NCBI RefSeq assembly: GCF_006519715.1
Contig: NZ_VIDT01000004.1
Location: forward strand, 1 to 38,501
Source of the DNA: Ideonella azotifigens
Lineage (GTDB): Bacteria > Pseudomonadota > Gammaproteobacteria > Burkholderiales > Burkholderiaceae_C
Length of the DNA: 38,501 nucleotides
Direction of reading: 5' to 3'
How positions within the stretch are numbered: position 1 is the stretch's first letter; each line of letters opens with the position of its first letter. The position numbers and the translations under genes were made by a program. Below are positions 1 to 38,501 of the stretch, piece after piece. The notes beneath the pieces were generated by a model. That model was given only the letters and a program-made list of their open reading frames with translations. It searched no databases and had not been told where the DNA came from.

Positions 1-1
1 G

Positions 2-304
2 GTTCGCCTCACGCTGCAGCGCGCCGTCGAGTTGGTGCCGGCACTCAAGGAGCGTGCGATGACCGCGGCCTGGGCCGGCTATGTGGACAGCACGCCCGAT
101 GGCGTGCCCGGCATTGGCGAGACGGCGACCTTGCCCGGCCTGGTGCTGGCCGCCGGCTTCAGTGGCCATGGCTTCGGCATTGGCCCCGGCGCGGGCCACC
201 TCATCGCCGATGTCGTCAGCGGCAGTGTGCCGCTGGTCGACCCGACGCCGTATCACCCCGACCGCTTCCGGTCATCGGCCTGGGGCAAGGTGGCAGATTT
301 CTAG
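2..304 (+). CDS. FAD-dependent amino acid oxidase/dehydrogenase, C-terminal fragment
   Basis: The gene is cut by the left edge, so only about the last 100 residues are seen, with no start codon. The visible part has the C-terminal signature of the DAO (D-amino acid oxidase / glycine oxidase / DadA) fold: a 'TPDGVPGIG' strand followed by 'GFSGHGFGIGPGAG', the loop that closes over the flavin and is followed by the last FAD-binding helix. In this family the enzyme oxidises the amine carbon of an amino acid or N-methyl amino acid to an imine. It ends 15 bases before the convergent stop of the LysR gene. Its neighbourhood, next to a DSD1-type enzyme and an imine reductase, fits amino acid or D-amino acid catabolism. 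The substrate cannot be told from this fragment. Confidence 0.85.
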   Translation, partial: VRLTLQRAVELVPALKERAMTAAWAGYVDSTPDGVPGIGETATLPGLVLAAGFSGHGFGIGPGAGHLIADVVSGSVPLVDPTPYHPDRFRSSAWGKVADF

Positions 305-319
305 CGGCCACATCACCGC

Positions 320-1237
320 TCAGTTGCCCTCGGGACGCAGCGCCTGCGTCAGGAAGGCCAGCAGCGCCTGCAGTCGGGCCGGGCGTCCCTTGCGCGAAGG
401 CAGCAGCAGCACGACGTCCGCGCTGTCCAGCCGCCAGTCGGGCAGCAGGCGCACCAGCGTGCCACGGGCCATCGCCTCTGCCACGTCCCATTCCGAGCGC
501 AACACCAGCCCCAGTCCCTGCTCGGCCCAGCCACGCGCCACCGTGCCGTCGTTGGTGAGCAAGGCTTGCGGCACGCGAAGCGTCTCCCGCGCCGCAGGCC
601 GTCCGGAGGGATCGCCGGCGGGGCGGTGGAAGTGCCACAGCGTCGCATCCTCGTCGTTCTCGCGGATGCAGATGCATCGATGGCGCAGCAGGTCCTGCGG
701 CGTCGACGGGACGCCGTGGCGATCCAGGTAGGCCGGACTGGCGCACAGCCAGCGCTCGTTCGACGCCAGCTTGTGCGCGACCCAGGAGGAGTCTCGCAGC
801 CGGCCGATGTGGACGATGGCGTCCACGTCGTTGCGCTCCGGCCATGGCGCCTCGCCCAGCGTGAGATGGACTTGCAGCTCGGGATGCGCCTGCGAGAACT
901 GGCCGATCAAGGGCGCGATGCGGCACCGGCCATAGCCGAAGGGTGCTGCCAGCCGAAGCACGCCGGTGAGCCGGCCATCGTCGATGCGGAAGCGTGCCGG
1001 CAGGTCCTCGATCTGCTTGAGCAGGGCGGCGGCCTCGCGGGCGAAGTTCTCGCCTTCGGGCGTGAGGCGCAGTTGGCGCGCGTCGCGCAGGGCCAGCACC
1101 ATGCCCAGTCCCGCCTCCAGCTTGCGCAGGCGCATCGACAAGGCCGGCGGCGTGACGTTCAGGGCGCGTGCCGCCGCGCTGAGGGAAGGCGAGGCAGCCA
1201 GCGTCGCGGCAAGGCGCAGGTCATCGATCTGGATCAT
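320..1237 (-). CDS. LysR-family transcriptional regulator
   Basis: A 305-residue protein, the normal LysR length. Residues 1-60 form the winged helix-turn-helix, with the typical 'SLSAAARALNVTPPALSMRL' segment followed by the 'LTPEGENF' wing. Residues 90-300 form the periplasmic-binding-protein-like effector domain. The ATG start is fixed by the HTH, which begins only five residues in. The gene is divergent from the DSD1-type gene, with about 107 bases between the two start codons, the usual layout in which a LysR protein controls its neighbour and itself. A 10-bp palindrome (1237-1246) touches its start codon. The effector is not predictable from sequence; an amino acid or derivative is inferred from context only. 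Confidence 0.93.
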   Translation of the reverse strand: MIQIDDLRLAATLAASPSLSAAARALNVTPPALSMRLRKLEAGLGMVLALRDARQLRLTPEGENFAREAAALLKQIEDLPARFRIDDGRLTGVLRLAAPFGYGRCRIAPLIGQFSQAHPELQVHLTLGEAPWPERNDVDAIVHIGRLRDSSWVAHKLASNERWLCASPAYLDRHGVPSTPQDLLRHRCICIRENDEDATLWHFHRPAGDPSGRPAARETLRVPQALLTNDGTVARGWAEQGLGLVLRSEWDVAEAMARGTLVRLLPDWRLDSADVVLLLPSRKGRPARLQALLAFLTQALRPEGN

Positions 1238-1246
1238 TCAATTGAA
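1237..1246. promoter_or_regulatory. Palindrome TTCAATTGAA at LysR start, candidate operator
   Basis: A perfect 10-bp palindrome begins at the last base of the LysR start codon and lies in the divergent promoter region. LysR proteins often bind TTCA/TGAA-like arms. A second copy of the half-site TGAAGAT occurs at 1264-1270. That this is the autoregulatory site is inference. Confidence 0.35.
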
Positions 1247-1344
1247 GTGAAAGATTGATGATTTGAAGATTAAGCGTGGCTTATCAAAAACTCAATAGAG
1301 TCAAGTTGTCCCCGACATCAGCCGCGTTGCACGCGCCCACTCGC

Positions 1345-2478
1345 ATGGCCCATCTCAGCGACCTCGACACGCCCGCCGCCGTCATCGACATCCGCCGCAT
1401 GCAGCGCAACATCGAGCGCATGCAGCGCCGCATGGACGAACTCGGCGTGGCCTTCCGTCCGCACGTGAAGACCAGCAAGTCCATGCCCGTCGTCCGGGCC
1501 CAGCTCGCCGCAGGCGCCAAGGGCATCACCGTCTCCACACTCAAGGAAGCGGAGTTTTTCTTCTCCGAAGGCGTCTCGGACATCCTCTATGCCGTCGGCA
1601 TGACCGCCCGCAAGCTGCCGCAGGCCCTCGCGCTGCGCCGCCGCGGCTGTGACCTCAGGATCCTCACCGACAACGCCGACTCCGCGCGCGCCATCGCGGA
1701 CTTCGGGCGCGAACGCGGCGAAGTCTTCGACGTGCTGATCGAGATCGACACCGACGGACATCGGTCAGGCATCAAGCCCGACGAGCCGGCCCTGCTGGAG
1801 GTTGCGACGGCCCTGGCGGACGGCGGGATGCGGATCGCAGGCGTGCTGACCCACGCCGGCTCCAGTTATGACCTCGACACGCCGGCCGCCCAGCAGGCCA
1901 TGGCCGAACAGGAGCGGGCGGGGTGTGTGCATGCCGCCGAGAGGCTGCGCGCGGCCGGCTTCAGCTGCCCCATCGTGAGCGTCGGCTCCACGCCGACCGC
2001 GCTGGCCGCCCGCCATCTGGAAGGCGTGACCGAGGTGCGCGCGGGCGTCTATGTGTTCTTCGACCTGGTGATGGCAAACGCGGGGGCTTGCAGCACCGAC
2101 GAGCTCGCGTTGAGCGTGCTCGCCACCGTGATCGGCCACCAGGTGGAGAAGGGCTGGGCCATCGTGGATGCAGGCTGGATGGCCATGAGCCGCGACCGCG
2201 GCACGCAGAAGCAGAAGAAGGACTACGGCTACGGCCAGGCATGCACCCTGGATGGGACCGTGCTGCCCGGCTATCTGCTCACGGGTGCCAACCAGGAGCA
2301 CGGCATTCTTTCGCGCGAAGGCGAGCGCGACCCGAACATCGCCGAACGCTTACCCATCGGTACGCTGCTGCGCATCCTGCCCAACCATGCTTGCGCGACC
2401 GGGGCGCAGTACCCCGCCTATCAGGCGCTCTCCGAGAACGCGCAGGTCGAGCCCTGGAGCCGGCTGCACGGCTGGTGA
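1345..2478 (+). CDS. DSD1-family PLP enzyme (D-threonine aldolase / D-3-hydroxyaspartate or D-serine dehydratase-like)
   Basis: A fold-type III PLP enzyme of 377 residues from the chosen ATG. The frame stays open upstream to a GTG at 1276, but the conserved 'LDTPAAVIDI' strand starts five residues after the ATG. An alanine-racemase-like barrel covers residues about 5-235. The PLP lysine is expected at Lys42 in 'RPHVKTSKS'. The C-terminal domain carries a His348-x-Cys350 pair in 'LPNHACATG'. His-x-Cys binds zinc in D-serine dehydratases, whereas D-threonine aldolases usually have His-x-Asp at this place, so a dehydratase acting on D-serine or D-threo-3-hydroxyaspartate deserves equal weight with an aldolase. 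The imine-reductase gene follows after 47 bases, which suggests co-transcription. Family is secure; exact reaction is not. Confidence 0.85.
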   Translation: MAHLSDLDTPAAVIDIRRMQRNIERMQRRMDELGVAFRPHVKTSKSMPVVRAQLAAGAKGITVSTLKEAEFFFSEGVSDILYAVGMTARKLPQALALRRRGCDLRILTDNADSARAIADFGRERGEVFDVLIEIDTDGHRSGIKPDEPALLEVATALADGGMRIAGVLTHAGSSYDLDTPAAQQAMAEQERAGCVHAAERLRAAGFSCPIVSVGSTPTALAARHLEGVTEVRAGVYVFFDLVMANAGACSTDELALSVLATVIGHQVEKGWAIVDAGWMAMSRDRGTQKQKKDYGYGQACTLDGTVLPGYLLTGANQEHGILSREGERDPNIAERLPIGTLLRILPNHACATGAQYPAYQALSENAQVEPWSRLHGW

Positions 2479-2525
2479 CGCGGTTCCTGCGCAAGGTCCC
2501 ACTCGATTCCGGAAAGCCCACCGCC

Positions 2526-3497
2526 ATGCCCTGCGACGCCACCTTGCTCCTGCTCGACAAGCACCACGTGGAGGCCTTGTTGTCCAAGGACGCCGTGCTG
2601 GCGGCCGTGCAGGAGTCGTTCGAGCTTCATAGCGACCGGCTCGGCCGCGTCTTCCCAGTGGTGCGCGAAGCGCTGCCCACCGGCGGTGTCTTCGGCATCA
2701 AGTCGGGCGACGTGCCGTCCCAAGGCCTGCTCGGCTTCAAGGCAGCGGGCTTCTGGCCTGCCAACCGCGCCGTGGGTGGCGAGCCGCACCAGGCCACGGT
2801 GGTCCTCATCGACCCTGGCACAGGCCGGCCCACCTGCATCATCGACGGCAACGCCATCACCACCGCGCGAACCGGTGCCGCTGGCGCGCTGGGACTGCGC
2901 CTGCTGGCGCGCCCCGACACGGCCTCGGCCTGCGTCTTCGGCACGGGGGTGCAGGCGCGTGTCCAACTGGACTTCGCACTGGACACGCTGCCCGGCATCA
3001 CGCAGGTGCGCTACGTGACGCGCGACGGCAGGCGCGACCCGGCGTTCGAGGCGGTGTTCGCCGGTCGCTGTGCGATCTCGCTGGCGGCGGACAGCAATGC
3101 GGCGGTCGCCAGCAGCCACCTGATCATCACCGCCACCCCTGGCCGCGAGGTCTTGTTTGACGTCAGCGCGGTGCAGCCAGGCACCCACCTGAACTGCGTC
3201 GGTGCGGACACCCGCGGCAAACGGGAACTGCCTGATGGCTTGCTGGCGCGCGCCCGCATCGTCGTGGACGACCTGGCCCAGGCGAGGCAGATTGGTGAGT
3301 GCCAGTGGCTACCCGAAGCCGCTTGCATCGAACTGGGCGACCTCCTCTGCGGCAAGGCGGCGCTGCAACGCGAACCCGCCGACATCACGGTCTTCGACAT
3401 GACCGGCCTGGCCTTGCAGGACCTGACCGTGGCTCGGCAACTTCAACGGGCCGCATTGGCCACCGGGCAAGGGACGCGGCTGCCCTGGGCTTGGTGA
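2526..3497 (+). CDS. Ornithine cyclodeaminase / mu-crystallin family imine reductase
   Basis: A 323-residue protein from ATG 2526, the usual length. The frame is open further upstream, but that part overlaps the DSD1-type gene and shows no family sequence. Family landmarks are the substrate-site lysines in 'FGIKSGD' and 'LGFKAAGFWP', the 'TTARTGAAGA' helix, the Rossmann dinucleotide loop 'VFGTGVQARVQ' (about residues 138-148), and 'CVGADTRGKRELP' near residue 225, which holds the catalytic acid region. Members include ornithine cyclodeaminase, ketimine and pyrroline-2-carboxylate reductases, alanine dehydrogenase, and iminosuccinate reductase BhcD. It lies directly after the DSD1-type enzyme, so it may reduce or use an imine linked to that reaction (inference). 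Confidence 0.88.
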   Translation: MPCDATLLLLDKHHVEALLSKDAVLAAVQESFELHSDRLGRVFPVVREALPTGGVFGIKSGDVPSQGLLGFKAAGFWPANRAVGGEPHQATVVLIDPGTGRPTCIIDGNAITTARTGAAGALGLRLLARPDTASACVFGTGVQARVQLDFALDTLPGITQVRYVTRDGRRDPAFEAVFAGRCAISLAADSNAAVASSHLIITATPGREVLFDVSAVQPGTHLNCVGADTRGKRELPDGLLARARIVVDDLAQARQIGECQWLPEAACIELGDLLCGKAALQREPADITVFDMTGLALQDLTVARQLQRAALATGQGTRLPWAW

Positions 3498-3681
3498 GCG
3501 GATGCATCGCGCGCGCTTGCGGGTCAGCGTCGCTTCTCTCACGAGGTGTCGGGGCCTGAGGCAGGCCGACAGCACCTTGGGCTGAAGCGGCTCGCAGCAA
3601 TTTGAGCCTGTGTTTCACTCAATACTGAACTTTGGCAGTTCGTTTCGGTGAAGACTGAACCTCGCCTGCGGCATGCGGTTT

Positions 3682-3712
3682 GCCATGTGGCGTATGATGT
3701 TTGCCAAATGGC
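3682..3712 (+). promoter_or_regulatory. Twin palindromic operator flanking a -10 box upstream of the toxin-antitoxin operon
   Basis: Two copies of GCCA-N2-TGGC lie at 3682-3691 and 3703-3712, inside the wider direct repeat TTTGCCA-N2-TGGC. Their centres are 21 bp apart, two turns of the helix, so bound proteins would sit on the same face. Between them lies TATGAT (3693-3698), a good -10 box, though I see no convincing -35. The second palindrome would cover the start of transcription. A Shine-Dalgarno AGGAG (3713-3717) follows, seven bases before the antitoxin ATG. The arrangement fits autorepression by the antitoxin or the complex; that role is inferred. Confidence 0.6.
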
Positions 3713-3724
3713 AGGAGCAGCAGC

Positions 3725-4321
3725 ATGAAGTCGTCCAGCGAACATTCGACCGCCAAGCCCAAGAAGGGCGCCTCCCAGACTGCCGCAGCAGCAACCCTCG
3801 CGGAAGATGCGCTCACCACTGCGGATATGAAGGTCCATGGGGTCCGAGGCAAGAAGGCCGCGAACGTGAAGATCCTCACGGGCCGAAAGCCTGCGCGAAA
3901 CGTCCAGGTGTTCGATGGGTTCATCGACGCTTTCGAGGGCTCCAGAGTCATGGCCCACGATATGGTGATGAAGGGCGTGTCAGGCCGGGCGCTGACCAGC
4001 ATATGGGAAACCAAGTTGGATACCCTGCCCACCGATGCCATCCTGAAGGCCATTGGCGTGAGCGCGCGAACCGCCCACCGCATCAAGTCCGATCCAGACA
4101 AGCTGTTGGATGCGCGCACGACGGACGGGATCTACCGGCTCGAGTCTGTGCGCGCGATGGCAGAAGAGGTGCTTGGCAGCGCGGAGGCCGCCAACGAGTG
4201 GCTGAACACCGAGGCGATGGGTCTGGAGTTCAGGAAGCCGATCGATCTGCTGAGCACTTCGCCGGGTGCCGAAGCCGTCAAGACCTTGCTGCAGCGAATG
4301 AAGTACGGGGTCTACGCTTGA
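3725..4321 (+). CDS. Xre/MbcA/ParS-type antitoxin (DUF2384)
   Basis: A 198-residue protein, translated from ATG 3725 behind a good Shine-Dalgarno. The lysine/serine/alanine-rich first 60 residues look disordered. Residues about 60-130 form the helical Xre-like DNA-binding part, including 'VSGRALTSIWETKLDT' and 'GVSARTAHRIKSDPD'. Residues about 140-198 form the DUF2384 toxin-binding domain, with 'AEEVLGSAEAANEWLNTEA' and 'PIDLLSTSPGAEAVKTLLQR', which is highly characteristic. It should neutralise the RES toxin encoded directly downstream and bind its own promoter, where two palindromes surround the -10 box. The stop overlaps the toxin start, so the two are translationally coupled. Confidence 0.9.
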   Translation: MKSSSEHSTAKPKKGASQTAAAATLAEDALTTADMKVHGVRGKKAANVKILTGRKPARNVQVFDGFIDAFEGSRVMAHDMVMKGVSGRALTSIWETKLDTLPTDAILKAIGVSARTAHRIKSDPDKLLDARTTDGIYRLESVRAMAEEVLGSAEAANEWLNTEAMGLEFRKPIDLLSTSPGAEAVKTLLQRMKYGVYA

Positions 4322-4824
4322 TCCCGCTGCCGGCGTCCCTGGGCGGCACCGGCACCCTCGCAGGGTGGACGCTCCAGGATGCGCGCTATGCCGCCACCTG
4401 GAACTCCGGCATCGGCTCGGCTACGCACGGCGGCCGCTGGAATTCGATCGGCAAGCACGTGATCTATGCGGCCCTGGACCCGGCCACCGCCATCCTGGAG
4501 GTGGCCGTGCACAAGGGTTTCAAAGTGCTGAACACCGTCGCCCACAACCTCATCTCGTTCACTGTCACCGATCCGGCTCTGGTCCGTGTCGTGCAGCCGG
4601 GCCACGTGCCCAATCCGCACTGGCTCCACCCGATTCCCCCGAACAAGGACCAGCAGGAGTTTGGCGACCAGTTGATCGACGCCCACCCGTTCGTGCTGCT
4701 GCCCAGTGCCGTGAGCGGGCACTCGTGGAATCTGCTTGTCAACGTCGCGACGGCGCTGCCCCTGGTGACCGACATCCAGTTCGAGCGCTTCGCCCTTGAC
4801 CCGCGCCTGCGTGCCAAGCCCTGA
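4318..4824 (+). CDS. RES-domain toxin (NAD+-degrading type)
   Basis: A 168-residue RES toxin. The only sensible start is TTG 4318, which overlaps the antitoxin TGA as TTGA; the open frame upstream is a shadow of the antitoxin gene. The three residues that name the domain are visible: Arg40 in 'GGRWNSIG', Glu61 in 'ATAILEVAVH' and Ser130 in 'LLPSAVSG'. Characterised RES toxins (MbcT and relatives) deplete NAD+ by phosphorolysis or hydrolysis and stop growth. The gene ends 43 bases before the convergent M20 hydrolase. The weak TTG start is likely to keep toxin output below that of the antitoxin (inference). Confidence 0.88.
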   Translation: MIPLPASLGGTGTLAGWTLQDARYAATWNSGIGSATHGGRWNSIGKHVIYAALDPATAILEVAVHKGFKVLNTVAHNLISFTVTDPALVRVVQPGHVPNPHWLHPIPPNKDQQEFGDQLIDAHPFVLLPSAVSGHSWNLLVNVATALPLVTDIQFERFALDPRLRAKP

Positions 4825-4861
4825 CGCATCAACGGCTCTGGTTTCAGACCCGAACGAAAAC

Positions 4862-4878
4862 CGACAGTCAGGCTGTCG
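4862..4878 (-). terminator. Weak intrinsic terminator for the M20 gene
   Basis: CGACAG and CTGTCG form a perfect 6-bp stem around a 5-base loop that contains the M20 stop codon. Read on the minus strand the hairpin is followed by GTTTTCGTT, a short, imperfect U-tract. It could also slow transcription from the convergent toxin gene. Confidence 0.4.
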
Positions 4879-6055
4879 CTAGCGCGCGCGCTGCCACCTC
4901 GCACAGCCACGCAACGCCCAGCGGCAAGGCTGCGTCGTTGAAGTCGTAGCAGGGGTGGTGCAGCGGGCGCTCGCCTTCGGCTCCCGGGTCGGGGCGTCCC
5001 TGGCCCAGCCAGAGGTAGGCGCCGGGCTTGTTTTGCAGCATGAAGGCGAAGTCCTCGGACGTGAAGGCGCCGCGCGGTGCCATGTCTGCCTGCAGGCCAA
5101 CGGCGCGCGCAGCCGCCAGGGCGATCTCCGCCTGCGCGGGTGAGTTGACGGTGGCGGGGTAGTAGCGGTCGTAGTTCACGTCGACTTCGATGCCGTGCGC
5201 CACGGCCAGGCCGGCCGCCGCGGCGCGCAATGCGGCTTCGATGCGATCCTGTGTCGCCGGGTCGAAACTCCGCACCGTGCCGGTGATGCCGACCTCCGCG
5301 GGCAGCACGTTGTGGCTCTGGCCGCCGGCGATGCGCGTGACGGACAGGACCGCGGACTCGTTCGGGTCGATGCGGCGCGCGACGATGGTGTTGAGCTGGC
5401 CGACCAACTGGCTTGCGGCCAGGATCGCATCCGGCGTGTGGTGCGGCAGCGCTGCGTGGCCGCCCTTGCCGCGAACAGTGATGTCGAAGCGGTCGGCAGC
5501 GGCCATGATGGGGCCGGCACGGGTCTGTGCGGTGCCGAGCGGCAGGTCGGGCCAGTTGTGCAGCGCATAGACGCTGTCGCAAGGAAATCGGTCGAACAGG
5601 CCGTCCTCGATCATGCGGCGTGCGCCCCCTTTGCCCTCTTCCGCCGGCTGGAAGATGAAGTGCACCGTGCCGTCGAAGCGCCGGGTGCGCGCCAGCTGGC
5701 GGGCGGCACCGATGAGCATGCTGGTATGGCCATCGTGGCCGCAGCCATGGTGCGCGCCGGCATGCCGGCTGGCGTGGGGCGCGCGCCCGAGTTCCGTCAT
5801 CGGCAGGGCGTCCATGTCCGCCCGCAGCCCGACCGTCCGGGGGCCGTCTCCGCATCGCAGCGTCCCCACGACACCGGTTCCCCCGATGCCTTCGGCGACC
5901 TCTATGCCCAAGAGGCGCAGTGCCTGGGCGACGATGCCGGCCGTGCGGCGTTCTTCGTAGGCCAGCTCCGGGTGGGCGTGCAGGTCACGGCGCATCGCCA
6001 CCAGTTCCGGCATCAGGTCCGCGATCGCGGGGAAGTCATTTGCTTGCAGTGGCAT
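4868..6055 (-). CDS. M20D amidohydrolase (hippurate hydrolase / aminoacylase-like)
   Basis: A 395-residue metal-dependent hydrolase of the M20D group, which cleaves N-acyl amino acids or related amides. The metal-site motifs are clear: 'GLRADMDALPMTE', the 'HHGCGHDGH' block with Cys105, His107 and Asp108, and 'PAEEGKGGARRMI' with the catalytic and metal-binding glutamates. The lid/dimerisation insert begins near 'RGKGGHAALPH', and a C-terminal metal ligand region is seen in 'EDFAFML'. The start is ATG 6055; the open frame upstream runs into the AraC gene and is spurious. It is 19 bases downstream of the AraC-type regulator, so the two likely share a transcript. The substrate is unknown. Confidence 0.92.
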   Translation of the reverse strand: MPLQANDFPAIADLMPELVAMRRDLHAHPELAYEERRTAGIVAQALRLLGIEVAEGIGGTGVVGTLRCGDGPRTVGLRADMDALPMTELGRAPHASRHAGAHHGCGHDGHTSMLIGAARQLARTRRFDGTVHFIFQPAEEGKGGARRMIEDGLFDRFPCDSVYALHNWPDLPLGTAQTRAGPIMAAADRFDITVRGKGGHAALPHHTPDAILAASQLVGQLNTIVARRIDPNESAVLSVTRIAGGQSHNVLPAEVGITGTVRSFDPATQDRIEAALRAAAAGLAVAHGIEVDVNYDRYYPATVNSPAQAEIALAAARAVGLQADMAPRGAFTSEDFAFMLQNKPGAYLWLGQGRPDPGAEGERPLHHPCYDFNDAALPLGVAWLCEVAARALATA

Positions 6056-6074
6056 GGTGGGTCTCTCGCTGCGA

Positions 6075-6497
6075 TCAGCAGGCGTGGCGGGCATCGCCAT
6101 CCGCAGCGCCGCCAGCCATGGCGGGCAGGCGGCGGGCGCTGAGCCCCTGGAACTGGCCGGGCGTGAGGCCGCGCGCACTCTTGAAATGGCGGGCAAGGTG
6201 GCTCTGGTCGTAGAAGCCGGTCTCGCTGGCCACCTTGGCTGCAGCCATGCCTTGGCGCAGTAGCAACTCGGCCTGGTCGACACGGCGTGCGCAGACATAC
6301 TGGTGCGGCGAGATGCCCATGGTCTGGCGGAACACAGTGGCGAAGCGCCAGACGCTGAGGCCGGCGACAGCGGCAAGTTCCGCCAGCAACAGCGGCTGAC
6401 CGAGATGGCCTGCGATGTAGGTCAATGTCCGCGCAATGGTCGCCGGCAGAGGTTCGGCGGGCGGAGGTGAGGGCGAGAAGAGCGGCAGGTCGGACAT
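6075..6497 (-). CDS. Small AraC-family regulator (single DNA-binding domain)
   Basis: A 140-residue protein consisting almost only of the double helix-turn-helix domain of the AraC/XylS family, as in MarA and SoxS. The first HTH is 'LAAVAGLSVWRFATVFRQ', the second includes 'VASETGFYDQSHLARHFK', and the family's closing 'GLTPGQF' follows. No effector-binding domain is present, so activity is probably set by its amount or by a partner. I prefer ATG 6497 over the TTG two codons upstream. It precedes the M20 gene on the same strand and may control that gene or the divergent promoters nearby (inference). Confidence 0.88.
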   Translation of the reverse strand: MSDLPLFSPSPPPAEPLPATIARTLTYIAGHLGQPLLLAELAAVAGLSVWRFATVFRQTMGISPHQYVCARRVDQAELLLRQGMAAAKVASETGFYDQSHLARHFKSARGLTPGQFQGLSARRLPAMAGGAADGDARHAC

Positions 6498-6622
6498 CCG
6501 CAAAGCTTAATTTTTTCGGACGGCGACATGTGCTGAACGTCGGGGGGCGCGATGCGGCGAATCTGCTGTTTCTCAGGCGGCCGCAGCAGTCAATGCCGAG
6601 CCCGTGCCGGCGGCCTCATGCC

Positions 6623-7123
6623 TCATTCGTCCATGGTGAGCAGCTGCTGTATCGGGTAGTGGTTCTTGACGAACGGCGACTTGATGACGATGAAGCTGAA
6701 ATACTTCTCGATCCCGATGTTGCGCTCGAGCAGGCCCTCGATCAGCGTCTGGTAGTGGTTGACGCCGCGCGTCGTGAACTTGAGCATGTAGTCGTAGCCG
6801 CCGCTGACCAGGTGGCACTCGAGGATCTCGGGCACGCTGCGGATGCTGGACTCGAAGCGCACGAAGTCTTCGCGCCGGTGATCGGCCAGCGTGACTTCGG
6901 TGAACACGGTGAGGGTGTCGCTCAGCTTCTCCAGGCGGACGTTGGCACCGTAGCCGGCGATGTAGCCAGCCTGCTCCAGGCGCTTGACGCGGATCAGGCA
7001 GGGGCTCGGCGAGAGGCCCACGGCGTCCGCCAGGTCCACGTTCGTGATGCGGCCGTTCTGCTGGAGCTGGCAGAGGATCCGGAGATCAAGGCGATCAAGC
7101 TTGGGATTCGCTGCAGTCGTCAT
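6623..7123 (-). CDS. Lrp/AsnC-family transcriptional regulator
   Basis: A 166-residue protein with the classic two-domain layout. Residues 8-60 are the N-terminal HTH ('LDRLDLRILCQLQQNGRI' then 'DLADAVGLSPSPCLIRVKRL'). Residues 70-155 are the RAM (ligand-binding, oligomerising) domain with 'VPEILECHLVSGGYDYML'. Lrp-type regulators respond to amino acids and control their transport and breakdown. It lies 76 bases downstream of the class III aminotransferase on the same strand, a common pairing in which the regulator senses the substrate of the enzyme (inference). Confidence 0.93.
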   Translation of the reverse strand: MTTAANPKLDRLDLRILCQLQQNGRITNVDLADAVGLSPSPCLIRVKRLEQAGYIAGYGANVRLEKLSDTLTVFTEVTLADHRREDFVRFESSIRSVPEILECHLVSGGYDYMLKFTTRGVNHYQTLIEGLLERNIGIEKYFSFIVIKSPFVKNHYPIQQLLTMDE

Positions 7124-7199
7124 GGGGGCACCGGTTATGCGGGGAGAGGAGCGCGTCCAAGGTCACTAAGCAATAAGCCTGCCTGCCTCTCGCAGCATT

Positions 7200-8612
7200 T
7201 CATGCTGTCGCGCGCCGCACGTCCGCGAAATCCAGCACATCGTCCAGCGTCTTGCGCAGCCGTGCCGCCATCAGTTCGAACTCTTCGGCCGTGAAGCACA
7301 GCGCCGGTGCGAAACCGAGGATGTTGTCGCCGAAGGACCGGAACACCAGCCCGTTGCGATAGCCGGTTGCGAAGACCCGGTCGGCAAGGCCCAGCGCAGG
7401 ATCGAATCGCGCCTTCGTCTGCTTGTTGCTGACCAGTTCCAGTGCGCCGAGCAGGCCTCGCTGGCGGGCCTCGCCCACCAGCGGGTGGTCGGCCAGGTTG
7501 GCCAGGACGCGCGCGAAATGCGGCGCCATGGCTTGCCCGTTGGCCAGCAGGCCGCCTTCTTCATAGAGCCGGATGACTTCGAGGCCCACCGCCGCGCTGA
7601 CCGGGTGTGCCGAGTAGGTCGTGCCGTGGCCGATCGGCACGCCCGCGGGCGCGCCGTCGGCGATGGTCTGGTAGATCTCGTCGGACATCAGCATCGCGCC
7701 CATGGGCACGTAGCCCGAGGTCAGCCCCTTGGCCATCGTCATCATGTCCGGGTCCACCCCCTCGGCCTCGCAGGCGAACATCGGCCCCGTCCTGCCGAAG
7801 CCCGTGATGACCTCGTCGGCCACGAAGAGGATGCCCAGTTCGCGGCATGCCTGGCGCATGGCCTTGAGCCAGCCCTCGGGCGGCACGATCACGCCGCCCG
7901 AGCCCTGCACCGGCTCGCAGAAGAAGGCGGCCACCTTGTCCTGGCCGATCTGCTGCACCGTGGCGCGCAGTTCCGCCACGGATGCGCTGATGATGGCCAG
8001 CGGATCGCTGCCCACCGCACTGCGGTAGGCGTATGGCGAGGCGATGTAGTGCTGTTCCGGCAGTGGCAGGCCGAAGCCGCGATGGAAGGCCGGCAGCGCC
8101 GTGAGGCCCGCGCCGAAGAACGACGAGCCGTGGTAGCCGCGCTCCAGCGAAATGAAGTGCCGGCGCTGCGTCTGGCCGCGGGCATGGTTGTACTGCGCGA
8201 TGAGCCTCACGGCGGCCTCGACCGCGTCGGAGCCGCTCAGCGTGAAGTACACGTGCTGGAGCGACGGTGGCGCGAGGTCGACCAGCTTGGCCGCCAGGCG
8301 CGCAGCGGGTTCGCTGCCGAAATGAAAGTACCCGGTGGCATACGGCAGCTTGCGCATCTGCTCGGTCGCGGCCTGCACGACCGATTCCTGTCCGTAGCCG
8401 GCGTTCACGCACCACAGGCCCGCGAACGCGTCCAGCAGTTCGTGTCCTTCGGTGTCTCGCAACCAGGCGCCCTTGCCGGATTGCAGCAGCGTGGCACCTC
8501 GCTTCTCGTGTGCACGCCAGGACGAAACAGGGTGGATCAGGTGCTCGCGATCGAGCTCAAGGGCGCTGGTTTGGGGAAGGGACAGGTGGGAACTGGAAGC
8601 GAGGGCCGACAT
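7200..8612 (-). CDS. Class III PLP-dependent aminotransferase (omega-transaminase type)
   Basis: A 470-residue fold-type I aminotransferase of class III, which moves the amino group of a diamine, omega-amino acid or amine to a keto acid such as pyruvate. The N-terminal 'HPVSSW' and 'WLRDTEGHELLDAFAGLWCV' segments, the cofactor loop 'LSGSDAVEAAVRL', the 'FVADEVITGFGRTG' strand with the cofactor-pairing aspartate, and Lys295 in 'TMAKGLTSGYVPMGA' are all present. The Shine-Dalgarno AAGG lies eight bases before the ATG. The sequence resembles SpuC/beta-alanine:pyruvate-type enzymes more than ornithine or acetylornithine aminotransferases. Together with the PuuB-like oxidase and the aldehyde dehydrogenase it suggests amine catabolism. 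Confidence 0.92.
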   Translation of the reverse strand: MSALASSSHLSLPQTSALELDREHLIHPVSSWRAHEKRGATLLQSGKGAWLRDTEGHELLDAFAGLWCVNAGYGQESVVQAATEQMRKLPYATGYFHFGSEPAARLAAKLVDLAPPSLQHVYFTLSGSDAVEAAVRLIAQYNHARGQTQRRHFISLERGYHGSSFFGAGLTALPAFHRGFGLPLPEQHYIASPYAYRSAVGSDPLAIISASVAELRATVQQIGQDKVAAFFCEPVQGSGGVIVPPEGWLKAMRQACRELGILFVADEVITGFGRTGPMFACEAEGVDPDMMTMAKGLTSGYVPMGAMLMSDEIYQTIADGAPAGVPIGHGTTYSAHPVSAAVGLEVIRLYEEGGLLANGQAMAPHFARVLANLADHPLVGEARQRGLLGALELVSNKQTKARFDPALGLADRVFATGYRNGLVFRSFGDNILGFAPALCFTAEEFELMAARLRKTLDDVLDFADVRRATA

Positions 8613-8655
8613 GCTGCACGCCTTTTGAAGGGATGCAAGGATCGTAGGTCGACCA

Positions 8656-8673
8656 CCGCAGCTTGTGCTGCGG
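8656..8673. promoter_or_regulatory. Perfect hairpin in the leader of the aminotransferase gene
   Basis: CCGCAGC and GCTGCGG form a 7-bp perfect inverted repeat around TTGT, in the 129-bp gap between the acetyltransferase and the aminotransferase, 44 bases before the latter's start. No U-tract follows on either strand, so an operator or leader hairpin is likelier than a terminator. Confidence 0.3.
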
Positions 8674-8741
8674 CAATGCGCGGGAAAACCGCTGGAGGAA
8701 ATCGTTATGGCGACAGCGGCGGCAGATCGTGCCTTGCGGCC

Positions 8742-9629
8742 TCAGCCGAGCGACTGGCTCAGCAGGGCAAATGACCGGATGGCACCGGAGGCCGCCACTG
8801 CGCCTTTGGTCATGGGGATGGCCATGGCCACCCGCCGCAGGCCCAAGCCTTCGACCCACTCGATCAGTTCCCCGTTCGCCCGCACGTCCACGCGCAGGAA
8901 CTTGCCTGCAGCGAGCCGCGTGAAGTGGGCGATCAGCGCCTTGGCGCCGTGCAGATCGGGCGCGATGACCGGCCCGATCACCAAGCCCCGGCCGAAACGA
9001 CGCATGACGGCAAAGCCGACCGCCTCCATGTCCCGATCCAGCACGACGATCTCACCTTGATCCAGCAGCATCCGCAAGGCGCGCTCGCGCGGCATGCCCA
9101 TCGCTTGCAGGTCAAGTGCTGCCAGCCTCGGAGGGTCGTTGCGGCCCGCAGGGCGCAGCCGCTCGCCGGGCAGGAAGCTCATCAGCGGCGCCGGGGAGGC
9201 GATCCCCTGGTGCTGGCGCACGTCTCCAGTGCTGACGAAGCCCGAGCGCTCGTAGAGGCCCAGCCCCTCTGTGGTCGCGTGCAGCGAGACATCACGGTCC
9301 TCGAGGCCCTCGAGCAGGGTCTGCATGATGCGCGTTCCGATGCGCTGACCCTGGTACCGCTGCGTGACGATGATCATGCCAAGCGTCGCGTGGCGCTCGC
9401 CCCACTTCCAGCGCATGCCGGTGCCGATGACCTGGCCGTCGCGCTCGGCGACGAATCCCTGCCCGAGCGTGGACGCGATGTGCCAGTCCATGGAGCGATG
9501 TGGCCACTGCACTTCGACGGACAGGGCGTGCGCCGCATCCAGGTCGTCGACGTGAAGCGGCCGCATCAGGACGCCGTCAGCGACCGCGGGCGATGGGAAT
9601 GTGCGCAGCGACAAGAAGAACTCCCGCAT
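8742..9629 (-). CDS. Two-domain GNAT-family N-acetyltransferase
   Basis: A 295-residue protein. Residues about 20-140 form a GNAT acetyl-CoA-binding domain; 'IIVTQRYQGQRIGTRIMQ' is motif A with its pyrophosphate-binding R/Q-x-x-G-x-G/A pattern, and 'GLYERSGF' is motif B. Residues about 165-295 resemble the second, shorter acetyltransferase-like domain seen in YitH-type proteins ('VVLDRDMEAVGFAVMRR', 'RVDVRANGELIEWVEGLGL'). The ATG at 9629 has little Shine-Dalgarno, but no better start fits the domain. The gene is divergent from the FAD oxidase and on the same strand as the aminotransferase; it could acetylate an amine of that pathway, though this is a guess. Confidence 0.85.
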   Translation of the reverse strand: MREFFLSLRTFPSPAVADGVLMRPLHVDDLDAAHALSVEVQWPHRSMDWHIASTLGQGFVAERDGQVIGTGMRWKWGERHATLGMIIVTQRYQGQRIGTRIMQTLLEGLEDRDVSLHATTEGLGLYERSGFVSTGDVRQHQGIASPAPLMSFLPGERLRPAGRNDPPRLAALDLQAMGMPRERALRMLLDQGEIVVLDRDMEAVGFAVMRRFGRGLVIGPVIAPDLHGAKALIAHFTRLAAGKFLRVDVRANGELIEWVEGLGLRRVAMAIPMTKGAVAASGAIRSFALLSQSLG

Positions 9630-9944
9630 TTTTCATTGAGCATGGTTTCTCGCACAACGGGTGACAGGAATCTAGGAGATTCTTGGCGCCCACGCTGGCA
9701 GAAGGACCACGGCACGAAATGCTGCCCGGACTCGCGGAGAGCATCAAAAAGGTGCCTCAGCATGTTCTGCGGGGCATCTTGGTGCGCGGTGCGCCGTTCG
9801 GGGGACGCGCATGCACAGCATGCCGAGCGGGCCGTCACATTCAGCAGTTTTCACCTGGCTCGCTGCGGCAATCGCCACAACCTCCTACGGGCTGCGTGCT
9901 CCAATTTCTTCGTTGCCAGACCCTCAACCACATCTTCCCAACGC
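9630..9944. other. Divergent intergenic region with a 15-bp inverted repeat
   Basis: 315 bases between the acetyltransferase (minus) and the FAD oxidase (plus). Short open frames here have no family features. The one clear element is GAATCT-AGG-AGATTC at 9668-9682, a perfect 6-bp inverted repeat about 40 bases from the acetyltransferase start, a plausible operator for a divergent promoter. I see no riboswitch or small RNA that I can name, and no Shine-Dalgarno before the oxidase ATG. Confidence 0.4.
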
Positions 9945-11228
9945 ATGAAGCTGGACTCCTACTGGACGGCCACCGCAACCGCGCATTCCGTGCTGGAAAA
10001 GCCCTTGCCCGCGCGCGCCGACGTGGCGATCGTGGGTGGCGGCTTCACGGGCCTGTCCGCAGCGGTGGCCCTTGGCAGGCGCGGCGCGCGCGTGGTGGTG
10101 CTGGAGGCCGGCGCGATGGCGGGCGAGGCTTCGGGGCGCAACGGTGGCCATGTCAACAACGGGCTCGCTGTCGACTACGCCACGCTGGCGGCAAGCGTCG
10201 GCACCGAGCGCGCGAGCGCCTGGTATCGCGCCTACGACGCAGCGGTCGACTCGGTGGCACGCATCGTGCGGGAAGAGCGCATCGATTGCAATTTCCTGCG
10301 GAACGGCAAGCTCAAATTGGCCGCACGCGCTTCCGATTACGACACCCTGGCCAGAGGCTTCGACCGCCTGCACCGCGAAGTGGATTGCGACGTCGAGTTG
10401 CTGGATGCCGCAGCGATCCGCGACGAGATCCAGAGCGAGCGCTTCGTGGGCGGGCTGCTGCAAAAGCGCAGCGCGCAGATGCACATGGGTCGCTTCGGCG
10501 CTGGCCTCGCGCAAGCGGCAGAGCGTCATGGTGCCGAGTTGCATGCGCAGACCGAAGTGCGCCGCCTGGAGCGGGTGCGCGGGCAGGTGCACAGGCTGCA
10601 CACGGACCGTGGCGTGGTCGAGGCCGATCAGGTGCTGGTCGCCACCGGTGCCACGATGCATGGCAGCTATCCGTCGTTCGGCTTCTGGCGCCGTCGGATC
10701 GTGCCGATCGGCAGCTTCATCATCGTGACCGAGCCGCTGGGGCATGAACTCGCGCGTCGCATTCTGCCGGGCATCCGCACTTACACAACGGCAGCGCACA
10801 TCCACAACTATTTCCGCCTCACGCCCGATGATCGGCTCGTCTTCGGCGGCCGTGCGCGCTTTGCGATGTCCAGCCCCAACTCGGACGCGAAGAGTGGCCA
10901 CATCCTGCGCGAGGCCATGACCTGGGTGTTCCCGCAACTGTCGAAGACGCGCATCGACTACTGCTGGGGCGGCATGGTCGACATGAGCCGCGACCGGCTG
11001 CCGCACGCCGGCGAGCATCGGGGTCTGTACTACGCGATGGGCTACAGCGGGCACGGCACGCAGATGTCCGTGCACATGGGGCAGTGCATGGCCGACGTGA
11101 TGGCGGGCGATTCCGCTGCCAACCCGTGGCGCGACCTGGCGTGGCCGGCCATCCCGGGGCACTTCGGGCCGCCGTGGTTCCTGCCGTTGGTGGGTGCCTA
11201 TTTCAAGCTGAAGGACGCGCTGCGCTGA
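9945..11228 (+). CDS. FAD-dependent oxidoreductase, PuuB (gamma-glutamylputrescine oxidase)-like
   Basis: A 427-residue DAO-fold flavoenzyme. After 'SYWTATA', a short N-terminal segment typical of PuuB/OrdL-like oxidases, comes the FAD-binding GxGxxG at Gly31/Gly33/Gly36 in 'AIVGGGFTGLSAAVALG', then the 'GRNGGHVNNG' flavin loop and the C-terminal 'YYAMGYSGHGTQMSVHMG' motif. Such enzymes oxidise gamma-glutamylputrescine or related amines to aldehydes with release of ammonia and hydrogen peroxide. The long open frame upstream of ATG 9945 is a shadow of the acetyltransferase. The gene starts a plus-strand run with the peptide-type ABC importer 57 bases downstream, so the importer may bring in its substrate. 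No puuA or puuD gene is visible. Confidence 0.88.
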   Translation: MKLDSYWTATATAHSVLEKPLPARADVAIVGGGFTGLSAAVALGRRGARVVVLEAGAMAGEASGRNGGHVNNGLAVDYATLAASVGTERASAWYRAYDAAVDSVARIVREERIDCNFLRNGKLKLAARASDYDTLARGFDRLHREVDCDVELLDAAAIRDEIQSERFVGGLLQKRSAQMHMGRFGAGLAQAAERHGAELHAQTEVRRLERVRGQVHRLHTDRGVVEADQVLVATGATMHGSYPSFGFWRRRIVPIGSFIIVTEPLGHELARRILPGIRTYTTAAHIHNYFRLTPDDRLVFGGRARFAMSSPNSDAKSGHILREAMTWVFPQLSKTRIDYCWGGMVDMSRDRLPHAGEHRGLYYAMGYSGHGTQMSVHMGQCMADVMAGDSAANPWRDLAWPAIPGHFGPPWFLPLVGAYFKLKDALR

Positions 11229-11285
11229 CGCGCGCGGCCGACCTGACGAATCGTTGACCTGAAATCAGTCGAAGGAAATCGCATC

Positions 11286-12908
11286 GTGAACAAGCCCATT
11301 GCTCCGCCGCAGGACCTGATCGGTTCCGAAGACAGTTCGCGCCTGCTCGACGCCCTCCGGCGTGGCGCGACGCGCCGGGACCTGCTGGCGATGCTGATGG
11401 GCGGCGGCATGCAGGTGGCGCTGGCGACCACGGCTGCTGGGTGGGCCACCACGGCTCAGGCCGAGACGCCGCGGCGCGGCGGACGACTGCGCGTCGCAGG
11501 AGCGTCTTCGTCGATCAACGACACGCTGGATCCAGCACGACAGGCAAGCCAGTCGGACTACATCCGGTGCAACATGTTCTACAACGGCCTGACGGTGCTG
11601 GACAACGCGCTCGTCGCGCAGCCCGCCCTGGCGGAATCGTTCTCGCACCAGAAGGCCACGCTGTGGACCTTCAAGCTGCGCAAGGGTGTGCAGTTCCACG
11701 ACGGCAGGGCACTGACGCCGGCCGACGTCGTGTTCTCGCTGAACCGCCACAAGGATCCCGCGGTCGCGTCGCGCGCGAAGACGCTTGCCGACGAGATCGA
11801 AGAAGTGCGCCAGAGCGGGCCGAACGAAGTGCAGGTCCGGCTGAAGACCGCGAACGCCGACTTCCCGGCCATTCTTGGCACCTACCATTTCAAGGTCGTG
11901 CCCGATGGCACGACCGACTTCAGCAAGGGCATCGGCACAGGACCGTTCAAGTGCAAGGAATTCAAGCCGGGCGGTCGCTCGCTGGCGGTGCGCAACGAGT
12001 CGTACTGGCGGCCTGATCGCCCGTACCTCGACGAGATCGAATATGTCGGCATCGGCGACGAATCGGCTCGCGTCAACGCCTTGCTGTCGGGCGGCCTGGA
12101 CCTCGTGGCTGCCGTCGATCCGCGTTCCAGCCAGCGCATCGGCCAGACGCCTGGCTACGGCGTGTTCGTCGCGCCGTCGGGGCAGTACAGCGACCTGGTC
12201 ATGCGCCGGGACAATGGACCGGGCAGCAATCCGGATTTCGTGCTGGCGATGAAGCACCTGTTCAATCGGGAGCAGATGCGCAAGTCGATCGCCTTGGGCA
12301 ACGCGGCCATCGGCAACGACCAGCCCATCGACCCGACCAACCGCTATTTCAACGCCGCGCTGCCGCAGCGCGCGTTCGACCTCGACAAGGCGAAGTTCCA
12401 CTTGCGCAAGTCCGGCCTGGGCAGCGGCGCCATTCCCATCGTCGCGTCTCCTGCGGCCACCTATTCGGTCGAGATGGCGCTGGTGCTGCAGCAGACGGCG
12501 CGCCAGATCGGCCTGAATCTCGAGGTCAAGCGCATGCCGGCCGACGGCTACTGGTCGAACCATTGGATGAAGAGCCCCATCGGCTTTGGCAACACCAACC
12601 CGCGTGCAACGGCGGACATCCTCTTCACGCAGTTCTTCAAGTCCGACGCGACCTGGAACGAGTCCGGCTGGAAGAGCGAGCAGTTCGACCAGCTTCTGCT
12701 GGCGGCGCGCGGCGAGGCAGACGAGGCCAGGCGCAAGAGCCTGTACGGCGACATGCAGGTGCTGGTGCACGAGCAGGGTGGCGTGGGCATTCCGCTGTTC
12801 ATCTCCAGCCTGGACGCTCACTCGTCCAAGGTGCGCGGCTTCGTGCCCATGCCGCTTGGCGGGATGATGGGCACCGCGTTCGCCGAGCACCTCTGGCTCG
12901 CGGCCTGA
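11286..12908 (+). CDS. Tat-exported family 5 solute-binding protein of a peptide-type ABC importer
   Basis: A 540-residue periplasmic binding protein of the DppA/OppA family. It starts at GTG with a purine-rich Shine-Dalgarno upstream. Residues 25-60 form a twin-arginine signal: 'ATRRDLLAMLMG', a hydrophobic stretch and a probable Ala-x-Ala cleavage after 'TTAQA'. The mature protein begins 'RRGGRLRVAG', and has the family pattern 'LWTFKLRKGVQFHDGRALT' followed by 'ADVVFSLNR'. It delivers peptides, amine conjugates or opine-like compounds to the permeases encoded next. Tat rather than Sec export means it is folded in the cytoplasm. It sits between the oxidase and permease genes in one transcriptional direction. 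Confidence 0.94.
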   Translation: MNKPIAPPQDLIGSEDSSRLLDALRRGATRRDLLAMLMGGGMQVALATTAAGWATTAQAETPRRGGRLRVAGASSSINDTLDPARQASQSDYIRCNMFYNGLTVLDNALVAQPALAESFSHQKATLWTFKLRKGVQFHDGRALTPADVVFSLNRHKDPAVASRAKTLADEIEEVRQSGPNEVQVRLKTANADFPAILGTYHFKVVPDGTTDFSKGIGTGPFKCKEFKPGGRSLAVRNESYWRPDRPYLDEIEYVGIGDESARVNALLSGGLDLVAAVDPRSSQRIGQTPGYGVFVAPSGQYSDLVMRRDNGPGSNPDFVLAMKHLFNREQMRKSIALGNAAIGNDQPIDPTNRYFNAALPQRAFDLDKAKFHLRKSGLGSGAIPIVASPAATYSVEMALVLQQTARQIGLNLEVKRMPADGYWSNHWMKSPIGFGNTNPRATADILFTQFFKSDATWNESGWKSEQFDQLLLAARGEADEARRKSLYGDMQVLVHEQGGVGIPLFISSLDAHSSKVRGFVPMPLGGMMGTAFAEHLWLAA

Positions 12909-12931
12909 GGGCTTCAGGCCTCGTGCGCATC

Positions 12932-13888
12932 ATGAATCTCCTCCTCGCCCGCCTCATTGCCCAGCGAGTCGGCACGGCGCTGCTGTCCTTGCTCGCGGTC
13001 TCGGTCATCGTCTTCGCGATCACCGTGCTGCTGCCTGGCGACGCCGCGCAGCAGCAGCTAGGGCAGGAGGCCACGCCCGAGACGCTGGCCGCCCTGCGCC
13101 TGGAGATGGGGCTGACGCAGTCCGGGCCCGAGCGGTATGGGCACTGGTTGCTGGGCATGCTCAAGGGCGCACCGGGCCAGTCGCTGGTCAGCGGGCAAGG
13201 TGTGGCCGAGATGATCGGCGAGCGCCTGCCCAATTCGCTGCTGCTGGCGCTCATCACCGCGGCCATCTCGGTGCCGCTGGCGCTCGGCCTGGGCATCGCT
13301 TCCGCGGTCTGGCGGGGAACGTGGTTTGATCGCGTCGTGACCGTCGGCGCCGTCGCGGTGGTGTCGGTGCCGGAGTTCCTGGTCGCGACCCTGGCCGTGC
13401 TGGTCTTCGCCGTGGAGCTGAAATGGCTCCCGGCCCTCTCGTATGTGAACGACATCGCGTCGGTGGGGCAACTGCTCAAGGCGTATGCACTCCCCGTTCT
13501 CTGCCTGTGCTGCGTGATCGTGGCGCAGATGATGCGGATGACGCGCGCTGCCGTCATCGACCAGCTGCGTGCGCCCTACATCGAAATGGTGCTGCTCAAG
13601 GGCGCCAGGCGCAGCCGCATGGTGCTGGCGCACGCGCTGCCCAACGCCGTCGGCCCGATCGCCAACGCGGTCGCGCTGAGCCTGTCGTACCTGCTGGGCG
13701 GAGTGATCATCGTCGAGACCATCTTCAACTATCCCGGCGTGGCCAAGCTGATGATCGAAGGCGTGACCCAGCGCGACATGCCGCTGGTGCAGGCATGCGC
13801 CATGCTGTTCTGCGCCGCCTACCTGATGCTGGTGACCGCGGCCGACATCTTCGGCATCCTCTCCAATCCCCGCCTGCGCCACCCATGA
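12932..13888 (+). CDS. ABC transporter permease, DppB type
   Basis: A 318-residue inner-membrane permease with about six transmembrane helices. It begins 'LIAQRVGTALLSLLAVSVIV', the standard first helix of DppB/OppB proteins, and carries the 'LPGDAA' loop. The EAA coupling loop, which contacts the ATPase, is around 'YIEMVLLKGARRSRMVLAHA' (residues about 210-230). I chose ATG 12932; GTG 12923 three codons upstream is possible. The stop overlaps the next permease start as ATGA. Confidence 0.93.
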   Translation: MNLLLARLIAQRVGTALLSLLAVSVIVFAITVLLPGDAAQQQLGQEATPETLAALRLEMGLTQSGPERYGHWLLGMLKGAPGQSLVSGQGVAEMIGERLPNSLLLALITAAISVPLALGLGIASAVWRGTWFDRVVTVGAVAVVSVPEFLVATLAVLVFAVELKWLPALSYVNDIASVGQLLKAYALPVLCLCCVIVAQMMRMTRAAVIDQLRAPYIEMVLLKGARRSRMVLAHALPNAVGPIANAVALSLSYLLGGVIIVETIFNYPGVAKLMIEGVTQRDMPLVQACAMLFCAAYLMLVTAADIFGILSNPRLRHP

Positions 13889-14772
13889 ACAAGCCCTCGA
13901 GTCCCGCTCCAGCCGCCTGCTTGCAGTCCGCCGCGGCCGCCGCCGCCGGCACGCCGCCCGAGCGGCATTGGCGCATTCCTGCTGCCGGCGTGATCGGCCT
14001 GGCCGTCATCTTTCTGTGGATGGCGGCGGCCGTGTTCGGCCCATGGATGCTGGCGGCGGACTCGGGCGACATGAGCGACGCCGCGGTCTTCGCGCCGATG
14101 GGGGGCGCCCATTGGCTGGGCACCGACTACCTGGGGCGCGACGTGCTCAGCCGCATCGTCGAGGGCGCGCGCTACACGGTGGGCGTGGCGCTGGCTGCCA
14201 CGCTGTGCGCCAGCGTTGCCGGTACCACGCTGGCGCTGCTGGCGGCTGCCCGGGGCGGCATGATCGACGCCCTGATCAGCCGCTCGCTCGACACCCTGGT
14301 CTCGGTCCCGAGCAAGATGTTCGCGCTGCTGATGGTCGCGGCGTTCGGAGCGTCCGTGTCCATGCTGGTGCTGATCGCCGCCATCGTCTACGCGCCGGGC
14401 GCCTACCGCATCGCGCGGGCGCTGGCGGTCAACATCGGCGCGATGGACTACGTCACCGTGGCCCGCACGCGGGGCGAGGGAACCTGGTACGTGATGCGCC
14501 GCGAGATCCTGCCCAACATCGCCGGGCCCATGCTGTCCGACCTGGGGCTGCGTTTTGTCTACGTGGTGCTGCTGCTGGCCGGCATGAGTTTCCTGGGCGT
14601 GGGCATTCAGCCGCCTGACGCGGACTGGGGCTCGCTGGTGCGCGAGAACATCGGTGGCCTGTCCGAGGCGGCGCCGGCCATCATCGCCCCGGCCCTGGCC
14701 ATTGCCAGCCTGACCATTGCCGTCAACCTCGCGATCGACGCCTTGGGCGGCTCGCACCGCCGGTCGGAGTGA
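13885..14772 (+). CDS. ABC transporter permease, DppC type
   Basis: A 295-residue permease pairing with the DppB-type protein. An alanine/proline-rich cytoplasmic N-terminus of about 28 residues precedes the first helix. The DppC landmark 'HWLGTDYLGRDVLSRIVEGA' is followed by five further helices. The EAA loop is 'YVTVARTRGEGTWYVMRREI', and the 'SFLGVGIQPPDADWG' segment near the end is typical. It is joined by 4-bp overlaps to both neighbours (ATGA before, GTGA after), so the three membrane and ATPase genes are translationally coupled. Confidence 0.94.
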   Translation: MNKPSSPAPAACLQSAAAAAAGTPPERHWRIPAAGVIGLAVIFLWMAAAVFGPWMLAADSGDMSDAAVFAPMGGAHWLGTDYLGRDVLSRIVEGARYTVGVALAATLCASVAGTTLALLAAARGGMIDALISRSLDTLVSVPSKMFALLMVAAFGASVSMLVLIAAIVYAPGAYRIARALAVNIGAMDYVTVARTRGEGTWYVMRREILPNIAGPMLSDLGLRFVYVVLLLAGMSFLGVGIQPPDADWGSLVRENIGGLSEAAPAIIAPALAIASLTIAVNLAIDALGGSHRRSE

Positions 14773-16424
14773 GCGAAAACATGGGAGCTTCCGTTTCAGT
14801 GCAGGGCCTGCGCATCGTCGCGGGCGAGGGCGATGCCGGGCAGGTGATCGTCCACGACCTCAGCTTCGCGGTGAAGCCGGGCGAGGTGCTGGCCCTGATC
14901 GGCGAGTCCGGCTCCGGCAAGACCACCACCGCGCTGGCGCTGATGGGCTATGCCCGCGAGGGATGCCGCATTGCCGCAGGGACGGTCGACATCGGTGGCG
15001 TGGACGTCCTGTCGCTCGATGGCGAGGGACAGCGCCGCCTGCGCGGCCGCACGGTGGCCTATGTGGCGCAGAGCGCGGCCCAGTCCTTCGACCCATCGCG
15101 CACGCTGATCGACCAGGTGACAGAGCCGGCGCGCATCCACGGCCTCATGTCGCCTGCGGCGGCAAAGGCCAAGGCGCTCGCGCTGTTCCATGAGCTGGCC
15201 TTGCCCGACCCGGATCACATTGGCGAGCGCTACCCGCATCAGGTCTCCGGCGGCCAGCTGCAGCGCATCATGGCGGCGATGGCGCTGATCACGGACCCTG
15301 ACCTGATCATCCTGGACGAGCCCACCACGGCGCTCGACGTCACCACGCAGATCGAAGTGCTGCGGGCCTTCCGGCGCGTGGTCCGTGAGCGGCGAGCCAC
15401 GGCCGTCTACGTGAGCCACGACCTCGCGGTGGTGGCGCAGATGGCCGACCACATCCTCGTGCTGCGCGAGGGCCGCATGCGGGAGTGGGGCGGCACGAAC
15501 CGCGTCATCACTGCTCCGCAGGACGACTACACCCGTCGCCTGCTGGCGGCAGCCCGGCCCGAAGTGCAGGAAGTCGCGCCTGCGCGCGGCGAAACCGAGC
15601 TGCTGCTCGAGGTGCGTGACCTGGCCGCAGGCTACGGGCCGCTCGACGCTGCCGGCAGGCACCAGGTGCCTATCCTGCAGGACATCCAGCTGCGCCTGCA
15701 TCGTGGGCAGGCCATCGGCGTGATCGGCGAATCGGGCTCCGGCAAGACCACGCTGGCGCGCGCCATCGCGGGGCTGGTGAAGCCCTCCGGCGGCAGCATC
15801 CTGTTCAACGGCAGCTACCTGGCGCCCACGCTGGCCAATCGGCGGAAGGACGAGCTGCGGCGCATCCAGATCGTGTTCCAGATGGCCGACACCGCGCTCA
15901 ATCCCGCGCACACGATAGAGGCGATCCTGGCGCGGCCGCTGCAGTTCTTCCATGGCCTGCGTGGCGCGCCGCTGCAGGCGCGCATTGGCGAATTGCTCGA
16001 TCTCGTGAAGCTCCCGCAGTCCCTGCGTCAGCGCCGGCCCAGCGGCCTGTCTGGCGGCCAGAAGCAACGCGTCAGCCTGGCCCGCGCACTGGCCGCCAAG
16101 CCGGACCTGATTCTTTGCGACGAGGTCACCTCTGCGCTCGACACCGTGGTGGGTGCCGCCATCCTGGAACTGATCGCCGACCTGCGCCGCACGCTGGGCG
16201 TGTCCTTCCTGTTCATCAGCCACGACATGCACACGGTGCGTGCCGTGTGCGATGAGATCGTGGTGATGCAAGGCGGCCGCAAGCTCACGCAGATCGCGCG
16301 CGCGGACTATGCGCGCGGGCCGCATCACCCGTACTACGAATTGCTGTCGCGCTCGGTTCCGGAATTGCGTACCGGCTGGCTGGACGAGCTGCCGGCAACG
16401 GACGCGCCCGAGCTGGCTGTTTGA
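14769..16424 (+). CDS. Fused double ATP-binding protein of the peptide-type ABC importer (DppD-DppF fusion)
   Basis: A 551-residue protein with two complete ABC ATPase domains. Domain 1 has Walker A 'GESGSGKTTTALALMG' (Lys51), signature 'VSGGQLQRIM' and Walker B 'LIILDEPTTALD'. Domain 2 has Walker A 'GESGSGKTTLARAIAG' (Lys326), signature 'LSGGQKQRVSLARAL' and 'LILCDEVTSALD', in which the Pro of the usual DEPTS is Val. One gene thus replaces separate dppD and dppF, as in YejF/GsiA-like importers. The start is GTG 14769, overlapping the permease stop; ATG 14781 is the alternative. It powers uptake through the two upstream permeases. Confidence 0.94.
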   Translation: MSENMGASVSVQGLRIVAGEGDAGQVIVHDLSFAVKPGEVLALIGESGSGKTTTALALMGYAREGCRIAAGTVDIGGVDVLSLDGEGQRRLRGRTVAYVAQSAAQSFDPSRTLIDQVTEPARIHGLMSPAAAKAKALALFHELALPDPDHIGERYPHQVSGGQLQRIMAAMALITDPDLIILDEPTTALDVTTQIEVLRAFRRVVRERRATAVYVSHDLAVVAQMADHILVLREGRMREWGGTNRVITAPQDDYTRRLLAAARPEVQEVAPARGETELLLEVRDLAAGYGPLDAAGRHQVPILQDIQLRLHRGQAIGVIGESGSGKTTLARAIAGLVKPSGGSILFNGSYLAPTLANRRKDELRRIQIVFQMADTALNPAHTIEAILARPLQFFHGLRGAPLQARIGELLDLVKLPQSLRQRRPSGLSGGQKQRVSLARALAAKPDLILCDEVTSALDTVVGAAILELIADLRRTLGVSFLFISHDMHTVRAVCDEIVVMQGGRKLTQIARADYARGPHHPYYELLSRSVPELRTGWLDELPATDAPELAV

Positions 16425-16561
16425 GGGGCGGCGGCGGCCGCAGCAAGTTGCGGCGACCGCCGGCGATTCGCCACGAACCTTGCGCTGCGGCGCGCCAACA
16501 CGGCATTTTGAGAAGCGTTGCGCTGGTCTAATTTCTGCTCAATCTGGTACGGAGTTCGAGC

Positions 16562-17746
16562 ATGTCCACAGTGGCAATGAACGGCGTGAGGGCCGCGGTG
16601 CGGTCGGTTGGGACGATGAGCTCGCGCCTGTCGAGCATCGACGCCCTGCGCGGTCTCGTGATGATCTTCATGCTGCTGGATCACATTCGCGAGACCTGGT
16701 TCCTGTACATGCCGGTGACTGATCCGGTCAATGCGGCGACCGTCGCGCCCACGCTGTTCTTCACCCGCATCACGAGCACGCTGTGCGCGCCGATCTTCGT
16801 GGCGCTCACCGGCCTTGGGGCGTACCTGTTCAGCCAGAAGCACACCAAGCGTGAGACCAGCGAATTCCTGCTCAAGCGGGGCTTGTTCCTGGTGCTTCTG
16901 GAACTCACGCTGGTCAACTTCTCCTGGCGGGCCGAGCTGCCGTTCACGGTCGTCTACCTGCAGGTGATCTGGGCCATCGGCCTTTGCATGATCGCGCTGG
17001 CCGCGCTGATCCACCTGCCGCACCGGGCGATCCTGGCGATCGGCCTGGTGATCGTCTGCGGCCACAACCTGCTCGACGGTGTCGTCGTCGACAAGGACAG
17101 CGCGCTCTACATGCCCTGGGGTTTCCTGCACCACCGCGTGGTGATGGACGTCGCCGGCGTGCCGGTGAAGTTCAACTATCCGGTGCTGCCCTGGCTGGGC
17201 GTGATCAGCCTGGGCTGGGCCATCGGCCCGTGGTTCAGTGAGCTGGCCGCCGAGCTGCGCCAGCGACGGCTCATCCGCCTGGGCCTGGGCATGATCATTG
17301 GCTTCGTCGTGCTGCGTGCGCTGAATGTCTACGGTGACACGCCGTGGTTCGTCGTCCCCGGGGACGAGCTGCGCACCGTGATGAGCTTCCTGGCCATGAC
17401 CAAGTACCCGCCCTCGCTGCTGTTCCTGCTGCCCACGCTGGGCATCGGCCTGGTGCTGCTCGCGTATTTCGAGCGCTGGCAGGGCGGCCCCGTCTCCGAG
17501 CGCCTCGCGGTGTTCGGTGGCGCGCCGATGTTCTTCTACCTGCTGCACCTGTACACGCTGCGCGTGCTGTACCTGTGCGCCAGGGCCATCTACGGGACCA
17601 ATCATGGCGACGTGTTCGGCGTCTCGTCCATCGTCTATGTGTGGCTCTGGTACATCGCCTTGATCGTCGCCTTCTACTTCCCCACCGCCTGGTTCTCCGG
17701 CTTCAAGAAGCGCCGCAAGGACATCTGGTGGTTGAAGTACCTCTGA
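16562..17746 (+). CDS. DUF1624 (heparan-alpha-glucosaminide acetyltransferase-like) membrane protein
   Basis: A 394-residue polytopic membrane protein with about nine to ten hydrophobic helices. The opening 'RLSSIDALRGLVMIFMLLDH' is the hallmark of the DUF1624/acyltransferase-3-like group, whose histidine is proposed to be involved in acyl transfer across the membrane. Other conserved-looking spots are 'LTGLGAYLF' and 'FFYLLHLYTLR'. A GGAG Shine-Dalgarno lies seven bases before the ATG. It follows the ABC operon by 137 bases and ends in a strong terminator, so it may be its own unit. The substrate is unknown. Confidence 0.85.
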   Translation: MSTVAMNGVRAAVRSVGTMSSRLSSIDALRGLVMIFMLLDHIRETWFLYMPVTDPVNAATVAPTLFFTRITSTLCAPIFVALTGLGAYLFSQKHTKRETSEFLLKRGLFLVLLELTLVNFSWRAELPFTVVYLQVIWAIGLCMIALAALIHLPHRAILAIGLVIVCGHNLLDGVVVDKDSALYMPWGFLHHRVVMDVAGVPVKFNYPVLPWLGVISLGWAIGPWFSELAAELRQRRLIRLGLGMIIGFVVLRALNVYGDTPWFVVPGDELRTVMSFLAMTKYPPSLLFLLPTLGIGLVLLAYFERWQGGPVSERLAVFGGAPMFFYLLHLYTLRVLYLCARAIYGTNHGDVFGVSSIVYVWLWYIALIVAFYFPTAWFSGFKKRRKDIWWLKYL

Positions 17747-17764
17747 GCAGCTTCATCGCGCAGG

Positions 17765-17804
17765 AAAGCGGCCGGTGCCCTGCGGGACACCGGCCGCTTT
17801 TTTT
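17765..17804 (+). terminator. Strong intrinsic terminator
   Basis: A 13-bp perfect stem (17765-17777 with 17788-17800) encloses a loop that can add a further CCC/GGG pairing. It runs straight into seven T residues at 17798-17804. It ends transcription from the DUF1624 gene and separates it from the convergent aldehyde dehydrogenase, whose stop is three bases further on. Confidence 0.93.
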
Positions 17805-17806
17805 GC

Positions 17807-19285
17807 TCAGGCCTCGCCGAAGCCGAGGATGGCCTTGGTCTCCAGGTATTCCTCCAGGCCGTGCCGCCCGTATTCGCGGCCATTGCCCGAGAGCTTGTAG
17901 CCGCCGAAGGGCGCGAACGGATCCCAGGCGGGGTGATTGATCAGCACCTGGCCGGCACGGATCCGGCCGGCGACGGCGCGAGCCTGGGCGACATCGGTCC
18001 CCTGGACGTGCGCGCCCAATCCATAGACCGTGTCGTTGGCGATGGCGATCGCCTCTTCAACCGTGTCGTAGGGCAGGATGCAAAGCACTGGACCGAAGAT
18101 CTCCTCCTGCGCAATCCGCATCTGCGTCCGGACGGACGAGAAGATGGTCGGCCGTGCGTAGAAGCCTGTAGCGAGGCCGTCAGGTCGGCCGAGGCCGCCG
18201 CAGAGCAGGCGAGCACCATCCTCGAGACCGACGGCGATCATCTGCTGGACGCGCTCGAACTGTGCGCGGTTGGCGATCGGTCCCAGGGTCGTGTCCGGCG
18301 ACATCGGGTCGCCGACGATCAACGCGGCTGCCGCCTGGCAAGCCAGCTCCTCCACCTGGCGCAGCGCATTGCGCGGGACGATCATGCGCGTGGGCGCGCT
18401 GCAGGACTGGCCGACGTTGCGGAACGCGGCCGCCACGCCCAGCGGCACCGCACGGGCGAAATCGGTGTCGGGCAGCATCAGGTTCGGGGACTTGCCGCCG
18501 AGTTCCTGCGTGACGCGCTTGACCGTCGGTGCAGCAGCCTGGGCCACGAGGACGCCAGCGCGCGTCGAGCCGGTGATCGAGATCATGTCGATGCCGGGAT
18601 GCTCGGCCATGGCGGCGCCAACTTCCGGACCCGAGCCGTTGACCAGGTTGAACACACCGGGCGGCACGCCGGCGTCGTGCATCAGCTGGGCGAACATCAA
18701 GGCGCTGTAGGGCGACAGCTCGCTGGGTTTGAGCACCACGCAGCAGCCCGCGGCGATGGCTGGCGCCATCTTGGCGGTGATCTGGTAGAGAGGCCAGTTC
18801 CAAGGCGTGATGAGCCCGCAGACGCCGATGGCTTCGCGCGCCACAGCCGTCGTGCCGTGGCGCTGCAGGAAGGGATAGGCGAGCAGTGCTTCGCGCGCCA
18901 CACGCACATGTTCCGCGGCGAGCGGAACCTGTGCCGCCCGCGCATAGGTGCAGGCCACCCCCATCTCCAGGCTGAGCGCGAGCGCGAGTTCGTCGGCCCG
19001 CTGCAGCATCAGCGCGTGGATGCGCTCCAGCAGCGCGGCGCGCGCCTCGACGCTGGTGCCAGCGAACCCGGGAAAGGCACGCCGCGCGGCGGCCACGGCC
19101 CGGTCGACATCGTGCGCATTGCCCATCGCGATCTGTCCCAGCACGCATTCGGTCGCGGGATTCACGACATCGAAGGACGCTGGTGCCTCGGCCTGCTGCC
19201 ACGCGCCGTCGATGTAGAAGCGCTGGGGGTTGACGCAGTCGACGATGGCCTGTTGCGGCGGTGGGGTCAATTCAGAGGCGGTCAT
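17807..19285 (-). CDS. NAD(P)-dependent aldehyde dehydrogenase
   Basis: A 492-residue member of the aldehyde dehydrogenase superfamily, which oxidises an aldehyde to the acid. Visible features are the oxyanion/cofactor motif 'ITPWNWPLYQITAKMAPA', the 'SITGSTRAG' glycine turn, the general base Glu261 in 'TQELGGKSPN', the catalytic nucleophile Cys295 in 'NVGQSCSAPTR', and 'EEIFGPVLCILPY' near residue 390. The most similar named group by eye is the broad-specificity aldehyde dehydrogenases (AldA/betaine-aldehyde-like). It could take the aldehydes made by the PuuB-like oxidase or the aminotransferase, although it lies on the opposite strand and in a separate transcript. Confidence 0.94.
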   Translation of the reverse strand: MTASELTPPPQQAIVDCVNPQRFYIDGAWQQAEAPASFDVVNPATECVLGQIAMGNAHDVDRAVAAARRAFPGFAGTSVEARAALLERIHALMLQRADELALALSLEMGVACTYARAAQVPLAAEHVRVAREALLAYPFLQRHGTTAVAREAIGVCGLITPWNWPLYQITAKMAPAIAAGCCVVLKPSELSPYSALMFAQLMHDAGVPPGVFNLVNGSGPEVGAAMAEHPGIDMISITGSTRAGVLVAQAAAPTVKRVTQELGGKSPNLMLPDTDFARAVPLGVAAAFRNVGQSCSAPTRMIVPRNALRQVEELACQAAAALIVGDPMSPDTTLGPIANRAQFERVQQMIAVGLEDGARLLCGGLGRPDGLATGFYARPTIFSSVRTQMRIAQEEIFGPVLCILPYDTVEEAIAIANDTVYGLGAHVQGTDVAQARAVAGRIRAGQVLINHPAWDPFAPFGGYKLSGNGREYGRHGLEEYLETKAILGFGEA

Positions 19286-19310
19286 CTCTGCAGTCTTTGA
19301 AAGAGGATTG

Positions 19311-19346
19311 AAAAAGCCCGGCGGCGACGGGATTCGCGGGCCGGGC
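19311..19346 (-). terminator. Intrinsic terminator of the HupE operon
   Basis: On the minus strand GCCCGGC (19340-19346) pairs with GCCGGGC (19316-19322) around a 17-base loop, followed by five T residues (19311-19315). It lies 21 bases past the stop of the membrane-anchored protein and before the aldehyde dehydrogenase, so these are separate transcripts. Confidence 0.75.
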
Positions 19347-19366
19347 AGCTTCGGGGAACGGGCGGT

Positions 19367-20005
19367 CTACTTCGGGATGTAGAGCTTCTCGTAGAAGCCC
19401 GAGGTCCGGATCTTGAGGGTTACATCGCTCTCGCCGCGGTTGCGCCAGAACCAGCCGTGGTGCCCGTCGAACGGGGCCGTGAACGACCCTTGCGCGGTCG
19501 TCAGGTCGGACTGCATCCAGTAGCGCGTGAAGCGTTCGCCGTCATTGGGCTTCTCGCCGTGCATGTCCATCTTCAACGGGCCGTTGGCGTCCCAGTGGAA
19601 GATCAGGTGGTCGCCCGTCTTCATCTCCGCCTTCACCTCCAGGCCGCTGTGCGGCTTGAGCACCACGGTCATCTCGTCCGACCGCATGGGGGTGGCCTTG
19701 GAGATGGACTGCTGGCTCTGCGGCTCGACGGTGATGGCGGCCTGCGAAGAGGAAGAGGTCGGGCTCGGGGCTGTCGTCGCGACGGGTGTTGTGTCGGGTG
19801 TTGCGTCAGCCTCGCCGCTGCGCATCTGCGTCAGCCCGAGTTTGGCGCCAAGCCCGGTGATGTCGATGCCGCGTTCGGCCGGCAGCACGAACAGGGTCAG
19901 CACCACGGTGGCGACGGCGAAGGCGCTCGCGCAGGCCAGGCCGAGCGTGCGTGGCGAGACCTCGTAGGTGGGGCCTGCAGGCGTGTTGTCGAGGGCGATG
20001 CTCAT
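19367..20005 (-). CDS. Membrane-anchored periplasmic protein associated with HupE
   Basis: A 212-residue protein with one N-terminal transmembrane anchor (about residues 20-42, 'LGLACASAFAVATVVLTLFV'), then a threonine/serine/alanine-rich linker (about 65-100) and a C-terminal beta-rich domain. That domain contains 'GDHLIFHWDANGPLKMDMHG' and 'APFDGHHGWFWRNRGESDV', both rich in His, Met and Trp, which would suit metal binding or sensing. The start overlaps the HupE stop as ATGA, so it is translationally coupled. Proteins of this look next to HupE genes are usually labelled only 'transmembrane anchor protein'. A metal-handling role is inference. Confidence 0.72.
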   Translation of the reverse strand: MSIALDNTPAGPTYEVSPRTLGLACASAFAVATVVLTLFVLPAERGIDITGLGAKLGLTQMRSGEADATPDTTPVATTAPSPTSSSSQAAITVEPQSQQSISKATPMRSDEMTVVLKPHSGLEVKAEMKTGDHLIFHWDANGPLKMDMHGEKPNDGERFTRYWMQSDLTTAQGSFTAPFDGHHGWFWRNRGESDVTLKIRTSGFYEKLYIPK

Positions 20006-20766
20006 GGCGGAGAGATGGAGGTGAAGTAGCCCGAAAGCTGGTAGCCGATCAGCACGAAGCCCGCGCTCATCAGGGCCGCGTTGGCGAGCACGACGCTGCG
20101 CTGGAAACTGGCGGTCTGCCGCCAGAGGGACATCAGCAGCAGGATGAGGCCGAGGGCCAAAAACTGCCCCATCTCCACGCCGACGTTGAAGCTGACGAGG
20201 TTGGGCAGCAGTCCGTCCTGCGAGATCGAGATCTCCTGCAGCTTGGCCGCGAGGCCGAAGCCGTGGAACAGGCCGAAGATGAGCACCGCGGCCTTCTGGT
20301 TGGGCTCGAAGCCGAGCAGGCGCTTGAGGCCGCCCAGGTTGTCGAGCGCCTTGTAGACGACCGACAGGCCGATGATGGCGTCGATGACGAATGCGTTGGC
20401 GTGCACGTTGCCCAGCACGCCCGCCAGCAATGTCGTGCTGTGGCCGATGGCGAACAGCGTCACGTACGTGCCCACGTCCTTCAACCGGTACAGGAAGAAG
20501 ATCACGCCGAACAGGAACAGCAGGTGGTCGTACCCCGTGACCATGTGCTTGGCGCCGAGGTAGATGTACGGAATGATGTTGATGCCGGGGTTGGACTCGA
20601 TGAACGACTTGTCGCCATCGGACACGCCGTGCGCGCAGGCGGCGCTCGTCGCGACCGCCGCAGCAACCGCCGCCGTGGCGGCCAGCAGCATCGGCAGCCT
20701 CCGATGAGGCGCCGACGGCAGCGCTGGAACTGCGCGGCGTGTGTGGGTCGGCGTCGCGTGACTCAC
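20002..20766 (-). CDS. HupE/UreJ-type membrane protein
   Basis: A 254-residue protein from GTG 20766, four bases after the stop of the upstream gene; ATG 20691 would give a shorter form beginning at the signal peptide. An N-terminal signal ('LLAATAAVAAAVATSAACA' then HG) precedes about six membrane helices. The family motifs are 'GYDHLLFLFGV', 'FAIGHSTTLL' and 'LIFGLFHGFGLAAKL', whose histidines and aspartate are thought to handle a metal ion. HupE and UreJ relatives take up nickel for hydrogenase or urease. No such enzyme genes lie in this window, so the metal could be nickel, cobalt or another. Confidence 0.88.
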   Translation of the reverse strand: MSHATPTHTRRAVPALPSAPHRRLPMLLAATAAVAAAVATSAACAHGVSDGDKSFIESNPGINIIPYIYLGAKHMVTGYDHLLFLFGVIFFLYRLKDVGTYVTLFAIGHSTTLLAGVLGNVHANAFVIDAIIGLSVVYKALDNLGGLKRLLGFEPNQKAAVLIFGLFHGFGLAAKLQEISISQDGLLPNLVSFNVGVEMGQFLALGLILLLMSLWRQTASFQRSVVLANAALMSAGFVLIGYQLSGYFTSISPP

Positions 20767-20769
20767 GGC

Positions 20770-21168
20770 TTACGGGGCGGTGAATTCAGCCGAGGTCTTG
20801 GCCATCGTGGCGGTGTTGGTCAACATGACCTCGACCTTCGAGCCAGGCTTGACCTTGCTGCCCTTGGCTTCGAACTTGTTCCCGGCGGCCGCCTTCATGG
20901 CCACCTCGGACTTCACGCCCTTGTAGGTGATCACCAGCTTGGCCGACATGCCGCTGCTGGGCACTTCTTCGTCCTCGTCGACCACGAATACCGACACGCC
21001 CGTGGGCTCGGTCAGCAGTTCGACCAGCGTCTCGCCGGACATCTGCACGATGCCGCCGTGCGAAGGCTTGGTGGCGCCATGCGCGAAGGTGGCGGCGCTG
21101 AAGGCGAGCGAGGCGCTGGCGAGAGCCAGCAGGAGAGCGGTTTTCTTCCAGGTCAGTGGCAGCGTCAT
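20770..21168 (-). CDS. Small secreted protein of the HupE operon
   Basis: A 132-residue protein from ATG 21168. The frame is open further upstream, but that part overlaps the DUF4198 gene. Residues 1-29 are a clear Sec signal ending 'AFSAATFA'. The mature protein starts 'HGATKPSHGGIVQ', with an N-terminal histidine that could form a copper- or nickel-type metal site. The remainder is beta-rich, with no membrane segments, and ends 'KTSAEFTAP'. I do not recognise a named domain. Its position between the DUF4198 and HupE genes suggests a periplasmic partner of the same uptake system (inference). Confidence 0.75.
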   Translation of the reverse strand: MTLPLTWKKTALLLALASASLAFSAATFAHGATKPSHGGIVQMSGETLVELLTEPTGVSVFVVDEDEEVPSSGMSAKLVITYKGVKSEVAMKAAAGNKFEAKGSKVKPGSKVEVMLTNTATMAKTSAEFTAP

Positions 21169-21212
21169 GATGCGTTCTCTGTGGGTTGGGTTGCGATGGG
21201 CACTCGAGGCGC

Positions 21213-21953
21213 TCATTCCGGCGCGTGCTGTAGCGTGAAGCTGAGCGTGGCGAGGTGCACGGTCGCGTCGGCCTTGGCGGGGTCGTCCGACGGGCCGTTG
21301 TAGGTGGCAGCAAGGACGTTGAAGCCCTGGTTGCGGACCTTGATCGTGGCGGTGCCGTCGGCGCCGGTCTTCACGCCCGCGTTGTCGGGGTCGTTGATGT
21401 AGTCGTTCTGCACGATGGCGCCCGCGATGGGCTTGCCCTCGTACAGCACGCGCACGGTCAATGGCTGGTCCAGCATGTCGGGCAGCTTGCTCGCCAGCGG
21501 CACGATCTGCAGGGTCTGGTTCGCGAGCACCGGGATCGGACCGGACAGCGGCCCGTTGATGCGCACCGTGTACTTCTTCGTGTGTTCGCTGACCACGGCG
21601 CCAGGGACTTCGCTGCGCCCCTTCTTGTGCCACTCGCCGTCCGGCGTCTTGCTCCAATAGCCGTAGTCCATGTCGGCCGTCAGGATGGTGGCCGGGCTGT
21701 CGGTGTCGACCAGAACGATGGGGCCGGCTGGGCGGAGCTTGACGGGAATGGCCTTGTAGGCCGTGTCATAAGCGGCGTAGTGGTTCAGCAGCGGGAGACG
21801 CTTGACCATGTCGAGGTCGTCGGCGCCGACACCGTAGATCAGCGCCGTCTGGGTGGCGCGCTGGGCGAACCAGATGGCGTGGGCCTGCGCGGCGGAGGCG
21901 GCGATCAGGCCGGCCGTGAGGGCTGCGACTGCGACGAGTTTGGGGAACTTCAT
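21213..21953 (-). CDS. DUF4198-domain periplasmic protein, probable metal-uptake partner
   Basis: A 246-residue protein, first gene of a four-gene minus-strand operon. The signal peptide ('KLVAVAALTAGLIAASAAQA') is followed by mature 'HAIWFAQR', and an N-terminal histidine after cleavage is typical of this family. The C-terminal part ('PLTVRVLYEGKPIAGAIV' to 'GADGTATIKV') is a beta-sandwich repeat of the DUF4198/NikK type found with nickel and cobalt ABC/ECF or HupE transporters. It probably binds or delivers a divalent metal in the periplasm. The ATG at 21953 is chosen because it gives the signal peptide; longer frames run into non-coding DNA. Confidence 0.83.
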   Translation of the reverse strand: MKFPKLVAVAALTAGLIAASAAQAHAIWFAQRATQTALIYGVGADDLDMVKRLPLLNHYAAYDTAYKAIPVKLRPAGPIVLVDTDSPATILTADMDYGYWSKTPDGEWHKKGRSEVPGAVVSEHTKKYTVRINGPLSGPIPVLANQTLQIVPLASKLPDMLDQPLTVRVLYEGKPIAGAIVQNDYINDPDNAGVKTGADGTATIKVRNQGFNVLAATYNGPSDDPAKADATVHLATLSFTLQHAPE

Positions 21954-22379
21954 CTGGGACTCCGACGGTGAACATATGAAAGGATTCGACCCCGGCAAGA
22001 ATACGGAATCGCCGGCGAGCAAGCTGCCAAATCGCGCGTGCGAGCGGGCACATCGTGCCGAATCGCGCGCTGGAAACCGCAGCCGCGGGAAGGGGCACCA
22101 AGCGGGGTCGCTGCGCACCAACATCGCAGGCGATCATGGTGCGCGAGAGGGCTGGAAACGAGCTGGTGGAAACTGCCGCAAGGCGCGATGCCGTGCGCTC
22201 GATTCGCATTGCCGGAGGCTTGTTCCATCTGCGAGTCCCCACCCGAAACGGCCGCCGCATGGCGTGCTGTTCGAAGACGGGAAAACGAAACTTCAGGGGC
22301 AGCCAGAGCCGCCCATTGAGGACTCCTTGCGGTGCCTTCATGCTTCAATTTCGCCATCGTTCATAGACAGGCGACCCGC
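21954..22379. other. Divergent intergenic region, candidate promoter of the metal operon
   Basis: 426 bases between the DUF4198 gene (minus) and the HAD gene (plus). On the minus strand TTGCCG, a 16-base spacer and TATGTT, within about 45 bases of the DUF4198 start, could be a sigma-70 promoter, but the match is modest. Short open frames on both strands carry no domain or good Shine-Dalgarno. I see no riboswitch that I can name and no obvious metal-regulator palindrome. Confidence 0.35.
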
Positions 22380-23045
22380 ATGACGTTCCGACCCAAATAC
22401 ATCACGTTCGATTGCTACGGCACCCTCACGCGCTTCCAGATGGGAGAGACCGCGCGGGCCATGTACGCCGATCGGCTGTCCCCGGAGAAGCTCGAGGTGT
22501 TCATCTCGGACTTCACCCACTACCGCCTTGACGAAGTGATGGGCGACTGGAAGCCATACGCGGACGTCCTGAAGAGCGCGCTGGAGCGGACCTGCAAGCG
22601 CCATGGCGTCAAGTTCATCGAGGCGGAAGGCCAGAAGTATTACGACCTGGTGCCGACCTGGGGCCCGCACGCCGACGTGCCGGAGCCGCTGACGCGCATC
22701 GCCAAAGAGATCCCTCTGGTCATCCTGTCGAACGCGATGAACAGCCAGATCCAGAGCAACGTGGACAAGCTCGAAGCGCCATTCCATCGCATCTACACGG
22801 CAGAGCAGGCGCAGGCCTACAAGCCGCGCCTGCAGGCGTTTGAATACATGCTGGACCAGCTCGGCTGCGGCCCGCAGGACATCCTGCACGTCTCCTCCAG
22901 CCTGCGCTATGACCTGATGTCGGCCGACGATCTCGGCATACAGCACAAGGTGTTCGTGAACCGTGGCCATGGGCCCGGCAATCCGGCTTACCGCTACACC
23001 GAGATCAAGGACATCGGCGGATTGCCTGCGGTCGTCGGGCTTTGA
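22380..23045 (+). CDS. HAD-superfamily hydrolase, haloacid dehalogenase type II
   Basis: A 221-residue HAD hydrolase. Motif I is 'ITFDCYGTLT': the nucleophile is Asp11 and the usual second aspartate is replaced by Tyr13, the mark of the 2-haloacid dehalogenase branch rather than of phosphatases. Motif II is 'VILSNAMN', the lysine of motif III is in 'YKPRLQAF', and motif IV is 'SLRYDLMSADDLGI'. The ATG 22380 puts motif I near the N-terminus, as expected. The family hydrolyses C-halogen bonds of short 2-haloacids, but many members have unknown natural substrates, so dehalogenation is not proven. Confidence 0.88.
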   Translation: MTFRPKYITFDCYGTLTRFQMGETARAMYADRLSPEKLEVFISDFTHYRLDEVMGDWKPYADVLKSALERTCKRHGVKFIEAEGQKYYDLVPTWGPHADVPEPLTRIAKEIPLVILSNAMNSQIQSNVDKLEAPFHRIYTAEQAQAYKPRLQAFEYMLDQLGCGPQDILHVSSSLRYDLMSADDLGIQHKVFVNRGHGPGNPAYRYTEIKDIGGLPAVVGL

Positions 23046-23211
23046 AGCCTTGCCATGGCCTGTGAAGGCCGGGCAGCCATGGTGGCAAGCGGGGCCGGCT
23101 TGATGGCCGCTCGGCGGCTGGTCGCTGCCGCATGCGAGCATGCTAGATTCGACTGCTGGCGCTGCTGCTTGATCCGGTGCGCCAGAACAGTTGGTCCGTG
23201 AATTTTGTGAC

Positions 23212-24009
23212 ATGCCCCACGCCGTGGCCCGCTTGCGCGCCGCATGCATCGCGCAAAGCGGCACCATGCCCCGCTTGGACCGCGATGGTCCGCGCAAGCT
23301 GCGCTGTGTCACTTGCCGCCTGATCCCCAGTCACTGCATGTGCGGCCTGAGGACCGTGGTGCAGACACGCGCTGCGGTGTGTCTGATCATGGCCGAGTTC
23401 GAACCGCTCAAGCCCAGCAACACGGGCTGGTTGATTGCGGACGTGGTGCCGGAAACGATGGCATTCAGCTGGTCCCGCAAGGCGGTGGACCCGGCGCTGC
23501 TGGCCTTGCTGGCCGATCCGCAGTGGCAGCCTTATGTCGTGTTCCCGGGCGAGTTTGCGGCGCCTGAGCGGGTCACTACGGAGCTATTGGACCAGGCGGG
23601 TGTTGAACAACCGGGCAAGCGCCCGCTGTTCATCCTGCTGGACGGGACCTGGTCCGAGGCGCGCAAGATCTTCCGCAAGAGCCCATACCTGAATGCGTTG
23701 CCGGTGCTGAGCCTGCGGCCCGAGCAACTGTCCCGCTACCGCCTGCGCCGCTCCACGCACGAGCACCATTTCTGCACGTCAGAGGTGGCGGCCTTGTGCC
23801 TCGCGCTCGCCGGTGAGCTTCACGCGGCGCAAACGCTGGAGGCCTATCTTGACGTGTTCAGTGCGCGCTACCTGAGTGCGCGGCAAAGCGTGCCGGCTGA
23901 CGCGGAGGACGCGGCACACCAGCGTTTGCGGGCGCTGCGCGGACAAACCAGCCCACTGCCTGCCGGGCATCTGCACATTCGCAGCAGCTTGCCGCCACCC
24001 ATAATCTGA
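23212..24009 (+). CDS. DTW-domain tRNA-uridine aminocarboxypropyltransferase (TapT/YfiP-like)
   Basis: A 265-residue DTW-domain protein. Characterised members transfer the aminocarboxypropyl group of S-adenosylmethionine to uridine in tRNA, giving acp3U. Four cysteines in 'LRCVTCRLIPSHCMC' probably bind zinc, and the name-giving 'LLDGTWSEARKI' (D-x-TW) is present, followed by 'RLRRSTHEHHFCTSEVAA' typical of the family. I prefer ATG 23212 over the TTG seven codons upstream. The protein has a rather long C-terminal tail after 'EAYLDVFSARYL'. It is a housekeeping gene and marks the left border of the defence island. Confidence 0.9.
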   Translation: MPHAVARLRAACIAQSGTMPRLDRDGPRKLRCVTCRLIPSHCMCGLRTVVQTRAAVCLIMAEFEPLKPSNTGWLIADVVPETMAFSWSRKAVDPALLALLADPQWQPYVVFPGEFAAPERVTTELLDQAGVEQPGKRPLFILLDGTWSEARKIFRKSPYLNALPVLSLRPEQLSRYRLRRSTHEHHFCTSEVAALCLALAGELHAAQTLEAYLDVFSARYLSARQSVPADAEDAAHQRLRALRGQTSPLPAGHLHIRSSLPPPII

Positions 24010-24026
24010 CGCAACAAGACGTTGCG
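24010..24026. terminator. Hairpin directly after the DTW gene
   Basis: CGCAAC and GTTGCG form a perfect 6-bp stem around AAGAC, starting at the base after the stop codon. No U-tract follows, so termination activity is doubtful. It may mark the end of the DTW transcript before hsdM. Confidence 0.3.
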
Positions 24027-24156
24027 GACGGCCCCCGCGGCGGCGCATTCGCGGATTGGCCATGAATGGCTCCGTCGCAAGCCCGCTGACTTCAGGCCCT
24101 CCGGTTTTTCCCAGCCGTGCAGCCATTGCTGCCGGGTTGCCTCCACTGCCCTGTTC

Positions 24157-25717
<1,561 letters not shown>

Positions 25718-25728
<11 letters not shown>

Positions 25729-27037
25729 GTGGGGGAAATTCACAGACCTGCTCTCTGCCATCGTGGACAACCGAGGCAAGACTTGCCCGGTTGGTGACAG
25801 CGGCTTGCCACTCATCGCCACGAACTGCATCAATGCTGACGATCTTTATCCGCGATATGAAACGAAGCGCTTCGTTTCAGACGAAACCTACAGAACATGG
25901 TTTCGTGGGCATCCGAAACCGGGTGACATTCTCTTTATCTGCAAGGGGAGTCCTGGCCGTACCAACTGGGTTCCCGATCCAGTTGATTTCTGTATTGCCC
26001 AAGATATGGTTGCAGTAAGGGCAAATCCTGCAAAGGTTTACCCCAAATATCTGTTTGCGACATTGCGCTCTGAGGTTGTGCAGTCCCAAATTGACAACAT
26101 GCATGTCGGCACAATGATCCCGCATTTCAAGAAGGGAGACTTCGACAAGCTTCGGATTCCCTTGCTTGATAGCGTGGCACAGGTGGGTGTTGGCGATTTT
26201 TATTTTGATCTGGCAGAGCGAATAAACCTCCTGCGCGAAACCAACGCCACCCTCGAAGCCATCGCCCAGGCGCTGTTCAAGTCGTGGTTCGTCGATTTCG
26301 ACCCCGTGCGCGCCAAGATGGAAGGCCGTGCGCCCGAAGGCATGGACGAGGCCACGGCGGCGCTGTTTCCTGATTCGTTGGAGGAGACGGCGTTGGGGTC
26401 GGCGCCGAAGGGGTGGACTTTCAAGCCTGTCGCTGAAGTCGTTCAAGGCGTGTACGACGGCCCGCACGCGACCCCCCCGGAAGCCGAGTCGGGCGGCGTA
26501 TTCCTGGGCATCAAGAACCTGACGGGTACGGCGCTGGACTTGACCGAGATTCGGCACATCGGCGAAGACGACTGGGCCAAGTGGACCAAGCGGGTCGAGC
26601 CTCGCATTGGTGACATCGTGTTCAGCTATGAGGCTACTCTGGGATTCTTTGCCTTGGTGCCGCCGGACTTGCGGTGTTGTTTGGGGCGCCGTTTAGCGCT
26701 CATACGGCCGAATACCAGAGATGGCGCAGGGCACTTCTGGTTTCATCAGTTTGTGGCCGAACCATTTCAACGTTTGCTGGACAAGCACACCATCCACGGC
26801 GCGACGGTCAACCGCATTGCATTGAAGGAGTTTCCGTCTTACTCGGTACTCACGCCACCAGTGGCTTTGCAAATGGCCTTCGATCAGGTCGCTGCGGCCA
26901 TTTGGTCGCGGATTCATGCAAACCAGGCGCAGGCACAGGTGCTTGCACAGTGCCGGGATACCTTGCTTCCCCGTCTGATCTCCGGTCAAGTCCGCCTGCC
27001 CGAAGCAGTGCAATCGCAAGAGGAGTACGCGCTATGA
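25718..27037 (+). CDS. hsdS: Type I specificity subunit HsdS
   Basis: A 439-residue protein with two target-recognition domains (TRDs), residues about 1-165 and 220-400. They are separated by the central conserved helix '[20 protein letters not shown]' followed by '[14 protein letters not shown]', and closed by the second helix '[20 protein letters not shown]'. The two TRDs set the two halves of a split recognition sequence. TRD1 has unusually low GC for the window (24 of 60 bases in 25981-26040, counted by hand), a sign that the recognition half was acquired or exchanged. The ATG lies inside hsdM; the stop overlaps the mcrB start as ATGA. Its target sequence cannot be read from the protein. 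Confidence 0.95.
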
Positions 27038-29925
27038 CGGTGAGCGTGAGTGATCGTTATGCGATGTGGGACCAGTTTCTGGCGCGTTGGCCGCTGAAGA
27101 GCTTGGGCGAGATGACTTTGCAGCAGTACACCCAGGCGGGCGACAAAGATAGTTTCACGAACTGGCTGGAAACCGGGACGGAGGACTTGGGCTCGATGTG
27201 GGGTGGCTCGTCCTTCAAGTTTGGCGTCTATTCGCGGAAAAATCAGTCCGCCAAGACAGATGGCGAGGGCCTGCGCTACACGCAGGACTACGCATGGCTG
27301 AACAAGTATGGCGAGACGCCAGAAGTTGCCTTCCGAGAGGTTCGGACCGCCATCGTGCAGGTGGCAGAGGCGGCGAGTCGCGGAGATCTTGCCGCCATCG
27401 ACGAGGTCGACCTTGGCACGGTCACCAAATGGAAGATCGCGTTTCTGTACCAAGACCGGGCGCATCCATGTGTGTTGCCAATCTTCAAGCGCGAAAGCTT
27501 GCAGTCCTTGGTTGGACCTGGCAAACAAAGCTGTGCGGCGCTTCAGTACGCATTGACGGCGAAGCGCCACGACCTGGATCTCCTGGCCTATGGAGATGAG
27601 TTGTGGTCCGACATCCAGACCATTGAAGCGGCCAAGTTGGGCTTGGAGGCTGCTTTGGCCTATCTGGAAAGCCACGATGGCCTTCAGCCCGTCAAAGAGC
27701 CGACCAAATACCTCGCGGGCTTCAAAACCGCATCAGGCTTACAACTGGCATTGGTGAGAACCAACAACACGCCCACGCTCTGCCTCAGCCCTGGTGATTG
27801 GCTGGATGGGGTTCGCGGCGAGTTGCAAGACATCAAGTTTCATGCGGCGGACAAGCCGCGCAATAGCAACCTGGCTGCTAACGCGCCGTCGCTCGCCGTA
27901 GGGCAACCTATGGTGCAAGTGGCAGTTCCCAGTCTCAAAGCCTTGATGGACCTCTGTGAGGCCTATATCGGCGCCACCGAGTCAGAGTCCGCGGATACGC
28001 CCTCTCCCGCGCGTGCCATGCAACCCATGCTGCCCATGCCCCAGCCACCACTGAACCAAATCCTGTATGGCCCGCCGGGTACTGGCAAAACCTATGCAAC
28101 GGTGAACGCCGCGTTGGCCATCCTCGACCCGGCCTTTTTGGCTTCGCATGGTGATGACCGGGCTGCGTTGAAGGCTCGATTTGATGCGTTGATCGAAGAC
28201 CAGCGCATTCGCTTCGTGACCTTTCACCAGAGCTTCAGCTATGAAGACTTTGTGGAAGGGCTGCGAGCCACGACTTCGGAGGACGCCGGCCAGATCCGCT
28301 ACGAGATCGTGGATGGGGTGTTCAAAGTGATTTGCGAGGCGGCTGCGGCCAAGGTTGTGCTGCCGGCCGAAGCTGGGGCGGGTGCATTGCCCACGTTGGA
28401 CGTGAAGGGCCGGCGCATTTGGAAGATGTCGCTGGGCAATACCTTGGGCAGCGATGCTTCGATCTACGACGAGTGCATTGCCAGCGGCTACGCGCTGCTG
28501 GGCTATGGCGGCAAGGTTGACTTCGCCGGCTGCAAGTCTCGCGAAGAGGTGCTGCAGCGCTACCAAGCCGGTGGTTTGCGCCTGGAAAACGCGCAAACCG
28601 ACTACGGCGTGACCAGTGTCACGGCCTTTGTGGTCCGCATGAAACCGGGCGACCTGGTGGTCATCAGCGATGGCAACTTCAAGTTCCGGGCGATTGGTGA
28701 AGTCGCTGGGGACTACGCCCTCAAACCGCACAGCGAATACGACAACGACTATTCGCAGATGCGCCCCGTCAGGTGGTTGCGCACCTATGTGCCATCGCAG
28801 CCGCATGGCGAGCTGATGAACAACCAGTTCAGCCAAATGACGCTGTATGAGCTGCGGCCTGGCTCCATCGATGTGGCCAAGCTGCAACGGCTGTTGGGCG
28901 AAGGCAGGTCAGAGGTTGGCTCCGGCCAGTTGCAGCTTGGCACCGTGGGTTCCTCGGGCTACGAAATCACGCGGGTGAGCGCCGATCTGGTTGAGCTGAA
29001 CAAGCCCAACGGCAACCGCTTGGCATTTGCGATGAGCTTGTTGAACACCCTGGCAGCCGCTGTGCGGGCAGGCCAGATCAGTGTTGAAGACATTCGGCAG
29101 AAGCGGGCCGTGGAAAAGCTGCCAGGCCAGGGCTTGGAGCCGTACCTGGTGAACGGCTACCCCAACATCCTGGCGCCCTTGGTAGAGCGCCTCGCAGGAG
29201 GCGGAGCGGCTGTGCTTGGTGGCAAGGCGGGCGACGTTTCTCCGGATGCTCGAGTCTTGATCATCGACGAGATCAACCGGGGCAACATCTCCCGCATCTT
29301 CGGTGAGCTGATCACGCTGATCGAGCCCTCCAAGCGGGCCGGTGCTGACGAGGCGCTGGAGGCGGTGCTGCCGTATTCGCAAGAGTCGTTCAGCGTGCCT
29401 GGCAACGTCTACCTGATTGGGACCATGAACACGGCGGATCGCTCACTCGCGGGGCTGGACATTGCGCTGCGTCGTCGCTTTGTGTTCAAGGAGATGCCAC
29501 CTCAGCCGGATTTGCTACGCGGCGTGGAAGTGGCGGGAGTGGACTTGGGCGAGTTACTTGCCACCCTGAACCAGCGCATCGAGGCGCTGCTGGATCGCGA
29601 GCATTGCCTGGGCCACGCCTATTTCATGCCGCTCAAGGCGGCGCCTTCGTTGGCGAAGCTGTCGGAAGTGTTCCGCAATCAAGTGCTGCCGCTGCTGCAG
29701 GAGTATTTCTTCGAGGACTGGCAGCGCATTCAGTGGGTGCTGAACGACCATCGCAAAGCCAACCTGGAGCATCAGTTTGTGCAAGCAGTGCCACTGGATG
29801 CGGCGCGGCTGTTTGGACCTGGCGTGAATGTGTCGCAGCAGCGTCCGGCCTGGCGCGTCAATGGTGATGCCTTCATGCGAGCCGAGAGCTACCTGGGCGT
29901 GCTGGACGCAACGGCCGCTGTGTGA
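27034..29925 (+). CDS. mcrB: McrB-type AAA+ NTPase of a modification-dependent restriction system
   Basis: A 963-residue protein; the start is ATG 27034 overlapping the hsdS stop. Residues 1-320 form an N-terminal module with 'DSFTNWLETGTEDLGSMW', likely for DNA recognition. The motor follows: Walker A 'LYGPPGTGKT' (346-353), 'RFVTFHQSFSYEDFVEGL' (about 393), Walker B 'VLIIDEINRGNIS' (about 740), and the McrB signature 'GTMNTADRSLAGLDIALRRR' (about 796). About 165 residues (456-620) are inserted between Walker A and B; they run from 'RRIWKMSLGNTLG' to 'FSQMTLYELRPGSI' and contain 'VRMKPGDLVVISDGNFKFRA', resembling a PUA/EVE-like modified-base reader. Similar insertions occur, as I recall, in other long McrB proteins. 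It should translocate with McrC. Confidence 0.93.
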   Translation: MTVSVSDRYAMWDQFLARWPLKSLGEMTLQQYTQAGDKDSFTNWLETGTEDLGSMWGGSSFKFGVYSRKNQSAKTDGEGLRYTQDYAWLNKYGETPEVAFREVRTAIVQVAEAASRGDLAAIDEVDLGTVTKWKIAFLYQDRAHPCVLPIFKRESLQSLVGPGKQSCAALQYALTAKRHDLDLLAYGDELWSDIQTIEAAKLGLEAALAYLESHDGLQPVKEPTKYLAGFKTASGLQLALVRTNNTPTLCLSPGDWLDGVRGELQDIKFHAADKPRNSNLAANAPSLAVGQPMVQVAVPSLKALMDLCEAYIGATESESADTPSPARAMQPMLPMPQPPLNQILYGPPGTGKTYATVNAALAILDPAFLASHGDDRAALKARFDALIEDQRIRFVTFHQSFSYEDFVEGLRATTSEDAGQIRYEIVDGVFKVICEAAAAKVVLPAEAGAGALPTLDVKGRRIWKMSLGNTLGSDASIYDECIASGYALLGYGGKVDFAGCKSREEVLQRYQAGGLRLENAQTDYGVTSVTAFVVRMKPGDLVVISDGNFKFRAIGEVAGDYALKPHSEYDNDYSQMRPVRWLRTYVPSQPHGELMNNQFSQMTLYELRPGSIDVAKLQRLLGEGRSEVGSGQLQLGTVGSSGYEITRVSADLVELNKPNGNRLAFAMSLLNTLAAAVRAGQISVEDIRQKRAVEKLPGQGLEPYLVNGYPNILAPLVERLAGGGAAVLGGKAGDVSPDARVLIIDEINRGNISRIFGELITLIEPSKRAGADEALEAVLPYSQESFSVPGNVYLIGTMNTADRSLAGLDIALRRRFVFKEMPPQPDLLRGVEVAGVDLGELLATLNQRIEALLDREHCLGHAYFMPLKAAPSLAKLSEVFRNQVLPLLQEYFFEDWQRIQWVLNDHRKANLEHQFVQAVPLDAARLFGPGVNVSQQRPAWRVNGDAFMRAESYLGVLDATAAV

Positions 29926-31256
29926 ATACGGTCATCAGCGTCCGCGAGCACGCGTGGCTGAGCACGACGCCTCAGCCACCGTCCTTGGACTGTGCGCAGA
30001 TCAGCGAGAGTGCCTTCGATCATCTTTGCCAGGTCAGCGAGCTGTTTTCACGCAGTGGCGCGCCCTTGGCTCAGCTGGAGGGCAGGCGGCGCTTGAAGCT
30101 GGACAACTACGTGGGCGTGATTTGCACGCCTTGCGGCACCACGCTGGAAGTGTTGCCCAAGCTCCACGAGTTGGAAGACAGCGTGGCGGGCAGCCGGGCA
30201 CTGTTGCGCAAACTGATCCAGGCGAGTTTGAACTTGTCCGCCCGCGAGGTGGGGCAGGCGGCCATTGAGCGGTTCGATGCGCCATTGTCCGAGTGGGTGA
30301 TGCGCCGATTTCTGGACGAGCTGGACACCGTGGTGAAGCGAGGCCTGCGCTTCGACTACCACCGACTGGAAGAGGAACTGCCCTTTGTGCGAGGTCAACT
30401 GGATTTGAAGGCGCAGCTGCGCCAGCCACCCGGCAAGGCGCACCGCTTCCACGTTCGACACGACGTTTACTTGCCAGACCGCGCGGAGAATCGGCTTCTC
30501 AGGTTGGCACTGGAGCGCGTGCGCGTGGCCACGCAGGACCCGGACAGCTGGCGCTTGGCGCAGGAGCTGAGCATGCGATTGATCGAGGTGCCATCCAGTC
30601 GGCATGTCCCCGGTGACTTCCGAGCCTGGGGCAGTGATCGGTTGATGGCGCACTACCGCGCCGTGAAGCCCTGGTGTGAGCTGATCTTGAATCGCTTGAT
30701 GCCGCTGGCCGTGTTGGGCGTGCATCAGGGGTTGAGCCTGCTGTTCCCGATGGAGAAGCTGTTCGAGCGTCACGTGGCGGCCTGGCTGCGCCAACACGTG
30801 CTGCCGGAGGTGGGCATTCGCACGCCGGCCGCCAGCGAGGCGCTTTGCCTGCATTTGGATCGGCCCATGTTCCGGTTGGAGCCGGATGTCCTGCTGCGCA
30901 TGGGCGCGGTGCGCCGCGTGCTGGACATGAAATGGAAGCGGCTGGATGCGGGCAACCGCGAGCAGAAGTACCAGTTGAGCCAATCCGACCTGTATCAGAT
31001 GTTCGCTTACGGCCACAAGTACCTGGCAGGCGCTGGGCAGATGGCGCTGATCTATCCGCGATCGGCCAAGTTCAGCCAGCCGCTGCCACCATTTGATTTC
31101 AACGGCGGCATGCGGCTGCATGTGCTGCCGTTTGATCTGGACCGGGACGAATTGGTCGGGGCTGAGCGGGTGCTGGCAGGATTCAGCGACCGCTGGTCTG
31201 CGGTGCCGAAGGTCGATGGCGCAGTGCTGTGCGCCATTGAAACCAAGCTTTCATAA
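29922..31256 (+). CDS. mcrC: McrC-type nuclease subunit
   Basis: A 444-residue protein starting at GTG 29922, overlapping the mcrB stop as GTGA. Residues 1-110 are the McrC N-terminal domain that contacts the McrB ring ('LKLDNYVGVICTPCGTTLEV' then 'LPKL'). The C-terminal part is a PD-(D/E)xK nuclease: Asp322 in 'RLEPDVLL', then Asp335-x-Lys337 in 'VLDMKWKRL', with a following 'QSDLYQMFAYGHKY' helix typical of McrC. With McrB it forms an NTP-driven DNA cutter directed by modified bases. A 63-base gap with palindromes separates it from fic. Confidence 0.94.
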   Translation: MNTVISVREHAWLSTTPQPPSLDCAQISESAFDHLCQVSELFSRSGAPLAQLEGRRRLKLDNYVGVICTPCGTTLEVLPKLHELEDSVAGSRALLRKLIQASLNLSAREVGQAAIERFDAPLSEWVMRRFLDELDTVVKRGLRFDYHRLEEELPFVRGQLDLKAQLRQPPGKAHRFHVRHDVYLPDRAENRLLRLALERVRVATQDPDSWRLAQELSMRLIEVPSSRHVPGDFRAWGSDRLMAHYRAVKPWCELILNRLMPLAVLGVHQGLSLLFPMEKLFERHVAAWLRQHVLPEVGIRTPAASEALCLHLDRPMFRLEPDVLLRMGAVRRVLDMKWKRLDAGNREQKYQLSQSDLYQMFAYGHKYLAGAGQMALIYPRSAKFSQPLPPFDFNGGMRLHVLPFDLDRDELVGAERVLAGFSDRWSAVPKVDGAVLCAIETKLS

Positions 31257-31265
31257 GACCGCTTC

Positions 31266-31313
31266 GTATTAAAGAATGCTTTAATACAAGCCCACTCATT
31301 CAAAGAATCTTTG
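31266..31313. promoter_or_regulatory. Two related palindromes upstream of fic, candidate operators
   Basis: GTATTAAAG-AATG-CTTTAATAC (31266-31287) is a 9-bp perfect inverted repeat, and CAAAG-AAT-CTTTG (31301-31313) a 5-bp one ending seven bases before the fic ATG. Both share the core AAAGAAT(G)CTTT. The region is AT-rich in a GC-rich island. Neither is followed by a U-tract, so binding sites are likelier than terminators. The Fic protein has a C-terminal winged-helix domain and could bind them. Confidence 0.55.
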
Positions 31314-31319
31314 CATGTG

Positions 31320-32465
31320 ATGCGCAGCACTGGCAGCTTGGTCACGACCACCACCCTGGGTGAAGCCGTTCAGGCGTTTGTGCCATGTCCGTTGCCGCCG
31401 AGCGAGCCGGCACTGGACCTGGCCGGCTTCGAGCCTGCCCATCGTGCGGCCGAGGTGGCCCTGGCCAGGCTGGCCGGCGTTTCGGGCTTGGTGCCTTCGG
31501 TGGACTGGCTGCTCTACAGCGCCATTCGCAAGGAGGCTTTGCTGACCTCGCAGATCGAGGGCACGCAGGCCACGCTGGACGACTTGTTCGAGGACGAAGC
31601 GGGCTTTGCCGTTGCCAACACCGAGGACGTGGAGGAGGTGACGAACTACCTGCGCGCTTTTCGGCTGGTGCGCGAGCAGTTGCAGGACCCGCACGGCTTG
31701 CCGATCAGTGTGCGGCTGCTGTGCGAGGCGCATCGGCTGTTGCTGGATGGTGTGCGGGGTGCGGGCAAGCAACCGGGTGAGCTGCGCCGCTCGCAGAACT
31801 GGATCGGCGGCACGCGGCCTGGCAATGCGGTGTTCGTGCCGCCGCCGGCAGATCGCATTGGTGCCTTGTTGGGCGACCTGGAGCGCTTCATCCATGCACC
31901 TGCCGGCGGCTTGCCGCCGTTGGTGAAGATTGCGCTGGTGCATGCCCAGTTCGAAACCATCCACCCCTTTCTGGATGGCAATGGCCGCATAGGCCGCCTG
32001 CTGATCGCCGCTTTGCTGGAACATTGGGCCTTGCTGCCCGAGCCCCTGATGTACCTGAGCGGATACCTGAAGCAACACCAGGCCGAGTACTACCGGCGTT
32101 TGTCTCTTGTTCGCTCACAAGGCGACTGGGAAGGCTGGGTGGGCTTTTTCCTGGGGGGCGTTGAGGCCGCAGCTGCGCAAGCGGAGCGGGGCATTGTGGC
32201 CATTGCCAGCCTGGTGGCGGCCGACAGGCGGCTGCTGTTGGATTCCCCCAAGGCCGGCCCCGCCAGCTACCGGCTGTTCGAGATGCTGCCGATGATGCCG
32301 CGCTTCACCGTGGAGCAGGTGCGGCACAAACTGGGCACGAGTTTTCCGACGGCCAACGCAGCGGTGCAGGTGCTGGCCGCGCTGGGCATCGTGGCCGAAC
32401 TGACCGGACAAAAGAAGAACCGCAGCTACAGCTATCCGGCCTACATCGCGCTGCTCACGCGCTGA
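31320..32465 (+). CDS. Fic-family protein (AMP-transferase type) with C-terminal winged helix
   Basis: A 381-residue Fic protein. The active-site motif 'HPFLDGNGRIGR' (His215) is intact, so AMP (or another nucleotide) transfer to a protein hydroxyl is expected. An inhibitory-helix motif [S/T]xxxE[G/N] is seen as 'TSQIEG' (Thr76-Gly81), upstream of the Fic core as in class II Fic proteins. A C-terminal winged helix-turn-helix ('FTVEQVRHKLGTSFPTANAA' to 'YPAYIALLTR', about 315-381) could bind DNA. I chose ATG 31320 over TTG 31311 and GTG 31317. It lies between mcrC and hsdR on the same strand, 18 bases before hsdR. Its target and role in defence are unknown. Confidence 0.92.
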   Translation: MRSTGSLVTTTTLGEAVQAFVPCPLPPSEPALDLAGFEPAHRAAEVALARLAGVSGLVPSVDWLLYSAIRKEALLTSQIEGTQATLDDLFEDEAGFAVANTEDVEEVTNYLRAFRLVREQLQDPHGLPISVRLLCEAHRLLLDGVRGAGKQPGELRRSQNWIGGTRPGNAVFVPPPADRIGALLGDLERFIHAPAGGLPPLVKIALVHAQFETIHPFLDGNGRIGRLLIAALLEHWALLPEPLMYLSGYLKQHQAEYYRRLSLVRSQGDWEGWVGFFLGGVEAAAAQAERGIVAIASLVAADRRLLLDSPKAGPASYRLFEMLPMMPRFTVEQVRHKLGTSFPTANAAVQVLAALGIVAELTGQKKNRSYSYPAYIALLTR

Positions 32466-32483
32466 ACCCCTACCTGAACGCGC

Positions 32484-35400
32484 ATGACCGAAGACCAACT
32501 CGAACAGGAAACCCTGGGCTGGCTGGCCGAGCTGGGCTATGCGGTGCAGCATGGGCTGGACATTGCGCCAGACGGCGCCAACCCTCAGCGCGCGGACTAC
32601 CGGCAGGTGGTGCTGCCGTTCCGGCTGCGCGAGGCCATTCAGCGGCTGAATCCTCAGGTGCCCACGGCGGCGCGGGAAGACGCGCTGCAGCAGGTGCTGA
32701 ACCTGGGGGTGCCGGCCTTGCTGTCGGCCAACCGGGCGTTCCACAAGCTGCTGGTGGGCGGCGTGCCGGTGCAGTACCAGCTGGACGGCGAAACCCGCGG
32801 CGATTTTGTGCGGCTGGTGGATTGGGCCGATGCCTCGCGCAACGAGTTCTGGGCCGTCAACCAGTTCAGCATCAAAGGCCCGCGCCACACGCGCCGTCCG
32901 GACATCATCCTGTTCGTCAATGGCCTGCCGCTGGTGCTGCTGGAGTTGAAGAACCCGGCCGACCAGGCGGCCGACATCTGGAAGGCGCACGACCAGATCG
33001 AGACCTACAAGGCCCAGATCCCGGACGTGTTCCAGTACAACGAAGTGCTGGTGATCACCGACGGCACGGATGCGCGCCTGGGCTCGCTCTCGGCCAATGC
33101 CGAGCGCTTCATGCAGTGGCGCACGATTGACGGCGTGGCGCTGGACCCGTTGGGCGAGTTCAACGAGCTGGAGACGCTGGTGCGGGGCGCATTGGCGCCG
33201 CGCCTGCTGCTGGACTACCTGCGGTTTTTCGTGCTGTTCGAGGACGACGGCACGCTGGTCAAGAAGATTGCCGGCTACCACCAGTTCCACGCGGTGCGGG
33301 CGGCGATCGAGCATGTGGTGGCGGCTTCGCGCGCCGACAGTCCGGCAGCGCTGCAGGGCAAAGGCGGCGTGGTGTGGCACACGCAGGGCAGCGGCAAGAG
33401 CATCACCATGACCTGCTTCGCGGCCAGGGTGATGCAGGAGCCTTTGATGCAGAACCCGACCATCGTCGTCATCACCGACCGCAACGACCTGGATGGCCAG
33501 TTGTTCGGCGTGTTCAGCCTGGCGCAGGACCTGCTGCGCGAGCAGCCGGCGCAAGCCAGCACGCGGCAGTCGCTGCGCCAGTTGCTGGGCGGGCGGCCAT
33601 CGGGTGGCATCGTCTTCGCCACGATCCAGAAGTTCATGCCTGGCGAGGACGAGGACATGTTCCCGGTGCTGTCCGACCGCCGGAACATCGTGGTGATTGC
33701 CGACGAGGCGCATCGCACGCAATACGGCTTCGAGGCGAAGCTGAAGACGCGCAAGCTGCGGCCAGATGCGGATGCGGGCAAGAGCCCGGCACGGGCCATC
33801 GTGGCCAACGATGGTTCACCGCTGGTGACGGCGCTGACAGCGGACTTTGTCCCGCCAAGCTATGCGGCCTCCTACCAGGTGGGCTATGCCCAGCACCTGC
33901 GGGACGCGCTGCCGCACGCCACCTTCGTGGCCTTCACCGGCACGCCGGTGAGTGCGGCCGACCGCGACACACGTGCAGTCTTCGGCGACTACATCCATGT
34001 CTACGACATGCAGCAGGCCAAGGAAGACGGCGCCACGGTGGCCATCTACTACGAAAGCCGGCTGGCCAAGCTCAAGCTGAAGCAGGAAGACCTGGCGCTG
34101 CTGGACGACGAAGTCGACGAGCTGGCCGAGGACGAGGAGGAAAGCACGCAGGCGCAGCTCAAATCGCGCTGGGCGGCGCTGGAAAAGGTGGTGGGTGCCG
34201 AGCCGCGCGTGGCCAGTGTGGCGGCGGACCTGGTGGCGCACTTCGAGGAGCGCAACAAGGCCCAGGAAGGCAAGGCCATGGTGGTGACCATGAGCCGCGA
34301 CATTTGCGTGCACCTCTACAACGAGATCATCAAGCTGCGCCCGGATTGGCATGACGACGACCCCGAGCGCGGCGCCATCAAGATCGTCATGACCGGCAGC
34401 GCCAGCGACAAGGCCTTGCTGCGGCCACACATCTACAGCGGCCAGGTGAAGAAGCGGCTGGAAAAGCGCTTCAAGGATCCCAAGGACCCGCTGCAACTGG
34501 TCATCGTGCGGGACATGTGGCTGACAGGCTTCGACGCGCCTTGCGTGCACACCATGTACGTGGACAAGCCAATGAAGGGGCACAACCTGATGCAGGCGAT
34601 TGCCCGCGTCAACCGCGTGTTCTGCGACAAGCAGGGCGGCCTGGTGGTGGACTACATCGGCATTGGCAATGAGCTCAAGGCCGCGATGAAGGAGTACACC
34701 GCCAGCCAGGGCCGTGGCCGGCCGGCGGTGGACGCGCACGAAGCGCTGTCAGTGCTGCTGGAGAAGCTCGATGTGCTGCGCGCCATGCTGCACGGCTTTG
34801 ACTACTCGGCCTTCAAGATCGGCGGCCACAAGACGCTGGCGGGCGCTGCCAACCATGTGCTGGGCCTGAAAGCCGAGCCAAAGGACAGCCAGCGGGATGG
34901 CAAGAAGCGTTTTGCGGACGCGGCGCTGGCCTTGAGCAAGGCCTTCAGCCTGTGCTGCACGCTGGACGAGGCCAAGGCCGTGCGTGACGAGGTGGCGTTT
35001 CTTCAAGCCGTGAAGGTCATCCTGACCAAGCGCGACCTCAGCACGCAGAAGAAGACCGATACCCAACGCGACGCGGCCATTCGCCAGATCATCAGCCAGG
35101 CGGTGGTCAGCGAGCGGGTGGTCGACATCTTCGATGCCGTGGGCCTGGAGAAGCCCAACATCGGCCTGCTGGACGATGCCTTCCTGGCGCAGGTGAAGAA
35201 CCTGCCGGAGCGCAACCTGGCGGTTGAACTGCTGGAGCGCCTGCTGGAAGGCGAAATCAAGAGCAAGTTCGCCAGCAACGTGGTGCAGCAGAAGAAGTTT
35301 TCCGAGCTGCTGAGCGGCGTGATCACGCGCTACCAGAACCGCAGCATCGAGACGGCGCAGGTCATGGAAGAACTGGTCGAGATGGCCAAGAAATTCCGCG

Positions 35401-35711
35401 CCGCAGCCAGCCGGGGTGAGCAACTGGGCCTGACAGAAGACGAGGTGAAGTTCTACGACGCGCTGGCCAGCAACGAATCAGCGGTCAAGGAACTGACCGA
35501 TGAAACGCTGAAGAAGATCGCCCACGAACTGACCGAGAGCCTGCGCAAAAACGTCACCGTGGATTGGTCGCAGCGTGAAAGCGTGCGAGCCAGCCTTCGA
35601 TTGATGGTCAAGCGGGTGCTGCGCAAGTACAAGTACCCACCAGACAAAGCCGATGCGGCTGTGGAGCTGGTGTTGCAGCAGGCCGATGCGCTGGGAGAGG
35701 CCTGGGCCTGA
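32484..35711 (+). CDS. hsdR: Type I restriction endonuclease/translocase subunit HsdR
   Basis: A 1075-residue motor-nuclease. The N-terminal nuclease has Asp140 in '[11 protein letters not shown]' and Glu154-x-Lys156 in 'LVLLELKN'. The SF2 motor follows, with Walker A '[11 protein letters not shown]' (Lys305), '[14 protein letters not shown]', 'DEAH' at 407-410, '[10 protein letters not shown]' and '[20 protein letters not shown]'. C-terminal residues from about 750 form the helical part that docks to the HsdM-HsdS core. It cuts DNA lacking the HsdS-defined methylation after ATP-driven translocation. Its separation from hsdMS by mcrBC and fic is unusual. It is probably co-transcribed with fic, 18 bases upstream. 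Confidence 0.96.
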
Positions 35712-35736
35712 CCTCGCGCTTCGGCCGCCGTCAAAC

Positions 35737-36201
35737 TCAGATCGCGCTGGCCTTGCTGCCAGTGGCCACGGCAGCGGGGCCGCGGTCCTGCGTGCTGGAG
35801 ATCACTTCGACCTTTTCGAACGACGTTGCGACGCCGCTGTTCCGGCGCTCCCACTTTTCGGCGGGGGTCAGCTGGCGCGAGGTGATCTTCAGGACCTGGC
35901 GGGTCGGGTATTCGCCGGCGGCGCGGGCCTGGGCGATGGCCACGTCCTTGGCCACGCCGGTGTGAATGGCGTAGGCCGCACGGGGGCCTGGGACGAGGTG
36001 TTCTTCAACGCGGACGTTGGACGACCCGGCCTGCGCGGTATCGCTGAAACCGGCAGTCTGGCCGCCCACGGCGCGTTGGTAGATCTGTTCCGGCGAGGCG
36101 GACGAGCCAGCTGCGAACGACGAGGCGGCGGCCAAGCTGATCAGGGCGCCCAGGGCCAGGGTCTTGGCGGTCTTGGAAGCGGAAGTGTGGAGGGTGAACA
36201 T
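35737..36201 (-). CDS. Small secreted protein A, unrecognised family, tandem paralogue
   Basis: A 154-residue protein convergent with hsdR (25 bases between stops). The Sec signal peptide 'LALGALISLAAASSFA' ends near residue 31. The mature protein begins 'AGSSASPEQIYQRAVGGQ' and carries the block 'GPRAAYAIHTGVAKDVAIAQ' then 'RQVLKITSRQLTPAEKWERR', ending 'FEKVEVISS'. This block is shared with protein B next door. There are no cysteines in the mature part. GAGG lies seven bases before the ATG. I cannot assign a domain. Predicted periplasmic or secreted; function unknown. Confidence 0.8.
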   Translation of the reverse strand: MFTLHTSASKTAKTLALGALISLAAASSFAAGSSASPEQIYQRAVGGQTAGFSDTAQAGSSNVRVEEHLVPGPRAAYAIHTGVAKDVAIAQARAAGEYPTRQVLKITSRQLTPAEKWERRNSGVATSFEKVEVISSTQDRGPAAVATGSKASAI

Positions 36202-36342
36202 GGTGAAACCTCTGAGGAATGGGTCAGTGGGCTCGCTCAGGGAATCGGCACTTCGTTGTCGGTTCTGCTTGCCCTGGGTGCATTGCAGCATAGGGTTTTC
36301 ACTAGTGCTTCTGGACCTCGTTTTTGACCTCATTCGAAGTGT

Positions 36343-36358
36343 GCGCAATCGTTTGCGC
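36343..36358. repeat. Inverted repeat GCGCAA-TCGT-TTGCGC in the gap between the paralogues
   Basis: A perfect 6-bp inverted repeat with a 4-base spacer, 141 bases upstream of the protein A start. The rest of this 257-bp gap holds no open frame with domain features. It could be an operator of gene A or a chance repeat in GC-rich DNA. Confidence 0.25.
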
Positions 36359-36458
36359 GCCTCGCGTTCACTGCTTTTATGGAGTATGGGAGGCTTGGCC
36401 GGGGCTGAAGCTGGTTCCAGGACGTCTTTCGGGCGTGCGCCCCAAGGCCCGGCCGGCT

Positions 36459-36917
36459 TCAGCGTTTGACCGTCGCCGGCTTGTCGCCTTGGGCGACAGG
36501 ACCGGGACCGGTATCAGGCGCGCTGGACAGCACTTCCACCTTCTCCCAGGGCGACACGTAGCGGCCGTTGACGCGGTCCCATTGCTCGGCCGGCGAGAGC
36601 TGGCGCGTGGTGATGCGCACGACCTGCCGGATTGGTACTTCACCGCCGGCGCGGGCCTTGGCAATGGCTTCGGCCTTCGGTACGCCGGTGTGGATGGCAT
36701 AGGCCGCGCGCGGCCCCGGTTGCAGCCGCTCTTCGATGCGCACTGCCTGCGAAGGCTTGCCGTCGCCGCAGCCCCAGGTCTGGCCGGCAACCGCGCATTG
36801 ATAGGTCTTGTCCTGCGGGTCGGACGGACCGAGCGCGTACGAGGCGGTCGTCGCGACGAAGGAGGCGATGGCGACCAGTGCCGTGACCGCCGCCTTGGGT
36901 ACGTGAAATGTGCGCAT
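36459..36917 (-). CDS. Small secreted protein B, unrecognised family, tandem paralogue
   Basis: A 152-residue paralogue of protein A. Signal peptide 'AVTALVAIASFVATTASYA' with cleavage near residue 29. The mature protein starts 'LGPSDPQDKTYQCAVAGQ' and carries the shared block 'GPRAAYAIHTGVPKAEAIAK', 'RQVVRITTRQLSPAEQWDR' and 'WEKVEVLSS'. In my hand alignment about 49 of 74 core residues are identical to A. Unlike A it has a Cys pair in 'YQCAVAGQTWGCGDG', suitable for a disulphide. A strong AGGGG Shine-Dalgarno stands six bases before the ATG. Predicted exported; function unknown. It lies 257 bases from A, so the two may have separate promoters. Confidence 0.8.
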   Translation of the reverse strand: MRTFHVPKAAVTALVAIASFVATTASYALGPSDPQDKTYQCAVAGQTWGCGDGKPSQAVRIEERLQPGPRAAYAIHTGVPKAEAIAKARAGGEVPIRQVVRITTRQLSPAEQWDRVNGRYVSPWEKVEVLSSAPDTGPGPVAQGDKPATVKR

Positions 36918-37020
36918 GGTGATCCCCTGATGCTGGTTGGACCGCGGCGGACGCCGCGGGCATCAGGAGGCCGGCGCTGCGACTGGGCTGGCGCGGCGGT
37001 CCTGACAGCTGAACCATAGG

Positions 37021-37041
37021 ATTCGCCCGGGCGAGGCGAAT
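37021..37041. repeat. Inverted repeat ATTCGCC/GGCGAAT upstream of protein B
   Basis: Perfect 7-bp arms around a 7-base spacer, 104 bases upstream of the protein B start in the 184-bp gap. It may be an operator or leader hairpin. No U-tract follows. Confidence 0.3.
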
Positions 37042-37057
37042 CTGCCATGCGGGGGGT

Positions 37058-37087
37058 GAGGCGGCCACACTTTGGGACGGCCGCCTC
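37058..37087. repeat. Hairpin GAGGCGGCC/GGCCGCCTC downstream of the MDR gene
   Basis: Perfect 9-bp arms around a 12-base loop, 14 bases past the stop of the oxidoreductase. No T-tract follows in either direction, so I label it a hairpin of possible transcript-end function rather than a terminator. Confidence 0.4.
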
Positions 37088-37101
37088 TTGCCCAGAAGCC
37101 T

Positions 37102-38112
37102 TCAGAACCCGGCGAGTACCACTTTGCCCAGCGCGCGGCCGCTTTCGATCAGCGCATGGGCGCGCTTCAGGCTGGCGGCGTTGATGCTGCCGAAGTTCTC
37201 GCTCGCGGTGGTGCGCACGCGGCCGGCATCCACCAGCTGCGCCACCTCGGCCAGCAGCTCGCCCTGGCGGTGCATGTCCGGTGTCTCGAACATCGGGCGG
37301 GTGAACATCAGCTCCCAGTGCAGCGACAGCGCCTTGGTCTTGAGCTTCATCGCGTCCAGGCCGTCCATGTCGTCAATGCAGCCGATGGCGCCTTGCGGCT
37401 TCAGCGCTTCGATGATCTGCGGGTAGTGATGCGCCGTCTGCGTGAGGGCGGCGACGAAGTCGGCCTGGCCTTCGCCCGCGGCTAGCAGCTCTGTGGCCAG
37501 GGGCTTGCTGTGGTCGATCACCGCATGCGCGCCCAGGTCCAGGCACCACTGGCGCGTCTCGGCACGCGAGGCGGTGGCCACCACGCGCAGTTGCGTGAGC
37601 TGCCGCGCCAGCTGGATCAGGATGGAGCCCACGCCGCCGGCGCCGCCAATCACCAGCAGCGTCTGCCCGGCGCCGCCGCCCTGGGCCACGCGCAGCCGGT
37701 CGAACAGCAGCTCGTAGGCGGTGATGGTGGTCAGCGGCAGCGCGGCGGCCTGGGTGTCGTCCAGCGAATTGGGCGCCAGCGCGGCGATGCGCTCGTCCAC
37801 TGTATGCAACTCGCTGTTGGCACCTGGCCGGTTGATCGCCCCGGCGTAGTACACCCGGTCGCCCGGCTTGAACTTCGCCACGGCCGCACCCAAGGCTTCG
37901 ACCGTGCCCACCGCGTCCCAACCTAGCACACGCGCCTGGCCTTCGGGGGGCGGGCTGTTGCGGCGCACCTTGGTGTCGACAGGGTTGACCGAGATGGCTT
38001 TGACGCGCACCAGCAGGTCGCGCGCGCCAGGCGCGGGTGCTGGCAGTTCAAGGTCGAGCAGCGCGTCTGTGTGGTCGACGGGCAGGTTCTGGCGGTAACC
38101 AATGGCTTTCAT
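37102..38112 (-). CDS. Zinc-independent MDR-family NAD(P)H-dependent oxidoreductase
   Basis: A 336-residue medium-chain dehydrogenase/reductase of the quinone-oxidoreductase/zinc-binding-dehydrogenase-like group. The N-terminal GroES-like domain contains 'AISVNPVDTKVR' and 'LGWDAVGTVEALG' (residues about 35-80). The NAD(P)H-binding loop is 'VIGGAGGVGSILIQLARQL' (residues about 155-173). The structural and catalytic zinc cysteines of true alcohol dehydrogenases are absent. AGGA stands seven bases before the ATG. It probably reduces a quinone or alpha,beta-unsaturated ketone; the exact substrate is unknown. It diverges from the LysR gene at the right edge, which probably controls it. Confidence 0.9.
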   Translation of the reverse strand: MKAIGYRQNLPVDHTDALLDLELPAPAPGARDLLVRVKAISVNPVDTKVRRNSPPPEGQARVLGWDAVGTVEALGAAVAKFKPGDRVYYAGAINRPGANSELHTVDERIAALAPNSLDDTQAAALPLTTITAYELLFDRLRVAQGGGAGQTLLVIGGAGGVGSILIQLARQLTQLRVVATASRAETRQWCLDLGAHAVIDHSKPLATELLAAGEGQADFVAALTQTAHHYPQIIEALKPQGAIGCIDDMDGLDAMKLKTKALSLHWELMFTRPMFETPDMHRQGELLAEVAQLVDAGRVRTTASENFGSINAASLKRAHALIESGRALGKVVLAGF

Positions 38113-38200
38113 GGTGCGGTCCTGTGAGGTCCTGTGAAGAAGGGAATGGCTTCACTGTAGAATTTCAACGCCTCGTTGATAAGTCGATGACGACACTATC

Positions 38201-38216
38201 ATCTTCAAATGAAGAT
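38201..38216. promoter_or_regulatory. Palindrome ATCTTCA-AA-TGAAGAT overlapping the LysR start codon
   Basis: A 16-base element with perfect 7-bp arms and a 2-base spacer; the ATG of the LysR gene (38209-38211) lies inside it. It holds TTCAAATGAA, similar to the palindrome at the first LysR gene (1237-1246). A bound regulator would block translation start or promoter clearance of its own gene and lies about 90 bases from the MDR start. Confidence 0.5.
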
Positions 38217-38501
38217 TGACAATCCCGGCGACCTGCGCGTGCTGCTTCAAACGGCTCGCGGCGGTTCGCTGACGGCGGCGGCCACCGCGCTGGGCATCAC
38301 GCCCGCCGCCGCCAGCGCCACGCTGAAGCGCCTGGAGCAGCAACTCGGCACGCGGCTGTTCGAGCGCTCCACGCGGGCCATGCGCCTCACCGCCGCCGGC
38401 CAGACGCTGCTGGACTACGCTACGCGTGCCTTCGAGCTGCTGGAAGAGGGCGAAGCGCAATTGGCAACGGACGCTGGCGCGCTGGTCGGCACGCTGCGCG
38501 T
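38209..38501 (+). CDS. LysR-family regulator, N-terminal fragment cut by the window edge
   Basis: Only the first 97 residues are in the window. They form the LysR winged HTH: 'LRVLLQTARGGSLTAAATAL' then 'GITPAAASATLKRLEQQLGT' and 'LFERSTRAMRLTAAGQ', followed by the linker helix 'LLDYATRAFELLEEGEAQ'. The ATG is set by the HTH, which starts nine residues in; no Shine-Dalgarno is obvious. It is divergent from the MDR oxidoreductase with 96 bases between start codons, the usual arrangement for a regulator and its target. Confidence 0.92.
   Translation, partial: MKIDNPGDLRVLLQTARGGSLTAAATALGITPAAASATLKRLEQQLGTRLFERSTRAMRLTAAGQTLLDYATRAFELLEEGEAQLATDAGALVGTLR

Follow-up and report, generated by a model that had tools for sequence, protein, structure and literature searches.

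We report that two adjacent genes of Ideonella azotifigens, here termed A and B, code for members of a family of small, exported-looking proteins that is absent from the family libraries searched, and are shown by their alignment and phylogenetic tree to be sisters and old tandem paralogues, one with and one without a pair of cysteines. Both genes lie on the minus strand of the 38,501 nucleotide stretch of genomic DNA that was analyzed (hereafter the window). Gene B (36917..36459) codes for an exported-looking protein of 152 residues with cysteines at positions 41 and 50 (CX8C), and gene A (36201..35737) for one of 154 residues that has no cysteine. The interval 35737-36917, which had been singled out in the original prediction, proved exact, running from the final base of the stop codon of A to the first base of the ATG of B. 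Alignment of the two proteins likewise confirmed that an arginine and a phenylalanine of A align to the cysteines of B, and it shows that the segment around the missing cysteines is still kept in A.

The longest open reading frame for gene A begins upstream, at a TTG at 36348; we take the protein to begin at the ATG at 36201, because the purine-rich stretch AGAGG lies just upstream of this ATG and the signal peptide starts there. Both proteins look exported, as had been proposed: a simple script based on a hydrophobic stretch and N-terminal charge, rather than a trained predictor, finds candidate signal peptides with a positive N-terminus and possible cleavage sites at SFA in A and SYA in B. 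The two proteins are identical at 75 of 150 aligned residues and their local alignment scores 343, the best of 1000 shuffles reaching 59; the earlier hand count of 49 identical residues out of 74 was reproduced over a 74-column stretch starting with VRVEE/VRIEE. The nucleotide differences between the genes fall at codon positions 1, 2 and 3 in the numbers 56, 39 and 70, a pattern of coding sequence under selection; together with the ribosome-binding-like stretches and the open frames these differences argue for the predicted translation of both genes.

Profile searches recovered no model for A or B in Pfam, NCBIfam or PHROG at e-values up to 1 and none in PADLOC at e-value <= 0.001, and the best match among the PDB sequences had an e-value of 0.29 or worse, in agreement with the claim that the family had gone unrecognized. 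When A, B and nine relatives were run against Pfam, the sole match was that of one member to DUF7624 (e-value 0.1). In the literature searched, the motif strings of the family were absent, as was any joint occurrence of DUF4148 with CopQ, and the listings of further searches contained nothing on the family. Genome searches recovered 13 members in 10 genomes, all from the one taxonomic family in which nearly all the searching took place: A and B themselves (G000), L005 (G011), L008 (G092), L011 (G134), L012 (G154), L075 (G177), L007 (G220), L006 and L081 (G234), L010 (G303), and L009 and L016 (G422). Judged by these searches, the family appears to be genuine, though rare and patchily distributed. 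The genome samples overlap one another: 399 genomes from the taxonomic family of the window gave hits in 10 (that of the window among them; G063 and G188 dropped), and hits were further obtained in 9 of 349 (own included; G007 and G074 dropped) and 7 of 349 (own included; G090 dropped) in a second and a third sample, in two of 60 relatives (own genome included), in two of 60 genomes around G303 (itself included) and in five of 200 in a further sample. The dropped hits (e-value <= 0.001) fell in other or broken frames, the listed open reading frames of which lacked the family motif; two weak hits in the genome of the window itself (L003 and L004, e-value 0.05-0.07) were also not counted as members. 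The 60 relatives include 15 genomes of the window's genus besides its own, and of these only G011 has a member, which is of the copper type described below; a scan of named genomes gave a single locus, in Piscinibacter caeni MQ-18, which is within the 13 members counted. An order-wide profile search, in which at most 10 candidates were scored per genome and which may therefore miss members, recovered the family in one of 399 genomes, solely that of the window. No family match was found in the plasmids, phages and viral contigs searched, nor did TBLASTN searches with B and L005 against plasmids give a match at an e-value limit of 0.01.

All 13 members have in common the motif G[PSA]xAxY....G.....A...A, which was written from these same 13 sequences and is hence a description rather than a test of membership. 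The cysteines are distributed unevenly: 1) seven of the 13 members (B, L005, L006, L008, L009, L010 and L016) carry CX8C; 2) five (A, L007, L011, L012 and L075) have no cysteine at all; 3) L081, a short relative, has three cysteines with a spacing other than CX8C. The pair is thus not essential to the family. Histidines number from zero to five per member, with no invariant histidine column. In the phylogenetic tree A and B group with support of 97/95, on branches of near-equal length (0.46 and 0.44), and so bear out the proposed tandem duplication; four copper-type proteins group at 100/99 and L006 with L007 at 84/89, the deeper forks being weak. Since CX8C occupies the same position in seven of the 13, loss of the pair in A is the simplest direction of change, and a single loss would be the shortest account, although in this unrooted tree with weak deep forks the direction is unproven. 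Of the earlier proposal that a probable disulphide had changed after duplication, the change of residues is therefore real, and the disulphide itself is putative.

AlphaFold models of A and B share one confident core, comprising residues 61-138 of A and 57-134 of B with the elements in the same order, strand-helix-helix-strand-helix-strand. Averaged over ten residues, pLDDT is 86-98 in B (residues 61-130) and 87-98 in A (residues 61-140), while the overall pTM is only 0.49 for B and 0.48 for A, the segment with the cysteines being among the uncertain parts. As the cysteines lie outside the core, their loss need not upset the fold; this weakens the original suggestion of a difference in stability, given that the segment is outside the confident core in both models and that the core is predicted unchanged where the pair is absent. 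Foldseek searches of the PDB with either model gave no match at e-value <= 0.001, and BFVD had no match to the model of B. G5 domains and cystatins were among the top structural rows, with Z-scores of 2.8-4.4 (best 4.4 in one comparison and 3.6 in the other) that are far below a meaningful level, and serve as fold leads only.

A contextual association concerns the well-supported subgroup of L005, L008, L009 and L010, all four of which are encoded in copper/silver-resistance clusters, each in a different genome. The gene order at these loci is a FAD/thioredoxin-reductase-like gene, the family gene, a small gene, and then cusC, cusB and cusA, with an extra called frame (9611-11032) between the reductase-like gene and the family gene in L053. 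On the other side, locus L055 has genes for the multicopper oxidase CopA, a CusF-like protein, a cupredoxin and CopK; a CopA gene was not recognized among the genes listed for L052, L053 and L054. Genes in these loci were called by a home-made GC-position script, and the identities tested with profiles are those of genes of L055 and of CusA of L054, the other loci having been judged by the resemblance of translated starts. Matches that exceed the curated cut-offs comprise CusA (TIGR00914), CopA (TIGR01480) and an RND adaptor (TIGR01730), along with the Pfam models CusF, CopK, cupredoxin and Pyr_redox_2. The product of cusC matched TolC-type models below cut-off only, and the NCBIfam equivalogs for CusB, CusF, CopK and CopI also remained below cut-off. 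The small gene between the family gene and cusC (L055:4113-4574) codes for an exported-looking protein with cysteine and histidine, which has no Pfam or NCBIfam match and has like genes in the other three loci.

At each of the four copper loci a palindrome, ATGAC-N6-GTCAT, ends 90 bp before the ATG of the family gene. A first-order Markov model of each locus predicts 0 to 0.02 such palindromes per 19-kb locus; one each was observed in L052 and L053, three in L054 and two in L055. The arms and their spacing are the same as in the E. coli CusR site AAAATGACAAnnTTGTCATTTT, and the site of a Pseudomonas CusR, ATTCATnnATGTAAT, differs, both as given in PMC11195947. The spacer varies between the copper loci; the stretch just downstream is as conserved as the arms, and for that reason the conservation of the arms in itself says little. 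In two loci the FAD/thioredoxin-reductase-like gene has a further CusR-like palindrome of its own upstream (L054:8265-8280 and L055:6369-6384), which suggests that this gene and the family gene may form one copper-responsive set; the third palindrome of L054 is elsewhere. As the four loci are close copies of one island, they amount to about one independent association. The full palindrome was absent from the window, from the five other family neighborhoods scanned (a set that does not include L095 and L096) and from the 49-kb copper region of pMOL30.

The nearest known counterparts are accessory proteins of copper/silver clusters in the periplasm, namely CopK, CusF and CopQ/PrsQ of Cupriavidus metallidurans, which like this one subgroup are small, exported-looking and encoded in cusCBA/cop clusters. 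PrsQ1 and PrsQ2 are described as predicted small periplasmic proteins, and a resistant mutant is reported to forfeit silver resistance when they are deleted (PMC7380067). CopK and CusF, however, gave no sequence match to the family, and both occur as separate genes in the L055 cluster; their Pfam models (PF11604 for CusF and PF11525 for CopK) matched neither A nor B at e-values up to 1, nor A, B and nine relatives at a limit of 10. The pMOL30 protein that we take from its gene order to be CopQ has 78 residues and RDPFTDG-like repeats.

The neighborhoods of the remaining members are mixed. L012 and a peroxidase gene (PF00141), the product of which is by its length presumably KatG-like, are arranged divergently, as are L006 and a gene for an S41 protease; L007 has a divergent gene for a DUF4118 sensor kinase on one side and lies ahead of an MFS transporter gene. 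In the neighborhood of L081 (L096:7967-10389), a multi-repeat DUF4148 gene stands on either side of the family gene, the second separated from it by another gene, and L016 also lies by a DUF4148 gene. These neighbors hint at envelope or stress functions, as single cases noted after looking. No informative neighbor was recognized for L011 or L075.

The reading that we favor, tentatively and as something short of probable, is that the family acts in the periplasm as an accessory in stress or metal handling and has a CX8C arm that can be dispensed with, kept in B and lost in A. From their signal peptides the members would be exported and probably soluble periplasmic proteins, each combining a short N-terminal segment with the predicted beta-alpha-alpha-beta-alpha-beta core that bears the motif, and this core may bind a partner or ligand that all members share. 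In the cysteine-bearing form, comprising B and six other members, the periplasmic CX8C could close as a disulphide or hold a soft metal such as Cu(I), and one subgroup would have been taken into copper/silver-efflux islands behind the CusR-like palindrome, its regulation being predicted from that sequence. Alternatively, the pair may be a structural disulphide that pins the N-terminal segment of proteins engaged in general envelope upkeep with no metal (e.g. a small chaperone, an inhibitor or a cell-wall accessory), the copper subgroup being cargo recruited for general periplasmic damage. The diversity of the neighborhoods, the retention of the core motif in the cysteine-free members and the sparse, variable histidines all fit this account, which is a serious possibility if a rather doubtful one, in that the copper subgroup has its own CusR-like palindrome and lies one gene from cusCBA. 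A bolder version of the metal role appears quite improbable to us: that the family are unrecognized periplasmic carriers of soft metal, Cu(I) or Ag(I), with the CX8C arm loading the core, B acting as carrier and A as a paralogue blind to metal, which as a built-in regulator would occupy the partner of B or compete for it.

The fate of A bears on a further possibility, namely that it is a redundant copy drifting towards loss, in which the cysteines have decayed. Both cysteines are indeed gone, and the signal peptide (7 of 28 residues identical between A and B, dN 0.78, dS 1.10), which is the least conserved part, and the tail are both poorly conserved. Across the core (residues 57-134 of B), however, 49 of 78 residues are identical, with dN 0.29 and dS 0.84, and judged by the resulting dN/dS of about 0.34 the core is under purifying selection; A has no stops, and its branch, being about as long as that of B, indicates that it is not decaying quickly. 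We hence consider decay of A unlikely. On the accessory-family reading, B would have kept the pair after the duplication and A would have lost both cysteines with its core still under purifying selection, such that A would still perform the core function but no longer one that depends on thiols or metal.

It is less probable still that the family arose as a diverged offshoot of DUF4148 (PF13663), a common group of small and exported-looking proteins in the same order of bacteria. L016 lies 32 bases downstream of a DUF4148 gene on the same strand, L081 is also near such genes, and the two groups, both small and exported-looking, have an ARAxGE-like stretch in common. Nevertheless, no profile relation was found: HHalign gave a probability of 0.3 to 0.4% over 14 to 16 columns, and none of 11 members matched the model in Pfam at an e-value limit of 10, a search in which the HMMER filters drop most weak matches.

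Examination of the window around A and B showed a gap of 257 bp (36202..36458) between the stop of B and the start of A. It includes much of an inverted repeat without a T run, one arm of which lies at 36404-36414 and the other, at 36453-36463, overlaps the end of B. The predicted RNA fold of the gap is modest (z -1.53; 16 of 200 shuffles fold as well or better). Upstream of B is a perfect inverted repeat with 8-base arms and a 7-base spacer (37020..37042), a possible, putative operator. It has a single exact copy in the genome, and as a regulon mark it was not borne out at two mismatches, where three more places were found as against one for the control. A search for a promoter motif shared by A and B gave no sigma-70-like and no terminator-like site, and no 8-mer common to the two genes except at the start codon. 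The next gene upstream of B codes for a zinc-type dehydrogenase/quinone reductase family protein (37102..38112, minus strand). Homologues 55-63% identical to it were found in five of the 15 congeneric genomes searched. Like the window, two of these loci (L089 and L090) also have a LysR-type gene in divergent orientation, and no family gene adjoins the homologue at any of the five.

On the other side, a defense block (24022-35711) codes for HsdM, HsdS, a 1083-codon open frame with weak restriction/defense matches, a McrBC component, a SoFic-like Fic protein and the type I restriction subunit HsdR (32484..35711, plus strand). That A is convergent with hsdR at a distance of 25 bases, next door to matches to SoFic and restriction models, would fit A and B being cargo of this block with a role in phage defense or as toxin and immunity, but PADLOC has no model for either at e-value <= 0.001, visual inspection of the genes listed for the other neighborhoods revealed no such block and both proteins look exported, making this the most improbable of the explanations considered.

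No metal gene was recognized beside A and B, and nothing found ties the pair itself to copper; as to the redox behavior originally proposed, a redox or metal role is made plausible by the copper-cluster subgroup for the relatives, and would be a bare possibility for the A/B pair. The two genes nevertheless provide a natural pair of proteins with and without the cysteines, adjoining in one genome, and the tie of one branch of the family to copper resistance, through its position and the CusR-like palindrome, makes a first role for the family directly testable.
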